From assembly GCA_021801345.1 (NCBI GenBank), contig JAJYYA010000067.1, positions 1 through 64,000 of the forward strand: DNA of 64,000 bases. Reading direction: 5' to 3'. Positions within the stretch are counted from its first letter, which is position 1. Every line of letters starts with the position of its first letter. Position numbers and translations under genes: made by a program. The stretch is from Nitrospirota bacterium. GTDB lineage: Bacteria > Nitrospirota > Leptospirillia > Leptospirillales > Leptospirillaceae. Shown here piece after piece: positions 1 to 64,000 of this stretch. The notes below the pieces were generated by a model. It did no database searches. It was not told where the DNA came from and worked only from the letters and a program-made list of their open reading frames with translations.

Positions 1-73
1 GCCGAAGGACTGGAGAAGAAGGGAGAGCATTCGTGCCCCGCGCGAAGGATGAAGTGCCGCTGACTCTGATTTT

Positions 74-106
74 CCCGATTAATGATACATGATATCAACA
101 ATCGGG
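74..106. repeat. Nested inverted repeat downstream of accA
   Basis: The outer arms CCCGATT (74-80) and AATCGGG (100-106) enclose a second inverted pair, TGATA (83-87) and TATCA (93-97). It lies 56 bp beyond the accA stop. Neither strand carries a T-run after the stem, so it is a poor intrinsic terminator. It may be a protein-binding site or an mRNA 3'-end structure. Confidence 0.4.
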
Positions 107-161
107 ATCAAGGGCGGAGCACACTCCCGAGGCAGGACCGAAAAAGCGGAACTCTGCCGCC

Positions 162-1013
162 CTATCCGAGAGTTCGGAAGCGGACCATCCCGGCAAACTT
201 CTCGTAGCGGACAGCGGAGCGCTTCTCGGGGGTCAGGGGTTCGAGTTCCGAAAGATGTTTCTGGAGAGCGGTCTTCAGCGTCTGGCTGGCCCGGGCCACA
301 TCCTTCTGGGCGCCCCCCGGGGGCTCGGCGACGATTTCGTCGATAATTCCCATCTCGAGGAGATGCGGAGCCGTCATCCGGAGAGAGGAGGCCGCATCGG
401 AGGAGCGGGCGGGATCGTTCCAGAGAATGGCTGCGCAGGCCTCGGGAGAGATCACCGAATAGATAGAGTTCTCCATCATGAGAACCCGGTCCCCGACTCC
501 TAGAGCCAAGGCCCCTCCGCTGCCTCCCTCCCCGATCACCACAGCCACGATCGGGACCGCAATCTCGAACATCTCCTGGATGTTGCGGGCAATCGCTTCG
601 ACCTGCCCCCGCTCCTCCGCTTCAATGCCCGGATAGGCGCCGGGAGTATCGATCAGAGAGACCACCGGAAGGCCAAACCGTTCGGCGAGCCTCATGATGC
701 GAAGGGCCTTGCGGTACCCTTCCGGGTGGGCCATGCCGAAGTTTCTCGTCACCCGATCCTTGAAGGACTTTCCCTTGTAGTGCGCCACAATGGCGACACT
801 TCGCCCCTCGAGAGAGGCGAGCCCCGCCAGAATCGAGGGATCGTCGCGGAAGCTCCTGTCGCCGTGAAGTTCCATGAAGTTGGTAAAGATCCGCTGAATA
901 TAGTCCCACGCCGTCGGCCGGTCGTTGGCCCGGGCCAGAAGCACCCGGTTCCAGTTTTCAGAAGCCGTTTCTGTCGGACGGACACTCTCTGCCAAAACTT
1001 CCTTGCGCGCCAT
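162..1013 (-). CDS. accA: Acetyl-CoA carboxylase carboxyltransferase subunit alpha
   Basis: This is the alpha subunit of the carboxyltransferase that moves carboxyl from biotin carboxyl carrier protein to acetyl-CoA, the first committed step of fatty-acid synthesis. The 283-residue product keeps the family core: the NFGMAHPEGYRKALR stretch, SLIDTPGAYPGIEAEERGQ, the oxyanion-hole segment GEGGSGGALA, and YSVISPEACAAILW. It is about 35 residues shorter at the N terminus than E. coli AccA (319 aa) and lacks most of the leading helical region. The ATG at 1013 has GGGAG six bases upstream. No accD is adjacent, so the beta subunit must be encoded elsewhere. A consensus-like promoter sits about 100 bp upstream, so the gene is probably a single transcription unit. 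Confidence 0.95.
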   Translation of the reverse strand: MARKEVLAESVRPTETASENWNRVLLARANDRPTAWDYIQRIFTNFMELHGDRSFRDDPSILAGLASLEGRSVAIVAHYKGKSFKDRVTRNFGMAHPEGYRKALRIMRLAERFGLPVVSLIDTPGAYPGIEAEERGQVEAIARNIQEMFEIAVPIVAVVIGEGGSGGALALGVGDRVLMMENSIYSVISPEACAAILWNDPARSSDAASSLRMTAPHLLEMGIIDEIVAEPPGGAQKDVARASQTLKTALQKHLSELEPLTPEKRSAVRYEKFAGMVRFRTLG

Positions 1014-1113
1014 GAATTCTCCCGCTCATTCGGATCCCGGAGCAAAACCCGGGACATTCCGCTCAGCCCGCCGATCGGACCCTGTCGGTCAGAACGGCCT
1101 CATTCCATCCGAC

Positions 1114-1142
1114 AGAATAGCGCTCCCGAAAAAGATTGTCAA
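1114..1142 (-). promoter_or_regulatory. Sigma70-type promoter for accA
   Basis: On the minus strand TTGACA (1142-1137) is followed after exactly 17 bp by TATTCT (1119-1114). Transcription would start near 1107, leaving a leader of about 94 nt before the accA ATG at 1013. This is one of the best promoter matches in the window. Confidence 0.75.
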
Positions 1143-1211
1143 AAAAATTCGAGAATACTTAAATCATCTTATTGTGAGTCAATATTTTTAATGAAAAAAC
1201 AATAAAGCGGG

Positions 1212-2015
1212 TCAAAGGGAGAGGGCCCAGAGACACACAATCTCGCCCGACTCCACAAGAAATCCCGCCATGTCCCCCGAAAACCCGTCAACCTTCCCAA
1301 GATGAACCCGACCCAGAACAAGCATTCCGATAACGACGGCTCCAGACGCGGCAAGACCCCGGCCGCCGGCCAAAATCCAGGAAAGTAGGACCGCCGCCGA
1401 AAGAACGACAACCGGTCGCACCCTCCCCCCGGAAAGGAGGAGACGACCCAATCCTCCCGATTCGGGAAGATGCCTTCCGACGAGAATATGGGCGACCGCA
1501 GGAAGAGCGCTCCGGGCAAGGATCGGAGCAAGAAAGAGCGCCAAAGGCAAAGGGTGGGCAAGAAGAAGACCCGCCCCCTTCGAAAAGACAAAGAGGATCA
1601 GAGCCAATATCCCAAAGACCCCTTTCCGCGGATCCTTCCGAATACGGGGTTTTTCTTCGGGAGGAACACAGGCGTAGGCGCACTCGACAGTATCGGCCAC
1701 CCCGTCGAGATGGAGGGCCCCGGTCAGAAAGACCCAGACAAAAAGAAGGATCAGGGTCAGAAAAAGAGAGGGGAAGGTGGGAAAAAACCTGAGAAACACC
1801 TCCGCCCCAAAAGCCAGGAGAGAGCCCAGAAGAAGCCCGGCCAAAAGAAGGACCTCCGGCCCTATTTGAAGGGGAGGGGATCCGGCGTGGACCCAGCGGG
1901 GGACCGGAAGTCGCGTCAAAAAGGAAAGTGCCAGAAGAATCCCGGCAGTCCGATCCCGAAGCCCTTTGCCCTCTTTTGGGCGCGGCGGGGAAGGGGCGTT
2001 TTCGGAGTCGATCAC
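1212..2015 (-). CDS. cobS: Adenosylcobinamide-GDP ribazoletransferase (cobalamin synthase)
   Basis: CobS is the polytopic membrane enzyme that joins alpha-ribazole(-phosphate) to adenosylcobinamide-GDP, the last condensation of cobalamin assembly. The 267-aa product shows the N-terminal signature LSFLTRLPVPRW, the metal-binding segment GALHLDGVADTVECAYA, the RKDPRKGVFG loop, and several hydrophobic segments through to the C terminus. It begins with GTG at 2015 and overlaps the cobT stop by four bases (GTGA), so translation is probably coupled. It is the last gene of the methyltransferase-cobU-cobT-cobS group. No clear terminator follows it before the accA promoter. Confidence 0.92.
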   Translation of the reverse strand: MIDSENAPSPPRPKEGKGLRDRTAGILLALSFLTRLPVPRWVHAGSPPLQIGPEVLLLAGLLLGSLLAFGAEVFLRFFPTFPSLFLTLILLFVWVFLTGALHLDGVADTVECAYACVPPEEKPRIRKDPRKGVFGILALILFVFSKGAGLLLAHPLPLALFLAPILARSALPAVAHILVGRHLPESGGLGRLLLSGGRVRPVVVLSAAVLLSWILAGGRGLAASGAVVIGMLVLGRVHLGKVDGFSGDMAGFLVESGEIVCLWALSL

Positions 2016-3133
2016 CCCGGGCCGGCCTCCGAAACGGAGGCCTCGGCAAAGGTCGCCATGCGGTTGTAGAGCTCCACGGCCGAAACCACGACCGGATAGG
2101 CAATTGCCGCCCCCGACCCTTCGCCCAGGCGAAGATCGAGGGAAAGCAACGGAACGAGACCAAGATGCTCGAGAATATGGTGATGTCCCGGCTCAAGGCT
2201 CACATGGCTTGCCAAAAGCCAGGGCTTGACCTCAGGAACAAGCTCGACTGCGAGAAGCGCCGCCGCGCCCGTAATAAACCCGTCGAGGATCACAGGGATC
2301 CTCCGAAGGGCCCCTCCAAGGATAAAGCCGGTGAGGGCGGCAATTTCGAGCCCCCCTACGGCAAAGAGCCAATCGAGAGGTGTCGCGAGAAGGGGACGGT
2401 AGATCGCCAGAGACTCCTCGACGACACGGATCTTCCTTCGGCGCCCCTCCGGCGTCAGTCCGGTGCCGATCCCGGAAAGCTCCTCCGGAGGTCGACGAAG
2501 CAGGGCCGCGGCCAGCGCCGTCGAAGAGGTGGTGTTGCCGATCCCCATCTCGCCCGTCAAAAGAAGGGTCGCCCCGGCCTCCGAAGCACGGACCGCCATC
2601 TCCATTCCGACCTCGAGCGCCCGAACTCCTTCGGCCGGAGTCATGGCCGGCTCCCGGCGAAAGTTCTTCGTTCCCCGGGCAACCTTCCTGTGAATAAGCC
2701 CCTCCAGACCCTCAAGCTCTCCGTTGACCCCTACATCGACGATGGAGAGGGTGAATCCATGCGTTCGGGAGAGAACGCTGATGGCCGCCCCGCCCCGGAG
2801 GTAGTTTTTGACCATCTCGCCCGTGACGGCAGAGGGGTAGGCGGAAACACCTTCTGCCGTCACCCCGTGGTCTGCGGCAAAAACCACGCAGGCCCCCCGC
2901 GGAGCCGGAGGTCGGTCTGATCCGTGGAGACGGGCATACCAGAAGGCAACCTCTTCGAGGCGGCCCAGGCTTCCCAAAGGCTTAGTAAGATGGTCGAGGC
3001 GATCTCGTATGGCGGCGTCGAAGCCCGGGTCGACAGGACGCATCATGGCCGCCCACCTGTCGAGGGGGGGATGGAGGGAGAGAGGAGAAGAAGGGGGGGC
3101 GCCCGGAAGGGTCGCTCGATTTTTCTCTTTCAA
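2012..3133 (-). CDS. cobT: Nicotinate-nucleotide--dimethylbenzimidazole phosphoribosyltransferase
   Basis: CobT makes alpha-ribazole-5'-phosphate from nicotinate mononucleotide and a lower-ligand base for the cobalamin nucleotide loop. Family marks include RLDHLTKPLGSLGRLEE near the start, FAADHGVTAEGVSAYP, the phosphate-binding-type segment GEMGIGNTTSSTALAAAL, and VILDGFITGAAALLA. I place the start at the TTG at 3133, which has AAGGAG six bases upstream, giving 373 aa. An upstream TTG at 3172 is in frame but has no comparable ribosome-binding site. The roughly 30 N-terminal residues before the conserved region look non-conserved, so the true start could be a later ATG. It overlaps cobS by four bases. 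Confidence 0.92.
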   Translation of the reverse strand: MKEKNRATLPGAPPSSPLSLHPPLDRWAAMMRPVDPGFDAAIRDRLDHLTKPLGSLGRLEEVAFWYARLHGSDRPPAPRGACVVFAADHGVTAEGVSAYPSAVTGEMVKNYLRGGAAISVLSRTHGFTLSIVDVGVNGELEGLEGLIHRKVARGTKNFRREPAMTPAEGVRALEVGMEMAVRASEAGATLLLTGEMGIGNTTSSTALAAALLRRPPEELSGIGTGLTPEGRRRKIRVVEESLAIYRPLLATPLDWLFAVGGLEIAALTGFILGGALRRIPVILDGFITGAAALLAVELVPEVKPWLLASHVSLEPGHHHILEHLGLVPLLSLDLRLGEGSGAAIAYPVVVSAVELYNRMATFAEASVSEAGPG

Positions 3134-3208
3134 CGCACGCTCCTTAGAATAAGAAGACACCGTCCCCGACAAGCGGACGGAGTCCGATCAATCTTCCGTT
3201 AACACCTT

Positions 3209-3730
3209 CTACCGAAGCCTCAGGGGACACCCTGCCATGACGGCATAGACGGAAGAGGCCTCCCGGGCAAGGCGCTGGTTCCAGAGCCCCAGGCGATCGG
3301 CAAAGAGCCGCCCGGAGGGCGTCATGGCCACACCTCCCCATCCGACCTCCTCCGTCACCACCACCACAGGTCCCTGCCTTCGATCGAAAAGCTCCGACAG
3401 CCGGTCCATCCAAGGGTCGATCGACGGCTCCGACAGGGTCTCCAGCACACAAAACCCCAGGCTGTCGAGAAGAACCGGCAGACCGTCGAGATCCCCCCCG
3501 GTCCCAAGGATCCTGCCGGAGAAGACCTCCGAAAGGCCTGCCTCGAGGGTGGCGACCCCTTCGGGGCGTTCCGTTTTGTGGCGGGCGATACGGGCCTCCA
3601 TCTCGGAGTCGAAGGCCTTCCCTGTCGCCCAGTAGAGCCAGCGGTGGCCGTGACGGTGGCAGAGAATCTCCATGGCGAACGCGGTCTTTCCGGATCTTAC
3701 CCCCCCCGTCACAACCACGAGATCCCGCAC
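3209..3730 (-). CDS. cobU: Adenosylcobinamide kinase / adenosylcobinamide-phosphate guanylyltransferase
   Basis: This bifunctional enzyme phosphorylates adenosylcobinamide and transfers GMP to it, activating it for CobS. The 173-aa product has the P-loop GGVRSGKT at its N terminus and the ARIARHKTERP segment, whose histidine matches the guanylylated His of Salmonella CobU. It also has EEVGWGGV and a C-terminal RLGLWNQRLA that matches the family NQ motif. Translation starts with GTG at 3730, directly abutting the TAG of the upstream methyltransferase. Together with cobT and cobS it forms a complete nucleotide-loop salvage set. No corrin-ring genes are present here. Confidence 0.92.
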   Translation of the reverse strand: MRDLVVVTGGVRSGKTAFAMEILCHRHGHRWLYWATGKAFDSEMEARIARHKTERPEGVATLEAGLSEVFSGRILGTGGDLDGLPVLLDSLGFCVLETLSEPSIDPWMDRLSELFDRRQGPVVVVTEEVGWGGVAMTPSGRLFADRLGLWNQRLAREASSVYAVMAGCPLRLR

Positions 3731-4327
3731 CTAAAAGCCTCGCCGCCTGAGGCGCGCAAGGATCTCCTCCCCCTTTCGGGACTCGACCGAGTGGGCCGTG
3801 ATGGCAAACTCGATGAAGTCGAAGTGTGCCCGAAAGAGCGCCCGGACCTCCTCCGAGGTCGTCGTCCAGGGGGGGCCCCCTTCCCGTCCGTGAACGTAAA
3901 AAAGTCCCACGAGCTCTCCCCCGGGCCGGACCATCCGGGCCGCCATCTTCACATAGTCCTTCCGGCGGTCCGGATCAATGGCGCAAAAGCAGGTCTGTTC
4001 GAAAAGATAATCAAACCGGCCGTGGATCTCCGGAGAGAGACGGAAGAGATCCTCCTCCACGTAAGTCACCCGCACCCCGTGCTCTTTTGCCAGAGTTCGT
4101 CCTTCCGCGACCGCCTCTGGAGCAAAGTCCACGCAGGTCACATCAAAGCCCAGTCGGGCAAAGTAGAGAGCCTCCCATCCCCGACCCGCGCCGGGAATCA
4201 GAATCGAGGAATAGGGGACCAGAGAGCCGGACTCCACCAGATGGACCACGGGAGGGGAGACCTGTCCCAGATCCCATCCGGTGTTTTTGTCGAGATAGCG
4301 GCCGTTCCAGAAATTGACATCGGGCAT
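3731..4327 (-). CDS. TPMT-family S-adenosylmethionine-dependent methyltransferase
   Basis: The 198-aa product resembles thiol/thiopurine methyltransferases. It opens with NFWNGRYLDKNTGWDLGQ, a typical beginning for the family, followed by the SAM-binding glycine-rich stretch ILIPGAGRGWEALYFAR, the acidic end of strand 2 (VDFAPEAV), and RMVRPGGELVGLFY. The ATG at 4327 has GGAGG seven bases upstream. An open frame continues to 4564, but that part has no ribosome-binding site or similarity. The gene immediately precedes cobU without a gap, so it is probably co-transcribed with the cobalamin genes. Its substrate is unknown; thiols, metalloids such as tellurite or selenite, and halides are known targets in related enzymes. 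Confidence 0.85.
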   Translation of the reverse strand: MPDVNFWNGRYLDKNTGWDLGQVSPPVVHLVESGSLVPYSSILIPGAGRGWEALYFARLGFDVTCVDFAPEAVAEGRTLAKEHGVRVTYVEEDLFRLSPEIHGRFDYLFEQTCFCAIDPDRRKDYVKMAARMVRPGGELVGLFYVHGREGGPPWTTTSEEVRALFRAHFDFIEFAITAHSVESRKGEEILARLRRRGF

Positions 4328-4640
4328 GAAAGATCCTCCAGATGAGTCCACCCCAAAAAGGAAAAAACGACCCGATGATCTTATCAGATCCCGAGACCGG
4401 ACTCGAGATGCGATCACAAGGGAAGAGGGTACATAAGGGGGGCTTTCTGAGATCGGAGATCTTTCCCTCGCCTGTCGGAAGAAAACTCTCCACGGCCGAC
4501 GCCCACGCGCAAATACGGAAATGGCCTTTATGGGAAGCCGGAAAAAATGAATCCCTGCAGGCAAATGTATTACAATGAATCACAGATCTTGCAAATCTCA
4601 CAACCGGGGAGCCCGGTCACAGACTTAAGGAGTCCTCCTC

Positions 4641-6221
4641 ATGGCATCTGACCACCTGGTGACCCTCTCGCGCCTCCAGTTCTCCGTAACAGCCCTTTAT
4701 CACTTTCTTTTCGTTCCTCTTACCTTGGGTCTCACCTACATCCTTGTGATCATGGAGACCGTCTATGTCATGACGGGCAGGGAGATCTACAAGGATATGA
4801 CCCGCTTCTGGGGAAAGCTCTTCGGGATCAACTTTGCGATGGGAGTCGCCACCGGACTCACCATGGAGTTCGAGTTTGGAACGAACTGGTCCTATTACTC
4901 ACACTATGTGGGAGACATCTTCGGCGTCCCTCTCGCCATCGAGGGCCTCATGGCCTTCTTTCTCGAATCGACCTTTGTTGGCCTCTTCTTCTTCGGATGG
5001 GATCGCCTCTCGAGACCCGGACACCTCCTCGCCACCATTCTCACCGCGACTGGCACAAACCTTTCGGCCCTCTGGATCCTCGTCGCCAACGGCTGGATGC
5101 AGCACCCGGTGGGGGCGCACTTCAACCCCCTCACCATGCGCATGGAGATATCGAGCTTCTGGCAGGTTTTTCTCAACCCCGTCGCCCAGGCCAAGTTTGT
5201 CCACACCGTCTGTGCCGGCTATGTCACCGCTTCCGTCTTCGTTCTGGGAATCAGCAGCGGGTATCTTCTCCAAAAACAGCACGTGGAGTTTGCCAAGCGC
5301 TCCTTCCGGATCGCCGCCGCCTTTGGCCTCGCCACCACGGTCGGCGTCATCATATTGGGAGACGAGTCGGGGTATCTCGACGACCTTGGACAGAAGACCA
5401 AGATTGCAGCCATCGAAGCCATGTGGCAGACAGAACCGGCTCCCGCGTCCTTCAATCTCTTTTCCATTCCCGACCAAAAACACATGAGAAACGACGACAC
5501 CCTCTCGATCCCCTGGGCGCTCGGCCTGATCGCGACCCGCTCCTTCGACACCCCTATCCCGGGTCTTCGGGAGATCGAAAAGCAAAATGAAGGCCGGATT
5601 GCCAATGGTATCGTGGCTGTTCTGGCACTCGACCGATACCGGGCCAACCCCTCCGACACCGCATCCCTGTCCATTTTCAAAAAAACGGAGAAGGACCTTG
5701 GATTTGGCCTTCTCATGAAGCACTATGTTCCGAATATTTCAAAGGCGACGCCCTCCGACATCCATCGGGCCTCCGTGGAAAGCCTCCCGCGGGTCGCCCC
5801 TCTCTTCTGGAGCTTCCGGGTGATGGTGGGTCTGGGATTTTCATTCTTGGCCCTGTTCGCCCTGGCGTTCACCACCTCAAGCCTTAACCAATACGAGAGA
5901 CGTCCATGGCTGCTCCGCTGGGCGCTTCTCTTTCTCCCCATGCCCTATCTGGCAAGCGAGCTAGGATGGTTCGTAGCCGAATACGGACGACAGCCTTGGT
6001 CGATCTACGGGATCCTCCCCACCTCGGACTCGGTCTCGACCCTCTCCGACAAAAGCCTCTACTTTTCTCTCGCCGGATTCATCCTCTTCTATACCGCCCT
6101 GCTGATCACCATGATGACACTCATGATCAAGGTGGCGCGCAAGGGACCCCCGACACGCGGCACGGAAGGCGACGAATGGGAAAAAACCGTCGTCAAAAAT
6201 CCTGGCATGCCTCCCCTTTAA
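4641..6221 (+). CDS. cydA: Cytochrome bd ubiquinol oxidase subunit I
   Basis: CydA carries haems b558, b595 and d and the quinol-binding Q loop of the bd oxidase in the cytoplasmic membrane. It reduces oxygen to water with high affinity and does not pump protons. The 526-aa sequence follows the E. coli protein almost throughout: LSRLQFSVTALYHFLFVPLT with the axial His, MEFEFGTNWSYYSHYVGD, EGLMAFFLESTFVGL, KFVHTV (haem b558 His), FRVMVG (its Met ligand) and EYGRQPW. The Q loop is the long, E. coli type, including IPWALGLIATRS. AAGGAG lies about ten bases before the ATG. It is first gene of cydABX, which reads away from the cobalamin genes. Confidence 0.97.
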   Translation: MASDHLVTLSRLQFSVTALYHFLFVPLTLGLTYILVIMETVYVMTGREIYKDMTRFWGKLFGINFAMGVATGLTMEFEFGTNWSYYSHYVGDIFGVPLAIEGLMAFFLESTFVGLFFFGWDRLSRPGHLLATILTATGTNLSALWILVANGWMQHPVGAHFNPLTMRMEISSFWQVFLNPVAQAKFVHTVCAGYVTASVFVLGISSGYLLQKQHVEFAKRSFRIAAAFGLATTVGVIILGDESGYLDDLGQKTKIAAIEAMWQTEPAPASFNLFSIPDQKHMRNDDTLSIPWALGLIATRSFDTPIPGLREIEKQNEGRIANGIVAVLALDRYRANPSDTASLSIFKKTEKDLGFGLLMKHYVPNISKATPSDIHRASVESLPRVAPLFWSFRVMVGLGFSFLALFALAFTTSSLNQYERRPWLLRWALLFLPMPYLASELGWFVAEYGRQPWSIYGILPTSDSVSTLSDKSLYFSLAGFILFYTALLITMMTLMIKVARKGPPTRGTEGDEWEKTVVKNPGMPPL

Positions 6222-6239
6222 CGACGAAGGAGCCCCCTC

Positions 6240-7379
6240 ATGTTCGACTACGCCACGCTCAAACTTCTTTGGTGGATCATTGTCGTCGTCCTCCTGGCCG
6301 GATTTGCCGTCATGGACGGATTCGACATGGGTATCGGCGCCCTTTTGCCCTTTATCGGAAAAAACGACACCGAACGGCGCGTCCTGATCAACAGCATCGG
6401 GGCCCACTGGGAAGGGAACCAAGTCTGGTTCATCACGGCCGGAGGAGCGGTCTTTGCCGCCTGGCCCATGGTCTATGCGACCGCCTTCTCGGGATTCTAT
6501 ATTGCGATGCTTCTTGTCCTCTGGTCCCTCTTCTTCCGTCCTGTGGGCTTCGACTTCAGAAGCAAGCTCGAAAATCCGGGTTGGCGAAAATTCTGGGACT
6601 GGGGGCTTTTTGTCGGCGGCGGGGTGCCGCCTCTCCTCTTCGGAGTCGCCTTCGGGAACCTCTTTGAAGGCGTCGCCTTCGGATTCGACAAGGAAATGCA
6701 CTCCTCCTTCTCCTTCAACGTTCTAGACCTTTTCACCCCCTTTACCCTGACAGCCGGAGTCCTGAGCCTTTTCATGACTCTCTTTCATGGGGGGTGCTAC
6801 CTCGCCCTCCGGACCGAAGGAACGATCGCAAAGAGAAGTACCCGGGCCGCGTTTTTATTCGGATCCCTTCTCGCCACCCTTTTCCCTGTGGCAGGGTATG
6901 TGGCATCCCACCGGATTTGGGGGTACCGGATTGTTTCGGGCGACCTCCCGAACGGGATCGCCAACCCTCTAGCAAAGACCGTGGTACGTGCTCCGGGCGC
7001 CTGGCTCGACAACTTTGCCGCCCACCCGGGACTGTGGATCGTTCCGGCCCTTGTGTATCTCGGAATCCTCATCGCATTTTTCTCTCTCCGAGCCTCCCGC
7101 CCCCTTGGCGGATTTGTCGGATCGGCCCTCGCCTGTGCCGCTGTCATCTCCACGGGGGCCATCTCTCTTTTTCCCTTCATCCTCCCTTCGAGCACCCATC
7201 CCTCACACAGCTTGACCGTTTGGGACGCCGTCTCAAGCCGCCTTACCCTTGACATCATGTTCTGGGCGGCCATTATTCTGACTCCAATCGTTTTGGCCTA
7301 TACCGGCTGGTGCTACCGAGTCATGAGAGGAAAGGTGACAATCGCTTTTGTCCGCGAACAGGACCACAGCCTTTACTGA
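6240..7379 (+). CDS. cydB: Cytochrome bd ubiquinol oxidase subunit II
   Basis: CydB is the second large membrane subunit of the bd oxidase and stabilises the haem-bearing CydA. The 379-aa product opens with [31 protein letters not shown]. In that stretch the GFDMG motif marks the family. [20 protein letters not shown] and [14 protein letters not shown] follow, with about eight hydrophobic segments in total. A strong GAAGGAG site precedes the ATG, 18 bp after the cydA stop. The C terminus lacks the extra tail of some CydB proteins. Confidence 0.97.
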
Positions 7380-7402
7380 TTCTTGCCGAAAGGAGCATCC
7401 CG

Positions 7403-7537
7403 ATGTGGTATTTCACTTGGCTTATCGGTGTTACGATGGCTGTTCTTCTTGCGGTCATGCACGCTCTCTGGTTCGAGATCCAGTCCGACACGGCCCATTC
7501 TCAAGAAGGCGCCGCAAAAAAACAGGCAGGGCAATAG
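7403..7537 (+). CDS. cydX: Cytochrome bd small subunit CydX/YbgT family
   Basis: This 44-aa protein begins MWYFTWLIGVTMAVLLAVM and has a single transmembrane helix followed by a short hydrophilic tail. The MWYF(T/A)W start is diagnostic of CydX, the small subunit needed for stable haem d/b595 incorporation in E. coli-type bd oxidases. AAGGAG lies eight bases before the ATG. It follows cydB by 23 bp, completing the canonical cydABX order. The extra polar tail (about 15 residues, ending AKKQAGQ) is longer than in E. coli. Confidence 0.92.
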   Translation: MWYFTWLIGVTMAVLLAVMHALWFEIQSDTAHSQEGAAKKQAGQ

Positions 7538-7919
7538 GGAGCCTCACTTTCCCAAGACCGCATCCGGACCTTCACTCCTCCCTGAATGTATTGATGGGGA
7601 GAGTTAGAAGACCGATGGGCATTGACGGAAAGAGACGGTCGCTTGTCCGGCAGGCACCTGTATAGACATGCCCTCCGGAGGCGCAAGACCGGAGTTTAAA
7701 TCGATCGATTCATACGGGGACACGTCAGAAGACCATAGATCCAAGCTGGCCGTAGACCCCGGCCCCAATAGGCGGAAGAATGAGATCGGCCATGAGCTCC
7801 GGTCCTGCCCCTCTTATCGAAACGACCCTCCCGCTCTTCCTCCCGAGCGCCCCGCCCCGTGCTACACTGTATAAAAATCATGCGCCCCCCCCGGACACAT
7901 TTTGAGACAAGGACCCTCC
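7538..7919. other. Intergenic region between cydX and the NCS1 permease gene
   Basis: No convincing gene was found in these 382 bp. A possible -10 region (TACACT or TATAAA, about 7863-7876) lies about 45 bp before the permease start, but I could not pair it with a good -35. No hairpin plus T-run is seen after cydX, so where cydABX transcription ends is unclear. Confidence 0.4.
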
Positions 7920-9296
7920 ATGGGATCATGGCGACCGGACCATGCCGGACTCCGCCCCCTCGAAAAAAAAGAGCGCAGCTACGCTTTCATGGACCTCTTT
8001 TGGAACTGGTTCGGAGACAGCGCCAACGCCTCGAGCTGGTATTTCGGAGGTCTTCTGGCCTTGGCCGGACTCCCGGTACTCCTGTGGAACACTGTTTTCT
8101 GGACCCCGCTGATCATCCTTCCCTGGGCGACCCTGGCCTGGATTTCCGCCCGAACCGGGGCGACAACGGTCGTTCTCGCCCGACCGGCTCTGGGCACGCG
8201 GGAGGGAACACTCTTCATGGGTGTGGCCGAAACCTTTGTTCAGCTCGGATGGACCACCGTCACAACCTATATCGGAGCTCTCTCCCTCGTCCACATCGTC
8301 GAAGGATCGGCCAAGGCGTCCCACGCGTCTTCTTTTTCCCTCCCCATGATTCTCTCCCTTCTGACCATCAGCCTCGTTCAGGGGGGTGTCGCTGCGGCGG
8401 GGGCGGAGGCCATCCGATGGCTAAAATGGATCACCTCCATTCTGCTGATTCTCCTGGGAGGTCTCGAAACCGTTCAACTTTTCCGGCAGTTCGGCCTCAC
8501 CCCCCTCCTTCATACCGTCCCGGCGCCCTCCTCCTTTTCGGCCTCCCGCCTTTTTGACATCTCGGTCATCAATGTCTGGACCTGGCTCCAAGTGGGGGAC
8601 TTCGGACGTTTTTCAAAAACGGAGAGGGGAGCCTTTCTGGGGTCTTGGCTGGGACTTTGGGCCGGGCAGGCCTGGTTTGTCCTGGTGGGGGCCCTGGCCG
8701 TCATCGGATTGGGAGTGGCGACCGGCCATCTCAGCGCCGACGACAGCGATCCTTCGCGTCTCATGGAACGGCTGGGCCTTTCCTGGGTGGCCCTTTCGGT
8801 CATCTTTCTTTCCTGCGTCAGCGTCAGCGCGAGCAATCTCTACGGTGCCGGCATGGGACTTTTATCCCTTATCTTGCGAAAGTCCCCCGGCGATCCGGCC
8901 CCGGCACTGGCCATCGTCAGCCTCACACAAATCGCCACCGCCTTTATCCCGCTCTTCTTTGGAAGCTTCATCGGTTTTTTCACCGACTTTCTCACAACGA
9001 TTGGAGGAATTTTTGTCCCCCTGTGGAGCCTTGTCTTGACGGAGGTCCTTTTCCGGAAGCGACTCCAAGCGAAAAATCCCTTCGCCCAGCCGCCTGACTC
9101 CCTCTACTGGGAGGATCAGAAGGCCAATCCTGCCGGCTGGGTGGCCCTGATTTCCGGTGCACTCTTCTACTATGCCGCCCCGCTGCTCATTCCCCACGCA
9201 CTGGAGTCTACAGGCGTCACACTTCCGACGATCCTCCTGACCGGAGGACTTTTTCTCCTTCTCAAGATCCCTTCGATCCTGTCAGGATCCCGATAA
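7920..9296 (+). CDS. NCS1-type purine/cytosine permease-like transporter
   Basis: This 458-aa integral membrane protein has about twelve hydrophobic segments. The N-terminal stretch after LEKKERSYAF, with WNWFGDSANASSWYFGG in the first membrane segment, and the second segment PWATLAWISARTGATTVVLARPALG resemble nucleobase:cation symporters of the cytosine permease (CodB) type. The ATG at 7920 has AAGGA about seven bases upstream. A TTG at 7902 is in frame but has no good site. Substrate specificity cannot be read from the sequence; cytosine, other nucleobases, hydantoins or thiamin precursors are all transported by relatives. It stands alone, with no deaminase nearby. Confidence 0.75.
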   Translation: MGSWRPDHAGLRPLEKKERSYAFMDLFWNWFGDSANASSWYFGGLLALAGLPVLLWNTVFWTPLIILPWATLAWISARTGATTVVLARPALGTREGTLFMGVAETFVQLGWTTVTTYIGALSLVHIVEGSAKASHASSFSLPMILSLLTISLVQGGVAAAGAEAIRWLKWITSILLILLGGLETVQLFRQFGLTPLLHTVPAPSSFSASRLFDISVINVWTWLQVGDFGRFSKTERGAFLGSWLGLWAGQAWFVLVGALAVIGLGVATGHLSADDSDPSRLMERLGLSWVALSVIFLSCVSVSASNLYGAGMGLLSLILRKSPGDPAPALAIVSLTQIATAFIPLFFGSFIGFFTDFLTTIGGIFVPLWSLVLTEVLFRKRLQAKNPFAQPPDSLYWEDQKANPAGWVALISGALFYYAAPLLIPHALESTGVTLPTILLTGGLFLLLKIPSILSGSR

Positions 9297-9470
9297 TCGA
9301 CTCGGGGTCGCAAGTCAATGTGTTATGGGAAAAGAGGGCGCTGTCTTCTTGTTGTCGAAAGATCCGTTTGGAAAGAACAAAAGGAGAACTCAGGAAAGCA
9401 GGAAAGAGGCTGATCGGTCGCACACAGAGATCTCAGATATGCCGAAAAGGCGCGACGGAAAGGTGATCCG

Positions 9471-9512
9471 AAAAAAAAGGGGATTAGAGCCTTTCAGCTC
9501 CAACCCCCTTGA
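9471..9512 (-). terminator. Intrinsic terminator of the HU gene
   Basis: Read on the minus strand, AAGGGGGTTGGAGC pairs with GCTCTAATCCCCTT (one G-U pair and one mismatch-type pair) around a six-base loop, followed directly by eight T residues. It begins about 20 bp after the HU stop codon. Confidence 0.85.
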
Positions 9513-9530
9513 AACGTTTCGATAAAAAGA

Positions 9531-9827
9531 CTACTTCTTCTTGGGGGCCGCCTTGGAGTTCACGGACTCACGAAGGGCCTTCCCGGGGGAGAACTTCGGA
9601 GCGGTCTTCGCGGCAATCTTGATCTCTTTGCCAGTCTTCGGATTGCGGCCAGTCCGAGCCTTGCGCTGAACGGTTCCAAAGGTCCCGAATCCAACGATCG
9701 TCACCTTCTCGCCCTTTTTCATCGAGGCTTCGATGGACTTGAGGAATCCATCAACAACAGAATGGACATCCTTCTTGGAAAGTTTTGAAGACTTTGCGAC
9801 CTTTTCGATGAGCTCCGTTTTGTTCAT
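9531..9827 (-). CDS. hup: HU/IHF-family DNA-binding protein
   Basis: This histone-like nucleoid protein bends and compacts DNA as a dimer. The 98-aa product begins MNKTELIEKVA and has the beta-arm region GFGTFGTVQRKARTGRNPKTG with the conserved RxGRNPxTG tip. It ends in a lysine-rich tail (AAPKKK). AAGGAG lies seven bases before the ATG at 9827. The frame is open a further 16 codons upstream, but those codons are unlike the family. The gene is monocistronic, with an intrinsic terminator downstream. HU versus IHF subunit cannot be decided with certainty; the tip sequence favours HU. Confidence 0.95.
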   Translation of the reverse strand: MNKTELIEKVAKSSKLSKKDVHSVVDGFLKSIEASMKKGEKVTIVGFGTFGTVQRKARTGRNPKTGKEIKIAAKTAPKFSPGKALRESVNSKAAPKKK

Positions 9828-10616
9828 GAACGATCTCCTTGAAGAAGGGTGAGTGAGTCTTTCTGCATCTGTCAAAAATAATATAAAGTTCTGTCCACCT
9901 ATCCCCGACAGGATAAAACAAGAAAAAAAAAAAAGATAGTCTCTGTTTCTGACTCTTTCTAAATTCTTTCATCCAAAAGACCTGAAAACAGTAAGACTAC
10001 CTCATTTTACATTTAACCAATGATGTTTAATTGAAGTAAAAAAAATAACTTTCCCTGAAGTTCTCCTCAGAAAAATCACATTTTCTCCCGATATCCCCTC
10101 ATCTTCTAAAAAGACTCATTCTCAGAAAGAAAAGAAATTCCCGCGAAGATCCCGGAACTGCTCCGAAAAGCTACAGGCCAAGAAAATGACGCTCGCCGTG
10201 TCTTGCGAAAGCCAAAAAGACGCTGTCCTCGGACAGCCTTGGAGAAGTAGGGGTCTGATTCTCGCCGGCACGTCTTTCTCGAGGGCACATTCTACCCAAA
10301 TTGTGACAACGTCCCACAAAGAGAGACCTTTGCCCTGCCTGAAAAATAGCATCCCCTTGATTTCTGGGAACGAGATTCTCCTTCCCAGCCTGAAAAAATC
10401 AAACAAAAAATAATAAGTTTTTACTGATGAAAAATCATTGAAAACTTTTGGAATCGAACTGTTGAGTCTTGATCTCTTATCCTGTAATGTGTGAGATTAT
10501 GGGACCAGAATTCTCACGCCCAGAAGATTTTTTCACACCGAGAGAGCCGGCCGAGGAGTTCGTCCCAGTCTCATCTCGTAGCCCTATCCTGCCTGAGAAC
10601 ACTATCCAGGAGAGTC
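9828..10616. other. AT-rich intergenic region upstream of hup and the tpsB locus
   Basis: This 789-bp stretch is far more AT-rich than the rest of the window and holds no gene I can support. It contains long A-tracts (for example about 9917-9936), which would favour curved DNA and probably includes the hup promoter. A perfect TTGACA (minus strand, near 9873-9868) has no obvious -10. At the right-hand end, weak promoter-like elements occur at about 10460-10490. Short frames here have no ribosome-binding sites. A regulatory RNA is possible but cannot be shown. Confidence 0.45.
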
Positions 10617-10808
10617 ATGCGTCGTTTTAAAAAGATCGATCTGCCCCGTGTCGCCCTTTCTCCCGAAGGGGCGACAACAAATCTCCGAAGTCCCCTCCTC
10701 CCGACCCTTTTTTCCCCCTCGGGCAAAAGACCCTTCTTCGCCTCTTTAACCGGTGATGACACGCCTTTTGCCTCATTCCTTTCTGGCTCGCGCAGAGGGT
10801 GCGATTGA
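10617..10808 (+). CDS. Small basic ORF overlapping the start of the TpsB gene
   Basis: This 63-codon frame starts at an ATG preceded by AGGAG at five bases, a better site than the one in front of the next gene. The product (MRRFKKIDLPRVALS at the start) is rich in Arg, Ser and Pro and matches no family I know. Its stop overlaps the GTG start of the TpsB-like gene by ten bases, so its translation could deliver ribosomes to that start. A GTCGCCC/GGGCGAC stem-loop occurs within its 5' half. It may be a leader peptide rather than a functional protein; alternatively translation of tpsB may begin elsewhere. Confidence 0.35.
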   Translation: MRRFKKIDLPRVALSPEGATTNLRSPLLPTLFSPSGKRPFFASLTGDDTPFASFLSGSRRGCD

Positions 10809-13072
10809 TCGACCCCAAGGTTCTCCAGAATTTTTTGCGGCCGTTTATGGCAACCGTTCCTCTTCTCTTCTTCCTCACCGGGGAGGCGCTCCTCCAACCG
10901 GAGAAGATTTTGGCCGACCCCATGGAGGAGACCCTTCCCTGCCCTCCCGGCCAGCCGGAAATCTCCCCTCTGAGATGCATCCCTCCTGCCCCTCCCATTT
11001 CCGGGCGGGCGCACACGGAGACTCCTCGCCACGACCTTCGCTACCGCCATGACATTGTCTTCACAGTCAAGATCACAAAGAAGAATTGGAGAAAAGACTT
11101 CAGGCGGCGCGTTGCCGCCAAAGTCGCCAAACGGGCCTACCCCCACCCGACAATGGAGGAATTTGCCATCCTCGACACCACCATCCGCTTTCTCGGGAAC
11201 GAGGAGATGCACCTTCATGTCAGGCGCCTACATCCCACACTCTACAAGATCCGGGTCTCGAAGGAGAGATTGAACTGGCTCGAAAGGCGCCTCATTCGGG
11301 CTGTCAAACAGGGCCACCTCGACTACAGGGTGGCGGCGATCCGATATAATGGAGGAAACCGATCACAGCAAATGTTTCTCAAAAAAGCCATCCCGCTGCC
11401 GCCCGACTCGATCATGGACTCATCCGTCCTTGCCAAGAGGCTCTACCAGATCAGCCAGGTCACAGGGTTCAAGCGCGCCGACGCCATCTTCAGCGCCGCC
11501 GTCTATCCCCGCCCTGTCCACTTCGACGCCGCCCACGGCTACTCCCGGGGGATCCGTTTCATCATTCACACAAAAGATCCCCACTGGAGCCACAGTATTC
11601 GTCGAAGCATCGTCCTCTATGTGGCAAAACTTGTTTTCGACCTGAAAAACCCCTTCGCCCAGGAGATCGCGCTCTTAGTCGCCAGCCACTCGGAGTCGCT
11701 GTTCTGGAAACCCATGACCATCTCGATCGCCTCCCATGACACCTATCGGGTCCAGGTCCCGGTCCAGCTCCTTCGCAACATCCGAAACGCCCTTGTGGCA
11801 AGGTCGCAGGTCGGACTTCTCGCCCCTTCCGGTCAAACGGCCCCCGCCTCCTCCCTCGACGAGTTCCGGAACGGCTCGATTCTATCCACCCAGGCACTCA
11901 ATACCTCTGTGAGCGACGAGAAGGTCACCCCTCGCTCCCAAGAGATCATGGAGCCGGTCTCCGGACCCGAGTTTGAAAATCTCCTTCTCCACATCACCCC
12001 GACCCCGCTCTTCGAAGGAAGCCAAGTCGAAGTGGACAACTACGGCTACGCACCCACGGGAGCGGTCGTCCCGACCTTCACTGGGGTCATCAACAATGCC
12101 GGAACTGCCGGAGGGCTACTAAGCCTCAACGCCTCGACAAGCTTCGGAGGATTGAACTCGGCGACCCTCTCCTACTCGCTGCCCGGGAGCCTCACAACCC
12201 GGGCAGGAATCGATCTCAATGCGATGAACTATGTGATCGGGCGAGGATACTCCCCCTGGGGACAAGGCCCAAACGCCGCCCAGCAAGCGGCACTGGGAAT
12301 TGCCGGTGACAGCTTCGGGGGGGACCTCTGGAGCCAGCAGGCCCTGATCGAACGTCAGGACAGATCTCTTTTCATCAAGGAGATGGGATTCTGGAAAGCC
12401 TTCCAGGATACCTACTCCCCCACCGCCCAAAACCTCCGCCAGGTCCCGGGGGGCACCCTCGACCTCAACGGCTTTATCAATCTCCGGAACGTCGTCCTGA
12501 GCTTCGATCTTTCCGATACGGCCTACGACCTTATTCAGGGGGCGGGGTCAAGTCCATCCACGGGATTTGCCACGACAACGGACGGGGTTCGCGATTATGC
12601 CGATCTCACGGGGACCTTCCGGCTCAACCTCTCAAAGGTCTATGCTTTTATCTTGACCACTGTGGATCAGGAAGCGATGGGGGGGCTGCTCGACCCCATG
12701 CTCCAGGCCACCCTCGGGGGCATGGGCAATGTCCGGGCTCTTCCGACGGCCTCGCTATTCGGAAACAACCTCGACAGCGCCTCCTTGAGTTTGTCTCGAA
12801 ATACACCGACAAGACTGGGCGACCTCTCGGAGTCCCTCTTTTTTGATTTGGGCGAGGTGTCGGGATCAGGCGGAACCTATAACGCCATGGGGCCGGGGGT
12901 CGAAGTCTCACTGAACGCTTCCCACCTCTATATGAAACTCGATGTGGCAATTCCGGTAGGACCGCTTCCGGTCGCCACGCTCGGCCCTTCGATTCCGGCA
13001 CTGACGGGAGAGAACATCTCCCAGGGGGAAATTCCGATCCAAGGATGGCTCTCTATCGCCGTCAAGTATTGA
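10799..13072 (+). CDS. TpsB/ShlB/FhaC-type outer-membrane transporter (two-partner secretion)
   Basis: The 757-aa product looks like an outer-membrane transporter of the two-partner secretion (Omp85-related) class. A signal-like hydrophobic stretch lies at residues 17-32. The middle (about 60-390) is divergent and should hold POTRA-type periplasmic domains. From about residue 400 the order of motifs matches the ShlB/FhaC barrel: VDNYGYAPTG, a repeated aromatic/hydrophobic alternation, ATLGGMGNVRALP (the family slGG-VRGf motif), ESLFFDLGEV (F-D-G) and GPGVEVSLN. The sequence ends with the aromatic-terminated IAVKY expected for BAM substrates. I keep the GTG at 10799 as start; an ATG at 10847 would begin within the signal sequence. 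The next gene encodes a secreted low-complexity protein that is the obvious candidate partner. Confidence 0.65.
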   Translation: MRLIDPKVLQNFLRPFMATVPLLFFLTGEALLQPEKILADPMEETLPCPPGQPEISPLRCIPPAPPISGRAHTETPRHDLRYRHDIVFTVKITKKNWRKDFRRRVAAKVAKRAYPHPTMEEFAILDTTIRFLGNEEMHLHVRRLHPTLYKIRVSKERLNWLERRLIRAVKQGHLDYRVAAIRYNGGNRSQQMFLKKAIPLPPDSIMDSSVLAKRLYQISQVTGFKRADAIFSAAVYPRPVHFDAAHGYSRGIRFIIHTKDPHWSHSIRRSIVLYVAKLVFDLKNPFAQEIALLVASHSESLFWKPMTISIASHDTYRVQVPVQLLRNIRNALVARSQVGLLAPSGQTAPASSLDEFRNGSILSTQALNTSVSDEKVTPRSQEIMEPVSGPEFENLLLHITPTPLFEGSQVEVDNYGYAPTGAVVPTFTGVINNAGTAGGLLSLNASTSFGGLNSATLSYSLPGSLTTRAGIDLNAMNYVIGRGYSPWGQGPNAAQQAALGIAGDSFGGDLWSQQALIERQDRSLFIKEMGFWKAFQDTYSPTAQNLRQVPGGTLDLNGFINLRNVVLSFDLSDTAYDLIQGAGSSPSTGFATTTDGVRDYADLTGTFRLNLSKVYAFILTTVDQEAMGGLLDPMLQATLGGMGNVRALPTASLFGNNLDSASLSLSRNTPTRLGDLSESLFFDLGEVSGSGGTYNAMGPGVEVSLNASHLYMKLDVAIPVGPLPVATLGPSIPALTGENISQGEIPIQGWLSIAVKY

Positions 13073-13131
13073 CGGAAGTCCCTGTCTCAGTTTTTGGGCC
13101 CCGCCTCCGAAGCAATGGAGCCTCTCTTGTA

Positions 13132-13159
13132 TTGACAAACAAACAAAGAACGATAAAAT
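13132..13159 (+). promoter_or_regulatory. Sigma70-type promoter for the Ser/Thr-rich secreted protein gene
   Basis: TTGACA (13132-13137) and TAAAAT (13154-13159) are separated by 16 bp in an AT-rich patch between the transporter gene and the low-complexity gene. Transcription would begin about 70 bp before the ATG at 13235, so the secreted protein can be expressed independently of its neighbour. Confidence 0.7.
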
Positions 13160-13234
13160 CAATCAGGTTAATGCAGACTCTCCCGTCAGATCTGCCGTCG
13201 AAAATCGGGAAGGACCTCTTGAGGAATGTGCCCC

Positions 13235-14650
13235 ATGGCGAAAGACCGCAACAGAACACCTAAAATAAAGGGAACCCCCCGGTTCAGTCTTGTCACCGTT
13301 TTTCTCTCGGGACTTCTCTCCCTCGGAATCGCCCCCAAAGGGGCAGACGCCCATCCCCATCAGGGGAAGGGCGCCCCCCTCCCCTCATCCCCCCAGACGA
13401 ATCACCAAAATGCTCCGACCTCTTCCCAAACCTCTCATGAACACACAAATACCCATGTCGCTTCCAAGACCGGAAACGGATCGTCGAACTCCCAAAGCAG
13501 CTCTTCTGAAACCCCTCTCTGGGCCACATATACAGGCTCGCAGGAATCCTCCCGATCGCACCAGAACTCTGAATCACAGGGAAAACCAAAATCGAGCACC
13601 AGCGACAATAACGCCCAGGAGGGAGGATCTTCCACCCGGGGCTCCTCCTTTGACTCTTCAAAAAACACGGCAGGAGATCACACGAACTCCCAGTCCAAAA
13701 GCTCTCAGAGCGGAAAATCGACCGGGCAGACAACTGCCCACACCCAGAATGAGGGCAGCGACTCCGGATCCGGGCAGAGCTCCACGGGATCCGATCTTAC
13801 TCATCCACCACACCCGAGTCTCTCCCGCACCACCCCTTTAGCGGACACCGATCCGTCGAACCCCGACGGCACGCACGCCACCGCTCCGAATTCCGGGAGC
13901 GACACATCCCTCTCCGTCACTCACGCATCGGACAACAACACGAATCCCCACGCCGACTTCAATCGCGAACAGCAGACGACGCCGCCCAATCCGACACCCC
14001 TTCCGGTCACATCCACCACATCCCCCGCCCAGACAGATGGGGCAGGAGAAACCCCCTCCTCAGGGTCGACAAGCTCGCCCGATTCCTCTTCCTCAACGAT
14101 CTCGGTGACCGAACCTTCCCAGGGGGGAACTCAGACATCCTCCACCACATCGTCTTCCACGCCCCTTTCCTCGACAGAAACAACATCCTCGACGACGGAG
14201 ACCACGCCATCGGAAGGGGGCGCCGGACCTTCCTCGACACCGACGACAACGCAAGTCACATCCTCTCAGCCCACAACGATCACCACCCCCTCGGAAAGCG
14301 GTTCGGGAACACAGACGATTACCACATTTACCCCCTCGACCTCGTCAAACACCTTGAGCAGCCCCTTTCAGGGAACAACTCCCCCGACCATCGATATTAT
14401 CGTCGCGAACTCTCCGGCCACAGGCTCCGATGACGGCACCGGACCCAGTACGGGCGCTCCGGCTCCAGCCCCCCCCTCCTCCTTCTCCTTTGATGCTCCT
14501 GCCACTGGCACCCAAAGCGCCTCCTCGGGCTCTTCAAACGATACCGCTTCGACGATCTCCGACTCCGGCACATCCTCTGTCACCGTTCTCATTCCCGGGA
14601 TTGCCGATCAGGGGGTCGACATTCTGGAGGCAAAGGATTCGCGCAATTGA
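13235..14650 (+). CDS. Secreted Ser/Thr-rich low-complexity protein
   Basis: This 471-aa product has a signal peptide (basic start, then RFSLVTVFLSGLLSLGIAP) with likely cleavage after GADA. The rest is almost entirely Ser, Thr, Pro, Gly, Asn and Gln, with no cysteine after the signal peptide and hardly any hydrophobic cluster until the last 20 residues. Composition shifts along the chain: His/Asn/Ser-rich first, then runs of Ser/Thr with Glu, then a Pro/Ala/Ser section. Nothing resembles the FhaB-type TPS domain. GAGGA stands nine bases before the ATG at 13235; an ATG at 13226 is too close to that site. Disordered mucin-like surface or matrix proteins have this look. Export through the adjacent TpsB-like barrel is inference. 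Confidence 0.7.
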   Translation: MAKDRNRTPKIKGTPRFSLVTVFLSGLLSLGIAPKGADAHPHQGKGAPLPSSPQTNHQNAPTSSQTSHEHTNTHVASKTGNGSSNSQSSSSETPLWATYTGSQESSRSHQNSESQGKPKSSTSDNNAQEGGSSTRGSSFDSSKNTAGDHTNSQSKSSQSGKSTGQTTAHTQNEGSDSGSGQSSTGSDLTHPPHPSLSRTTPLADTDPSNPDGTHATAPNSGSDTSLSVTHASDNNTNPHADFNREQQTTPPNPTPLPVTSTTSPAQTDGAGETPSSGSTSSPDSSSSTISVTEPSQGGTQTSSTTSSSTPLSSTETTSSTTETTPSEGGAGPSSTPTTTQVTSSQPTTITTPSESGSGTQTITTFTPSTSSNTLSSPFQGTTPPTIDIIVANSPATGSDDGTGPSTGAPAPAPPSSFSFDAPATGTQSASSGSSNDTASTISDSGTSSVTVLIPGIADQGVDILEAKDSRN

Positions 14651-14980
14651 CCTTCCCTTCTCCCTGCAGGAAGCAATCCCAAAGCGTTTCGCTTCTGGCG
14701 GTCCGAGTTCCCAGCCTGTCGCCGATTGTGCGCAAGCCGCAAGCTTTACCTTTTCCAAGGCCGAACCTTACGTTTAAGAAGCGTTTCTTGGGAGCCTTCA
14801 CCCAGGGTGCCTGAGAAAGGGGCACAAACGAGTCAGTGGCCAGAAGCGTTTTCCTGACAATATCCCCCCTTCCTCAAACCTCAGGCAATGCATTTAACAA
14901 GACAAAAAAGCGATGAATAGCAATCGGTTTTCCCCATTGCCATCCGTTTTTATCCTGAGCCTCAGCTCTCGGATTTTTCG
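14651..14980. other. Intergenic region between convergent genes
   Basis: No gene or clear terminator was seen in these 330 bp between the secreted-protein gene and the alcohol dehydrogenase gene. The base composition falls towards the right, where the lower-GC dehydrogenase/AraC block begins, so this may be the left edge of an acquired segment. Confidence 0.35.
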
Positions 14981-16039
14981 TTATTCGGCGTTGAGGGAGG
15001 CCATGTCGATGGAGAAGCGATACTTCACATCAGACGTCACCAGTCTCTCGTAAGCTTTGTTGATTTCCTGGATCGGGATGACCTCCACGTCGGCGGTTAT
15101 AGCGTGCGCTCCGCAGAAGTCGAGCATCTCCTGAGTCTCCTTGAGTCCCCCAATGATCGATCCCGAGAGACTGCGGCGTCCGAACAGAAGGGAGAAGGCA
15201 AAAACGGGGAGCGGCTTCTCCGGAGCCCCGACGAGTGTGATATTTCCGTCTCGTCCGAGCATATGGAGATAGGCGTTGATGTCGTGATCGGCAGAGATGG
15301 TGTCTAAAATAAAGTTGAAACTCCCCGCATGTTTTTGCATCTCTTCGGGGCTTGTGGACAGAATGACGTCATGAGCCCCGAGGCGGAGCGCATCCTCTTT
15401 TTTTCGGGGAGAGGTGGTAAAGACCACGACATGTGCTCCAAATGCTCGGGCAAACTTGACTCCCATGTGCCCCAAACCTCCGAGTCCGACCACTCCCACT
15501 TTTTTTCCTTGGATATTTCCCCAGCGACGCATAGGTGAATACGTCGTGATTCCTGCGCAGAGCAAGGGGGCGACTCCAGCAAGGTTTAGATTGGACGGAA
15601 CGCGAAGGACAAAGTGCTCGTCAACGACAATGCTCTCCGAGTATCCGCCATAGGTCACTCCGCCTAAATGTTTATCCGGAGAGTTATAGGTAAAAACCCC
15701 GTTTGGACAGAGCTGTTCCAGGTGATCTCGGCAGTTGGGACAACTCATGTCCGAGTCCACAAGACATCCCACACCCACCAGATCGCCCTGCTTGAAGGTC
15801 GTTACCGCAGACCCTACTTTTGTCACCTTTCCGACAATCTCATGACCGGGAACGACGGGGTACACCGTTGGCATGACGCTGTTCCACTCGTCCCGCACTG
15901 TGTGAAGATCGGAGTGACAGACCCCACAGTAGAGAATCTCGATCTGCACGTCACGGTCCGTGAGATCCCTTCGGGGGATTGTCTTGAAGGCCAGAGGAGA
16001 GGCGGGGGAAACGGCAGAATAGGACTTGGCATTGTACAT
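14981..16039 (-). CDS. Zinc-dependent NAD(P) alcohol dehydrogenase, YahK/cinnamyl-alcohol type
   Basis: This 352-aa medium-chain dehydrogenase would reduce aldehydes or oxidise alcohols with NADP(H). It shows the catalytic-zinc ligands in YCGVCHSDLHT and PGHEIVG, the structural-zinc cysteines in CPNCRDHLEQLC, CAGITTYSPMRRW, and the Rossmann loop VVGLGGLGHMGVKFA. The ATG at 16039 lies seven bases after AGGAG; an ATG at 16045 is too close to that site. It is 29 bp downstream of the aldo-keto reductase gene and reads the same way, so the two are probably one operon. The adjacent divergent AraC gene suggests control by a reactive carbonyl compound. Confidence 0.93.
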   Translation of the reverse strand: MYNAKSYSAVSPASPLAFKTIPRRDLTDRDVQIEILYCGVCHSDLHTVRDEWNSVMPTVYPVVPGHEIVGKVTKVGSAVTTFKQGDLVGVGCLVDSDMSCPNCRDHLEQLCPNGVFTYNSPDKHLGGVTYGGYSESIVVDEHFVLRVPSNLNLAGVAPLLCAGITTYSPMRRWGNIQGKKVGVVGLGGLGHMGVKFARAFGAHVVVFTTSPRKKEDALRLGAHDVILSTSPEEMQKHAGSFNFILDTISADHDINAYLHMLGRDGNITLVGAPEKPLPVFAFSLLFGRRSLSGSIIGGLKETQEMLDFCGAHAITADVEVIPIQEINKAYERLVTSDVKYRFSIDMASLNAE

Positions 16040-16068
16040 GGTCATGCTCCTTTTTCGTTAAAGTCACA

Positions 16069-17409
<1,341 letters not shown>

Positions 17410-18354
17410 ATGAAAAACACATTTAAATTAAAAGAGATAGAAAATGACTCGACAGACCACCCCATAAAAAGACTTGGGGAAAGCATTGCTCAATGGACCG
17501 AAGGCAAGGAGGTGTTCACGACTGCCATTTTAGGCCTCTCCCTGTTCCGAAGGGAGGCGCCGAGCGGACCGATCAGCGGGATGTACGAACCAAGCCTCTG
17601 CCTGATTGCACAAGGGTCCAAACGAGTCCTTCTCGAAGACGATATTTACGTCTACGACGCACAGCATTATCTGATCACCTCCGTCCATCTTCCTACGATC
17701 GTGGAGATCACCAGCGCCAGCCGGGAGAAGCCCTACCTAGGACTCAAACTCAAGCTCGACCTTCAAGAGGTAGCACAAATGATGGCTGATAGCCATCTCC
17801 CAAAGCCAGAAATGCAGCAATCGAACCGCGGCATGGCAACAGGAAAAGTTACCCGCCCGTTGATCGATGCCTTTTTGCGATTGCTCGACCTCCTTTCCGA
17901 AGAAAAGGACATTCCCATCTTGGCCCCTATCATTCAGCGAGAAATCCTTTACCGATTGCTCGTAGGGGAGCAAGGAAGCCGGTTGAGACAGATCGCTTTG
18001 GCCGGAAGCCAGAGCCATCAGATTGCGCGAGCGATCGACTGGTTAAAGGTTCACTTTAGAGAACCCCTCAGCATTGACCACCTTGCAAAAATGGCGGGGA
18101 TGAGCAACTCTACCTTTCATCATCATTTTCGGGCAATGACCGCTTTTAGTCCCTTGCAATTTCAGAAACAGCTGCGTCTGCAGGAGGCGAGACGATTGAT
18201 GATGGCTGATCGCCTTGATGCAGGAACGGCAGCCTTCCGGGTAGGTTATGAAAGCCCTTCCCAGTTTAGCCGAGAATATAGTCGGATGTTTGGCACCCCA
18301 CCTTTGAGAGACATTACGAGCCTGCGACAAAGGGCCATAAGCGAACAGGAATAG
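17410..18354 (+). CDS. AraC-family transcriptional regulator
   Basis: The 314-aa protein has an AraC N-terminal cupin-like sensor domain (about residues 35-190, with YEPSLCLIAQGSKRVL and YLITSVHLPT) and a C-terminal pair of helix-turn-helix units. The first HTH contains DHLAKMAGMSNSTFHHHFRA, and the second ends AAFRVGYESPSQFSREY, the family signature. It is divergent from aldo-keto reductase and alcohol dehydrogenase genes and most likely regulates them, much as YqhC controls yqhD-dkgA in E. coli. The gene is clearly less GC-rich than its neighbours, especially in its first 100 bases, which hints at transfer. A strong AAGGAGG precedes the ATG. Confidence 0.93.
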   Translation: MKNTFKLKEIENDSTDHPIKRLGESIAQWTEGKEVFTTAILGLSLFRREAPSGPISGMYEPSLCLIAQGSKRVLLEDDIYVYDAQHYLITSVHLPTIVEITSASREKPYLGLKLKLDLQEVAQMMADSHLPKPEMQQSNRGMATGKVTRPLIDAFLRLLDLLSEEKDIPILAPIIQREILYRLLVGEQGSRLRQIALAGSQSHQIARAIDWLKVHFREPLSIDHLAKMAGMSNSTFHHHFRAMTAFSPLQFQKQLRLQEARRLMMADRLDAGTAAFRVGYESPSQFSREYSRMFGTPPLRDITSLRQRAISEQE

Positions 18355-18390
18355 CTCCAGACAGAGCGGGGGATCGTTGCCATTGACAGT

Positions 18391-18434
18391 CGGGTGACAA
18401 ACGAGGGGGTTTCTCTGTCCCGTTTTGTCACCCG
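18391..18434. repeat. 11-bp perfect inverted repeat downstream of araC-like gene
   Basis: CGGGTGACAAA (18391-18401) and TTTGTCACCCG (18424-18434) form a long-armed hairpin 37 bp after the AraC stop. The stem could end transcription from either side, although no T-run follows on the plus strand. It could equally be a binding site. Confidence 0.6.
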
Positions 18435-18459
18435 GAGAAAGAAAAAGAGGGTTACGGGA

Positions 18460-18486
18460 GACGACAAAAGACGACAGGTGACGACA
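18460..18486. repeat. Three GACGACA repeats at 10-bp period
   Basis: GACGACA starts at 18460, 18470 and 18480, i.e. exactly once per helical turn, on the 3' side of tRNA-Gly. The spacer bases differ (AAA, GGT), so this is not a simple decamer repeat. Such phasing is typical of cooperative protein binding. Confidence 0.6.
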
Positions 18487-18526
18487 GTATATTTTCAGGA
18501 CTCAAAAGGGGTTCAGGGAAAAATAC

Positions 18527-18601
18527 TGGAGCGGGAAACGGGATTCGAACCCGCGACCCTCGCCTTGGCAAGGCGATGCTCTACCGCTGAGCTATTCCCG
18601 C
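18527..18601 (-). tRNA. tRNA-Gly (anticodon GCC)
   Basis: The minus strand reads GCGGGAATAGCTC at the 5' end, an anticodon loop TTGCCAA, the T-loop GGTTCGAATCC, and an acceptor strand TTCCCGC closing with TCCA. All four stems pair perfectly. The 3' CCA is encoded. Confidence 0.97.
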
Positions 18602-18680
18602 GATCGGTGTGATTGAGGCCTAGATAAGATACGAGAAATCGTCCGACAGGTCAAGATGTAAAGACGACATTGTCGTCCCC

Positions 18681-19169
18681 TCACACCGGGGCAGGCTGCA
18701 AGGGTGGGACCATCTTGCGAAAACAGATCAGATGAAGTCGATTGTAGTGATCCGGCATCAGCGACTCAGGCTCGTATCCCATCGACAGGAAAAACCGGAC
18801 GTTCTGACCCAGGACAAGCATAGTACAGACGGAGATTTTGTGACATCCCGGAGGCACAGCCTCCTCAATGGCTCTCATCAGAGACCTTCCCACCCCCTTC
18901 GATTGAACCCTCGGAGAAACACAGAGTTTTCTGACACCCCAGACTCCTTCAACATTTCGACCACGGACGGCTCCGACAATCTGACCGGTAGCGTCGCGAG
19001 CGACAAACACGCTCACGGAGGGAAGCTCTGCTAAAAATTCGTCGACCGTCTCATTTGTCCAGACCTGCGTTTTGAAAAGATCACGGTACCCGGCAAAGCT
19101 CTCTCTCTGCACATCGAGCAAAGATCTTGCCTCCTCCGGATGGACGGGACCGATCGAGAAGGGTTCCAT
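18681..19169 (-). CDS. GNAT-family N-acetyltransferase
   Basis: This 162-aa product carries the acetyl-CoA-binding signature VRKLCVSPRVQSKGVGRSLM (the RxxGxG/A pyrophosphate loop), preceded by beta strands with FVARDATGQIVGAVRGR and followed by FFLSMGYEPES. The substrate cannot be predicted. It lies between two tRNA genes on the same strand, with about 75 bp on either side. The ATG at 19169 has only a weak AAGAG site. Confidence 0.85.
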   Translation of the reverse strand: MEPFSIGPVHPEEARSLLDVQRESFAGYRDLFKTQVWTNETVDEFLAELPSVSVFVARDATGQIVGAVRGRNVEGVWGVRKLCVSPRVQSKGVGRSLMRAIEEAVPPGCHKISVCTMLVLGQNVRFFLSMGYEPESLMPDHYNRLHLICFRKMVPPLQPAPV

Positions 19170-19242
19170 AGGACTCTTTCTTTGTGTCGTCAGCGGTATT
19201 CACAGCAGTCAACGATTTCGCTGGGAGCATCAGAGAATAAGG

Positions 19243-19319
19243 TGGTGCCCCCGGGGTGACTCGAACACCCGGCCAAAGGTTTAGGAAACCTCTGCTCTGT
19301 CCACCTGAGCTACGGGGGC
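19243..19319 (-). tRNA. tRNA-Arg (anticodon CCT)
   Basis: The minus strand begins GCCCCCGTAGCTCAG, has an anticodon loop TTCCTAA (anticodon CCT, reading AGG), a T-arm GGGTGTTCGAGTCACCC, and ends CGGGGGCACCA. All arms pair with one G-U in the anticodon stem. The CCA end is encoded. Confidence 0.96.
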
Positions 19320-19445
19320 AAATGACGAAAAAAAGACGCATTTCGGATTTGACGGGAGGAGAAAGACCCCGAAGGACCCCAAGGTTTTTCGATCTTGGAT
19401 GTTACGCATGACGGCGGGGCAAGTCAAGACAGTCCGATCCCGAAA

Positions 19446-19619
19446 TCACCCGATCTCGGGACCGTACCAGCCGCCATTGCAGTCGATGCAGACAAAATCC
19501 CCGTCGACGAGCATCGTCGGCTCCCCGCAAAAAGGACAGTCGGGGCCGTCTGTCTTGAGTTCGGCATAGGGAATTTCGATATCCTCGGAAGGATCGTATT
19601 CGAAGAGGGGATGGGGCAT
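19446..19619 (-). CDS. 57-aa zinc-ribbon protein
   Basis: The small product has an acidic N-terminal half (FEYDPSEDIEIPYAEL), then a compact ribbon with CPFCGEPT and CIDCNGGW, giving two CxxC pairs 16 residues apart. This arrangement should bind one zinc ion. AGGAG lies six bases before the ATG at 19619. The protein stands alone, and I do not recognise a named family. Such ribbons occur in RNA- or protein-interaction adaptors. Confidence 0.7.
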   Translation of the reverse strand: MPHPLFEYDPSEDIEIPYAELKTDGPDCPFCGEPTMLVDGDFVCIDCNGGWYGPEIG

Positions 19620-19630
19620 GGGAGTCTCCT

Positions 19631-19692
19631 GTCCGGTGATCGGTCCGGACAGCACCGGGATTCCGGAGCGGCCGTCCGGCCGTTCTTTTTAT
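19631..19692 (+). terminator. Two stem-loops, the second terminator-like on the plus strand
   Basis: GTCCGG (19631-19636) pairs with CCGGAC (19645-19650). A second stem CGGCCG (19669-19674)/CGGCCG (19677-19682) is followed by TTCTTTTTATT on the plus strand. No plus-strand gene is visible upstream, so what it would terminate is unknown. Confidence 0.4.
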
Positions 19693-19760
19693 TATAAGGT
19701 CCGAACATGCTCCAACTCAACGCCATTGATTTTGGGCCTCGTTGCTCCGAGTCCATCGGG

Positions 19761-20639
19761 TCAGGCCCGGTCTGCCACAAGAAATCGGTCAAGGGTCACA
19801 ACCCCCCGGATCATGCGGGGCGAGGTATGGGCAAAGAAGGGCTCGCCCCTGCCTATCCCCACACACCCCGTCTCGGCAGAGAAGCGGTTCTGGATCTGCC
19901 GGAGCCGATCAAGTGCCCGAGAGGAGAGCGCCTCGGCCCCAGAACACAAAGGCGTTAAAGAAAGGGCCACGAGCAGGGCCACCCCTCCGCCGGAGGTCAG
20001 GATCGCCTCCCCCACTCCGGTCATGGAGATGGCCCCGAGGGTATCGTCGGCGTAGAAGCCGCCTCCCACGATCGGACTGTCGCCGATTCGTCCGGGCCAC
20101 ATCCGCCCGATGCCTCCGGTCGAGGTGACGGCGGCAAGATGGCCGGCACTGTCGCGAACAACGCAGCCGACCGTCCCGGAGCCTGTCCCGCCTTCCTCGC
20201 TCCAGAGGCGCGTGGGGTCGGAACCGCTCTCCCCCCCCGTCCCCGCCTCCGGCCAGCCATTTTTTTTCGCCCACTGCTCGACCATCGACCCGGCAAGGTG
20301 CACATGGGCGCTTTTTCCATGAAGTGCCGCCACAAGTCGGGCCATTTTCGGCACACCCCGAACCTGGCTTATCCCCAGGGCCTTCATCGACGCTCCGTCC
20401 ATCATTCCGGCATCCCGGCGCACCTCTCCGTCGCTCTGGGCGATCGCCCCCCGGCCGGCATTAAAGAGCCCGGACGCCTCGAGCCGGCTGACACACTCCA
20501 CCGCAAGATCGAGAGCCTTCATGCTCCGGAGAAGGCGGGAGAGTTCGGGCAGAAGCGCTCCAAAAAACTCCCGCGTGGCAGGATCAATCTCCGATCCCGT
20601 GCCGCAATGAATAAGAAGAACCGGATTTTCTGAGGCCAC
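19761..20639 (-). CDS. Isoaspartyl peptidase / L-asparaginase (Ntn-hydrolase, asparaginase_2 family)
   Basis: This 292-aa precursor should cleave itself before the Thr of GTVGCVVRD to give alpha and beta chains with an N-terminal nucleophile Thr. Family marks are LFNAGRGA, DAGMMDG, GTVGCVVRDSAGHLAAVTST-type sequence, and GRIGDSPIVGGGFYAD. The enzyme removes isoaspartyl dipeptides from degraded proteins or hydrolyses asparagine. GGAGG precedes a GTG start. The linker between the GESGSDPTRLW region and the cleavage site is short. It lies just beyond the terminator of the purine/riboflavin operon and may be expressed by read-through. Confidence 0.92.
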   Translation of the reverse strand: MASENPVLLIHCGTGSEIDPATREFFGALLPELSRLLRSMKALDLAVECVSRLEASGLFNAGRGAIAQSDGEVRRDAGMMDGASMKALGISQVRGVPKMARLVAALHGKSAHVHLAGSMVEQWAKKNGWPEAGTGGESGSDPTRLWSEEGGTGSGTVGCVVRDSAGHLAAVTSTGGIGRMWPGRIGDSPIVGGGFYADDTLGAISMTGVGEAILTSGGGVALLVALSLTPLCSGAEALSSRALDRLRQIQNRFSAETGCVGIGRGEPFFAHTSPRMIRGVVTLDRFLVADRA

Positions 20640-20656
20640 GCCCCCTCCCCTTAACG

Positions 20657-20684
20657 AAAAAAAGGACCGGGGTTCCCGGTCCTT
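20657..20684 (-). terminator. Intrinsic terminator of the tlpA-to-sensor operon
   Basis: On the minus strand AGGACCGGG and CCCGGTCCT form a nine-base-pair stem with a three-base loop, followed by seven T residues. It lies about 90 bp after the stop of the haem-sensor gene and just upstream of the isoaspartyl peptidase start, so it could also act as an attenuator for that gene. Confidence 0.85.
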
Positions 20685-20772
20685 ATGTGGTTGCTGACTG
20701 ACTCACGCTTCCCGCTCTTCGAGAAGGGCTTCTGCGGCCTTCTCCGGCGAAAAAAACAGAAAACCTAACCTC

Positions 20773-22182
20773 CTAGGACTTCCCCTTGGATAGGGCGTTG
20801 GCGGGGTCCCTCTCCTTTTCCGTCTGCTCGCGAGGAGGTTCCGTGCGCTTGATCCCCGTCTTGGTCACCCCCTCCATCGCCCGGATCTCGGCGTGAAGAT
20901 GGCCGAGAACGGCTCGCAGACGATCGGTCCACTCCTTGTGCTCCTCGCTTAAAACCTCAAAGAAAGGAGCCTTGAGGACACCGAAGGAGTCCGGTTCCTT
21001 TTCGGAGTTGGCGACATCGACATAGGAGACGGCCTGGGCGCGAAACTCCCGCGCCTTTTCGATGAATCGGAGCAAGATCGCATCGCTCTTGGCCAAAGGA
21101 TGGGACTCAAGCTCCTGCAAGGCCATCTCAAAGCGGTCGCTCCAGTCGGCAAGCATCTCCGAGAGGGAGACATGAACCTCCACCACCTCGCCCGACTCCT
21201 TGTGGTCTGTGGGCAGGATACCCGGCCGAGGAATCTCTTCCGCCAACGCCACGATCGAGTGGTCTAGGGTCTCAAGGCGGGTGTGGAGCTCCTGCCAGCC
21301 TTCGTAGCTCACGGTAAGATCGGGCTCATCCGAACCGGGGGCAGGTAAGGCCGCCTCATGAACGACGGCTCCGGCCCCTTTTTCCCCGGAGCTTTTGCCT
21401 GCGGCCTTCTTCTTGGGTGCCTTCGGACGGAGCGCCCTCTTTAGAAAGAAGCTCTCGATCGCCGAAACAAAAAGAAGCGAGAAGACTACGAGGCCCGCCG
21501 TCCCCCCGAAGATGATCGTCTGGTTGATCTGGGGAAGGGGCCAGAACCCCCACAGGATCCGTCCGGCATGGGCGGAGACCGGCACCACGCGGGAGATGAC
21601 GACCCAGTGTCCCAGCACCTCGCTGTCGAATCCGTGACAGCGGGCGCAGGCAGTATGGTTGTGGATGGCCCGACTCCAGACGGCATAGCCGCCGTGCAGA
21701 GCGATGGGACTTGCCATCCCGTGGAGATCGGCCACAAGATGGCCGTTCTTTTCGGCAAAGATGCGGTCGACTTCGTGGGCCAGCCGTTCGGGAACGGCCG
21801 TCGACGGCCAGGGAAAAACGTCGGGAGAGTGAAGGGTATTGCGCCAGGCATCGGGAACGGCGGTATAGGCCTTGATGTGATCGAGCGCCTTCTGATCGGA
21901 GTAGGCAGAGGAGCCATCGTTTCTGAGAAGGACGATGACCGCACCCGTCGCCGTGGAGAGGCGGCTGATCGCCTGGGGCACGGTCTCCGGGTGACCGGAG
22001 ATCATGGCCGAGGAGAGGAGGCTTTCCGCAGACTCGAGAACGGTCCGGGAATGGTCAAGCCCCCGGCGTTCGGCCTCCACCATCAGAAGGACGAAAAAGA
22101 GGACCGCGAGCGGGAGCATGACGACCCCTCCCCAGAAGAGGCGTCCGATCCAGAGCCGGAAAAATCCTGGCGAACCGTTCAA
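20773..22182 (-). CDS. Membrane-anchored sensor-like protein with a periplasmic haem c motif
   Basis: The 469-aa product has a transmembrane helix near residues 13-32 and a periplasmic region of about 190 residues. That region ends with a CARCH haem c attachment site, and a second helix (TIIFGGTAGLVVFSLLFV) follows. Beyond it are a basic Ala/Lys linker and a cytoplasmic mostly helical domain of about 190 residues. The periplasmic part resembles Tll0287/DUF3365-type haem sensors. The cytoplasmic part has no kinase, GGDEF or methyl-accepting motif that I can see. I prefer the TTG at 22182, which has AGGAGG five bases upstream, over the TTG at 22221. It ends a long operon of NAD, riboflavin and purine genes, 54 bp after purS. 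Function unknown. Confidence 0.75.
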   Translation of the reverse strand: MNGSPGFFRLWIGRLFWGGVVMLPLAVLFFVLLMVEAERRGLDHSRTVLESAESLLSSAMISGHPETVPQAISRLSTATGAVIVLLRNDGSSAYSDQKALDHIKAYTAVPDAWRNTLHSPDVFPWPSTAVPERLAHEVDRIFAEKNGHLVADLHGMASPIALHGGYAVWSRAIHNHTACARCHGFDSEVLGHWVVISRVVPVSAHAGRILWGFWPLPQINQTIIFGGTAGLVVFSLLFVSAIESFFLKRALRPKAPKKKAAGKSSGEKGAGAVVHEAALPAPGSDEPDLTVSYEGWQELHTRLETLDHSIVALAEEIPRPGILPTDHKESGEVVEVHVSLSEMLADWSDRFEMALQELESHPLAKSDAILLRFIEKAREFRAQAVSYVDVANSEKEPDSFGVLKAPFFEVLSEEHKEWTDRLRAVLGHLHAEIRAMEGVTKTGIKRTEPPREQTEKERDPANALSKGKS

Positions 22183-22236
22183 ATCCCCTCCTTTCTCTCC
22201 GGAGACCAGCGTCCGGAACAAGATCCCTCCATCGCC

Positions 22237-22506
22237 CTAAACGGGTTCGATGGAGACGATCTCATAGCGTTCGACGACGGGGTTGGCAAGAAGCCGTTCG
22301 CACCACTCACGGGCCAACTCCGGAAGGCCGGTCCCCGAGGGAAGGACAACCTCAACGACCTTGCCGATCCGGACATCCTCGACCGTGTCGTGGCCCATGT
22401 CGACCAGGGCTTGCCGGACCGCCTCCCCCTGGGGATCGAGAACCCCTTCTCGGATTCTTACGATGATCGTCACCCGGACCCGGGAGCTCTCACGAGGAGC
22501 TGGCAT
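22237..22506 (-). CDS. purS: Phosphoribosylformylglycinamidine synthase subunit PurS
   Basis: PurS is the small subunit bridging PurL and PurQ in the FGAM synthase complex. The 89-aa product has the typical core VTIIVRIREGVLDPQGEAV, then a DMGHDTVEDVRIGKV strand-helix and CERLLANPVVERYEI near the C terminus. The ATG at 22506 lies inside the end of purC, a 17-bp overlap. No purQ or purL follows; they must be elsewhere. Confidence 0.93.
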   Translation of the reverse strand: MPAPRESSRVRVTIIVRIREGVLDPQGEAVRQALVDMGHDTVEDVRIGKVVEVVLPSGTGLPELAREWCERLLANPVVERYEIVSIEPV

Positions 22507-23218
22507 GGCCCACCACCCTTTCATAGATTTTTTCGTATCCGTCCTTGACCGACCCCAGATCCATCCGAAAGCGGTCCTTGTCGAGCTTTTCACCGGTCTC
22601 CGCATCCCAGAGCCGGCTCGTGTCGCCGTCGATCTCGTCTCCCAGGACCAGATCCCCGGAAGGGTTCCAGCCGAACTCGAGCTTCATGTCCACCAGAAGA
22701 AGACCTCGCTCCCGGAAAAAGGGCAGAAGAACCTCGTTGGTCCGAAGTGCGACCTCCCGGATACGGTCGAGGACGGCGTCGGAGGCCAGCTTCAGAACCC
22801 GGATATGGTCGCGGTTCACCATCGGATCCCCCAGGTCGTCGCGCTTGTAGTACCACTCGACAACGGGAAAGGAGAGCTCCTCCCCTTCGGGCACCCCAAG
22901 CCTCTTGACGAGGGAGCCGGCAACGCGGTTTCTTACGACGACCTCGAGCGGAACCATCTCCAGGCGGTCGATCAGCATCCGCCGGGGCGTCTCGAGGGAG
23001 CGAAAATGAACCGGGACACCCTGTCCGGCCAGGAGCTCGAAGAGGACGGCCGAAATCTGGCAGTTGAGAGTGCCCTTCCCAAAAAAGGTCCCCTTCTTCT
23101 GTGCATTGAAGGCAGTCAGGTCGTCCTTGAACTCCTGGACGAGGACACGGGGGTCGGTGGTGGCGTAAAGAATTTTTGCCTTGCCCTCGTAGAGCTTGGC
23201 ATCGGGTGGTTGGACCAC
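22490..23218 (-). CDS. purC: Phosphoribosylaminoimidazole-succinocarboxamide synthase
   Basis: PurC condenses CAIR with aspartate using ATP to give SAICAR. The 242-aa product begins near LYEGKAKILYATTDP, the family start, and carries IDRLEMVPLEVVVRNRVAGS, LVDMKLEFG and LGDEIDGDTSRLWDA. It starts with GTG at 23218, with GGGGAG about ten bases upstream and three bases after the purB stop. Confidence 0.96.
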   Translation of the reverse strand: MVQPPDAKLYEGKAKILYATTDPRVLVQEFKDDLTAFNAQKKGTFFGKGTLNCQISAVLFELLAGQGVPVHFRSLETPRRMLIDRLEMVPLEVVVRNRVAGSLVKRLGVPEGEELSFPVVEWYYKRDDLGDPMVNRDHIRVLKLASDAVLDRIREVALRTNEVLLPFFRERGLLLVDMKLEFGWNPSGDLVLGDEIDGDTSRLWDAETGEKLDKDRFRMDLGSVKDGYEKIYERVVGHASSS

Positions 23219-23221
23219 GGG

Positions 23222-24577
23222 CTATCGTTCTCCCCGGGGAGATCCCGCAGGTGAGGCGTCCCGGCTGTCAAAGCCGTCGCCCAGCACCCGCCGGTAGATC
23301 CCCGACACGTTGTGGGTAAAACGAAGGGGATCGAAGGCGCGGTCAAGACGTTTTGACCACTCCTGCCCCTTCGGAAAGTCCGGATGGGCCAGAAGGCGCT
23401 CCCGGAATTGCCCCCCCTCGCGGAAGGTGGCCATCGCCGCATCCTGCACGACCCGGTAGGCCTCCTCTCTCGGAAGGCCAAAGTCCACGAGCTCGAGCAG
23501 GACGCTCTGGGAGAAGACCAGCCCGCCGGAGGCCTCGAGGTTCCTTTTCATGCGCTCCGGATAGACCACGAGGTCCCGGAGGATCGTCCCCATCCGGTCG
23601 AGCATGTAGTCGACGAGACAGAAGGCGTCGGGAAGGATGACCCTCTCCACCGAGGAGTGGCTGATGTCGCGCTCGTGCCAGAGAGCCACGTTCTCGAGCG
23701 CCGCCACGGAGTAGGAGCGCAAAAGCCTCGCAAGCCCCGTGATGTTCTCCGAGCCCACGGGATTCCTCTTGTGCGGCATGGCGGACGACCCCTTCTGTCC
23801 GGCGCGAAACGGCTCCTCCGCCTCCCCCACCTCGGTGCGCTGGAGATGGCGGATCTCGACCGCCACCCGCTCGAGGGAGGAGCCGATCCCGGCCAGGACA
23901 GAAAAGAGCTCGGCATGGCGATCCCGGGAAACGACCTGGGTCGCCACCGGCTCGACGGAAAGACCCAGGCTTCCCAGGATCTCCTCCTCCAGGGCGGGAT
24001 CGATATTGACGGCCGTCCCCATGGCCCCGGAAAGCTTGCCCACCGCCATCGTCTCCCGGACGCGCAAAAGACGTTCGGCATGCCGGGAAAACTCCGCATA
24101 CCAGGAGAGAAACTTGAGTCCGAAGACGATCGGCTCCCCGTGAATCCCATGGGAGCGGCCCACCATCAGGGTTTCCCGGTAAAGAAGCGCCTTTTCCCGG
24201 AGGATCCCGACGAAGCGGTGCATCTCGTCGGCCACGATATGGAGCGCATCCCGGACGAGAAGGTTCTGGGCCGTGTCGACGAGGTCGGTCGAGGTCATCC
24301 CGAAGTGGAGGACGGCACGCCCCTTCTCCGGAAGCTGCTCCGAGATCATGGTCAAAAATGCGATCACGTCATGGCGGGTCTCGGCCTCGATCGCCTCCAT
24401 CCGGGGGATGTCGATCGTCACGGGAGTCTCGATGACCGCCTTTGCTCCCTGAGGATCGATCTTCCCGTGGCGGGAGAGAATTCCGGCCGCGGCACGCTCG
24501 ACGGCAAGCCATGTCTTGAGGCGGTGTTCCGTTTCAAAAAGGCCCTTCATCGGGGTGCGGCAGTAACGGTCGATCAC
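23222..24577 (-). CDS. purB: Adenylosuccinate lyase
   Basis: PurB cleaves SAICAR and adenylosuccinate, releasing fumarate in both purine branches. The 451-aa product has the typical start IDRYCRTPMKGLFETEHRLK, the catalytic-region HFGMTSTDLVDTAQ, GRSHGIHGEPIVFG, and the fumarase/lyase signature GSSAMPHKRNPVGSEN. Translation starts at a GTG that overlaps the stop of the preceding gene (GTGA). GGAG lies about nine bases upstream. The frame extends another 70 codons upstream, but those belong to the neighbouring gene on another frame. Confidence 0.96.
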   Translation of the reverse strand: MIDRYCRTPMKGLFETEHRLKTWLAVERAAAGILSRHGKIDPQGAKAVIETPVTIDIPRMEAIEAETRHDVIAFLTMISEQLPEKGRAVLHFGMTSTDLVDTAQNLLVRDALHIVADEMHRFVGILREKALLYRETLMVGRSHGIHGEPIVFGLKFLSWYAEFSRHAERLLRVRETMAVGKLSGAMGTAVNIDPALEEEILGSLGLSVEPVATQVVSRDRHAELFSVLAGIGSSLERVAVEIRHLQRTEVGEAEEPFRAGQKGSSAMPHKRNPVGSENITGLARLLRSYSVAALENVALWHERDISHSSVERVILPDAFCLVDYMLDRMGTILRDLVVYPERMKRNLEASGGLVFSQSVLLELVDFGLPREEAYRVVQDAAMATFREGGQFRERLLAHPDFPKGQEWSKRLDRAFDPLRFTHNVSGIYRRVLGDGFDSRDASPAGSPRGER

Positions 24578-25104
24578 GAGACGGACTCCAGAAGGGAGGA
24601 GAGGATCTCCCGGGTGGCGGGGTGACTTGAAGGATCGGAGACATAAAGCCGGATCCCGTGGCGGTCGAGGAGGTTTCGGGAGACCTGGGGAACCGGCGCC
24701 TTGAGCTCCTCCTCGAGAGAGTCGCTGTCGAGCACGACGGGGTTCAACCCCAAGCCCGCCACCGTATCGAAGAGACGGGAGGCCCACTCAAGGGGCTTCC
24801 CGTCCTCGAACGGCAGAAGAGCAAATCCCGCCGGAAAGGGGCCATCCGCTGGAACAAAGAGAAAAGACGGGGGGATAAGCTTTCGCTCCTTGCGCCAGAA
24901 GGGGGCCAGGGTCCGGGAGACTAGCCCCGAATACCAGTAGTCCGTCCAGAGGAGGGAGGGGGAGAGCGGCGCTCCGACCCTCTGGGAAAAAATCCTGAGG
25001 GGCCGTTCTCTTCCGAAGAGCGGCTCGTCCCAGAGAAGGACAAGGCCCGAGATGCCGGTGTTTCCGACCTGAGGGCCGGACGCGCGATGCCCCGAGCGGC
25101 TCAC
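24574..25104 (-). CDS. Conserved-context hypothetical protein between nusB and purB
   Basis: This 176-aa product is not one I recognise. It starts with GTG overlapping the nusB stop (GTGA) and ends overlapping the purB start (GTGA), which argues strongly that it is a real, co-translated gene. The sequence is a mixture of hydrophobic and aromatic residues without transmembrane helices. It has a cluster of Trp/Tyr at about residues 53-58 (WTDYWY) and a C-terminal region GIRLYVSDPSSHPATREI that could be an alpha/beta fold. There are no cysteines and no obvious catalytic motif. It might be a regulatory partner of the purine or riboflavin steps, but that is only context. Confidence 0.75.
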   Translation of the reverse strand: MSRSGHRASGPQVGNTGISGLVLLWDEPLFGRERPLRIFSQRVGAPLSPSLLWTDYWYSGLVSRTLAPFWRKERKLIPPSFLFVPADGPFPAGFALLPFEDGKPLEWASRLFDTVAGLGLNPVVLDSDSLEEELKAPVPQVSRNLLDRHGIRLYVSDPSSHPATREILSSLLESVS

Positions 25105-25649
25105 GGCCCCCCCCCCTTTCCTGCGGGCTTCTTCGGCACTCTTGGTGCCGGGGGAGAGGACGGCTTTGCGGCGGAGGCGGGAGCCGGATCGTAGGGGCCC
25201 TTTCCGGGCGCATGGCGCACCCCGGCCTCGTGGAGGATCCCGTTGATAAAGGAGACGACCTCCGGATCGGAGTATCTGTGGGCCAGATCGAGCGCCTCAA
25301 AAACCGAAACCCGAAACGGCACCTCCGGATCGAAGAGGATCTCGCAAAGACCGATCCGGAGAATGTTCCGGTCGACTCTCGTAAGCCTCTCCAGACTCCA
25401 CCCCCGGGCCAGCTCCACGATCACCGCATCGATCTCCGCCTGCCGGAACCGGATCTCGGCGTAGAGACGATCGGCATAGGCGTTGGCCATCGCATCCTCT
25501 CCCTCCCAGCCGATCAAATCCTTCGTCAGGGGATCATCGGTCGAGCGCGCGTCGTACTCGTCGGCGAAGAGCCGCTGGAGCACCTTGCCCCGGGCAGACG
25601 AGAGAGCGCGCTTCCGCGAGGAGGACAGAGTCTCCCGTCCGGAGGTCAC
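25101..25649 (-). CDS. nusB: Transcription antitermination factor NusB
   Basis: NusB binds boxA RNA with NusE (S10) and supports rRNA antitermination. The 182-aa product shows the family ordering: an ALSSARGKVLQRLFADEYD helix, DRLYAEI, WSLERLTRVDRNILRIGLCEI and VSVFEALDLAHRYSDPEVVSFINGIL. A Pro/Ala/Lys-rich tail of about 35 residues beyond the conserved fold is unusual. The GTG start overlaps the ribH stop (GTGA). The ribH-nusB pairing is widely conserved. Confidence 0.93.
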   Translation of the reverse strand: MTSGRETLSSSRKRALSSARGKVLQRLFADEYDARSTDDPLTKDLIGWEGEDAMANAYADRLYAEIRFRQAEIDAVIVELARGWSLERLTRVDRNILRIGLCEILFDPEVPFRVSVFEALDLAHRYSDPEVVSFINGILHEAGVRHAPGKGPYDPAPASAAKPSSPPAPRVPKKPAGKGGGP

Positions 25650-26146
25650 GAAGTCCGTCCCCCCCGGGAATCCGGAGCGATCGCACCCGCGAGACGAGCC
25701 ATTTGGTAAAGGGTGGTAGCGCCCTCGACCCCCTTGTGGCCGGCCTTGCCTCCCACCCGATCCAGGGCCTGAAGCAGGGTGTCGGTCGTCAGGATCCCGA
25801 AGACGACAGGAACCGCTCCCTGGGCATTGACCGCAGTCAGCCCCTGGGTCACCCCGTCCACCACCGCCTCGTAGTGACCCGTCTCCCCCCGGATGACGCA
25901 CCCGAGCGCCAGGATCCCGTCATAGGCGCCCGATGCGGCCGCCCGGGAGGCGACAAAGGGAAGCTCAAGCGCCCCGGGAACCCGGACTACAGAAACCTGG
26001 GTCACCTCGTTTCCGAAGGAGCGAAAGGTGTCGAGCGCCCCCGAAAGTAGGCGGTCGGTCACGAGACTGTTGTACTGGCTCACCGCCACGAGAAAGCGGA
26101 ATCCCCCCGGAGGGGGAGGCAGGGCCACGAGTTCTTGGGTGTTCAC
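25646..26146 (-). CDS. ribH: 6,7-dimethyl-8-ribityllumazine synthase
   Basis: RibH condenses 5-amino-6-ribitylaminouracil with 3,4-dihydroxybutanone 4-phosphate, usually as an icosahedral capsid. The 166-aa product includes FLVAVSQYNSLVTDRLLSGA, VRVPGALELPFVAS, ALGCVIRGETGHYEAV and VPVVFGILTTDT. The GTG at 26146 is the most likely start, with AAGGA about 12 bases upstream. It follows ribBA by 20 bp. Confidence 0.95.
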   Translation of the reverse strand: MNTQELVALPPPPGGFRFLVAVSQYNSLVTDRLLSGALDTFRSFGNEVTQVSVVRVPGALELPFVASRAAASGAYDGILALGCVIRGETGHYEAVVDGVTQGLTAVNAQGAVPVVFGILTTDTLLQALDRVGGKAGHKGVEGATTLYQMARLAGAIAPDSRGGRTS

Positions 26147-26166
26147 GACGGGGTCCGTCCTTGTCG

Positions 26167-27369
26167 TTAGAGATGGTTGAGGATATGGCCGAGCTTGTCG
26201 CGCTTGGTGGTCAGGTAGCGCTTGTTGGACTCCCGGGCCGGGATCTCGATCGGGATCCGGGAGACGATCTCGAGGCCATACCCCTCGAGCCCCACGATCT
26301 TCCGGGGATTGTTCGTCAAAAGAAGAAGTTTCGAAGCGCCGAGCTGGCAGAGGATCTGAGCGCCCAGCCCATAGTCCCGGAGATCCTCCTTGAAGCCGAG
26401 CTTCAGGTTGGCCTCCACCGTGTCGTATCCCTCTTCCTGAAGACGATAGGCCTTGATCTTGTTGGCAAGGCCGATCCCCCTCCCCTCCTGGTTCATGTAG
26501 AGAAGGACCCCCCGGCCCTCCCGCTCGATCATGCGGAGCGCCTCGGAGAGCTGGGTTCCGCAGTCGCACCGGTACGAGTGGAAGATGTCCCCGGTCACGC
26601 AGCTCGAATGCACCCGGACGAGGGTGGGAGCCTTCGGATCGATTTCTCCCTTCACCAGGGCGATGTGGGGGCCCGTCCCCACCATGTCCTCGAAGACCAC
26701 CGCACGGAAGTGCCCGTACTCCGTCGGGAGATCGGCGGAGGCCACCTCCGTGACAAGCTTCTCCTCCCGCTTGCGGTAGGCGATGAGGTCCCGGACGGTC
26801 GCAATGGGAATGTCGTGCTCCTGCGAGACCTTCAGGAGATCGGGAAATCGCGCCATTGTACCATCTTCGTTTAAGATTTCACAGATCACCCCCATAGGGA
26901 TGAGTCCGGCGAGCCGGGAGAGATCCACCGACCCTTCGGTCTGTCCGGCACGTTTGAGAACCCCCCCGGGCTTGGCCCGGATCGGGAAGATATGTCCCGG
27001 ACGGACCAGGTCCGAAGGAGAGGCCTCGGGACGGACCATGAGCTGGATGGTGTGGGCGCGATCGAAGGCCGAGATCCCGGTGGAGATCCCCTCCCGGGCG
27101 TCGACCGAGATGGTGAAGTCGGTCCCGAAGGAGGCCTCGTTGACCGAGGTCATGGGGTCGAGATGAAGCGCCTCGGCCTTCTCCTGGGTCAGGGTGATGC
27201 AGATGAGCCCCCGACCGTACTTGGCCATGAAGTTGATCGCCTCGGGGGTCGCAAACTGGGCGGCAATAACGAAGTCCCCCTCGTTCTCACGGTCCTCGTC
27301 GTCGGACAGGATAATCATCTTGCCGTTTCTGATCCGTTCGATGGCCTCTTCGATCGATAGTGTCGACAC
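26167..27369 (-). CDS. ribBA: Bifunctional 3,4-dihydroxy-2-butanone 4-phosphate synthase / GTP cyclohydrolase II
   Basis: The 400-aa fusion makes both precursors for riboflavin. The N-terminal RibB half has [15 protein letters not shown] and [23 protein letters not shown]. The C-terminal RibA half has [21 protein letters not shown] with the three zinc-binding cysteines, and [20 protein letters not shown]. It begins with GTG at 27369, with AGGAG about nine bases upstream. ribD and ribE are not in the window. Confidence 0.97.
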
Positions 27370-27400
27370 GCGCCTTTTACTCCTGTCCTTATTGTTGGGG

Positions 27401-29170
27401 CTAAACGCCCTTGAACCGGTTTGTCATGGGAAGCCGCCAGTCCTTCCCGAACGCCCGGAGCGAGATCTTGACCCCGGGAGGAGACTGGCGACGTTTGTAC
27501 TCGCTTTTGTCGACAAGCCGGATGACCCGGGCGACATCTTCGGGGGCAAAGCCCCGCCCCACGATCTCCTCGTAGCCCAGATCCTCCTCGACGTAGGCGG
27601 CCATGATCGGATCGAGCGTCTCGTAGGGGGGAAGGCTGTCGGTATCGAACTGGTTGGGGCGAAGCTCCGCCGTGGGCTTTTTCTCGAGGATCCGCAGAGG
27701 GATCTGGCCTGGCCCCCGGGTATTCCTCAGGCGGCAGAGGGCATAGACCTCCGTCTTCGGAACGTCCTTCAAGACCGCAAACCCGCCGGCCATGTCGCCG
27801 TAGAGGGTCATGTATCCCACTCCCATCTCGGACTTGTTCCCGGTGGTGAGAACCAGATGGCCGAACTTGTTGGAGAGGGCCATGAGAAGCATTCCCCGGA
27901 TGCGGGGCTGGAGATTCTCCTCGGTGGTGTCCGGGGAGGAGGCGTCGGAGGTGCTGACAAAAAAGGGCGACAGAGCCTCCGAGAAGCCTTTTCTGAGGGT
28001 GTCGATGGGGATCGTCTCAAGGGGAAAGCCCAGGGCCTGGGCCAGGGCTTGGGCATCCTCCCGGCTCTCGAGGCTCGTGTAGAGCGAGGGCATGAAGACC
28101 CCGTGGACCCGGGCAGGCCCCAGGGCGTCGGCGGCGATGGCCGCCACAAGCGCAGAGTCGATCCCCCCTGAGATGCCGATCAGAACATCGGTAAGGCCGT
28201 TCTTGCCCACGTAGTCCCGGACTCCCATCACGAGAGCCTCGTAGACCTCCTCCACATCGGAAAATGGAACGTTGAGGGGACCCCGTTCGAGGGGGCGGGG
28301 ATTCGACGCCCCGATCTCCCCGCTTCCGTCGAGGGTCACCATGGTCCGGGGAAAGGAGCCCCAATCGCCCCCGTAGAGGCGCGCCAGCTTCTCCTTGCGC
28401 CGCCGCGGATCGTGGAGCCTCACACCGAAGACCCGATCGACGTCGATCTCCGTCACCACGAGATCTTCGGCGAAGGCCTTCCCGCGGCACTCGATCTCCC
28501 CCTCCGGACCGATCACCAGACTCTGGCCGTCGAAGACGAGCTCGTCTTGGCCCCCCACGAGGTTGGTGTAGAGGATGTAGGTCCCGTTGTCGGCGGCCCG
28601 GGTCTTGAGCATCGACTCCCGAACCTCGCGCTTGCCCGCATGGAAGGGCGAGGCCGAGAGATTCACGATCACCTCGGCGTCCCCGTCGAGGGCCTGGTGG
28701 TAGAGCGGCCCCTTGGGGTACCAGATGTCTTCGCAGATGTTCACCCCGATCGTCGTATTCCGGAAGCGGACGAGGGTGTTCGAGCTTCCCGACTGGAAGT
28801 AGCGGTTCTCGTCGAAGACTCCGTAGTTGGGAAGATACTGCTTGCGCTGAATCCCGACGATCTTCCCGCCGTAGAGCATGGCCGCGGCATTGTAGATATC
28901 GTCGGCCTGCTCCACGAAGCCCACGATGACCAGGACATTTGGCGCCACGTCGAAGAGCCGGGAAAGTAGCTGGCGATTCTTTTCGAGAAAGGTCGGCTTG
29001 AGAAGGAGATCCTCCGGAGGGTACCCGGTGACGGCAAGCTCGGGAAAGGCGGCGATGTCGAGCGTCCGTGCGAGGGGGCTCTCGAGCTGACGGCGAATCC
29101 GCTCGGTATTGCCCTCGAGATCCCCGACCACCGCATTCATCTGGAACAGACCCACCCTGAGGCTTCTCAT
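27401..29170 (-). CDS. nadE: Glutamine-dependent NAD+ synthetase
   Basis: This 589-aa two-domain enzyme amidates nicotinate adenine dinucleotide to NAD+. The N-terminal carbon-nitrogen hydrolase domain has the Glu-Lys-Cys triad (FPELAVTGYPPEDLLL, RKQYLPNYGVFDE, GVNICEDIW). The C-terminal synthetase domain has the ATP pyrophosphatase loop GISGGIDSALVA and TTGNKSEMGVGYMTLYGDMAG. The ATG at 29170 overlaps the stop of the tlpA-like gene (ATGA). ribBA starts 31 bp downstream. Confidence 0.97.
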   Translation of the reverse strand: MRSLRVGLFQMNAVVGDLEGNTERIRRQLESPLARTLDIAAFPELAVTGYPPEDLLLKPTFLEKNRQLLSRLFDVAPNVLVIVGFVEQADDIYNAAAMLYGGKIVGIQRKQYLPNYGVFDENRYFQSGSSNTLVRFRNTTIGVNICEDIWYPKGPLYHQALDGDAEVIVNLSASPFHAGKREVRESMLKTRAADNGTYILYTNLVGGQDELVFDGQSLVIGPEGEIECRGKAFAEDLVVTEIDVDRVFGVRLHDPRRRKEKLARLYGGDWGSFPRTMVTLDGSGEIGASNPRPLERGPLNVPFSDVEEVYEALVMGVRDYVGKNGLTDVLIGISGGIDSALVAAIAADALGPARVHGVFMPSLYTSLESREDAQALAQALGFPLETIPIDTLRKGFSEALSPFFVSTSDASSPDTTEENLQPRIRGMLLMALSNKFGHLVLTTGNKSEMGVGYMTLYGDMAGGFAVLKDVPKTEVYALCRLRNTRGPGQIPLRILEKKPTAELRPNQFDTDSLPPYETLDPIMAAYVEEDLGYEEIVGRGFAPEDVARVIRLVDKSEYKRRQSPPGVKISLRAFGKDWRLPMTNRFKGV

Positions 29171-29796
29171 CCCTTCCCCCCCTTCGAGGATCCCGCCAGC
29201 GCTCTAAAATAGTCGACAAAGTCCGGGCTGTTCCAGGCCCGCGCCCCCATCACCCGGCCGAGAAGCGACCCGTCGGCCCGGATGACATAGCTCTGAGGAA
29301 GACCCATCCCGAAGTAGCGGGAGTCGACCTTCCCTCTGCGGCCTTCGAGGACGGGATAGTCGATCCCGTATTTTTTCGCAAAGGGGAGAATATGGGCGGT
29401 CTGCCGGTCCATGGCCACGCTCACCACCGTGAAGGGAACCCCGGCGAGTCTTTTTTCCAGGGCAAGAAGGGCCGGGATCTCGTCTCGACAGGAGTCGCAC
29501 CAGGTGGCCCAGAAGTTGAGAAGAACCACCTTGCCTCGAAAGTCGGAGAGATTCAGAGTCTTTCCGGACAGATCCGGGGCACGAATCTCGGGCGCCTGCT
29601 CTCGGGTATCGAAAAGGGAAAGACCGAGGCGGTCCTCCTTGTGGAAGGCCCGGGCCGTCCCGGAGGCCCCCCCGAAGAAAAAAAGGAAAAGGACGGCGAG
29701 GGTCAGAAAGGCTCCGGCCCTCCGCGGACGGAAGGAGGAAAAACGCGTCCTTCCTCCCTTCGTGCCCGGAGTCCAAAGCCACTGTCGCACTGTCAC
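29167..29796 (-). CDS. TlpA/ResA-family periplasmic thioredoxin-like protein
   Basis: The 209-aa product has an N-terminal membrane anchor or signal (FLTLAVLFLFFFGGASG) and an AhpC/TSA-like thioredoxin domain with FWATWCDSCRDEIPAL, a WCxxC redox centre, and the cis-Pro region GLPQSYVIRADG. Members reduce cytochrome c apoproteins or other periplasmic disulfides. I prefer the GTG at 29796 because AAAGGA lies seven bases upstream; the frame is open further to 29853. It heads the long operon leading into nadE and overlaps it by four bases. A haem c protein at the far end of the same operon is a possible client, but that is speculation. Confidence 0.88.
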   Translation of the reverse strand: MTVRQWLWTPGTKGGRTRFSSFRPRRAGAFLTLAVLFLFFFGGASGTARAFHKEDRLGLSLFDTREQAPEIRAPDLSGKTLNLSDFRGKVVLLNFWATWCDSCRDEIPALLALEKRLAGVPFTVVSVAMDRQTAHILPFAKKYGIDYPVLEGRRGKVDSRYFGMGLPQSYVIRADGSLLGRVMGARAWNSPDFVDYFRALAGSSKGGKG

Positions 29797-30146
29797 GAAC
29801 AATCCTTTCGCATAAGCCCAACACCTGCCCGGCCTGACCGCCAGAGTGACCATTGTCCCATCGGGAGAAAGACGCGGCCCCTCCCTCCGGAAGAGGGCCG
29901 TTTTTCGATTCTATCACAACTGTCCCGAACCATGCCTCTCTGTCCCGATCCCGTTCTTATCGCCGAGAGGGGCGCCTTGAAAAACCGTCGACCGTCCTTT
30001 TGGAAGATCCTGACGGGCAAGATTGCCTCGCGCCCCTTTTCCGGTTGCAACACGGGATCCCTTTCGATAGGCTTTCGGAAGACGTCACGACAGAGGAGCT
30101 CCGCCTTCCTCAAAAGGACCTCCCCCGCACGGTCAGGAGTTTGCCC

Positions 30147-31145
30147 ATGGACTGCTACGAAATCACCGCGTTCGGCTCCCTCGTTCGTTCCACGCGTCCG
30201 GACCCCCGGCCGGGCCCCTTTGAGGTGGCCGTCCGCCTCCGGGCCGCCTCCCTCAACTACCGTGATCTCCTCGTGCTCAAAGGGCGCTACCCCAACGCCC
30301 GGCTTCCTCTTGTCCCCCTCTCCGACGGAGCCGGAGAGGTCCGGGAAACCGGTGAGGGCGTCACCCGATTTAAAGTCGGGGACCGGGTGGCAGCCATCTT
30401 TAACCAGGCCTGGATCGAAGGCCCCCCTCCCCCCAGACCCCGGGCCCTCGGAGGCGACATCGACGGCATGCTCGCCAAAACCGTAGTCCTCCCCGAGTCC
30501 GGGCTGGTCCGTCTGCCCGACTCCCTCTCCTTCGAGGAAGGCGCGACCCTCCCCTGCGCCGCCGTCACCGCATGGAACGCCCTCTTCGAACGCACCCGCC
30601 TTCGCCCGGGCCAGAGCGTCCTGGTGCAGGGAACCGGCGGCGTAAGCCTCTTTGCCCTTCAGTTTGCGAAGATGGCCGGGGCCTTCGTCATCCTGATCTC
30701 CCGCTCCGCCGAAAAGATCGCCCGCGTTCTTCCGCTGGGGGTCGACCGGGCCATCGACACGGAGCGAGTCCCCGACTGGGAACGCGAGGTGCTCGACATG
30801 ACCGGAGGGCAGGGCGTCGACCATGTCGTGGAGGTGGGGGGAGCCCAGACCCTTCCTCGCTCTCTCTCCGCCACGCGTCCTCTGGGCCATGTCGCCGTCA
30901 TCGGCGTTCTCTCGGGAGGCGAGGTCCGCCTCCCGATCTTCTCCCTCCTCTCCCGCCAGATCCAGCTCTCGGGGATCTACGTGGGGAACCGGGATCACTT
31001 TGAGAACATGAATGCCGCCATCGCCAAAAACGGCCTCCATCCCAACATCGGACGCGTCTTTCCCTTTTCAGGGGCCTCCGAGGCTTTCCGCGTGCTGGAG
31101 TCGGGAGCGTTCACCGGCAAGCTCGTGATCTCCTTCGAAGGCTAA
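30147..31145 (+). CDS. Medium-chain NAD(P)-dependent dehydrogenase/quinone oxidoreductase family
   Basis: This 332-aa MDR-superfamily protein has the fold marks AASLNYRDLLVLKGRYP, VPLSDGAGEV, LPCAAVTAWNALFE and the nucleotide loop VLVQGTGGVSLFALQFAK. The structural-zinc cysteines are missing, and the catalytic-zinc Cys-His pattern is replaced (NYRDLL). It is therefore probably a zinc-free quinone oxidoreductase or enoyl reductase. AGGAG precedes the ATG at 30147 by seven bases. Substrate unknown. It leads a four-gene plus-strand group. Confidence 0.88.
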   Translation: MDCYEITAFGSLVRSTRPDPRPGPFEVAVRLRAASLNYRDLLVLKGRYPNARLPLVPLSDGAGEVRETGEGVTRFKVGDRVAAIFNQAWIEGPPPPRPRALGGDIDGMLAKTVVLPESGLVRLPDSLSFEEGATLPCAAVTAWNALFERTRLRPGQSVLVQGTGGVSLFALQFAKMAGAFVILISRSAEKIARVLPLGVDRAIDTERVPDWEREVLDMTGGQGVDHVVEVGGAQTLPRSLSATRPLGHVAVIGVLSGGEVRLPIFSLLSRQIQLSGIYVGNRDHFENMNAAIAKNGLHPNIGRVFPFSGASEAFRVLESGAFTGKLVISFEG

Positions 31146-31146
31146 C

Positions 31147-31662
31147 GTGGAGGAGCAGGACAGAAGGATCCTCTCTGAAGGGGCACGATCGGTCGCAGAG
31201 AGACTCTCCCTCCGCCCCCACCCCGAAGGCGGCTACTACCGGGAGATCTACCGGGACCTCCGGACCGTGATCCGCCCCGGGATCTCCGGGGGGCTTTCCC
31301 GGCCTTGTGGGGGCAAAAACGACGGGGAACAGGACTTTGAAGGGGCTCGCCGGTCGGCGGTCACCGTGATCCTCTTTTTGATCCCCCGGGGAGAGCCGAC
31401 CGCCTGGCACCGGGTCGACTCGACCGAGATCTGGCACCATGCCGGAGGCGCCGCCCTCTCTCTCGAAATCGAAGAGACCGACAAGGGCGCCACGTCGAGC
31501 CGGACGATCCGTCTTGGCGACCCCGGCGACACCGACTCCCTGGTGGGGATCGTTCCCGCCGGCGCCTGGCAGCGGGCCCGGTCGGAAGGGGAGCATAGCC
31601 TCGTCACCTGCACGGTGGCTCCGGGATTCGAGTTTTCCGATTTTACGCTCAGGGACGCCTGA
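31147..31662 (+). CDS. DUF985 cupin-like protein
   Basis: The 171-aa product matches the DUF985/cupin_5 family through LRPHPEGGYYREIYR, the SAVTVILFLIPRGEPTAWHR strand pair, EIWHHAGGAALSL, and VPAGAWQRA near the C terminus. The conserved Glu/His residues could bind a metal, but the biochemical role is unknown. A 20-residue insertion with Cys and Lys (GGLSRPCGGKNDG) sits in the first half. The GTG start follows the previous stop by one base, so the two are co-translated. Confidence 0.8.
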   Translation: MEEQDRRILSEGARSVAERLSLRPHPEGGYYREIYRDLRTVIRPGISGGLSRPCGGKNDGEQDFEGARRSAVTVILFLIPRGEPTAWHRVDSTEIWHHAGGAALSLEIEETDKGATSSRTIRLGDPGDTDSLVGIVPAGAWQRARSEGEHSLVTCTVAPGFEFSDFTLRDA

Positions 31663-31684
31663 CCTTACAACAAGGGAGCCCTCA

Positions 31685-32377
31685 TTGAACAATAAACGGG
31701 TCTTTCTCCTCGACGTCGACAACACCCTCCTCGATAACGACCGCCTCCAGAGCGCTCTGGTGGCACACCTTGAGGAGGACCACGGCCATGCGGCACGAAC
31801 CCGCTACTGGGAGATCTTCCTCGCCCGCTGGTCGAAAATCGGTTACGCCGACTATCTGGGCGCTCTCCAGCTCTATCGGGAGGAGGATCTCCACGATCCC
31901 CGCATTCTGCGCATGAGCTCGTGGATGGTCGACTACCCCTTCGAGACCCTCCTCCATCCCAAGGCGCTCGATGTCATCGCCCACCTTAACCGCATGGGGC
32001 AGGTCGTCATCCTCTCAGACGGCGACGCCGTCTTCCAGCCTCGCAAGATCGAACGCTCGGGCCTTTGGAAGGCTGCCGGTGGCCACGTCCTCATTTACAT
32101 CCACAAGGAGGAGATGACCGCCGACATCGAGGCCCACTATCCGGCGGACCATTACGTCGTGATCGACGACAAGCTGAAGATCCTTTCGGCCTTGAAGGAG
32201 GCCTGGGGGGACCGGGTCACGACCGTCTTCCCCCGCCAGGGCCACTATGCCGAAGACCCGGCGATCCTGGCCGCCTACCCGGCCCCCGACCTCTCGGTCG
32301 CCCATATCGCCGATCTTCTGGAGATGGACATCCTCTCTCACATCCCCCCCCAAAAAGGAGTCTCCCATGCCGGTTAG
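31685..32377 (+). CDS. HAD-superfamily hydrolase
   Basis: This 230-aa protein has the HAD motif I LLDVDNTLLDND (nucleophile and acid/base Asp), motif II VVILSDGD, and motif III/IV YVVIDDKLKILSALK. It has an all-helical cap between residues 15 and 90, as in phosphatases of the haloacid dehalogenase subclass. The start appears to be a TTG at 31685, behind AAGGGAG. It overlaps the phosphoglucomutase gene by 11 bases. The specific substrate is unknown; a sugar phosphate is plausible from the neighbour. Confidence 0.85.
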   Translation: MNNKRVFLLDVDNTLLDNDRLQSALVAHLEEDHGHAARTRYWEIFLARWSKIGYADYLGALQLYREEDLHDPRILRMSSWMVDYPFETLLHPKALDVIAHLNRMGQVVILSDGDAVFQPRKIERSGLWKAAGGHVLIYIHKEEMTADIEAHYPADHYVVIDDKLKILSALKEAWGDRVTTVFPRQGHYAEDPAILAAYPAPDLSVAHIADLLEMDILSHIPPQKGVSHAG

Positions 32378-34028
32378 CCCGCTTGCAGGCCGACCCCTGC
32401 CCCCCGGGCAGGCGATCGACATCCCCGGCCTCGTCACCGACTTTTTTGCCCTTCGCCCCGACGCCGACGATCCGGCACAGAGAGTCTCCTTCGGGACCTC
32501 CGGACACCGGGGCTCATCCTCCACCGCCTCCTTCAACGAAGACCATATTCTGGCCGTCACCGAAGCCATCTGCCGTCTTCGCAAAGCCCGCAACATCGAC
32601 GGCCCCCTCTTCGTCGGATGCGATACCCATGCCCTCTCCCGACCGGCATTTGCCGCGGCGCTCGAGGTGCTCGCCGCCCACGACGTGACGACCGTTCTCT
32701 CAAAAGGGGATGAACCGACACCGACGCCTGCGATCAGCCACGCCATTCTCACCGCCAACCGCCCCTCTTCGGGGGCCCCGCCCCGGAACCTGGCCGACGG
32801 AATCGTCATTACCCCCTCCCACAACCCGCCCGGGGACGGCGGGTTCAAATACAACCCCCCCTCCGGAGGTCCGGCCGACCCGGCCCTTACCCGGGAAATC
32901 GAAACGCTCGCCAACCGGCTCATCGCCGACAACCTCTCCGGAGTGCGCCGGATCCCCTTCGCGCAGGCGCTCCGGTCCCCCACGGTCTCGCGCCGGGACT
33001 TTCTCTCCGCCTACATCGACGACCTTCAAAATGTACTCGACATGGAGACGATCGCCCGCTCCGGCGTCCGGATCGGCATCGACCCCCTCGGAGGAGCCTC
33101 CGTCCATTACTGGGGGCGGATCGCGGAGAAGTACGGGCTTGCCCTCACGGTGGTCCGGGAGACGGTCGATCCCACCTTCGCCTTCATGCCGGTCGACCAC
33201 GACGGAAAGATCCGCATGGACCCCTCCTCCCCCTATGCCATGGCGGGACTTCTCGGGATGGCCTCCCGATTCGACATCGCCGCCGCCTGCGACACGGACA
33301 GCGACCGCCACGGGATCGTCTCTCCCTCTTCCGGGCTCATGAACCCCAACCACTACCTGGCGGTTCTCGTCAGCTACCTCTTCTCCCACCGACCCGGGTG
33401 GCCGAAGGCCGCCGGGGTCGGCAAGACCCTAGTTTCAAGCCGGATGATCGACCGTGTGGCGACCTCACTCGACCGAAGGCTCGTGGAGGTCCCCGTGGGG
33501 TTCAAGTGGTTCGTCGAAGGCCTTCTCGAAGGATCTCTGGGCTTCGGAGGGGAGGAGAGCGCCGGCGCCTCCTTTTTAAGAAGAGACGGCACCGTCTGGA
33601 CAACGGACAAGGACGGGATCGTTCCCGCACTGGCGGCGGCAGAGATGACGGCGGTCACGGGCATCGAGCCCGGGCAGGCCTACAGGGAGCTCGAGGAGCG
33701 CTTCGGCCCCTTCTTCTACAAAAGAATCGACGCCGTGGCGGACAGCCCCCTGAAAAAAGCCGTGGGAGCTCTGACTCCGGAGGCTCTGTCCGTCGACAGC
33801 GTGGCCGGCGACCCCGTCACCCGGGTCCTGACCTCAGCGTTAGGCAACGGGGCTCCCATCGGGGGCCTGAAGGTCGAGACGGAGGGAGGGTGGTTTGCCG
33901 TGCGGCCCTCCGGAACGGAGGAGATCGTCAAGATCTATGCCGAAAGCCAGAAAAGCCCCGCCCACCTCGAAGAGATCCTTGCAAAGGCCCGGGAGATCAT
34001 GGGGGAGGTCGCCCAAAAAGCCCGATAG
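32367..34028 (+). CDS. pgm: Phosphoglucomutase (alpha-D-glucose 1,6-bisphosphate-dependent)
   Basis: The enzyme interconverts glucose 1- and 6-phosphate, feeding glycogen, trehalose and nucleotide-sugar synthesis. The 553-aa product shows SFGTSGHRGSS, the active serine in VITPSHNPPGDGG, the metal-binding CDTDSDRHG, and the phosphate-binding RPSGTEEIVKIYAES. AAGGAG lies about six bases before the ATG. It is the last gene of the plus-strand group. Confidence 0.95.
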   Translation: MPVSPLAGRPLPPGQAIDIPGLVTDFFALRPDADDPAQRVSFGTSGHRGSSSTASFNEDHILAVTEAICRLRKARNIDGPLFVGCDTHALSRPAFAAALEVLAAHDVTTVLSKGDEPTPTPAISHAILTANRPSSGAPPRNLADGIVITPSHNPPGDGGFKYNPPSGGPADPALTREIETLANRLIADNLSGVRRIPFAQALRSPTVSRRDFLSAYIDDLQNVLDMETIARSGVRIGIDPLGGASVHYWGRIAEKYGLALTVVRETVDPTFAFMPVDHDGKIRMDPSSPYAMAGLLGMASRFDIAAACDTDSDRHGIVSPSSGLMNPNHYLAVLVSYLFSHRPGWPKAAGVGKTLVSSRMIDRVATSLDRRLVEVPVGFKWFVEGLLEGSLGFGGEESAGASFLRRDGTVWTTDKDGIVPALAAAEMTAVTGIEPGQAYRELEERFGPFFYKRIDAVADSPLKKAVGALTPEALSVDSVAGDPVTRVLTSALGNGAPIGGLKVETEGGWFAVRPSGTEEIVKIYAESQKSPAHLEEILAKAREIMGEVAQKAR

Positions 34029-34423
34029 TCGGCGCTCGACAGACGCTTCGGGCAAAGGGGAGACGTCCGACCTTCCGGGCGAAAGGAAGCCAAGAGGCAA
34101 AGGGCAAGCGAAGTGACAGCGAAGGCGTGGACGCCCGACAAGACTCACGTCGAAACCGAACCACGACGTCCTACAAAAACGCCGGAAGGGATTGACTGGC
34201 TCGGCAAAATGGTTGACGCACCTCCCTCCCCGGAAACTTCGCGTCCGGTCGAATTCCGCTTCGGTCAGAATCAGCAATGCCTTGCCCTCGCCCGATGCCT
34301 TCTATCTATGGCCGTCAACCACCCCGCCGATCCTGATCTCCCATCGAGGCGATGCGCATTCTTTGCAAAACAAAAAATGCCTGCCATAAAGATCTAGACA
34401 ATCTAGACAGAGGAGGTTCACAC
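34029..34423 (+). promoter_or_regulatory. Intergenic region with toxin-antitoxin promoter
   Basis: No gene was recognised in the first 330 bp. Near the right end TTGCAA (34363-34368) and CATAAA (34385-34390) are 16 bp apart. Just after them TCTAGA occurs twice (34393-34398 and 34402-34407), nine bases apart. The pair overlaps the expected transcription start and is a plausible operator for the antitoxin, followed by AGGAGG. Confidence 0.5.
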
Positions 34424-34678
34424 GTGTCGACACAGTGGCCGTTGCAGGAAGCGAAAAATCGTTTGAGCGACGTTGTCAAACAGGCTTTGCAGCAGGGTCC
34501 GCAGGTGATCACTTTGCGGGGGGAACCTGTCGTGGTCGTCCTGTCGGTCCGGGAATTTCGCACACTGACCGAGCCCAGGGAGTCCCTGTCCACGTTTTTC
34601 CGGTCCGGTCCCCTGCATGGAGTGGATCTTGAAATCGAGCGGAATCGGGAGGATTTTGGCCGGGAGATCGTCCTGTGA
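34424..34678 (+). CDS. Phd/YefM-type antitoxin
   Basis: The 84-aa product carries the type II antitoxin DNA-binding half (WPLQEAKNRLSDVVKQAL, then GPQVITLRGEPVVVVLSV) and a C-terminal tail (about residues 50-84) that would wrap the toxin. It starts with GTG behind AGGAGG, and overlaps the toxin gene by four bases (GTGA). It should repress its own promoter, which carries a TCTAGA pair. Confidence 0.9.
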   Translation: MSTQWPLQEAKNRLSDVVKQALQQGPQVITLRGEPVVVVLSVREFRTLTEPRESLSTFFRSGPLHGVDLEIERNREDFGREIVL

Positions 34679-35091
34679 GTTATCTCGTGGATACTTGCGT
34701 GCTTTTCCAACTGCTTCGAAAGAATCCGGAACCGAAAGTGGTCCGCTGGATGGACGAACGCGATCCGATGACGCCTCTCAGCGTGCTGACGTTGGGCGAA
34801 CTGCAGAAAGGGGTGTCGAAACTGCCGGAGGACGAACGCAAAGAGCAGATCCAGGCATGGATCGACCGGAACCTTCTCGAACGAATTGAAGGTCGCATTC
34901 TCCCTGTGGATGCCGAAGTGGCAAGCACATGGGACCGGATAACCGGGGAAGCCGAAAGCCGGGGGAGAAAGCTGCCTGTCATCGACAGCCTGATTGCGGC
35001 GACGGCCGTTTCCCGCAACCTGATCGTAGTGACGCGAAATACACACGATCTTAGGGGATGCGGGGCCCAGGTTTTCGATCCGTGGGAATAA
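34675..35091 (+). CDS. PIN-domain ribonuclease toxin (VapC family)
   Basis: The 138-aa toxin has the four acidic PIN residues: Asp in YLVDTCVLFQLL, Glu in LTLGELQKGV, and Asps in PVIDSLIAATA and TRNTHDL. It should cleave RNA when free of the antitoxin. Similar proteins pair with Phd-type antitoxins as here (FitB-like). It starts with GTG overlapping the antitoxin stop. The following 282 bp hold no recognised gene. Confidence 0.92.
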   Translation: MSYLVDTCVLFQLLRKNPEPKVVRWMDERDPMTPLSVLTLGELQKGVSKLPEDERKEQIQAWIDRNLLERIEGRILPVDAEVASTWDRITGEAESRGRKLPVIDSLIAATAVSRNLIVVTRNTHDLRGCGAQVFDPWE

Positions 35092-35373
35092 CCTTCGCCC
35101 CCCGACCCCAGAGTTTTCTTCGTAAACGAGATGTCCCATCCCCGCTTGCGCCCGGACCCGTTTCCCGTGCCGAGACATCTCCATTCCGCGTTTTCCCGGG
35201 ATAATCCTCCCGGCAGATTCTTTGTCCTTTCAGCCGAGATCTCGCCCTTCCGCTCCTTTTCCCTTCCTGTTCCTGCACCCTCGTCCGACAGGTTGCCCCC
35301 TTCGCCCATAAGGGCCAAAGGGGCTCCAACCGATCACTCTTTTGAGAGGATCTCCCTCCCAGGAAGGGGGCTC

Positions 35374-36252
35374 CTAGAACTGCTTCTTGAGCCTGTCGAA
35401 CCAGCCGGACTTGTTGGTGGACAGGACCCGGGGCTTGCCGCAGGTCTCGGGAGGAGGCCAGTTGACCAGCATCGACCCCATCTGGGAAGCGGTGATGTCG
35501 GCCCCGGACTTCTTGAAATACTCCTCCCAGAAAGAGGTCATCTTCCGGGTCCGCTCGATCGAGGGAGAGCGGGTCCCGATGACGTAGACGCAGACGTTCT
35601 TGAGGTCGGGGAAGCCGTAGGCCTTCTCGACGCGAGAGAGATCCTTCCGGTCGAAGGTCATGGAGCGGTAACGGAACCGTCCCCGGTCCTCCTGCATGTC
35701 GGAGAGAAAGACGGCCACCGGTCGCATCTTGTCGGCAGAGAAGAGCTGCGAAGCCATGCGGGCGGCACCGAAGAGATCGGTATATTTTGACTTTCCTGGC
35801 TTGGCAAGTTTTTTCCTAAGCGTCGTCAGAAGAGTCTGACGAACGGCCTCGTCTTTGGCATCGAGCTCCTTGACCTTGGCCTTGTAGTCGAGTTCGTTGT
35901 CGGAGAGGCTGTCGAAGGGGGGGCGGGGCGCGAGCGTCCCCTCGGCCATGAACTCCGAAACCAGAGAGTTGTCGTCGGTGATGGGAACCACTCGGAGCCT
36001 GTCTCCCTGCCGGAGACCCGGCACGATCCGGTCGAGAAGGGAGCGGCGGTACACATCAAACTGCCGGTCGGTGCTCCCGGTCTCGTCGACAAAGACAAGA
36101 ATGTCAAGTCCGGGAGCGGGTTCCTCTCCCCACGCCTCCCCCGAACCGGCTCCCCCTCCGAAAAGGGACGCTCCCGGAAGGGCGGGGGCGGCCAGTCCCA
36201 CGAGGACTCCCAGACCCAGACCCAGAAAAACTCTCCCTCCCCATGACTTCAT
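35374..36252 (-). CDS. Secreted von Willebrand factor A (VWA) domain protein
   Basis: This 292-aa product has a signal peptide (VFLGLGLGVLVGLAAPALPG) and a VWA domain starting with ILVFVDETGSTD, where DETGS fits the MIDAS DxSxS/DxTxS pattern. FLSDMQEDRG and VCVYVIGTRSP form later core strands. Between them is a charged helical insert of about 80 residues (around LDYKAKVKELDAKDEAVRQT). The ATG at 36252 is chosen because the signal peptide starts there; its ribosome-binding site is weak. It is the last gene of the RHH-coiled-coil-membrane-VWA operon. VWA domains bind protein partners through a metal ion; the partner is unknown. Confidence 0.8.
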   Translation of the reverse strand: MKSWGGRVFLGLGLGVLVGLAAPALPGASLFGGGAGSGEAWGEEPAPGLDILVFVDETGSTDRQFDVYRRSLLDRIVPGLRQGDRLRVVPITDDNSLVSEFMAEGTLAPRPPFDSLSDNELDYKAKVKELDAKDEAVRQTLLTTLRKKLAKPGKSKYTDLFGAARMASQLFSADKMRPVAVFLSDMQEDRGRFRYRSMTFDRKDLSRVEKAYGFPDLKNVCVYVIGTRSPSIERTRKMTSFWEEYFKKSGADITASQMGSMLVNWPPPETCGKPRVLSTNKSGWFDRLKKQF

Positions 36253-36387
36253 CTTTCTGTGCGGGATCCCCGGAGTCGTTCCCGGAGCGGATAGCGCCTC
36301 TCCCGCCTCTCCTTTCTCTGCTATCGGTTGTCGATCGTGCCTCCCCCGCACTCAGAACCCGGGGCGGGGAAACGGTTCCTGAAGATG

Positions 36388-36409
36388 GGCCGGGAGAGAT
36401 CTCCCGGCC
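36388..36409. repeat. 10-bp-arm palindrome between membrane and VWA genes
   Basis: GGCCGGGAGA and TCTCCCGGCC are separated by two bases, 12 bp after the stop of the membrane-protein gene. There is no T-run, so it is more likely an mRNA stem-loop that tunes expression of the downstream VWA gene than a terminator. Confidence 0.55.
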
Positions 36410-36420
36410 TGATATCGCGG

Positions 36421-37518
36421 CTAGCTTCGCCCTGTAGAAGAATAGGTGATCCGCCCGCGAGACTCAAGCTTGTCCTTTTCAGAGCCCTCCCCGGGAACAT
36501 GTCCGGTGACGGACTCTGCCGCGTCGGGAAGCCTGAAGTCCGGCCACCAGCGCTTGAGAGTCGGAGACTCGGGATTCCTTGAAAAGGAGGCCGGAGCCAC
36601 GGTCCCGCCCCGCGAAGCCATGTTGGCCTGCCGGTAGAGGGCAATCTTGGAGGTGACGTCGGAGATGACCCGCTCCGCCTCCCCGCGCCCGGCACGGATG
36701 ACGGCGTTCGTCTTGGAGATGGAGACCGACAGTCGCTCCCTGAGCTTGCTGCGCTTCTTGTCGAGCCGCACCGTCGCCACATGAAGGGCGTCGAGCTCCG
36801 AGTCCTGGTCGTGGGCAAAGAAGCTGACCATGTAGGCGCCCATGAAGATCAGGAGGTTGATGGCGAACATGGCATAGACCATGTTGCCGGAGCCGGAACC
36901 CAGCTTGTGCTCGGCATGGAGGGTCACATACATGTTGCGGATAAAGGAAAGAGCCGTCAGGGCGCCGAGCACCGTCGTCGGAGCCAGGGCGATCATGATC
37001 GCGGTGGCGATCTTGGGAGGCACGAGGGTCCGGATCTGGAGCCCCAGGAAGACGCCGATGATCGGAAGCGTCAGGGAGAGCGTCATGCTCATCACATAGG
37101 TCATGAGCTCGGGCTCGCCGAACATCCGGAAGACCACCACGTTCAGGGGGAACTCGCCGATGGCAAGGAGAAGAACAATCATCCAGTGGACCGTATAGGG
37201 AACCGGGATGACCACGTCCCGACCCACGGCATCCTTCCGGTTCCGGTATCGGACGAGGACGTCCTTGAGCCGGTACTGGTTGGACTCGTAGGCGTTGGCC
37301 AGATTGCTGGTCTTTCCCTCGAGAGTCGAAAGCTCTGCGGCCGTCTGTGCATAGATCTCGCTGATCTTGGACTCGCCTGCGGCAATGATCGACCTCTCGA
37401 AGGGGCCGGCCTCGTAACTGCTTCCGGAGGGAAGTCCTGCCAGCCCGTCTTCATGGCCGGCCTTCCGGATGACTTCATCGTCGGGAAAATTCGCCCGCGA
37501 CTGGACTTTGTGCTTCAT
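36421..37518 (-). CDS. Multi-pass membrane protein of unknown function
   Basis: The 365-aa product has a soluble N-terminal helical region (about residues 40-105, probably coiled coil). A block of four or five transmembrane helices follows, including YTVHWMIVLLLAIGEFPLNV, a second and third around MSMTLSLTLPIIGVFLGL and ATAIMIALAPTTVLGAL, and NLLIFMGAYMVSFFA. A long basic/charged cytoplasmic tail ends at residue 365. The topology, with EFPLN and FGEPELM between helices, resembles membrane proteins often carried by mobile elements, but I cannot name the family. AGGAG lies eight bases before the ATG. It follows the coiled-coil gene by 59 bp. Confidence 0.75.
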   Translation of the reverse strand: MKHKVQSRANFPDDEVIRKAGHEDGLAGLPSGSSYEAGPFERSIIAAGESKISEIYAQTAAELSTLEGKTSNLANAYESNQYRLKDVLVRYRNRKDAVGRDVVIPVPYTVHWMIVLLLAIGEFPLNVVVFRMFGEPELMTYVMSMTLSLTLPIIGVFLGLQIRTLVPPKIATAIMIALAPTTVLGALTALSFIRNMYVTLHAEHKLGSGSGNMVYAMFAINLLIFMGAYMVSFFAHDQDSELDALHVATVRLDKKRSKLRERLSVSISKTNAVIRAGRGEAERVISDVTSKIALYRQANMASRGGTVAPASFSRNPESPTLKRWWPDFRLPDAAESVTGHVPGEGSEKDKLESRGRITYSSTGRS

Positions 37519-37577
37519 CTCGTTTCTCCTCGATATCGGGAAGACCTGTTCTTCCCGTTTTAGACGCGTCCCGTTCC

Positions 37578-37919
37578 CTAGTTGATGACGCCGCTGCCTT
37601 CAACGGAGTTCCGGCGGTGATGGCTCACAATGGTATTGAGTTCGTCGACCATGAACTGGAGCTTGGTATGGAGGTCGGCCACAGAGTTCACCCACTGGGA
37701 TTCGCGGGCATGGAAGTTCTGGTAGTCTTCCTTGAACTGGGCGATAAAGCGGTTCATGCGCTCGGACTCCGCCCTCAGGGCATCGCGGTCGGTCAGGAGA
37801 ATGTCCCACTGCTTCTTCGTCTCGGAAAGGCGGTCCATCACCACCGACGATTTTTCGAGAAGATCGTTGTATTCCTTAACCGCGTTGATAATCTTGTTAA
37901 TGTCTTTGTCACCCAGCAT
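37578..37919 (-). CDS. Coiled-coil protein of unknown function
   Basis: This 113-aa hydrophilic protein is predicted helical from heptad patterns over most of its length (about residues 8-95: INAVKEYNDLLEKSSVVMD, then RDALRAESERMNRFIAQF). It has no cysteine or membrane segment. GGGGA lies seven bases before the ATG at 37919. Position between the RHH and membrane genes suggests that it couples them or binds the helical N terminus of the membrane protein. Confidence 0.7.
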   Translation of the reverse strand: MLGDKDINKIINAVKEYNDLLEKSSVVMDRLSETKKQWDILLTDRDALRAESERMNRFIAQFKEDYQNFHARESQWVNSVADLHTKLQFMVDELNTIVSHHRRNSVEGSGVIN

Positions 37920-37989
37920 CGTTCGTCCCCTTTTTACGTTAGGTTCCCTGCGTTTTGTGTTTTCCCGGCCCCCGGCCGGGATCTCCGCT

Positions 37990-38175
37990 TCAGCGCGTCC
38001 TGGGGGAGGTGCGGCCCTCCCCTTCCGAAGGCCGGGTGCCTTCCGTCCGGCCCTTGCCGAAGAACCCCTCAAGCACGACGAGGATCTCCGCGTGGATCGA
38101 ACGGTGCTCCCGGGTGGCCTGCTCCTTGATGATTTGGTATAGCGCTTCATTCATGCGCAGCGTCATCCGTTTCAT
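37990..38175 (-). CDS. Arc/MetJ-type ribbon-helix-helix DNA-binding protein
   Basis: The 61-aa product has the RHH pattern: a basic beta strand KRMTLRMNEALYQ, helix A IIKEQATREHRS, and helix B IHAEILVVLEGFF, then a polar tail. It probably represses its own promoter, which overlaps the start codon. No Shine-Dalgarno is visible, and the calculated transcription start falls on or next to the ATG, so the message may be leaderless. Later ATGs at 38166 and 38154 are alternatives. First gene of the four-gene operon. Confidence 0.75.
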   Translation of the reverse strand: MKRMTLRMNEALYQIIKEQATREHRSIHAEILVVLEGFFGKGRTEGTRPSEGEGRTSPRTR

Positions 38176-38478
38176 GATGTCATTTTAACACTATTTTGGT
38201 GCATGTCAAACATATTTATAAGTATTTATTTTAAAACAATAAAATAACATTTTAAAAATTTTAATTATTATTTTTAAAGAAGAAAAAACACATTTTTTTG
38301 AAATCAGCAGGCCAGATCTGGCGACCCCGTCCTCGACCATTATAAAAAAGGACGGAAAAGGATTGTCGTGACGAACGTCACCGGAGCTCCGTCCAAAAAC
38401 GTCCTGCGACGCGAGCCTACCGGGATGAGCGCACGAGGGGTCCCCGATAGCCTATTCGAGGACGCGGCCGAAACGGAT
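38176..38478. other. AT-rich divergent/control region
   Basis: The segment 38176-38310 is the most AT-rich in the right half of the window. It carries the RHH promoter, possible UP-element A/T tracts, and an ATGTCA motif repeated at 38178 and 38203. The rest, up to the recD stop, shows no gene. Confidence 0.5.
38182..38209 (-). promoter_or_regulatory. Sigma70-type promoter of the RHH operon
   Basis: TTGACA (38209-38204) and TAAAAT (38187-38182) are 16 bp apart on the minus strand. Transcription would begin at about 38175, i.e. at the A of the first ATG, implying a leaderless transcript or a start slightly downstream. TGTCATTTTAACA (38180-38192) covers the -10 and could be an operator. Confidence 0.7.
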
Positions 38479-40215
38479 TCAGAGGCTCTCCGAGAGGCGA
38501 TCCTTGAGGGCCGAGACCCGGGCGGGGGCAGATTTCACCATGCCAAGCAGGCTCTCGCGGGAGGCCCAGACGGCGAGGCTCTTCCTGGCCCGGGTCGCGG
38601 CGGTATAGAGCAGACGACGCGTCAGAAGGGGATGCGACTCTCCCCCCAAAAGCAGAAGGACCCGGTCGAACTCGGAGCCCTGGCTCTTGTGGACGGTCAT
38701 GACGAAGGCCGTCTCCCAGAGAGGAGCCATCCGCAGGGGGAAGAGCCGGAGATCCTCCTTGCCCTCTTTCCCCCCGGCAAAGATCAGGCGCTCTCCCGAA
38801 AACACCCCGAGATCCCCGTTCATGAGGCCGGTGTCGTAGCTGTTTTTGACCACCATTGCCGGAGTATAGGCCGGGGCATGCACGGATCCTCGCCCCAGGC
38901 GGCGGGAGAAGAGCCGCTCCGCATGGCGGTTCGCCCGGAGCGCCCCGAATGGCCCGTCCCGGAAGGGGGAAAGCGCCATGAAGGAGCCCAGGTGCCGCAG
39001 GGCCTCCCGGTCGGAGGAGGCCGAGACGAGAGGGGCAAAACCCTCGAAGAGGACCTCCTCCGGCCACCCGGAGGAGACGGGGTGCAAGACAAGCTCCGGA
39101 GCGCCCCGCTCGAAGAGGCGAAGGGCGCCCTCTCCGTCCCCCTCCGCCACCGCCCGGGAGAACTCCTGCAGAAGACCGGCCTCATGCTGCCGGTAGTTGC
39201 GCGTGAGGACGGCAAGCCCCCCTGCCCCCTCCGGCCCTCCGGAGGAGAGGGCCGAACAGAGATCTCCCATGATCGCGCCGGCCCCCACGGGGGAGAGCTG
39301 GTCCCGGTCCCCCACCAGGACAAGGCGCGCCCGGGGGGAGAGCGCGGAGAGGAGGGTCTCCATGAGGAGCAGATCCACCATCGACAGCTCGTCGACCAGC
39401 ACCAGATCCCAGGGAAGAAAGTCTCCCTCCCGGCGCGCCACCCCCCGCACTCCCGCCCCCAGGAGGCGATGGAGGGTCATGGAGGGAACGGCAAGGTCGG
39501 CGGGCAGCACCTCCGAGAGGGCCTCCGCCATGCGGGAAGCCGCCTTCCCCGTGGGGGCGGCCGTCACCGCCCGGAGACCGGGATCGAGCCTTTGGAACAG
39601 AAGAAGGATCCGGGCAGCCGTCCAGGTCTTTCCCGTCCCCGGACCTCCCGTCACGACGAGGAGCCTGTGGCGAAGCGCCCTCTCGGCCGCCATTCGGGAC
39701 TCTCCCGCTTCTCCCGGCTCCCCGGGGAAGATTTCGGCGAGGAGCTCCCGGACCCGGGGAGACTCGACCTCCCCGTCTTGAAGCGCCTCAAGGCGCTCCG
39801 AGAGGGCCCCGGCCACCCGGAGCTCGGCCTGCCAGTAGCGATAGAGATAGAGCCCCTCCCGGTCGAGGATGAGCGGGGCGGGAAGGGTCGGACTCCCCAC
39901 CACAGGAAAAAGCCCCGAGAGGATCCCTCCCCACTCCCGGCGGGGAGGGATCTCCGGAGGGAGCGGAAGGCCGGGGAAGGGCTCCCCCGCCCCGGCGAGA
40001 TCGAGAAGGCTGTGCCCCTCCCGGGTGGCCGAGGAGGCAAGCGCCGCCCCGATGGCCAGGAGATCGGCCGAAAGGGGGTCGAGGGGGGGCAGGAGCCGCA
40101 GAAGGGTCCCTGCCAGTGCCCGGTCGACGAAGGCGAGGCGCTCGCGGGAGATCGCCTCGAGGATCCATCGGGAGGCGGCCTCCGAAACCCCCGGAAGACG
40201 ACGGTCGGCGTTCAT
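38479..40215 (-). CDS. recD: Exodeoxyribonuclease V subunit alpha (RecD helicase)
   Basis: RecD is the 5'-3' helicase motor of RecBCD. The 578-aa product has Walker A VVTGGPGTGKTWTA, motif III-type LVGDRDQLSPVGAGA, and the C-terminal VMTVHKSQGSEFDRVLLLL. An N-terminal domain of about 150 residues contacts RecB. The ATG at 40215 overlaps the recB stop (ATGA). The frame extends upstream another 165 codons, but those belong to recB on another frame. Confidence 0.95.
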   Translation of the reverse strand: MNADRRLPGVSEAASRWILEAISRERLAFVDRALAGTLLRLLPPLDPLSADLLAIGAALASSATREGHSLLDLAGAGEPFPGLPLPPEIPPRREWGGILSGLFPVVGSPTLPAPLILDREGLYLYRYWQAELRVAGALSERLEALQDGEVESPRVRELLAEIFPGEPGEAGESRMAAERALRHRLLVVTGGPGTGKTWTAARILLLFQRLDPGLRAVTAAPTGKAASRMAEALSEVLPADLAVPSMTLHRLLGAGVRGVARREGDFLPWDLVLVDELSMVDLLLMETLLSALSPRARLVLVGDRDQLSPVGAGAIMGDLCSALSSGGPEGAGGLAVLTRNYRQHEAGLLQEFSRAVAEGDGEGALRLFERGAPELVLHPVSSGWPEEVLFEGFAPLVSASSDREALRHLGSFMALSPFRDGPFGALRANRHAERLFSRRLGRGSVHAPAYTPAMVVKNSYDTGLMNGDLGVFSGERLIFAGGKEGKEDLRLFPLRMAPLWETAFVMTVHKSQGSEFDRVLLLLGGESHPLLTRRLLYTAATRARKSLAVWASRESLLGMVKSAPARVSALKDRLSESL

Positions 40216-43200
40216 CGCCCCTCCCCGAAAAAGAGGGCGGAGAGCCCCTCGACCGTCTCCCGGTCGGGCCGGAGGAGATGGACCCCGCCGCCGGCGGGGC
40301 TCGCCCCCCGGACGAAGAAAAAGAGAGCCCCGCCAAAGTGAGTGTCGTAGTCGTACCCCGGATGGGAAAAGGCCAGGAGGCGGTGGACGGCGAGGGTGTA
40401 GAGGAGCCCCTGGAGGTCGTAGCGGTGGTGGGCCATGGCCCGGGCGAGACCCTCCGGAGCATAGGGATCGGCGCCGGAGGCTCCGGGAAGCCTGTTGGTC
40501 TTGTAGTCGAGCAGGTAGCTCCTTCCCTCGTGGCGGAAGAGAAGGTCCACGAAGCCCCGGAGATACCCCCGGACCGGATCGAAGGCGAGACGGGGCCCCT
40601 CCGGCAGGAGAAGGGGCAGGAGATCCCGGGCGGCGACCCCCGAGACCGGAAGAAGGAACTCCCGCTCCACCGCCCGGGAAAGGGAGAGGATCCGGCCAAA
40701 TCTGAGCCATCCGGAAGGCTCCCCGGGAGCCGGAAAGAGACCGGCGTCGAGGGTTTGGTGCATGAGCGGGAGAAGCGCCTCCCGGAAGGAGTCGGTCCGC
40801 TCGCGCAGCTCTCCGGCCATCTCGGCGATCCCCCGCTCGAGGGCGGCGGAAGGATCGGGCGGAAGCCCCCCCCGCGGCTCCTCTCCGAGCAGGATCTCGA
40901 AGGTCCGGTGGAAGAGCGATCCGAAAAGAGGCCCGCCCGGAAGGGTGTCCTCGGCCATCCTCTCCGATCCGGGATCGTCGTCGGATCGACCTCCCCCGGC
41001 CACCGGCTCCTCCGGCGAACGGGCCAGCGAGGCGGCGAGAAGGGAGCTGAAGCTCTCGACCCTCCGGGAAGGGGGCAGCGGGCGGGGAAGGGTCCTTGCC
41101 GGAAGAAGGGTCAAACCCTCCGACTCCGGGAGCGAGACTCTCTCCCGGCTCACTCCCGGGGGAAGCCAGGCGAAGAGATCGGGACGGGCCTCCACCATCT
41201 TCTCAAAGGCCTCCTGATAAAACTCCACCGCCTCATTCCCCCGGATCTTCTCCCCGGGAGGCCGACCCCAGAGCCTGGCCAGCGCCGACTGTTTGAGCTT
41301 GCGGGCGGGGACCATGACAACGGTCCGGTGGATCGCCCGCGTCAGTGCCACATAGAGAAGGCGCATATCCTCGGCCTCGGTCTCAGACCCAACCTCGGCC
41401 TCGGCCTCGACCTCGTCCTCCTCCCCCTCAGGCTCGTCCTCCTTGCCTTCGGGGAGCCCCAGGGGGAGGATCACCACCGGGAACTCCAGCCCCTTGGCCT
41501 TGTGGATGGTCAGGATCCTCACTCGCCCGTCGAGGGTGTCGAGGCGGGGCGCGGTCTCGTCGTCCCCCTTCTTCGCCTTTTCCCGGCGGGCCTCAAGGTA
41601 GCGGTCGACCGCAAGGGCCATGGGAGGCCGGTCCCGGTCGAACCCCTCGACGACCTCGAGCAGGTGGAGAAGGTCGGTAAGCCGGCGGCGGCCGGAGCGG
41701 CCCGGTCCCGACGCCAGAAGACGGGCGAAGATCCCCGAGTCGAGGCAGAGGCGCCGCAAGGCCCCCATCGCCCCCAGCCGGAACCAGTCCTCCGCCGTCC
41801 GGAAAAACGGGTCGATCCGGGCATTCCAGAGATCGGCCGAGGCGTCGAGGCGAACGAGCTCCGTAGCCGTGGCCCCGAAGAGGGGGGAGGAAAGGACAAG
41901 GCGCATCTGCCGGCGATCGCCCGGATCGAGAAGGGCCAGAAGAAGCATCTCGAGGTCGAAGGCCAGATCGGTCTCCAGAACGCTCCCCCCGGCATAGGAG
42001 ACGGCGGGGATCCCCTCCTCCTCGAGCGCCACGAGAATCTGTTTTGCATGGCTGTTTGTCCGGACGAGAATGCAGATGTCGTCGGGCCGGAGTCGGGCAT
42101 TGCAAAGGAGAACCTCCCCTCCCATCAGACGGCGGATCTCGTCGGCACACCGGCCGATGAAGCATGCGGAACTCGACCTCTCCTTCTTCTCTTCCGTGGC
42201 AAAGAGAACCGGAGGGAGCAGTGCCCCCTCCGGAGAGGCGTGGTCGATAAAGTCGGAGGGGCCGCTATGGCTTGCAACGACCGGCTCGAACGGGATCTCC
42301 CCCCCGGAGAGGAAGGGGTCGGAGGAGAGGGAGAAGAGAGCGTTTGTCGCCTCGACGTGGAGACAGTCGGAGCGGAAGTTCACGCCCAGCGTGCACAGCC
42401 CCTCCCCATCCTTTGCCCGGACGGCCAGCCTGGCCTCCACATAGGCCCGGAGATCGGCCCCCCGGAACCGGTAGATCGACTGCTTGGGGTCGCCCACGAA
42501 GACGAGGCTCGCCCCCTCCGTCGGCCCCGGAGTAAAGAGGTCGTAGATCCGTCCGAAGATGGCGAACTGGGCAAAGTCGGTATCCTGGAACTCGTCGACG
42601 AAGGCCACGGGGAAGCGCTCCCGGAGAAGGCGGGCAAGACGGCCGCTTTCGTCTCGCGCGAGGGCGGCCACGACCCGTCCGATCATGTCGTCGAAGGTCT
42701 CCACCCCCTGCCTCTCGCGGCTTTGGACGGCCGTGGTCGCAAGCTCGGTCAAGAGCTCCCGCCGGAAGTGTCCGCGCAGGGACCGGGAGAGAGTGCCGGC
42801 CGCCTTGAGAAGGTCCAGAAGGGGGAGGAGCTCTTTGGGCCGGTCGGGGATATCGGTGCACTGCCGCTCGAGAAGCTCGAGGAGAGGGGCGTCCTGGGGA
42901 CCGTGTCCTGCAGGGGGCGAGGGGAAAGGAGAGAACAGCTCCGCGATCCTCTCCCGCATGAAACTGCGCTGCTTGCGCTCCTCGGCGAGCGGCAGCTTCT
43001 TCTTTCCTTCCCCGGGGAGTCCGGAGAGCCAACGGGCGCCAGCGGCCAGTATCTCCCCCGGCTCCCGGCAGAGCCAGGCCGACCGGGCAGAAATGAAGCT
43101 CTCCCGGCTCTCTTCGAGCAGGATCCCCTCGGGCTCCGGAGGGATCTCCCGGTGGAGCTCTCCCGGCCGAACCAGCCGGGAAAGATCCTCCGGCCCGTTC

Positions 43201-43715
43201 GGGAAGAGCCCTGCCACCTGCCAGACGATGCGGGGCTCTTCCCGGTAGACATTCCTGCGCCAGACGTCTCTGACCGCTCTCTTGAGAAAGCTCTTGCCGT
43301 CGGTCTCGAGCTCGAGCGAGAACGGCGCCTCGAACTCGAAGGCGTACTCCCGGAGGATCCTTCGGCAGAAGGAGTGGATCGTCGCAACGGGGGCCCGGTC
43401 GAAGTCGAAGAGTGCCGCCGAGAGAGCCCTCTCGTGGGCGGCGCTCACCCCGTTCAGGAGAAGGGCCTCCTCAGATGTGACAAGCCCTCCCCGGGCCTTC
43501 TCCCGGGCCCGGGAGAGGAGGGTGCGAAGACGCCCGCGAAGCTCTGCGGTGGCGGCTTCCGTAAAGGTCACGACAAGGATCCGCTCGACCGGGTGTCCCG
43601 CGAGGATCGCCGAGAGGTAGAGGCGCGTCAGGGCGAAGGTCTTGCCGGTCCCGGCGGAGGCCTCGATCATGGTCACCCCCGGTCGGAGACCGGACAGGAG
43701 AGGAGAATCGCTCAC
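40212..43715 (-). CDS. recB: Exodeoxyribonuclease V subunit beta (RecB helicase-nuclease)
   Basis: RecB combines a UvrD-like 3'-5' helicase and the nuclease that processes DNA ends for recombination and destroys linear foreign DNA. The 1167-aa product has Walker A IEASAGTGKTFALTRLYL, Walker B FVDEFQDTDFAQFAI, VGDPKQSIYRFRGAD, and LTIHKAKGLEFPVVILP. The C-terminal nuclease centre is RGFVDLLFRHEGRSYLLDYK, matching the E. coli D-x(n)-DYK residues. The GTG start overlaps the recC stop. Confidence 0.97.
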   Translation of the reverse strand: MSDSPLLSGLRPGVTMIEASAGTGKTFALTRLYLSAILAGHPVERILVVTFTEAATAELRGRLRTLLSRAREKARGGLVTSEEALLLNGVSAAHERALSAALFDFDRAPVATIHSFCRRILREYAFEFEAPFSLELETDGKSFLKRAVRDVWRRNVYREEPRIVWQVAGLFPNGPEDLSRLVRPGELHREIPPEPEGILLEESRESFISARSAWLCREPGEILAAGARWLSGLPGEGKKKLPLAEERKQRSFMRERIAELFSPFPSPPAGHGPQDAPLLELLERQCTDIPDRPKELLPLLDLLKAAGTLSRSLRGHFRRELLTELATTAVQSRERQGVETFDDMIGRVVAALARDESGRLARLLRERFPVAFVDEFQDTDFAQFAIFGRIYDLFTPGPTEGASLVFVGDPKQSIYRFRGADLRAYVEARLAVRAKDGEGLCTLGVNFRSDCLHVEATNALFSLSSDPFLSGGEIPFEPVVASHSGPSDFIDHASPEGALLPPVLFATEEKKERSSSACFIGRCADEIRRLMGGEVLLCNARLRPDDICILVRTNSHAKQILVALEEEGIPAVSYAGGSVLETDLAFDLEMLLLALLDPGDRRQMRLVLSSPLFGATATELVRLDASADLWNARIDPFFRTAEDWFRLGAMGALRRLCLDSGIFARLLASGPGRSGRRRLTDLLHLLEVVEGFDRDRPPMALAVDRYLEARREKAKKGDDETAPRLDTLDGRVRILTIHKAKGLEFPVVILPLGLPEGKEDEPEGEEDEVEAEAEVGSETEAEDMRLLYVALTRAIHRTVVMVPARKLKQSALARLWGRPPGEKIRGNEAVEFYQEAFEKMVEARPDLFAWLPPGVSRERVSLPESEGLTLLPARTLPRPLPPSRRVESFSSLLAASLARSPEEPVAGGGRSDDDPGSERMAEDTLPGGPLFGSLFHRTFEILLGEEPRGGLPPDPSAALERGIAEMAGELRERTDSFREALLPLMHQTLDAGLFPAPGEPSGWLRFGRILSLSRAVEREFLLPVSGVAARDLLPLLLPEGPRLAFDPVRGYLRGFVDLLFRHEGRSYLLDYKTNRLPGASGADPYAPEGLARAMAHHRYDLQGLLYTLAVHRLLAFSHPGYDYDTHFGGALFFFVRGASPAGGGVHLLRPDRETVEGLSALFFGEGR

Positions 43716-46700
43716 GGCTCCTCCTTCCCGAGGCGGATCTCTCCCCGTGCGCGGAGGAGGGGAAGGAGAAGCACCACCGACCAGCGGACAAACTCCCGCT
43801 CCCGGGGAAGGGGCCGGCCGAAAAAGAGCCGGCGGCTCCAGAACGAAGGGTAGACCCTTGGATCCCGATAGGCGGCATCCGAGGGGGCAAAAGGGGTAAT
43901 CTCCCGATCCCAGGACTTTGTCGCGGCGGCCAGGGCGATTTCTTCGGCATTCCCCTCGGGAGACTTTCCTTTTCTGGCCTTGACCAGAGCCTCGACGTAG
44001 GCCAGGGAGATCTCGGGGTCGAAGGCCAGAGGTCTCTCCTGCGCAATGAGAAAGGCCCGCACGAAGGACTCCAGCCGGTCGACGCCCCCGGCCGGCCAGA
44101 ACCAGAAGACCTCGGGGGTGGCCTCGCCCCCCTTCTGACGCTTTCCCCGGCCCGCGAGGAGGGTCCCCCCATAGTTTGGGCGAGAGCGGCTTGCCACGAG
44201 GTGGAGCAGGTAGGCGCCGACAAAATGCGAGGCGTAGAGTTTTTTGGGCCAGCGATCGAGGACTAGGGACTCCGTGCCGTCGGCCTTCATCCGAAGCCCC
44301 TCGAGGAGGCCCGCGATCCGCACCCCTTTCACGGTCAGGGCGACCTCGGCCGTGGTCGCCCTCCCCCCCGGCACGAGATCTACCGTCCGGTCCAGCCTCT
44401 CATGGTGTTGCCGAAGCCGTCTCTTGGCCACCTCCTCCTGCAGGGGTCCAAGCGGCGGCCAGGGGAGCCCGCCGCTCTCGATCCCCTGGCCCGCTCCCAG
44501 GGAAAGAAGCTCCCGCATGTCGGCGGTGAAGGGCTCGTCCTCGGGCAGGAGGATCTCCCGGCGCTGCGAGGGAAGTCCCGTGCGGCGCAGGAGGAAGAAC
44601 CGGGCCGGGTTCTCGAAGAAGGACTCCATCTCCCGAAGGCGGATCCCCTCGGGGGAAAGGGACGGAGGAGGAAGACGGACAGAAGGCTCCCAGAAGACCG
44701 GCGAGGGGGCAAGGACTCCGCCCTCCCCCTCCTCCCCGAGGACCGCCCGCCACCTCCCCGAGAAGCTGTGGAGCCGGGGATCTCCGGTGGCACTGAAGTG
44801 GGCGGACGAGAGGGGGTCGACCGGGGCGTCGAGGGTGATCTGCTCGAGAATCTCCCCTCCCTCCTCCGTCCGAAACCCTTCGCCGATCACATCAAAAAGC
44901 TCCTTCAGGAGAACGGAGGGATCCCGCCGTGCCCCGTCCCGGCTCTCCCGCCCGAGGTAGCTCATCCAGAGGGCGTCCCGGGCCGACAGGAGGGCCTCGA
45001 GAAAGAGCGTCCTGTCGTCCTCCCGCTGAGAGCGGTCGCCGGGACAGGGGCGGGCGGCCAGCCAGTCGAAGGAGGGCGGGTGGGAAATCCGGGGGAACTC
45101 GCCGTCGTTGAGCCCCAAGAGACAGACCACCCGGAAGGGGAGAGAGCGCAGGGGGACCATGCGCCCGAAGGTCACCCCTCCCGAGAGGAAGCGGTCCCGC
45201 CCGGTGGCTGAGCCGGCCGATCTGGCGATATGGCGGCCGACGAGCGACGAGGAGATCTCCTCATGATAGTCCGCCCGCGCAAAATCCGCGGCAAGCTTCT
45301 CGGGAAGCCCGAAGATAAGGGCGATGGCGGGATCCTTGTCCCGGGGATCGAAGAAGGCATCGAGGGTCCTTTGGAGGAGATCCGGCCACTCGGAGGCCGG
45401 ATGGGGGGAGTTCATCCGCTCCACATGCCGGTCGACCACCCAGAGAAAGCGGGCGAGCCCTCCTGCCGCCTCCCCCGCCACATCCTCGGCCATCGCCACA
45501 GGAGTCATCGGAAGAGCCCCGGGGAACGCGCCCGGCCCGCAGGCGTATCCCAGGAGAAGCCGGTCGAGCCCCCAGAAGAAGGAATGGGTGGTGACGGAAG
45601 GGGCCAGCTCCCGGCGGTCCCCCTCGTCTCTCCCCCACCGAAAACCCGCCAGGGAGAGGATCTCCCGCAGACGCTCCGGCCGGATCCCCGCAAGCTCGAA
45701 TCGGGAGGCGACGGAGGGAACAGAGAGGAGGCGGAGAAGGTGGAGGACGGTGATCCGCTCCTCCGGAAGGGCGAGAAGGAGCAGGAGGGCCTGAAAGGCC
45801 GGAGAGGAGTCGGTCTCCCGGCGGTCGGAGACGACGAAGGGGATCCGGGGATCCCCCCCGGACTCCGGCCTCCCCGAGCCTCCGGCTCCTTCGGGGGCTC
45901 CTCCCCCCGGAGAAAAACCCGGAGAAAAAACGGAGCGGACGATACCGGCATAGGGCGCGATGTCGGGGGCCAGAACTACGACATCCTCCGGGCAAAGGGA
46001 GGGATCCCGGGAGAAAAGGTCGAGGAGGCGATCCCGGAGCATCTCGACCTCTCTCACCCGACTGGTGGCGGCGACGATCTCCACCGAGCGGTCGGAGGGG
46101 ACCACGGGGTGTTTTTCGATCCTCCCCGCCCGGACCTCCGCCCCCCGGTCGAAGAGGGTCAGGATATCGTTCTGGAGATGTCCGAGGAGGGTCTCGGGGC
46201 TCTCCCCGTAGAAGAGCCCCTTCCCCTCGGGAATCTCGGCGAGGCTGTCGTGGATCGTCCGGAACTCCCCGCCCCATGAGGAGAGAAGGGGGGCTCCGAC
46301 GGAGAGGGCGGACCGCTCGTTTTCGGGGGCCCGCTCCCGGACCCGTGAACGAACGATGTCGCCCCAGTACTCTCTCGAGGGGTTCAGGAAGAACAGGCTG
46401 ACCTCGCACCCGTCGCGCTCGCCCAGGGTCCGGAAGAAGCGAAGGTCGACGGGGGCCATCCCGGTGAGGCCGAAGAGAGCCAGGGAGGAGGGAAGGAGCC
46501 CCGGGGGAAGAGGATCCTCCCCGGAGAGGAAACGGAGCATCATCCTCGCGCGGTGGAGGGGGCGATCGGGACCCGCCAGAGCCCGCCACAGGATGGCCTG
46601 CCAGGAGTCCGGGCCGTCCGGATCGTCAAAGCGGCCGGCTTGCTTCTCCTCCCAGGCCAGAAGAAGCTCCGGACGGTAGATCATCGAGCGGTCGTAGAGA

Positions 46701-47107
46701 TCGGCCAGGAGGGCGGCAAGGTCGTAGCGCCGGAGCTCTCCCGACCCGCGACCCGCAAAGCGGGCGACCACGTCAAAGGCCGGAGCGGAGAGGAGGGAAG
46801 GAAGGAGGGCGTCGATCCGGAGAAGGAGCGTCTCCCGATCGAAGTGGAGCCCTCCCGCCCGGGGGCCGTGGAGGCGGTCGAAGAAGTCCCGGATGAAGCG
46901 CCCCGCCAGGGGAAGGTCGAGGGAGGCCGAGACGCCGGTCTTTCGGGCCAGGTAAAAGGAGAGCCAGCGACCGGTCACGGGGTTCTGGGGGATCACGGTG
47001 CGGGAAAGAAGCGGGTCGAGCTCCCCGAGAGAGGCCTCCGCCTCCAGTGTGGCGATAAAGGCCTCCGCAAGAATCTCCATCCTGTGGCTTTCGAAAAGAC
47101 GGATCAC
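43712..47107 (-). CDS. recC: Exodeoxyribonuclease V subunit gamma (RecC)
   Basis: RecC recognises Chi and scaffolds the complex; it is an inactive helicase/nuclease relative. The 1131-aa product has the family start IRLFESHRMEILAEAFIATL, VIPQNPVTGRWLSFYLA, and CLLGLNDGEFPRISHPPSFD in the middle. Walker motifs are degenerate, as expected. Gene order recC-recB-recD with two four-base overlaps indicates one operon. Confidence 0.95.
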   Translation of the reverse strand: MIRLFESHRMEILAEAFIATLEAEASLGELDPLLSRTVIPQNPVTGRWLSFYLARKTGVSASLDLPLAGRFIRDFFDRLHGPRAGGLHFDRETLLLRIDALLPSLLSAPAFDVVARFAGRGSGELRRYDLAALLADLYDRSMIYRPELLLAWEEKQAGRFDDPDGPDSWQAILWRALAGPDRPLHRARMMLRFLSGEDPLPPGLLPSSLALFGLTGMAPVDLRFFRTLGERDGCEVSLFFLNPSREYWGDIVRSRVRERAPENERSALSVGAPLLSSWGGEFRTIHDSLAEIPEGKGLFYGESPETLLGHLQNDILTLFDRGAEVRAGRIEKHPVVPSDRSVEIVAATSRVREVEMLRDRLLDLFSRDPSLCPEDVVVLAPDIAPYAGIVRSVFSPGFSPGGGAPEGAGGSGRPESGGDPRIPFVVSDRRETDSSPAFQALLLLLALPEERITVLHLLRLLSVPSVASRFELAGIRPERLREILSLAGFRWGRDEGDRRELAPSVTTHSFFWGLDRLLLGYACGPGAFPGALPMTPVAMAEDVAGEAAGGLARFLWVVDRHVERMNSPHPASEWPDLLQRTLDAFFDPRDKDPAIALIFGLPEKLAADFARADYHEEISSSLVGRHIARSAGSATGRDRFLSGGVTFGRMVPLRSLPFRVVCLLGLNDGEFPRISHPPSFDWLAARPCPGDRSQREDDRTLFLEALLSARDALWMSYLGRESRDGARRDPSVLLKELFDVIGEGFRTEEGGEILEQITLDAPVDPLSSAHFSATGDPRLHSFSGRWRAVLGEEGEGGVLAPSPVFWEPSVRLPPPSLSPEGIRLREMESFFENPARFFLLRRTGLPSQRREILLPEDEPFTADMRELLSLGAGQGIESGGLPWPPLGPLQEEVAKRRLRQHHERLDRTVDLVPGGRATTAEVALTVKGVRIAGLLEGLRMKADGTESLVLDRWPKKLYASHFVGAYLLHLVASRSRPNYGGTLLAGRGKRQKGGEATPEVFWFWPAGGVDRLESFVRAFLIAQERPLAFDPEISLAYVEALVKARKGKSPEGNAEEIALAAATKSWDREITPFAPSDAAYRDPRVYPSFWSRRLFFGRPLPREREFVRWSVVLLLPLLRARGEIRLGKEEP

Positions 47108-47181
47108 CCTCCCCCCTCCCCCCTCGACACATTCCCGACCGCCCCATCATACCCCAAAACGGAGGGATCCCGGGAGAGGGC

Positions 47182-47215
47182 AAAAAAAACCGGCAGAAGC
47201 CAAAGCCTCTGCCGG
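47182..47215 (-). terminator. Intrinsic terminator downstream of the paralogue cluster
   Basis: Minus strand: CCGGCAGAGGC pairs with GCTTCTGCCGG around TTTG, followed by eight T residues. It lies about 75 bp after the stop of the last gene of the paralogue cluster and just before recC, separating the two units. Confidence 0.88.
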
Positions 47216-47290
47216 GCGAAAAAACTGTTCTGATCCATGTCTTGAATGGATCCGGGAAGGTCCGGAGGGGAGAAAACAATGAGCTCTCGC

Positions 47291-47872
47291 TCAGAAGCCC
47301 CGGGAGTTCGTCTTCATCTTTTTGATGAGCCGTCCGAGCTCGAGGATCTTGGGGGCGGAGAGGTCGCGGACGGTGATGTCGGCCTCCTCGTCTCCGGCAT
47401 AGGAGCAGAGGGCGATGGTGGTGCAGGCGGTTCCGCCCCGGATGATCTTGAGGGCGATGTTCGAGTAGTGGCAGTGGACCCCCACAAAAAGACAGACATC
47501 GATCTTGTTGTGCCAGATCGTGAGATTGGGGTGGTTCGGATTGATCTCCGTCTCGGGGTCGATCTTGGGATACTTCGGCCGGTAGTCGGGCATCGGGATG
47601 ATCTTGATATTGTTCCCCTCGGCCACCGAGAGAACGGCGTCCGCCACGCGTCGCGACTCCTCGGAGAACTCCCAGAGAACCATGGGCCCGGGAAAGAAGG
47701 TCGGAACCTTGGCATTGGCCAGGGCTCTGGCCGAGGACTCGAGGACCTCCTCCTCCGGGACGGAGGTGCCGTGGAGGTTGCCGTATCCGGACGGGGGAAG
47801 GGTGACGCCGATGGCTGTTGCCGCCGGAGGAAGAAGGCCTGCCGGCCCGGGGGAAAGACGCAGGGTGGACAT
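47291..47872 (-). CDS. Accessory-subunit-like protein (carbon monoxide dehydrogenase beta-subunit family), copy 2
   Basis: The 193-aa product shares long identical stretches with the gene at 48316-48873 (PMPDYRPKYPKIDPETEINP, NLTIWHNKIDVCLFVGVHCHY, ALKIIRGGT, ALCSYAGDEEA). It resembles small subunits annotated in Nitrospirota and Aquificota with five-subunit pyruvate/2-oxoglutarate:ferredoxin oxidoreductases, sometimes called CO dehydrogenase beta-subunit family; that link is from memory and not certain. No catalytic subunits are in the window. AAGGAG lies nine bases before the ATG. The cluster ends here, at the terminator. Confidence 0.6.
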   Translation of the reverse strand: MSTLRLSPGPAGLLPPAATAIGVTLPPSGYGNLHGTSVPEEEVLESSARALANAKVPTFFPGPMVLWEFSEESRRVADAVLSVAEGNNIKIIPMPDYRPKYPKIDPETEINPNHPNLTIWHNKIDVCLFVGVHCHYSNIALKIIRGGTACTTIALCSYAGDEEADITVRDLSAPKILELGRLIKKMKTNSRGF

Positions 47873-47916
47873 GGGGGAGAACTCCTTGATATAGGGTCAG
47901 TACGCGAGAGTGGAGA

Positions 47917-48255
47917 TCAGGCGTCGACGGTAAACCATTCGGTGCCCGAAACGACTCCTCCGAGCAGGATCACGGGAAAGTCGAGCGGGTATTCACGGCT
48001 TTCCGAAAGCGGACGATACCGGTCCGGCCGAGAAGCGGAGCGGGCAAAGAAGAGCCCCTCCGGCCCCGAAAGCAGAAGAAACGGACGGCAGGCGGCACTT
48101 TCCTGCGCGGAGACCCTGACAAAGAACTCTTCGGGAATCGCCCGGTGGAGCTCCTCGGGAAGCCGGGGCCTGCCGTCCTCGTCGACCCAGACGCGAAAGA
48201 CGTGACCTTCCGTCGACGAAAGTGCCCCGCGAAGCTCCTGTTCTTTGTTCTTCAT
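47917..48255 (-). CDS. Hypothetical protein between the two paralogues
   Basis: The 112-aa product is soluble and mixed alpha/beta by eye, with GHVFRVWVDEDGRPRLPEEL near the start and ESREYPLDFPVILLGGVVSG near the end. No family was recognised. GGAGG lies seven bases before the ATG at 48255. The spacing (60 bp from the upstream gene, 44 bp to the next) fits an operon with the two paralogues. Confidence 0.65.
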   Translation of the reverse strand: MKNKEQELRGALSSTEGHVFRVWVDEDGRPRLPEELHRAIPEEFFVRVSAQESAACRPFLLLSGPEGLFFARSASRPDRYRPLSESREYPLDFPVILLGGVVSGTEWFTVDA

Positions 48256-48315
48256 CCGGACCCTCCGGGAAAGGAACGTTATTCCGAACATCAGATTCGT
48301 TCGAAGTGGTTTTGC

Positions 48316-48873
48316 TTATTTTTCGAGCCGCTTGGCCAGGCGAAGGACCGTCTGCGGCGTCAGGTCCCGGATGGTCAGGTGGGCCTCGTCGTCGCCCGCA
48401 TAGGAGCAGAGGGCCACGGTGAAGCAATCGGTCCCGCCCCGGATGATCTTGAGCGCAATGTTGGCATAGTGGCAGTGAACGCCCACGAAGAGACAGAGGT
48501 CGATCTTGTTGTGCCAGATCGTGAGGTTGGGATGGCTCGGATTGATCTCCGTCTCGGCGTTGATCTTGGGGTACTTCGGCCGGTAGTCCGCCATGGGGAT
48601 AAGCGTCATGCCCGAGACCACCGAAAGCCTCTTGACCGCCGCCGCCATCTGGGCCGAGTCGGGCGTCTTCTTCCACAGGACGAGCGGTCCGGGGAAGATC
48701 GTGGGATTTCTGGCAAGACGGATCCTTTGCGCCAGATCGGAAAGAGCCTCCTCCTCGGAGACGGTATCGCCCAAAAGGAGGGCGTGGCCGGGGTCGGGAA
48801 GAACCAGCCCGCGGGAGGTCACGGACAACGTCATAAAGGACCGGTCGTCCGGAGCTAACAACGCCTTGGCCAT
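48316..48873 (-). CDS. Accessory-subunit-like protein (carbon monoxide dehydrogenase beta-subunit family), copy 1
   Basis: The 185-aa paralogue of the 47291-47872 product has the matching core PMADYRPKYPKINAETEINP, NLTIWHNKIDLCLFVGVHCHY and ALCSYAGDDEA. The first about 45 residues are unlike the other copy. The ATG at 48873 with AAGGAG six bases upstream is better than earlier in-frame starts up to 48951. It is first in the cluster, behind a promoter with a perfect palindrome. Confidence 0.6.
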   Translation of the reverse strand: MAKALLAPDDRSFMTLSVTSRGLVLPDPGHALLLGDTVSEEEALSDLAQRIRLARNPTIFPGPLVLWKKTPDSAQMAAAVKRLSVVSGMTLIPMADYRPKYPKINAETEINPSHPNLTIWHNKIDLCLFVGVHCHYANIALKIIRGGTDCFTVALCSYAGDDEAHLTIRDLTPQTVLRLAKRLEK

Positions 48874-48930
48874 GAAAACTCCTTGCACGGTGAGTGCGAA
48901 AAAGAGGACTGACAAAAAATAACGTTCACG

Positions 48931-48967
48931 GTTGTTCATAATAACGAACAACCCGGAAAGGAGTCAA
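48931..48967 (-). promoter_or_regulatory. Promoter with overlapping palindromic operator
   Basis: TTGACT (48967-48962) and TATTAT (48943-48938) lie 18 bp apart on the minus strand. The inverted repeat GTTGTTC-N8-GAACAAC (48931-48952) is perfect and brackets the -10 element, the classic position for a repressor operator. The leader to the 48873 ATG is about 58 nt. Confidence 0.75.
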
Positions 48968-49082
48968 GAGGGAAAAATCTTCGACAATAGAAGAGAATAA
49001 GAGCGCTATCAGGGGGAGCACAAAAAAAGACAAGATACGGAAGGAAGAGAAAACAACATAATAACGGACACTTTAATCAAAC

Positions 49083-49117
49083 AAAAAAACGGGAAGAGCG
49101 GAGAGCCCTTCCCGTTT
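49083..49117 (-). terminator. Intrinsic terminator of the 6-phosphogluconate dehydrogenase gene
   Basis: Minus strand: AACGGGAAG pairs with CTTCCCGTT across an 11-base loop, followed by a run of T residues (seven). It starts about 50 bp after the stop codon. Confidence 0.88.
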
Positions 49118-49166
49118 GGCCCCTTGGGCCGCCCGGAGCCGATGCCCCGGGGAGCCGGAAAAAAAA

Positions 49167-50189
49167 CTATGGGGTCTTTTCGAGATGGCCACCGAAGGCG
49201 TGGCGCATGGCCGAGAGGATCTTGTCGCCAAAGTCGGCATGGCCCTGGGAGGTAAACCGGGCAAAGAGGGCGGTCGCCAGAACCGGGGCCGGAACGCCTT
49301 CCTCGATAGCCGCCGCCACCGTCCAGCGCCCTTCGCCGGAGTCCGAAACCCGCCCGTGGAAGGCGGACAGGGCAGGATCCTTCGCCAGCTCCGAAGCGGA
49401 AAGATCCAGAAGCCAGGAAGCGACGACCGAACCCCGCCGCCAGAGCTCGGAGATATCGTCGAGCGGCATGTCGTAGACGAAGTGCTCGGGGTGGCGGAGC
49501 GGGGCGGTCTCGGCGTCGACCGCGTGGGAGGCCTGCCCGATCCCGGCGTTCTTCAAGATATTGAACCCCTCGGCATAGGCCGCCATGAGCCCGTACTCGA
49601 TCCCGTTGTGGACCATCTTCACGAAGTGGCCGGCTCCGGCAGGGCCGCAGTGGAGATATCCCTCCTCGGCGGTGCTCTTTTGCTTTTTTCCGGCACGCTC
49701 GGGCGTGGGGGGAGCCGCAGCGCGGCCAGGGGCCAGCGTCCGGAAGATCGGATCCATGTGGGCCACAATCTCTTTCTCGCCGCCGATCATCTGGCAGTAG
49801 CCCCTCTCAAGGCCCCAGACCCCGCCGCTCGTTCCGACGTCGACATAGTGGATCTTCTTCTGCTCGAGCTCCTTCGCCCGACGAATGTCGTCGTGGTAGA
49901 AGGAGTTGCCCCCGTCGACGAGAATGTCTCCCGGTGACAGGAGGGGCACGATGCGGGAGATCGTCTCGTCCGTCGCGGCCGCCGGGATCATGAGCCAGAC
50001 GATCCTCGGCGCGGCGAGCCGGGAGATGAAGTCGGGGAGGGTCGTGGTGGCGAGGGCCCCCGTCTCCTTCGCGAGCGCCTCGCTCGTGGCCGCAGTCCGG
50101 TTATAGAGGACGATCTCGTGTCCTCCCTTGGCCAGCCGCCGTACCATGTTGGCCCCCATGCGTCCGAGTCCGATCATTCCCATGCGCAT
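49167..50189 (-). CDS. gnd: 6-phosphogluconate dehydrogenase, decarboxylating (short form)
   Basis: The enzyme oxidises 6-phosphogluconate to ribulose 5-phosphate and CO2 in the pentose phosphate pathway. The 340-aa product has the nucleotide loop GLGRMGANMVRRL, GGNSFYHDD, DVGTSGGVWGLERGYCQMIG, and KMVHNGIEYGLMAAYAEG. It belongs to the shorter (about 300-residue) type, with an added charged insert of about 15 residues after PGRAAAPPTP. GGAGG precedes the ATG. A possible promoter (TTGCCG at 50276-50271, 17 bp, TAGGGT at 50253-50248) lies upstream. Confidence 0.92.
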   Translation of the reverse strand: MRMGMIGLGRMGANMVRRLAKGGHEIVLYNRTAATSEALAKETGALATTTLPDFISRLAAPRIVWLMIPAAATDETISRIVPLLSPGDILVDGGNSFYHDDIRRAKELEQKKIHYVDVGTSGGVWGLERGYCQMIGGEKEIVAHMDPIFRTLAPGRAAAPPTPERAGKKQKSTAEEGYLHCGPAGAGHFVKMVHNGIEYGLMAAYAEGFNILKNAGIGQASHAVDAETAPLRHPEHFVYDMPLDDISELWRRGSVVASWLLDLSASELAKDPALSAFHGRVSDSGEGRWTVAAAIEEGVPAPVLATALFARFTSQGHADFGDKILSAMRHAFGGHLEKTP

Positions 50190-50720
50190 TGTCCGTCCTC
50201 CTGTCCGTGGTGTAATGATGCCGCTTTTATTTTCGATGCCTCGCTCTACCCTAGCAAATGGCAGGGGAAACGGCAATCGCAAATGGAGATCGGGAATCTC
50301 GGGGAGGATCTTCGATCCCGCTCGGAGAGAGCTTTCGGGGAAAGAATTAAGAGAAAGACACCCCACGCTCCTTTCAAAAAACTCGTCGACTCAGGAGATT
50401 CCTGTCAGGGGCAGTGTGCGGGCCTCCTTGTCCCGGACAGCCCCGCAAAATCAGCGATCCCCTATCCTTTGGCCCAGGACGCCTGTCCCGGCCCAAACGT
50501 TTACCGCCCATTTCATGAAGATCCAGTGAAAGAAGGAGGCGGGGGCTTGCTCCGGAGACCCCCTTCCCATTTTTGGTGCCTCAGGAACCAGTTTCCCCGG
50601 AGCTGTTACCTGGGGTGACACTTTAAATGAGGGGTTTTTACAGCTTCTTCAAGAAATCTTCCCCGGCACGGGGATTGCTTCCCTCCAGAACAAAGAGAGA
50701 TTTCACCCTCAGGAGGTCCC
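50190..50720. other. Intergenic region between gnd and the MFS gene
   Basis: The 531-bp region between these divergent genes contains the possible gnd promoter (about 50248-50276) but no gene I can support. A GC-rich GGGGG/CCCCC stem near 50543-50565 is followed by CATTTTT. Short open frames lack ribosome-binding sites. A strong AGGAGG site stands immediately before the MFS ATG. Confidence 0.4.
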
Positions 50721-52064
50721 ATGACACAAAATGCCGGAACAAGCCGCTTTCCATTTGCCTTCTTCTCCATGGACAGGCCCCTTTTCCTCCTGCTTTGCGG
50801 ACAGTTCATCTCCCAGACCGGCGAGAATCTCTATCGGATCGCCCTTTTGTGGTTCGTGGCCCAGTCCTCCCGCCACGTGACCGACATGGTCGTGGTGGGG
50901 GTCCTGCAGACCTTGCCCCCCCTTCTCTTCGGAGGGCCAGGCGGGGTTCTCCTCGACCGCTACGACAAGAGAAGGATCATGATCGGAGTGGACATTCTCC
51001 GGGGGCTCCTCGTTCTTTTCATCCCGATTCTTGCCGGACTCCACCTCCTCACGCACACCGTCCTCTTTCTTCTAGTCTTCCTGATCTCGGCCCTCAGCGG
51101 TCTCTTCGGCCCGGCGCTCTCCTCCGTTCTCCCCCTCATCGTCCCCCGGGAGAGGCTCCTTCGAGGCAATGCCCTCCTTCAGACGACCGGCCAGGCAGGC
51201 CTTCTGATCGGGCCTGTCGTCGCCGGGATCCTTGCCGTCGTCTGGAGCGCCTCGGGAGAGATGCTGGCCACCGGGATCACCTTTCTTGCCTCGGCGTTCT
51301 TTCTCGTTTCTATCCGCATAAAACGGGAGACACCGCAGAGTTTCGCTGTCGCTCCCTCCACCCGCCCTGGCCGACAGGGAATGATCGAAGAAATCGCAGA
51401 GGGGGTCCGATTCGTTTTTGCCCCTCCCCGCAAGCTTCTTTCCGCCTTTCTCTTCATGACCCTCTTCGGACTTGTGACGGGACCGCTCAACATCATGCTG
51501 CTTGTCCTCTCCCGCCACGTTCTCTCCCGGGGGGCAGAGGGATTCGGAGATCTGACCGGGGCCTTCGGCGCGGGGATGCTTCTCTCGACCCTTCTCCTGA
51601 CCGTCTACACCCCCAGAAACGCCCTCTCCTTCGTCGTCGGAGGATACGCCCTGGCCGGCATCCTCTTCATCGCCGTCGGCGAGACCCACTCCTTCTCCCT
51701 CGACCTGCTCCTTTTTCTCTTCTGGGGCGCCGCCGTCAATGTGATCAGCCCCCTCTCCCAGACCATGATCCAGCACATGACCCCGCCAAGACTTTTGGCC
51801 CGGGTCCTGACCGTCATGAGCGTGGGCTTCCTGCTGGGCATTCTTGCCGGAATTCTCCTCTTTCCCCCTCTCACATCCCTCATCGGGACGCGAGAGGTCT
51901 TCTCCCTCATGGGAAGCCTCCTTCTCACCCCCGTTCTCTTTTTTGGGGCCAGATCCCTGAGGAGGCGCTGGAGCCCCCCCGCAGAGATCCCCCTTTCGAC
52001 CTCTCAAATCCGACAACGAAGAGTCGCTCCCATGACTCTCCCCGACACTGGAGACCGCCCATGA
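50721..52064 (+). CDS. MFS transporter
   Basis: The 447-aa product has twelve predicted transmembrane helices, the loop 2-3 motif GGVLLDRYDKRRI typical of the MFS (G-x-x-x-D-R-x-x-R-R), and a start LFLLLCGQFISQTGENLYRI seen in MFS drug/solute exporters with 12 helices. Substrate unknown. AGGAGG lies five bases before the ATG. The stop overlaps the GT20 gene start (ATGA), so the pair are co-translated. A compatible-solute or sugar exporter is possible from this context. Confidence 0.88.
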   Translation: MTQNAGTSRFPFAFFSMDRPLFLLLCGQFISQTGENLYRIALLWFVAQSSRHVTDMVVVGVLQTLPPLLFGGPGGVLLDRYDKRRIMIGVDILRGLLVLFIPILAGLHLLTHTVLFLLVFLISALSGLFGPALSSVLPLIVPRERLLRGNALLQTTGQAGLLIGPVVAGILAVVWSASGEMLATGITFLASAFFLVSIRIKRETPQSFAVAPSTRPGRQGMIEEIAEGVRFVFAPPRKLLSAFLFMTLFGLVTGPLNIMLLVLSRHVLSRGAEGFGDLTGAFGAGMLLSTLLLTVYTPRNALSFVVGGYALAGILFIAVGETHSFSLDLLLFLFWGAAVNVISPLSQTMIQHMTPPRLLARVLTVMSVGFLLGILAGILLFPPLTSLIGTREVFSLMGSLLLTPVLFFGARSLRRRWSPPAEIPLSTSQIRQRRVAPMTLPDTGDRP

Positions 52065-53599
52065 AAGACTCCCCAAAAACTCCGGGCTCCCGCCAAAAAA
52101 TCGCCACCGCCCAGGGGGTCTCCTCCCTCTACCGCCACCTTTTCGGGGACGGGCGGATCCTCGTGGCCACCCACCGGGAACCCGTCGTCTGGGTCGAACG
52201 ATCGGGGGAGGAGGCCAAAAAACCCGTATCCGGGGGAGGACGACTTCGCTACCCCGCCGGTGGCGTAAGCCAGTCTCTTCACCGGCTTCTTCTCCAGACG
52301 GGAGGGGACTGGGTCGCCCTTCGCTCCTCTTTGGGCCCCGATCCTCTGACCGTCCGACTTCCGGAGCAGCCGGCCTCCTACGATCTCCACAGGATCACGC
52401 TTTCCGACGAGCGAGTTTCAAGCGGCTACCAGAGGTTCGCCAACGACCTCCTCTGGCCCCTCTTTCATGAAGAGCCCGGCCGGGTCCTCTCCGTGGAGGG
52501 AGACTTCGACAACTACAGGAGAGTCAACGCCCTCTTTGCCGACCGCATGTCGACCCTCCTGCAACACCAGCACAACGGATTCGTCTTCATCCACGACTAC
52601 CAGCTGGCCCTCGTCGCACAGCGCCTCAGGCCCCGGATCTCCTCCCCTGTCCCGCCCCTCGCCTTCTTCTGGCACATTCCCTGGCCCCGGCCGGTCTTTC
52701 TCGAGGCGATTCCCGAAAGGGCCGAACTCGTCCGGGGACTCCTCGAACACGACCTCCTGGGCTTCCAGACCCCCCTCTACCGGGACCGCTTCCTCGAAGC
52801 GGCCGGAGAGATTTTGGGCAAGGAGGTCCGCATTCGCCGCAACACCGTGATCTGGGGGGAGCGCCGCATCCATGTGGGCGACTACCCCATCGGGGTGGAT
52901 CCCGGACGCTTCGAATCCCTCGCTCAGAGCCCCGAGGGTCCCCTTCTCGCCAGAAGCTTTCTTCGCAAGGCGGGGATGGATCCCGAGGCGCCCTTTCTCA
53001 TTGCCGTAGACCGCATGGATTACACCAAGGGCTTCCTCAAGCGGATGGAGATCATCGACCGTCTTTTCACGCGCTACCCGGAGCACATCGGATCGCTGCG
53101 TCTTCTCCAGATCGCGCCGCCCACCCGGACCACCCACGCCCCCTACCGGAACTACCAGGCCAAGGTTCGCGAGGCCATCGAAAAGACCAATGCCCGCTGG
53201 GCCCAGGGGGGGCTGCCCCCCATCGTCACCATCGACGAGACGGTCGACCACCGGACCCTGGCCCCGCTCTACCGGCTTGCCGCCGGGGCCCTGGTCACAT
53301 CGACAAACGACGGGATGAACCTGGTCGCAAAGGAGTATCTGGCCTCCCAGAAGGAGGCCGGAGGAACCCTCTTTTTGAGCCGCCACGCCGGGGCCGCCCA
53401 CGGATTGCGCGACGCGGTCCTCATCGATCCTTACGATCCGGAGGGGGCGGCGGAGATCCTCCATCGCACCCTGGGCGAGCCCCTTGCCATCCGCGCCGGA
53501 AGAAACCGGATCCTGCGAGAGGAGATCTCTCGCCACAACATCTACGAATGGATGGAGTCGATCTTGACCGAGGTGCACGACACGAAGGAGAGGGCGTAG
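52061..53599 (+). CDS. otsA: Trehalose-6-phosphate synthase-like glycosyltransferase (GT20)
   Basis: The 512-aa protein is a GT20 glycosyltransferase that joins glucose from an activated donor to glucose 6-phosphate or another acceptor. It shows FIHDYQLALVAQRLR, the FFWHIPWPRP donor/acceptor loop, HDLLGFQTP, VDRMDYTKG, and the C-terminal TSTNDGMNLVAKEY. GGVSQSLHRLL near the start is unlike E. coli OtsA, so a related activity such as glucosylglycerol-phosphate synthase cannot be excluded. No otsB phosphatase follows. It is translationally coupled to the MFS gene, and pgm and gnd are near enough to suggest a compatible-solute theme. Confidence 0.8.
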   Translation: MKDSPKTPGSRQKIATAQGVSSLYRHLFGDGRILVATHREPVVWVERSGEEAKKPVSGGGRLRYPAGGVSQSLHRLLLQTGGDWVALRSSLGPDPLTVRLPEQPASYDLHRITLSDERVSSGYQRFANDLLWPLFHEEPGRVLSVEGDFDNYRRVNALFADRMSTLLQHQHNGFVFIHDYQLALVAQRLRPRISSPVPPLAFFWHIPWPRPVFLEAIPERAELVRGLLEHDLLGFQTPLYRDRFLEAAGEILGKEVRIRRNTVIWGERRIHVGDYPIGVDPGRFESLAQSPEGPLLARSFLRKAGMDPEAPFLIAVDRMDYTKGFLKRMEIIDRLFTRYPEHIGSLRLLQIAPPTRTTHAPYRNYQAKVREAIEKTNARWAQGGLPPIVTIDETVDHRTLAPLYRLAAGALVTSTNDGMNLVAKEYLASQKEAGGTLFLSRHAGAAHGLRDAVLIDPYDPEGAAEILHRTLGEPLAIRAGRNRILREEISRHNIYEWMESILTEVHDTKERA

Positions 53600-53629
53600 T
53601 ATTAAGGAGTGAGCGGGGGGTGAATGAAC

Positions 53630-53656
53630 AAAAAAAGGGGCCCGAAGGCCCCTTTC
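53630..53656 (-). terminator. Intrinsic terminator of the LPP20-like operon
   Basis: Minus strand: AAAGGGGCC-TTCG-GGCCCCTTT with a tetraloop, followed by T residues. On the plus strand the same hairpin has only a short T-run, so it may also weakly terminate the GT20 gene. Confidence 0.88.
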
Positions 53657-53684
53657 ATGACGTGTTTGCTGTCTCCGAGGAAGA

Positions 53685-54392
53685 CTATCCGCCGGTGCAG
53701 ACGCCTTCGGGGATCAGGGAGAGGTTCTTGTCTGTGATATCCTTCAGAACTTGGGAGAACTTGGCCTGGTCGAAGTGCTTGTACTTGAGCTCGCCGCCCA
53801 GGTTGGAGGCGATCATCGGAAGCATCTTGAGGGAGTTCCGGCGCGAACACTCCCAGTTGGGCTTCGAGTATCGGACAAGAGCCCAGGCCCGGTAGAGGGT
53901 CCGCTGATCGGCGGGAACCCGGTTGGGGTGCTTGGCCTGGTACTCGATCCAGTAGTACTGATACTCCTCGCCGCCGACGAGCCATCCCTGGGAGGTCTGC
54001 CGGATCTGGGTCTTCGTCTGGTCCTCGATGCGCATCATGGTTTGCGTATTGGCGTTAAGCCGTCTCTTGACCTTGTTCCCCACCAGGTTCCAGTTCTGGT
54101 CCCCGATCCGGTCCGAGGCCTTTCTCTGGGCCCGGATAAAGGCGTCGTGCTTTGCCCCCTGGAGCGAGTTCTCCTGCGGCGAGCTCGCCACAAACCACGT
54201 GGAACTCCGGTTTCCCTTCTTGTCGTTCCACATCCCGATGCCGTTGATCCATTCGGGCGTCTTCGAATCGGACTCTGCAACGGGCTTGTACCCCTCGGGA
54301 CCCTTGGGAAGCGAGGGGAGAGAGGAACATCCTGAGAGTGCGAGGGACGCCCCTGCGAGAGCTCCAGCCAGAGCGAATGCCATTTTCTTCAT
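53685..54392 (-). CDS. LPP20-like lipoprotein (third gene)
   Basis: The 235-aa precursor has a lipoprotein signal peptide with the lipobox LALSGC. A middle region follows in which PEWINGIGMWNDKK and a long helical repeat (SLQGAKHDAFIRAQRKASDR) look like the Ala/Glu-rich LPP20-type domain. AAAGGAG lies five to six bases before the ATG at 54392. Upstream residues to 54467 are in frame but unlike a signal. It is the last gene of a three-gene operon of related envelope proteins. Confidence 0.75.
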   Translation of the reverse strand: MKKMAFALAGALAGASLALSGCSSLPSLPKGPEGYKPVAESDSKTPEWINGIGMWNDKKGNRSSTWFVASSPQENSLQGAKHDAFIRAQRKASDRIGDQNWNLVGNKVKRRLNANTQTMMRIEDQTKTQIRQTSQGWLVGGEEYQYYWIEYQAKHPNRVPADQRTLYRAWALVRYSKPNWECSRRNSLKMLPMIASNLGGELKYKHFDQAKFSQVLKDITDKNLSLIPEGVCTGG

Positions 54393-54412
54393 CGAAACTC
54401 CTTTCATGTTAT

Positions 54413-54456
54413 GCCCCCTGGGGGGCCTTTGCTCCGGATGAGAACCCTTCCGGAGC
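54413..54456. repeat. Two GC-rich stem-loops in the lipoprotein operon
   Basis: GCCCCCTGGGGGGC (54413-54426) is near-perfectly palindromic. GCTCCGGA (54431-54438) and TCCGGAGC (54449-54456) form a perfect 8-bp stem. Neither has a T-run. They lie in the gap between the second and third lipoprotein genes and may set differential mRNA stability. Confidence 0.6.
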
Positions 54457-54506
54457 CTGCTCGTCAAACGAATCCAAAGCCCCTATGAAACGGAGATTCG
54501 TCCTGT

Positions 54507-56069
54507 CTACTGCTGCGGCCGCAGGGTCACGGTAGGAAGTCGGGTGACCTGTCCGGGCCGGACAAGGCCTCCGATGCACTTTTCATAAAACCCCTGAGAA
54601 CTAAAACAGAATGTATAGTTGACAGATCTCATCTTCTGAAGAGTCACCGGATTGCCGTTCGCATCGATCCCCATCGTCGCAATCCGAGCCACCGGAAGAT
54701 CGTAGAAAAAGGGCGTCTGGCCGAGAGAAGCGTTTAAGAGATGGCTCAGGGAGTTGGTAAAGGGATTCATGTTATTAATTCTGACGCTCGCGCCGCGAGG
54801 AAGCGAGGAAAAGATCACGCGGCCATGGTCCGGAGCGAGGCCGGCTCTCAAGGAGGGCGGCGATAATGGCGTCTGGGAAGAAGGCGCTGAGGAAAGGACC
54901 GGCGACGACACGCCTCCCCCTCCGCCGGTCCCGAAATCGTCGCAGTGGTGGCCGGAGAGGGAGGCTCCTGCGGCCGTTGCCGCAGCAGACGATCCCATGT
55001 CGGAGGGGAAGGCCACGAACTGGGGGTCTTTCGGATCGAGAAAGAGCCGGCTTCTGAGAGCGGAAAGAAGCGGCCCGACTCCGCGGTCCGCCACCTGGCG
55101 CACGGCCAGAAGTTCGCCCTGGCTCGGCGTCAGAGCCGCCACCTTGTGCTCGGCCACGCGGGATCCCCAGATGGTCCCGTCAGGGGCGGCCATCGACAGT
55201 CCGTAGTGGAGAATGTAGTAGCTGTATCGACGAGAAAAGCCCGCCTCCATCGGCCGGGCGCTCACCGTTCCCCCGATCACGATCTGACCTCCGGAAGGAA
55301 CCACGAGAAGGCCCATGCGGGTCACCGCATCGGTAATCGCCCCGGCCACATGGCGAACAAAACGGTCGGTGCCGCCGCAGCCGTTCCGGAGGGAGACGCT
55401 CACCGTCATGTGCTTCGACAGAAGGGTTTCGAGACGGGAGTAGTCGCGCTCGACGTTGTAGGCGTCCGAAGGGGTTCCGCCGGTCACGACCGCCCTCTCC
55501 CGATCGAAAAAGGCGGCCCTTTCCTTGGATCGGATCAGACCGGCCAGATCATGGATCTGCCGCATCCGGTCCGAGGTTCCGGAGAGATCGGAGTTCAAGC
55601 CGTCGATCGTGGCGCGCAGGTTGCCGATCCGTCCCGAGAGATAGCGGGCAAGATCCGACCGCTTGACCCCGACGACGGCCACATAGGATCCCTGGCTTGA
55701 AACGAAGCGGCCCCGGATGTTCCTAAGACCGTAAAGCTTGGCGTGGGTCTTGACGGCTAAAGTATCCTTGACGTTTCTCGAAACAGTCATCCCGCTTCTG
55801 TTTGAACTCTGTTCGTACTGCGATTTGATATTGGAGTCGAGCTGGGTGGCGATATTGCGTGCCGCATCCTTCTGGGCCCGGCCAAGCGTTGATCCGTAGC
55901 CGATCGCCGTCATGTAATCCTTCTGGGAGTAGCCGTCGACATGGCCGTCCTTCCACCATTTGCCTCCGGCGTGGGCCTCTCCGGCGGGAAAGAGAAGGCC
56001 GGTCGAGATGAATACCGACCCCAGTGACAGGACGAGCGTGTTGCGGGTCCATTTTATCAATTGACGCAT
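54507..56069 (-). CDS. LPP20-domain secreted/envelope protein (second gene)
   Basis: The 520-aa product has a signal peptide (LVLSLGSVFISTGLLFPAGEAHA) without a lipobox. It has an LPP20-like domain, MTAIGYGSTLGRAQKDAARN then a helical stretch to about residue 80, a middle region with VIGGTVSARP, and a Ser/Pro-rich linker (about 350-400). The C-terminal region ends LPTVTLRPQQ. A C-terminal PEGA-like fragment, IFSSLPRGASVRINN, is present. GGAGG precedes the ATG at 56069 by about eight bases. It is 25 bp from the first gene. Confidence 0.75.
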   Translation of the reverse strand: MRQLIKWTRNTLVLSLGSVFISTGLLFPAGEAHAGGKWWKDGHVDGYSQKDYMTAIGYGSTLGRAQKDAARNIATQLDSNIKSQYEQSSNRSGMTVSRNVKDTLAVKTHAKLYGLRNIRGRFVSSQGSYVAVVGVKRSDLARYLSGRIGNLRATIDGLNSDLSGTSDRMRQIHDLAGLIRSKERAAFFDRERAVVTGGTPSDAYNVERDYSRLETLLSKHMTVSVSLRNGCGGTDRFVRHVAGAITDAVTRMGLLVVPSGGQIVIGGTVSARPMEAGFSRRYSYYILHYGLSMAAPDGTIWGSRVAEHKVAALTPSQGELLAVRQVADRGVGPLLSALRSRLFLDPKDPQFVAFPSDMGSSAAATAAGASLSGHHCDDFGTGGGGGVSSPVLSSAPSSQTPLSPPSLRAGLAPDHGRVIFSSLPRGASVRINNMNPFTNSLSHLLNASLGQTPFFYDLPVARIATMGIDANGNPVTLQKMRSVNYTFCFSSQGFYEKCIGGLVRPGQVTRLPTVTLRPQQ

Positions 56070-56094
56070 GCAGGACACCTCCGGAATGCAGGGG

Positions 56095-56784
56095 TCATTG
56101 GGCCGACGGGGAGGCCGACGGAGAAGACGACTGATGGATCATCTTGTCGAGAAGGGCGCGGACACCGGGGTCGGAAGCGTTCCGGCGAGCGCCTTCGAGC
56201 GACTTCCGGAGAAGGCTGTCGTAAATATCCTTCCGGATAGCCACAAGAACGTAGTACTTGTAGAAGGAATACGGAGCCTGATCCGCCTGGTCCTTTTCCC
56301 AGAATTTCTGCCAGAAGTAGTCTTCGACGCGAGCTCCCGAGATGCGCGCGCTGGCCTCGTTCTTGACGAGCGAGGTCACGCGCCGCCTCACGCTCATGTC
56401 CATGCCTGAACCTGTCGCATCCATGTTGCGGGAGCTCGCCTCCTGATAGAGAGACTTCGCCCGCTCGCCGATCCGTTCCGCAATCGACCGGACGGCGTTC
56501 TCGTAGGCATCGGTCCGCCCCGACTCCTGGTCGGGCTCCTTGGAGGTCGTTCCGACAAAATACTCGTGTTCCGGATGCTTCTTCTGCCAGTGGCCAAGGG
56601 CGTCGATCCAGACCGGACGACTCGTCGAGGAGCGGGCTTCGAGGTGGGGGACCCCCAGCCCCCCGGGGGGCGTCGATAGGCTCGAACAGCCGGAAAGCGC
56701 CACCAAGGCGGAAAGAGAAAAGAGCGTTGCGGAAAGTGCCGGAAGACGGAAAGAGACAGGATGCGAGCGCACATGGATTGCCAT
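56095..56784 (-). CDS. LPP20-like lipoprotein (first gene)
   Basis: The 229-aa precursor has a lipobox LVALSGC. Its LPP20-like part runs from RPVWIDALGHWQKK through GRTDAYENAVRSIAERIGER and RISGARVEDYFWQKF, with an acidic/Ser tail at the C terminus. The ATG at 56784 has AAAGG about eight bases upstream. It is the first gene of the operon, behind a good promoter. Confidence 0.75.
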   Translation of the reverse strand: MAIHVRSHPVSFRLPALSATLFSLSALVALSGCSSLSTPPGGLGVPHLEARSSTSRPVWIDALGHWQKKHPEHEYFVGTTSKEPDQESGRTDAYENAVRSIAERIGERAKSLYQEASSRNMDATGSGMDMSVRRRVTSLVKNEASARISGARVEDYFWQKFWEKDQADQAPYSFYKYYVLVAIRKDIYDSLLRKSLEGARRNASDPGVRALLDKMIHQSSSPSASPSAQ

Positions 56785-56832
56785 GAAGACCACCTTTCGC
56801 AAAAGCGAGGGGAACCGGACGTCTTCGAGCCG

Positions 56833-56893
56833 GCAGGAAATTCCTGCAGAGTCAATTGCTATAGAATCTATCCGAAAAGAGGAAATATTTCAA
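56833..56893 (-). promoter_or_regulatory. Promoter and palindrome upstream of the LPP20-like operon
   Basis: TTGAAA (56893-56888) and TAGATT (56870-56865) lie 17 bp apart on the minus strand. Transcription would start near 56858. Just downstream, GCAGGAA-A-TTCCTGC (56833-56847) is a perfect 7-bp palindrome in the leader, suitable for a repressor operator or a leader stem-loop. Confidence 0.65.
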
Positions 56894-56931
56894 ACAGGAG
56901 TTCTAAAAAAACAGAATAAAATCCTGTCATT

Positions 56932-57177
56932 TCAGCTTTTTCCGATTTTCCCCGAAGAGGGAGGGGGATGACAGAGGAGGTTGGGAGTGGGAAAGGAGCG
57001 GGGGCGGGAGTCGAAAAAATTGATCTCCCGAAGAGGGTCTTCGCTGATGTTTAAGACCACGCGAACGAGGACGCCCGTCCGATCATCGTAGTCGAAGCGA
57101 GCCTCGGGCAGGAGATCCCGAAGCTCCGTCAGAATCCGGTTGATCTCGTTGAGCCTGAAGGGAGTCTTTTTCGCCAT
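56932..57177 (-). CDS. 81-aa hypothetical protein
   Basis: The product begins MAKKTPFRLNEINRILTEL, with a helical N-terminal half (to LLPEARFDYDDRTG) and a strand LVRVVLNISE, then a Pro/Ser-rich tail. No family was recognised. GGGGGA stands about six bases before the ATG. A TTGACA-N16-TACTCT promoter at 57364-57337 is correctly placed for it, which raises confidence that the gene is real. Confidence 0.5.
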   Translation of the reverse strand: MAKKTPFRLNEINRILTELRDLLPEARFDYDDRTGVLVRVVLNISEDPLREINFFDSRPRSFPTPNLLCHPPPSSGKIGKS

Positions 57178-57622
57178 GGGAGTCCCCCACATTCGCGAGC
57201 CCAAAGGACAATCGTCAGAGGAGCCACGGGGGGCGGTCCGGACGCGGGGAGAAGAAGGCCCGGCGCCCTTTTCAGGCACCCCCTTGCCATCGGAAGAGAC
57301 GTCCAATTGGTCAAGTGATCCCGTGGTTCTCGCCTTAGAGTACACCAGATTAAAATTTTGTCAATCAATTAAAAATTATTGTTTTGAAGAAGCACGCAAA
57401 AACCGATCAAAGATACAGAAAACGATAAAAACATGAAGAAGCGATCCATCAGTGGGGACGTGCTCTCCCGTTGGGATCTTGCCAAACCCCTCGCGAACTC
57501 GCGGGGGAAGATCGGGATCTTTGACTCGGGATCCAATTCGTGTAGACTCTGAGGACAGGATTCTTAGAACCTAAAGATGGGGTCACCCGCAGAAGATTTT
57601 TAATCTTTGGAGTTGTCGCCTC
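57178..57622. promoter_or_regulatory. Divergent promoter region for the 81-aa gene and the GGDEF/EAL gene
   Basis: Minus-strand TTGACA (57364-57359)/TACTCT (57342-57337) with 16 bp spacing serves the 81-aa gene. Plus-strand TTGACT (57521-57526)/TAGACT (57543-57548), also 16 bp, serves the GGDEF/EAL gene, with a leader of about 68 nt that contains AGATT/AATCT (57590s-57600s). The central part is AT-rich. No other gene is seen. Confidence 0.6.
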
Positions 57623-60600
57623 GTGAACTCATTGCCCCCTGACAACCCTTCTTCTCACGAACTTCCCCCCAATGAGCTTCTTGCCTCCTTCGGAGTGTCC
57701 CTCTTCGAAAACCTCTCCCTGCCTCTTTGCCTCACGGGAGAGTCGGGAGAGATCCTTTTTGCCAATCCCGCCTTCGAGAGCCTCCTGGCCAAGCCCGGGG
57801 ACAGGATTTCCGGCCAGCCCCTCTCGAACTTCGACACGCGGACGGATCATCCCGGAGAGAACGGATTGGCTCTCTTCCGGCGCTTCGACGGCTCGCTCAT
57901 CCCTAAGGAAGTGAAGATCTCCCGGCTCCGAGGAGAGGACCGCTCCCTGACACTTCTCTCCCTCTTTCCGTCCCCGCAGTCGCTGGCCGCAGGGGGGCTT
58001 CCCCCGATTCTCGAATCCTCGGCCGCCGGGGTCCTGATCCTCGGAGCGGACCACTCGATCAAAAAAAGCAACGCCGCCTTCTCCAAAATGGCGGGATACG
58101 CCGCAGACGAGATCGCAGGACTCTCCGCCAGCCTCCTCGTCGATGCCGGGGACTCCCTTCACCGCTTCGACCGGCTCGTTCATGAGGTCGTAAAGAATTC
58201 GAACACTTCCGGCACCTTCCGGATCCGGAAGAAGAATGGGGAGACTCTTTTTGTGCAGGCCGTCGGAGCCCTTCTTTCCCCCGAACGGGGAGAGGCTCCC
58301 GACATCCTTCTCATCGCCTTCGACATTACAAACATCTACGCCTCCCATAGAAAAATCGAACGCCAGCTCTCCCACGACCCCCTGACGCGTCTTCCCAACC
58401 GAGCGGGCTTCGACCAGGCGGTCGCCGGGGCGATTGCCCGCGCCCGCCGCAAGGGGACGATCTTTGCCGTCTGCACCCTCGACATCGACGACTTCCGTCC
58501 CGTCAACGAAACGCTTGGCACGGAGGCCGGGGACGGCATTCTCGAAGAATTCGCAAGGCGCCTCTCCTCCCAGCTCCGGCAGAGCGACTTTCTCGCCCGA
58601 CTCTCCGGAGACGAGTTCGGTCTTTTGATCGAGGACCTTTCTCTCGACAAAACCGTCTCCCAGCTCTCGCTCGTTCTCGACCGGCTCCACCGGGCCGTCG
58701 AATCCCCCTTCACCGTCCCCAAGGGCACGGTCGTGAGCCTCGGGATGAGCATGGGGATCGCCCTCTATCCCTCGAGCGGAGAGGAGGGAGAGAGCCTCTT
58801 CAGGGAGGCGGAGGCGGCCCTCTACCAGGCAAAGTCCAACAAGACCTCCCGGCTCCAGTGGTGGGCCTTGGGATCCTTTATTCCCGCCACCCCGGCGCTG
58901 GAAGCCTCCTTCGACGCCTACGGACCCGAGAGCCGGGAGATTTTGACCCGCCACCAGGAGCACATCCGGAAGGTCATTCTCGAGTTCATCGAAACCTTCA
59001 TGATCCAGGGAAACGAGGACCCCGATACGCGACGGATCCTCTCGGCCCAGGACGAAGAGGGGCTCCAGAAGATCGCCCAGGCCCAGTCGGCGCATCTGGC
59101 CTTTCTCTTCGCTCCGGAAAGAACCCGGGAAGAACTCGTCGGGAGGGCGCGCAGGGTCGGAGAGATTCATACCCTAAACGGCGTCGACGGCGCCATGCTG
59201 GCCCAGACCATGGCGACCTACCGCCGCCTGCTCTCCGAACACCTGAGCCAGACATTTCTGACGGCCCGGGACCGCTACCGGCTTCTCCTGTCCAACGAGG
59301 TCAGGCTCCAGGACGACCTTCAGGAGGAGCTCAGAGCCTCCACCGAGACCATGTCGCGCTACTTTTCCGTTCTTTCTGCTCCCCTGCCGGAGCAGTGCGC
59401 CCTCTGGACCGATGTCCGGGAGAAGGAGATCGCCCTGATCGGCGACCTTCCCGGGATCTTGTGCGTTTTTCTCATGCGCCTCGACAGCCAGGGTCAGTTC
59501 ATCGTGGAGAACAGTGCCGGTCCCCGGGGGCGCGAAGGGGCCTCCATCATGCAGGACAAAGCCTATGCGGCTCTTGCCGACCCGAACGATCCCCGGGGCC
59601 AGGGGCTGATCGGCCACGCATGGAGAAGCCGGGAGGTCCAGCGGACCACGAACTACCGAAGCGACGATCGCCTCCGCATGTGGCAGGAGGTCGTCCGCCC
59701 CCTCGGAATCCGTTCGGGGATCTCGATTCCCATCCTCGACCCCGAAGGGGGCGCCCAGGCGGTTCTCTCCCTTTACGGAGCCTACCCCAACCAGTTCGAC
59801 TCCCACTGGGTCGTCCAGTTTTCCCGAGGGCTCACCCAGCGTTGGGAACGCCTCTGGGCCCTTTCCCGGGCCCCGATGGCGGCCATTCCCGAGACCCGGG
59901 CCAGGGAGTACCGACAGGAGCTTTTCTCCGGTGGGCTTTCGATGTATATGCAGCCGGTGGTGAACCTCTCCACCGGCAAGGTCGTGAAGGTCGAGGCACT
60001 GGCCCGGCTCATTCGCCCCGGGGGAGAGGTCGTGGCTCCGGGACTCTTTCTCCCCTCGCTGGGAGACGCCGAGCTCGACCGCCTCTTTCGGGAGGGCCTC
60101 GACCAGGCTCTCGGGTGGGTCTCCCGCTGGCGGGCCGAGGGTCTCTCTCTCGACGTCTCCCTCAACCTTCCGCCGGGGACCCTCAGGGATCCGAACTGCC
60201 CGGCATGGATCGAGGAGGCTCTCTCCCGACACCAGGTCGAGCCGGCCTGCCTGACGCTCGAGCTCCTCGAAAACAGCGAGATCGATCCGAAGACGATGGA
60301 CCAGGCCATCGAGCGTCTCGTCTCCCTGGGCGTCAAGCTCGCCATGGACGATCTGGGCTCGGGATTTAGCTCCCTCCAGAGGCTCGTGACCCTTCCCTTC
60401 GACAACATCAAGGTGGACCAGGGACTTCTGCGCCGCATCCGCACCGCCCCCCTCCACACGCTCAGCATGATCGGAACGATCGTGCGCATGGGTCAGGACT
60501 TCGAGCGCGACGTCGTCGTGGAAGGACTCGAAGACAAGGCGATGGTGGAAGCGGCGGCCATTCTGGGGGCCCCCTTCGGACAGGGGTATGCCCTGGCGCG

Positions 60601-60937
60601 ACCCATGCCGGCGACGGCCGTCCCCGAGTGGCTCCGGGGCTTTACCCTCCCCTTCACCCCCGGAGAGATCACCACCGCCCTGGGAGGCCTTTCCTACCAC
60701 CGATGGACCCATATGACGGGAGGGGATCTCCGTCTTCCCGACATCGAGAACTGCCCTCTTTCCCGCCTCTTTTCGCGCATGGGGGCCGAAGGGGAGGAAG
60801 GGGCCCGGATCCACGCCAGGGTCCACTTATCGGAGCCGGGAGATCCCTCCAAGAAGCATCTGACCCAATGGCTGGTGGAGCAGATCCGGAAGGAGCAGGA
60901 GGAGATCGTCAAAAAGGCCGGAAAGGACCGCCGGTGA
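57623..60937 (+). CDS. PAS-PAS-GGDEF-(globin-like)-GAF-EAL cyclic-di-GMP enzyme
   Basis: The 1104-aa protein has two PAS-like domains (about residues 20-120 and 128-245) and a GGDEF domain (about 250-410) with SGDEF at about 327 and a preceding RQSD that fits the inhibitory I-site. Next comes a helical globin-coupled-like region (about 430-560, with AQSAHLAFLF and VGEIHTL), a GAF domain (about 580-750), and an EAL domain (about 765-1010). EAL residues appear intact: VEALARL, NLPPG, LELLEN, AMDDLGSGFSSL, IKVDQG, VVVEGLED. Synthesis and hydrolysis of c-di-GMP are thus both possible. It is soluble, with no transmembrane helix. The GTG start has GGAG ten bases upstream. The stop overlaps the next gene. 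Confidence 0.88.
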   Translation: MNSLPPDNPSSHELPPNELLASFGVSLFENLSLPLCLTGESGEILFANPAFESLLAKPGDRISGQPLSNFDTRTDHPGENGLALFRRFDGSLIPKEVKISRLRGEDRSLTLLSLFPSPQSLAAGGLPPILESSAAGVLILGADHSIKKSNAAFSKMAGYAADEIAGLSASLLVDAGDSLHRFDRLVHEVVKNSNTSGTFRIRKKNGETLFVQAVGALLSPERGEAPDILLIAFDITNIYASHRKIERQLSHDPLTRLPNRAGFDQAVAGAIARARRKGTIFAVCTLDIDDFRPVNETLGTEAGDGILEEFARRLSSQLRQSDFLARLSGDEFGLLIEDLSLDKTVSQLSLVLDRLHRAVESPFTVPKGTVVSLGMSMGIALYPSSGEEGESLFREAEAALYQAKSNKTSRLQWWALGSFIPATPALEASFDAYGPESREILTRHQEHIRKVILEFIETFMIQGNEDPDTRRILSAQDEEGLQKIAQAQSAHLAFLFAPERTREELVGRARRVGEIHTLNGVDGAMLAQTMATYRRLLSEHLSQTFLTARDRYRLLLSNEVRLQDDLQEELRASTETMSRYFSVLSAPLPEQCALWTDVREKEIALIGDLPGILCVFLMRLDSQGQFIVENSAGPRGREGASIMQDKAYAALADPNDPRGQGLIGHAWRSREVQRTTNYRSDDRLRMWQEVVRPLGIRSGISIPILDPEGGAQAVLSLYGAYPNQFDSHWVVQFSRGLTQRWERLWALSRAPMAAIPETRAREYRQELFSGGLSMYMQPVVNLSTGKVVKVEALARLIRPGGEVVAPGLFLPSLGDAELDRLFREGLDQALGWVSRWRAEGLSLDVSLNLPPGTLRDPNCPAWIEEALSRHQVEPACLTLELLENSEIDPKTMDQAIERLVSLGVKLAMDDLGSGFSSLQRLVTLPFDNIKVDQGLLRRIRTAPLHTLSMIGTIVRMGQDFERDVVVEGLEDKAMVEAAAILGAPFGQGYALARPMPATAVPEWLRGFTLPFTPGEITTALGGLSYHRWTHMTGGDLRLPDIENCPLSRLFSRMGAEGEEGARIHARVHLSEPGDPSKKHLTQWLVEQIRKEQEEIVKKAGKDRR

Positions 60938-61572
60938 CGACCGGAGGGCTCCCTCCCGCAATCGCCTTCTACGACAGGGAGGCCGAAAGCCTCTCCGCCC
61001 GTTACGACTCCCTCGACTTCGACCGTCTCCACGGAATCCTTCTTCCCTTCCTTCCCCGCCAGGGGCGCGCCCTCGATGTGGGGGCGGGATCGGGCCGGGA
61101 CGCCCGGGCCCTGGCCGAAAGAGGCCTCGATGTGGTCGCGGTCGAACCCTCCGAAGGGATGCGCAGACTCGCCGCAAGACACGCCTCCGCCGCCTCCGTC
61201 CTCTGGATCGACGATACCCTGCCGGAGCTCTCTGGCCTTCCACCCGTGCCCCCTTTCTTCGATCTGATCCTCCTCTCCGCCGTCTGGATGCACATTCCGG
61301 CCGCCGACCGGCCCCGGGCGCTCTCCCGCCTCTCAAACCTTTTGGCACCGGGAGGCCATCTCTTCCTGACCTTCCGGAACGTCAAGGAGGAGCCTCTCCG
61401 GGGCATGCATCCGGTCGATCCCCGAGAGACGCTCCTTGAGGCCCGCAAAAACGGCCTTTCGCTTCTCGTCTCGAACACCTCGGGGGATGGCCTCGGCCGC
61501 TCCGACCTTGTGTGGACGGCGCTTCTCTTCCGAAAGTCCGCCCCCGCAAAAAGAGAGGAGACGCACCCTTGA
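60934..61572 (+). CDS. SAM-dependent methyltransferase
   Basis: The 212-aa class I methyltransferase has the SAM loop ALDVGAGSGRDARALAERG, VVAVEPSEGMRRLAAR, and LLAPGGHLFLTFRNV. Substrate unknown. The GTG start overlaps the stop of the GGDEF/EAL gene (GTGA), so they are co-translated. Whether the two act together is unknown. Confidence 0.88.
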   Translation: MTTGGLPPAIAFYDREAESLSARYDSLDFDRLHGILLPFLPRQGRALDVGAGSGRDARALAERGLDVVAVEPSEGMRRLAARHASAASVLWIDDTLPELSGLPPVPPFFDLILLSAVWMHIPAADRPRALSRLSNLLAPGGHLFLTFRNVKEEPLRGMHPVDPRETLLEARKNGLSLLVSNTSGDGLGRSDLVWTALLFRKSAPAKREETHP

Positions 61573-61599
61573 CAGTCGCCCCCCGCCTTTTGGTACAAT
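61569..61599 (+). promoter_or_regulatory. Possible promoter for the NYN gene leader
   Basis: TTGACA (61569-61574) overlaps the methyltransferase stop, and TACAAT (61594-61599) lies 19 bp downstream. The spacing is longer than ideal. Transcription would start near 61606 and give a leader of about 270 nt before the NYN-domain gene. Confidence 0.45.
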
Positions 61600-61638
61600 C
61601 ACCCCCGGACGAAATGTCCACTTACCCAGTTTACGTTG

Positions 61639-61667
61639 GAGCCCCGGTTAGGGGCTCTTTCTATTTT
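61639..61667 (+). terminator. Terminator-like hairpin in the NYN-gene leader
   Basis: GAGCCCC-GGTTA-GGGGCTC is followed by TTTCTATTTT. Placed about 35 nt after the likely transcription start, it could terminate the methyltransferase message, act as an attenuator, or end a short RNA of about 60 nt. Confidence 0.55.
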
Positions 61668-61875
61668 CGGAGGGGCGGACGTTCCTCCGGAGACCTCCCC
61701 CGCCGACCCCGCACGCTCACGCTTCTTTCTCTGCCGGACTCTTCTCTTTTGAAAACCGACTCTTTGCTTCTCCCGGGGAAGATCTCCCGTGGGCACTACT
61801 CCTTTGCCCCTCCCGGCCCCATAGGCGCCGGCACTCTCTTCTCCGGGCGTTCACGCCACTCTTCGAAAGGATTCC

Positions 61876-62775
61876 ATGGATACCCTTAAAACAGTCGTCT
61901 TCATCGATGGGCAAAACTTCAAGAACGACCTCCAGAAGTTCCGGTTCAAGGCCACCGGACAAAACCTTCCCGAGTACCGGCTCGACGAGAAGCATTTTCT
62001 CTGGGAGAGTTTTTTCCAGAACGCCATCGACATCCTCTCCCGACGCACGCGCACTCCCCATCGGCTGGTGCGGGTCTACTGGTACAACACCCAGGCCACA
62101 ACACCCTTTCACCGCAACGAACGGGCCATCCCGGAGATCCTTGCCGAATACGGGGAGCGATTTCCCGATCTGAACGCGGCCCATATCGACGCGCTGGCCC
62201 AGCGCTGGCATCGTCACCAGAGAGAGATTCTCGCCCGGGCCAAGGAGGAGGTCTTCGACGCCATCCAGAAGCGGACCTCCTTTCTCGAGTTCAAATACGT
62301 GGGTCAACTGGTCCTGCGCCCCTACAAGGTCCGCGAGATCCAGCGAGACAGGGAGGGGGGGATCCTCTACCAGGGGACCGTCGAAGGAGAAAAAGGCGTC
62401 GACATCGGGATCACCATCGACATGATCGCCAAGATGCCCCATTACGATGCCGCCGTCCTGATCTCGGGAGACACCGACTTTATCCCCCTGATCCAGTATC
62501 TGAAGGACCAGCTCAAACTCGTCTACTCTCTCTCTCTCTCCCGGGGGGACCGGAGTCAGATGCAGCTTTTCTCCCCCCAGATCAAGAACGCGGTCGACTA
62601 CTTCCATCCCGTCTTTGAAAAGGATCTTTTGGGCACCTACCTCGACCGGAAGTCCGGAGTTCCCCCGATCATTCTCCAGGAGGTCGACCGGAGACTCTCG
62701 GAACTCTCCGGGGAGAGGGCGCAGGAAGAGAGTCGCCCCGAAAGGGATCCGGGCGCGGCGGGCGAAGAGTTCTGA
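61876..62775 (+). CDS. NYN (LabA/DUF88-type PIN-like) domain protein
   Basis: The 299-aa product has the NYN pattern: KTVVFIDGQNFKNDL at the start, EKGVDIGITIDMIAKM, and AAVLISGDTDFIPLI, which supplies the conserved acidic residues of a PIN-like nuclease. Between them is a helical insertion (about residues 60-150). A charged tail follows. NYN proteins are often ribonucleases of RNA processing, toxin or defence-type functions. AAAGG precedes the ATG. It is preceded by a leader with a terminator-like hairpin. The exact substrate is unknown. Confidence 0.85.
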   Translation: MDTLKTVVFIDGQNFKNDLQKFRFKATGQNLPEYRLDEKHFLWESFFQNAIDILSRRTRTPHRLVRVYWYNTQATTPFHRNERAIPEILAEYGERFPDLNAAHIDALAQRWHRHQREILARAKEEVFDAIQKRTSFLEFKYVGQLVLRPYKVREIQRDREGGILYQGTVEGEKGVDIGITIDMIAKMPHYDAAVLISGDTDFIPLIQYLKDQLKLVYSLSLSRGDRSQMQLFSPQIKNAVDYFHPVFEKDLLGTYLDRKSGVPPIILQEVDRRLSELSGERAQEESRPERDPGAAGEEF

Positions 62776-63072
62776 TCCGGGAAACGAGAAACGGCCGAAA
62801 AGAGAAAAACAGGAGGAGGCGACGGGGAGCCCGGGAAACGATTCACAAGAGTGGCGGAACGGCTTTGGGCGAAAGGCGACGGGAAGGGGGGAGAGAAGCG
62901 GAATCTTTAATCAGTTCGGAGATGACTACACCCTGTCCCAAATCGGAGAGATTCGGTCAGCATGAGGGAAAAAGTGATGGCCTAGAAGAATCCGTCCGGG
63001 ACGGATTTTCAGCTAAGGATCCGGACGTCCTCCGAAAAAGCGGCACAGCCCGCATTTTTCCGTTCTTCGTCA
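62776..63072. other. Intergenic region between convergent genes
   Basis: These 297 bp between convergent genes show no gene and no clear terminator. The right 80 bp are less GC-rich. Confidence 0.3.
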
Positions 63073-64000
63073 CTAGATCGAGGGAGGATTCTTCCGGTAG
63101 AGTTCGCGTCCGTCGGTGTCGAGGACGATCGAAAGAACCTTGACCGACCCCAGAAGAGAGATATAGGGCTTGCCGCTTGAGGTCCGTCCGGCATCCACGT
63201 CCTGGGGCGAGATCCAGAGGTTGACGTGCACCGGAAGTCCGCATCCGGTGCAGGGAGCCTGCCCGATAATCTCCGAGACCCCGGACTGGGGATAGGGAAA
63301 GGAGAAAAAGATTCCCCGGGGAGAGATCGCCGCAGGAAGGGGCCAGTCCCGGAGAAGCACCTGGGCATCGCAGAAGGCGCATTCGAGGCGGGCGGCCACC
63401 CCGATCTGCTTCGAGGGAAAGAGACCGGGACTTCCGGAGGGTCCGGGAAGGCGGACGGGCAGGATCCCGGTGAGAAAGAACCTGTCATGGCGCGAGTCGT
63501 ACCGGACGAGCGTCGCCGAAAGGGAGACCTTGAATCGGGAAAGGGTCCCGACGAGCTTCAGATCGGAATCGATCCGCTCCCGGAACTTCTTCCGGAAGGC
63601 CGGATCCGCATTGGCCTTCTCCCGGGTCCGAAGAGGGTAGGCCAAAGAGAGAAGATCCGTGTCCATGGGAATCTGTGGATGACGGCCGTAGAACATGAGA
63701 TAGATGGCGTAGGGGGAAGCCTCGGGATCTTTCCCCACAAGCTCGGGAAGCAGCTCCGCCTCGTTTTGCTTCTTTATGAGCTGCACCTCCTTGCGGTTCT
63801 GGAAGTACCAGCTGATCGTCCCGAACATGAGAAGCATGAGAAGAAGACTCGCCACGGCCGGAAGCCAGAGGTTTTTAGGTGAGCGCGCGGACTTTGTCCG
63901 GGACTCGGGAAGGGAGGCGGCAAGAACCGACCGGGCCGCCTCGATCGCCTCCTCCTGCGCCTTCGCAAGCTCGGCAGGAACGACGGAGAGCTTCTCCCGG
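63073..64000 (-). CDS. Membrane protein with two CxxC motifs (5' end beyond window)
   Basis: The frame is open to the window edge, so the N terminus lies outside; at least 308 codons are visible. The part seen begins with a charged cytoplasmic-type stretch (VPAELAKAQEEAIEAARS, ending near ARSPKNLW), then one transmembrane helix at about 63800-63867 (VASLLLMLLMFGTISWYF). A C-terminal domain follows with CAFC and CTGC pairs about 50 residues apart, which could bind a metal or form disulfides. An internal GTG at 63855 would start inside the helix and is unlikely. No family was recognised. Confidence 0.6.
   Translation of the reverse strand, partial: REKLSVVPAELAKAQEEAIEAARSVLAASLPESRTKSARSPKNLWLPAVASLLLMLLMFGTISWYFQNRKEVQLIKKQNEAELLPELVGKDPEASPYAIYLMFYGRHPQIPMDTDLLSLAYPLRTREKANADPAFRKKFRERIDSDLKLVGTLSRFKVSLSATLVRYDSRHDRFFLTGILPVRLPGPSGSPGLFPSKQIGVAARLECAFCDAQVLLRDWPLPAAISPRGIFFSFPYPQSGVSEIIGQAPCTGCGLPVHVNLWISPQDVDAGRTSSGKPYISLLGSVKVLSIVLDTDGRELYRKNPPSI

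Follow-up and report, generated by a model that had tools for sequence, protein, structure and literature searches.

A candidate membrane-acting defence or stress device in Leptospirillum-like bacteria: a multipass membrane protein paired with an exported VWA protein

What would hold a small DNA-binding protein, a coiled coil, a multipass membrane protein and an exported VWA protein together in a single operon? The question is raised by the window analysed here, that is, the whole stretch of 64,000 nucleotides from a Nitrospirota genome of 2.6 Mb (GCA_021801345.1, contig JAJYYA010000067.1). Four co-directional genes on its minus strand encode, in order, a probable RHH (Arc/MetJ-type) DNA-binding protein of 61 amino acids (37990..38175), a small coiled-coil protein, CC, of 113 (37578..37919), a protein with four transmembrane helices, TM, of 365 that belongs to no known family (36421..37518), and an exported VWA protein of 292 with a complete MIDAS, identified by alignment, profile and predicted structure (35374..36252). 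The RHH assignment draws on a family alignment in which the protein is conserved, on a match to a PHROG Arc-like repressor (E 4e-5), and on a Pfam Arc match below the cut-off (E 0.002). The initial annotation described these genes as one operon behind a strong promoter, and their positions, their strand and a near-consensus promoter all bear this out.

One promoter drives all four genes. It occupies 38209-38182 (TTGACA-16-TAAAAT, 11/12, with an extended -10) within a 32-bp promoter/operator element on the minus strand, TTGACATGCACCAAAATAGTGTTAAAATGACA (38178..38209), in a region where promoter-like sites number 6 against 0.7 expected from shuffles. Given that the -10 hexamer ends only 6 bp upstream of the RHH ATG, the operon mRNA is probably nearly leaderless; no RNA element was found in Rfam. 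Across ten genomes of the genus the promoter core hardly varies, and the AT-rich DNA upstream of it is not conserved. The 32-base pattern occurs exactly once per genome in 10/10 of these genomes, always at this operon, and its reversed control matches nothing in them. This single occurrence suggests autoregulation, with the RHH protein as the probable autoregulator acting at a putative operator. A wider RHH regulon was also considered and was rejected, as no second operator copy was found in any genus genome.

The surroundings of the operon are less telling. It is flanked by recBCD on one side and by a phosphoglucomutase-like gene on the other, and in the window genome a PIN/Phd toxin-antitoxin pair (34352-35091) lies between the latter and the VWA gene. 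Both recBCD and the toxin-antitoxin pair had been pointed out as neighbours and thereby as possible clues. Both are indeed adjacent here. In relatives, however, the VWA gene abuts the phosphoglucomutase-like gene directly, and the recBCD adjacency, which holds within the genus, is lost outside it. The one association is thus confined to the window genome and the other to genus synteny; both are incidental, and neither the toxin-antitoxin genes as parts of the system nor a functional coupling to recBCD was retained.

The VWA protein carries a signal peptide, joined in most relatives outside the genus by a lipobox (read from the alignment). The DETGS first described as MIDAS-like proves to be a true MIDAS by conservation and predicted fold: D56, S60, T158 and D185 (window numbering) show little or no variation among 25 relatives, and nearly all members keep the DxTxS..T..D pattern whole. 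The profile of the VWA protein matches the VWA domain of collagen VI (E 2e-10), its predicted model (pLDDT 84.8) matches the VWA domains of integrin I, BatB and CLCA1 (Foldseek E 1e-5, prob 1.0), and CACHD1 and CLCA1 are among its fold or profile matches. Profile and predicted structure together confirm membership of the VWA superfamily, with a Rossmann-like VWA fold and a MIDAS.

The TM protein, by comparison, stands apart from known proteins. Sequence searches of Pfam, NCBIfam, PHROG, PADLOC and PDB gave no convincing match for it, and a Foldseek search with its fold returned nothing below E 0.08 and no PDB match. Membership of a well-known transporter family, named beforehand as a finding that would speak against the module, is not borne out either: the protein falls in no known transporter or channel family by Pfam, PDB or fold. 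Its AlphaFold2 model, of moderate confidence (pLDDT 76.6, pTM 0.52), has long helices at 39-98 and 240-303, with the four transmembrane helices lying between them (108 to 235). The helical N terminus noted at the outset is only half of the feature, as it pairs in the predicted structure with the second long helix at the C terminus. The charge pattern is N-in/C-in, and hydropathy together with a basic TM2-TM3 loop indicates that both long helices are probably cytoplasmic. Five residues, E122, N126, T140, G159 and R194, are kept in 28/28 relatives, and E122, N126, T140 and R194 lie within or beside the membrane.

Whether these genes belong together is answered by their distribution. A neighbourhood survey, set beforehand as the test of the proposed module, found that homologues of the four genes do co-occur: complete RHH-CC-TM-VWA loci (n=18) are present in Leptospirillum-like and Nitrospiria genomes, namely in 10 genomes of the genus, at 4 loci in three other genera of the family, and at 4 Nitrospiria loci (L092, L129, L130 and L131), with a CC-TM-VWA locus besides (L093). 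An order that recurs so widely is not due to chance, and the module is coherent; as the initial annotation supposed, no named system of this composition is present in the libraries searched. Several genus genomes also contain a second, eroded copy, lacking RHH (L028, L031) or VWA (L029) or reduced to RHH and TM (L030) or to TM alone (L032).

The four genes are nevertheless not an obligate unit, for RHH-CC occurs without TM-VWA and TM-VWA without RHH-CC. VWA adjoins the TM gene at 30/33 TM loci, and among 396 Nitrospirota genomes the VWA profile has 26 strong matches, and all but two of them have a TM gene for a neighbour; the two exceptions (G004, at a contig start, and G006) come from assemblies in which no TM gene was found. 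The groupings in the TM tree and in the VWA tree largely agree. On the evidence of gene content, TM-VWA is a near-obligate core pair. Three weaker VWA matches (E 1e-9 to 1e-12), from genomes that lack a TM gene, were assigned to other VWA proteins, and weak TM-profile matches (E 1e-8 to 1e-2), mostly short, partial or helical stretches and including a partial match at L098, were left out of the counts. The sensitive profile searches covered Nitrospirota, the wider contig scan used patterns from close relatives, and one partial, weak VWA match came from an Aeromonas record. Genes on contigs of metagenome-assembled genomes were called with a simple script, and the position of some start codons is uncertain.

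CC is a less faithful companion than either core protein is to the other, which makes the system modular, a TM-VWA core with an RHH-CC front end that appears from gene content to be detachable. The CC family has an existence of its own: genus genomes contain both CC genes that stand alone and RHH-CC pairs that lack TM and VWA. Such pairs lie at L142:3269-3832 and L144:7844-8423, and the window genome itself has a lone CC at L140:8001-8321 (G000:C71).

Unexpected evidence bearing on function comes from a distant branch. Profile search reached nine TM-VWA pairs without RHH or CC in Thermodesulfovibrionia, which from our own reading of the phylum we take to be the class of G275, and a bacterial-PH membrane protein often accompanies the pair. 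Type III CRISPR loci contain or adjoin five of the nine. At L094, TM-VWA-PH leads directly into Cas10d, Csx10 and Csx19-type genes; at L097, Cas10, Csx10 and Csm3-like genes come after TM-VWA; at L118, TM-VWA-PH precedes CorA, Cas10 and Csm4/Csm3-like genes; at L119, the genes upstream of TM-VWA-PH are CARF-HD and Csx1; and at L037, a Cas6-RT-Cas1 gene lies ~1 kb and a large CRISPR array ~4 kb from the pair. The genomes concerned have 0-3 cas10 genes each, and the chance of such linkage is about 1e-8 to 4e-7 if 1-2% of a genome is counted as near a type III locus. As read from the TM tree, the five loci form one branch (support 97/95), with the four non-CRISPR loci as its sister branch and all of the RHH-CC loci on the other side; in the VWA tree they are not one branch. 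The five may consequently share one recruitment, in which case the linkage partly reflects one event that has persisted through large divergence; what argues for function is that five families of genomes have retained it. Two peculiarities of these loci may be recorded. The array at L037 (genome G033) is broken twice by a near-identical stretch (14022-14321 and 15889-16188, spacing 919 bases) with a 117-aa open reading frame that resembles, by eye, the end of a RAMP (Cmr6-type) protein, and the CARF-HD/Csx1 type III signalling locus of L119 has for neighbours a pair of CYTH-domain proteins (L119:231-3321), of which one includes a RelA/SpoT region.

The option of a defence role, raised for the window operon from the start, thus gains a CRISPR-linked branch and loses local support. 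The window operon is neither within a type III CRISPR-Cas locus nor beside CRISPR or conserved defence genes, and Pfam and PADLOC revealed no second-messenger sensor domain (CARF, SAVED, REC, CorA or Csx23) in the window or CRISPR-linked members, where the only matches were sub-threshold or generic helical and membrane ones. As both locus linkage and sensor domain are missing, it is not classed as a type III CRISPR effector. The window genome does have its own type III-B locus on another contig (L146, G000:C47:72000-88145), with Cas10, Cmr3, Cmr4, Cmr6, a CARF-HEPN Csx1 and a diverged Cas1, physically unconnected to the operon; a PIN/Phd-like pair lies upstream of that locus as well.

In light of the architecture of the pair and its CRISPR-linked branch, we tentatively favour a membrane effector or sensor core that one lineage has coupled to type III CRISPR and that is here controlled by RHH-CC. 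We infer a two-protein inner-membrane device, in which the TM protein, its N and C termini inside, would form a complex with a periplasmic MIDAS-type VWA subunit that is exported and predicted to be lipid-anchored in most lineages. A cytoplasmic signal would act via the long helices of the TM protein, the VWA subunit would bind and gate its short periplasmic loops through the metal site, and the TM protein would alter ion permeability or envelope state and so restrain the infected or stressed cell. The core would have become an ancillary part of type III CRISPR loci in one lineage. In Leptospirillum-like and Nitrospiria genomes it would have a promoter of its own, which the RHH protein would repress in a feedback loop, and CC would serve as a cytoplasmic adaptor on the long helices. 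Since RHH-CC and CC also occur without TM-VWA, CC may not be such an adaptor at all. TM-VWA may, in short, be a new membrane-acting defence or stress device. That it is an undescribed two-protein membrane immunity core, an ancillary type III effector or a stand-alone RHH-autoregulated device that brings an extracytoplasmic VWA subunit into intracellular antiviral signalling, goes further and is rather doubtful.

The closest competitor, quite possible if somewhat less favoured, is a non-immune device of envelope homeostasis, in which the VWA protein would monitor the periplasm or cell wall, the TM protein would signal to or support the envelope, and the type III loci of one lineage would have recruited the pair or hitchhiked along with it. 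Within the window genus the operon is near-universal, mostly vertical, syntenic and under strong purifying selection. The strength of selection is very uneven, with dN/dS of 0.07-0.16 for TM, 0.15-0.23 for VWA and 0.19-0.54 for RHH; on CC it is extreme (about 0.005, range 0.004-0.017), the CC orthologues being 96-100% identical although dS is about 1. The low values for TM and CC suit homeostasis. The whole pattern is more like housekeeping than a fast-turnover defence gene and counts against the defence reading. Likewise, the sister branch of the CRISPR-linked loci (L038, L095, L096, L117) has mostly an XRE-type regulator and lipoprotein genes in place of CRISPR: an XRE-family HTH gene follows the pair in three loci, and a DUF2242 lipoprotein gene stands there instead at L095. 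(The VWA gene of L117 is frameshifted.) Plasmids, phages and viral contigs searched with several members gave no match, a result that suits a homeostatic role and on which a further candidate, mobile-element cargo, was rejected. Against envelope homeostasis, the system is very patchily distributed beyond the Leptospirillum family, where a few percent of genomes have it in either of two classes; it was not found in all three genomes of a sister genus; and TM-VWA is CRISPR-linked in five different families of genomes. Because vertical inheritance also suits homeostasis, the effector or sensor core is preferred with reserve, and an antiviral role is less certain for its Leptospirillum version.

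It is improbable that the CRISPR linkage is passive, with the pair no more than a resident of defence islands or mobile regions. One TM-VWA relative does lie beside IS66 transposase-like genes (by eye), and the L038 pair is ~5 kb from an Argonaute-associated SIR2 gene; at L094 and L118, however, TM-VWA-PH has the same order and is contiguous and co-directional with the cas genes, with overlaps or very short gaps. More improbable still is an ion-driven, stator-like machine of the MotA/ExbB/ZorA kind, Zorya-like, with CC as its tail and VWA as its periplasmic anchor. Four transmembrane helices, long cytoplasmic helices, a periplasmic partner and very weak TolQ fold matches (E about 1) are what recommend it, yet there is neither a sequence nor a confident fold match to MotA, ExbB or ZorA, the VWA partner lacks an OmpA-type peptidoglycan domain, ZorC and ZorD are absent, and a weak NCBIfam ZorA match falls only on CC, as for any coiled coil. 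Least credible is a toxin-antitoxin-like unit in which an RHH antitoxin neutralises a membrane toxin, for although the RHH gene leads the operon and has a unique operator, an arrangement shared with many type II modules, the tail of the RHH protein, the would-be toxin binder, is its least conserved part and RHH-toxin pairing is not obligate, RHH being missing or replaced in many loci and RHH-CC pairs existing without TM.

How, then, would the preferred effector or sensor core stand among known systems? Like Zorya ZorAB, TM-VWA combines a multi-TM protein bearing long cytoplasmic helices with a periplasmic partner; unlike Zorya, it has no homology to ZorA or ZorB and no ZorC/D, and the PADLOC and NCBIfam Zorya models match neither TM nor VWA, so that it does not qualify as Zorya. 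BatA/BatB of Bacteroides aerotolerance likewise bring a VWA fold to a bacterial membrane, BatB being among the best structural matches. Bat VWA proteins have their own transmembrane helices and are accompanied by MoxR ATPase and DUF58 genes, whereas no such genes were seen at the TM-VWA operon. Animal alpha2delta/CACHD1 and CLCA1 are extracytoplasmic MIDAS VWA proteins paired with membrane channels, and they offer an analogy only, as the TM protein has no shown channel homology. A further comparison is with the type III membrane effectors Cam1, Cam2, Cam3, Csx23 and CorA, which are, like the CRISPR-linked relatives, membrane proteins in type III loci, CorA once lying directly beside such a relative (L118). 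Known effectors of this kind work on the membrane from its cytoplasmic side and have a messenger sensor built in. The TM protein, by contrast, has no CARF, REC or CorA domain, comes with a second, exported VWA protein, and belongs to a pair most of whose members lie outside CRISPR loci. A VWA protein is mentioned in neither of two recent surveys, Hoikkala et al. 2024 (PMC11229360) and the 2025 CRISPR classification (PMC12669027). If our reading is true, the stand-alone Leptospirillum version would show how a core of this kind can pass from RNA-guided immunity to the control of a private regulator, or in the opposite direction, and an effector with a regular partner outside the inner membrane would represent a different design among type III membrane effectors, one that raises the question of how an exported subunit joins a response that starts in the cytoplasm.
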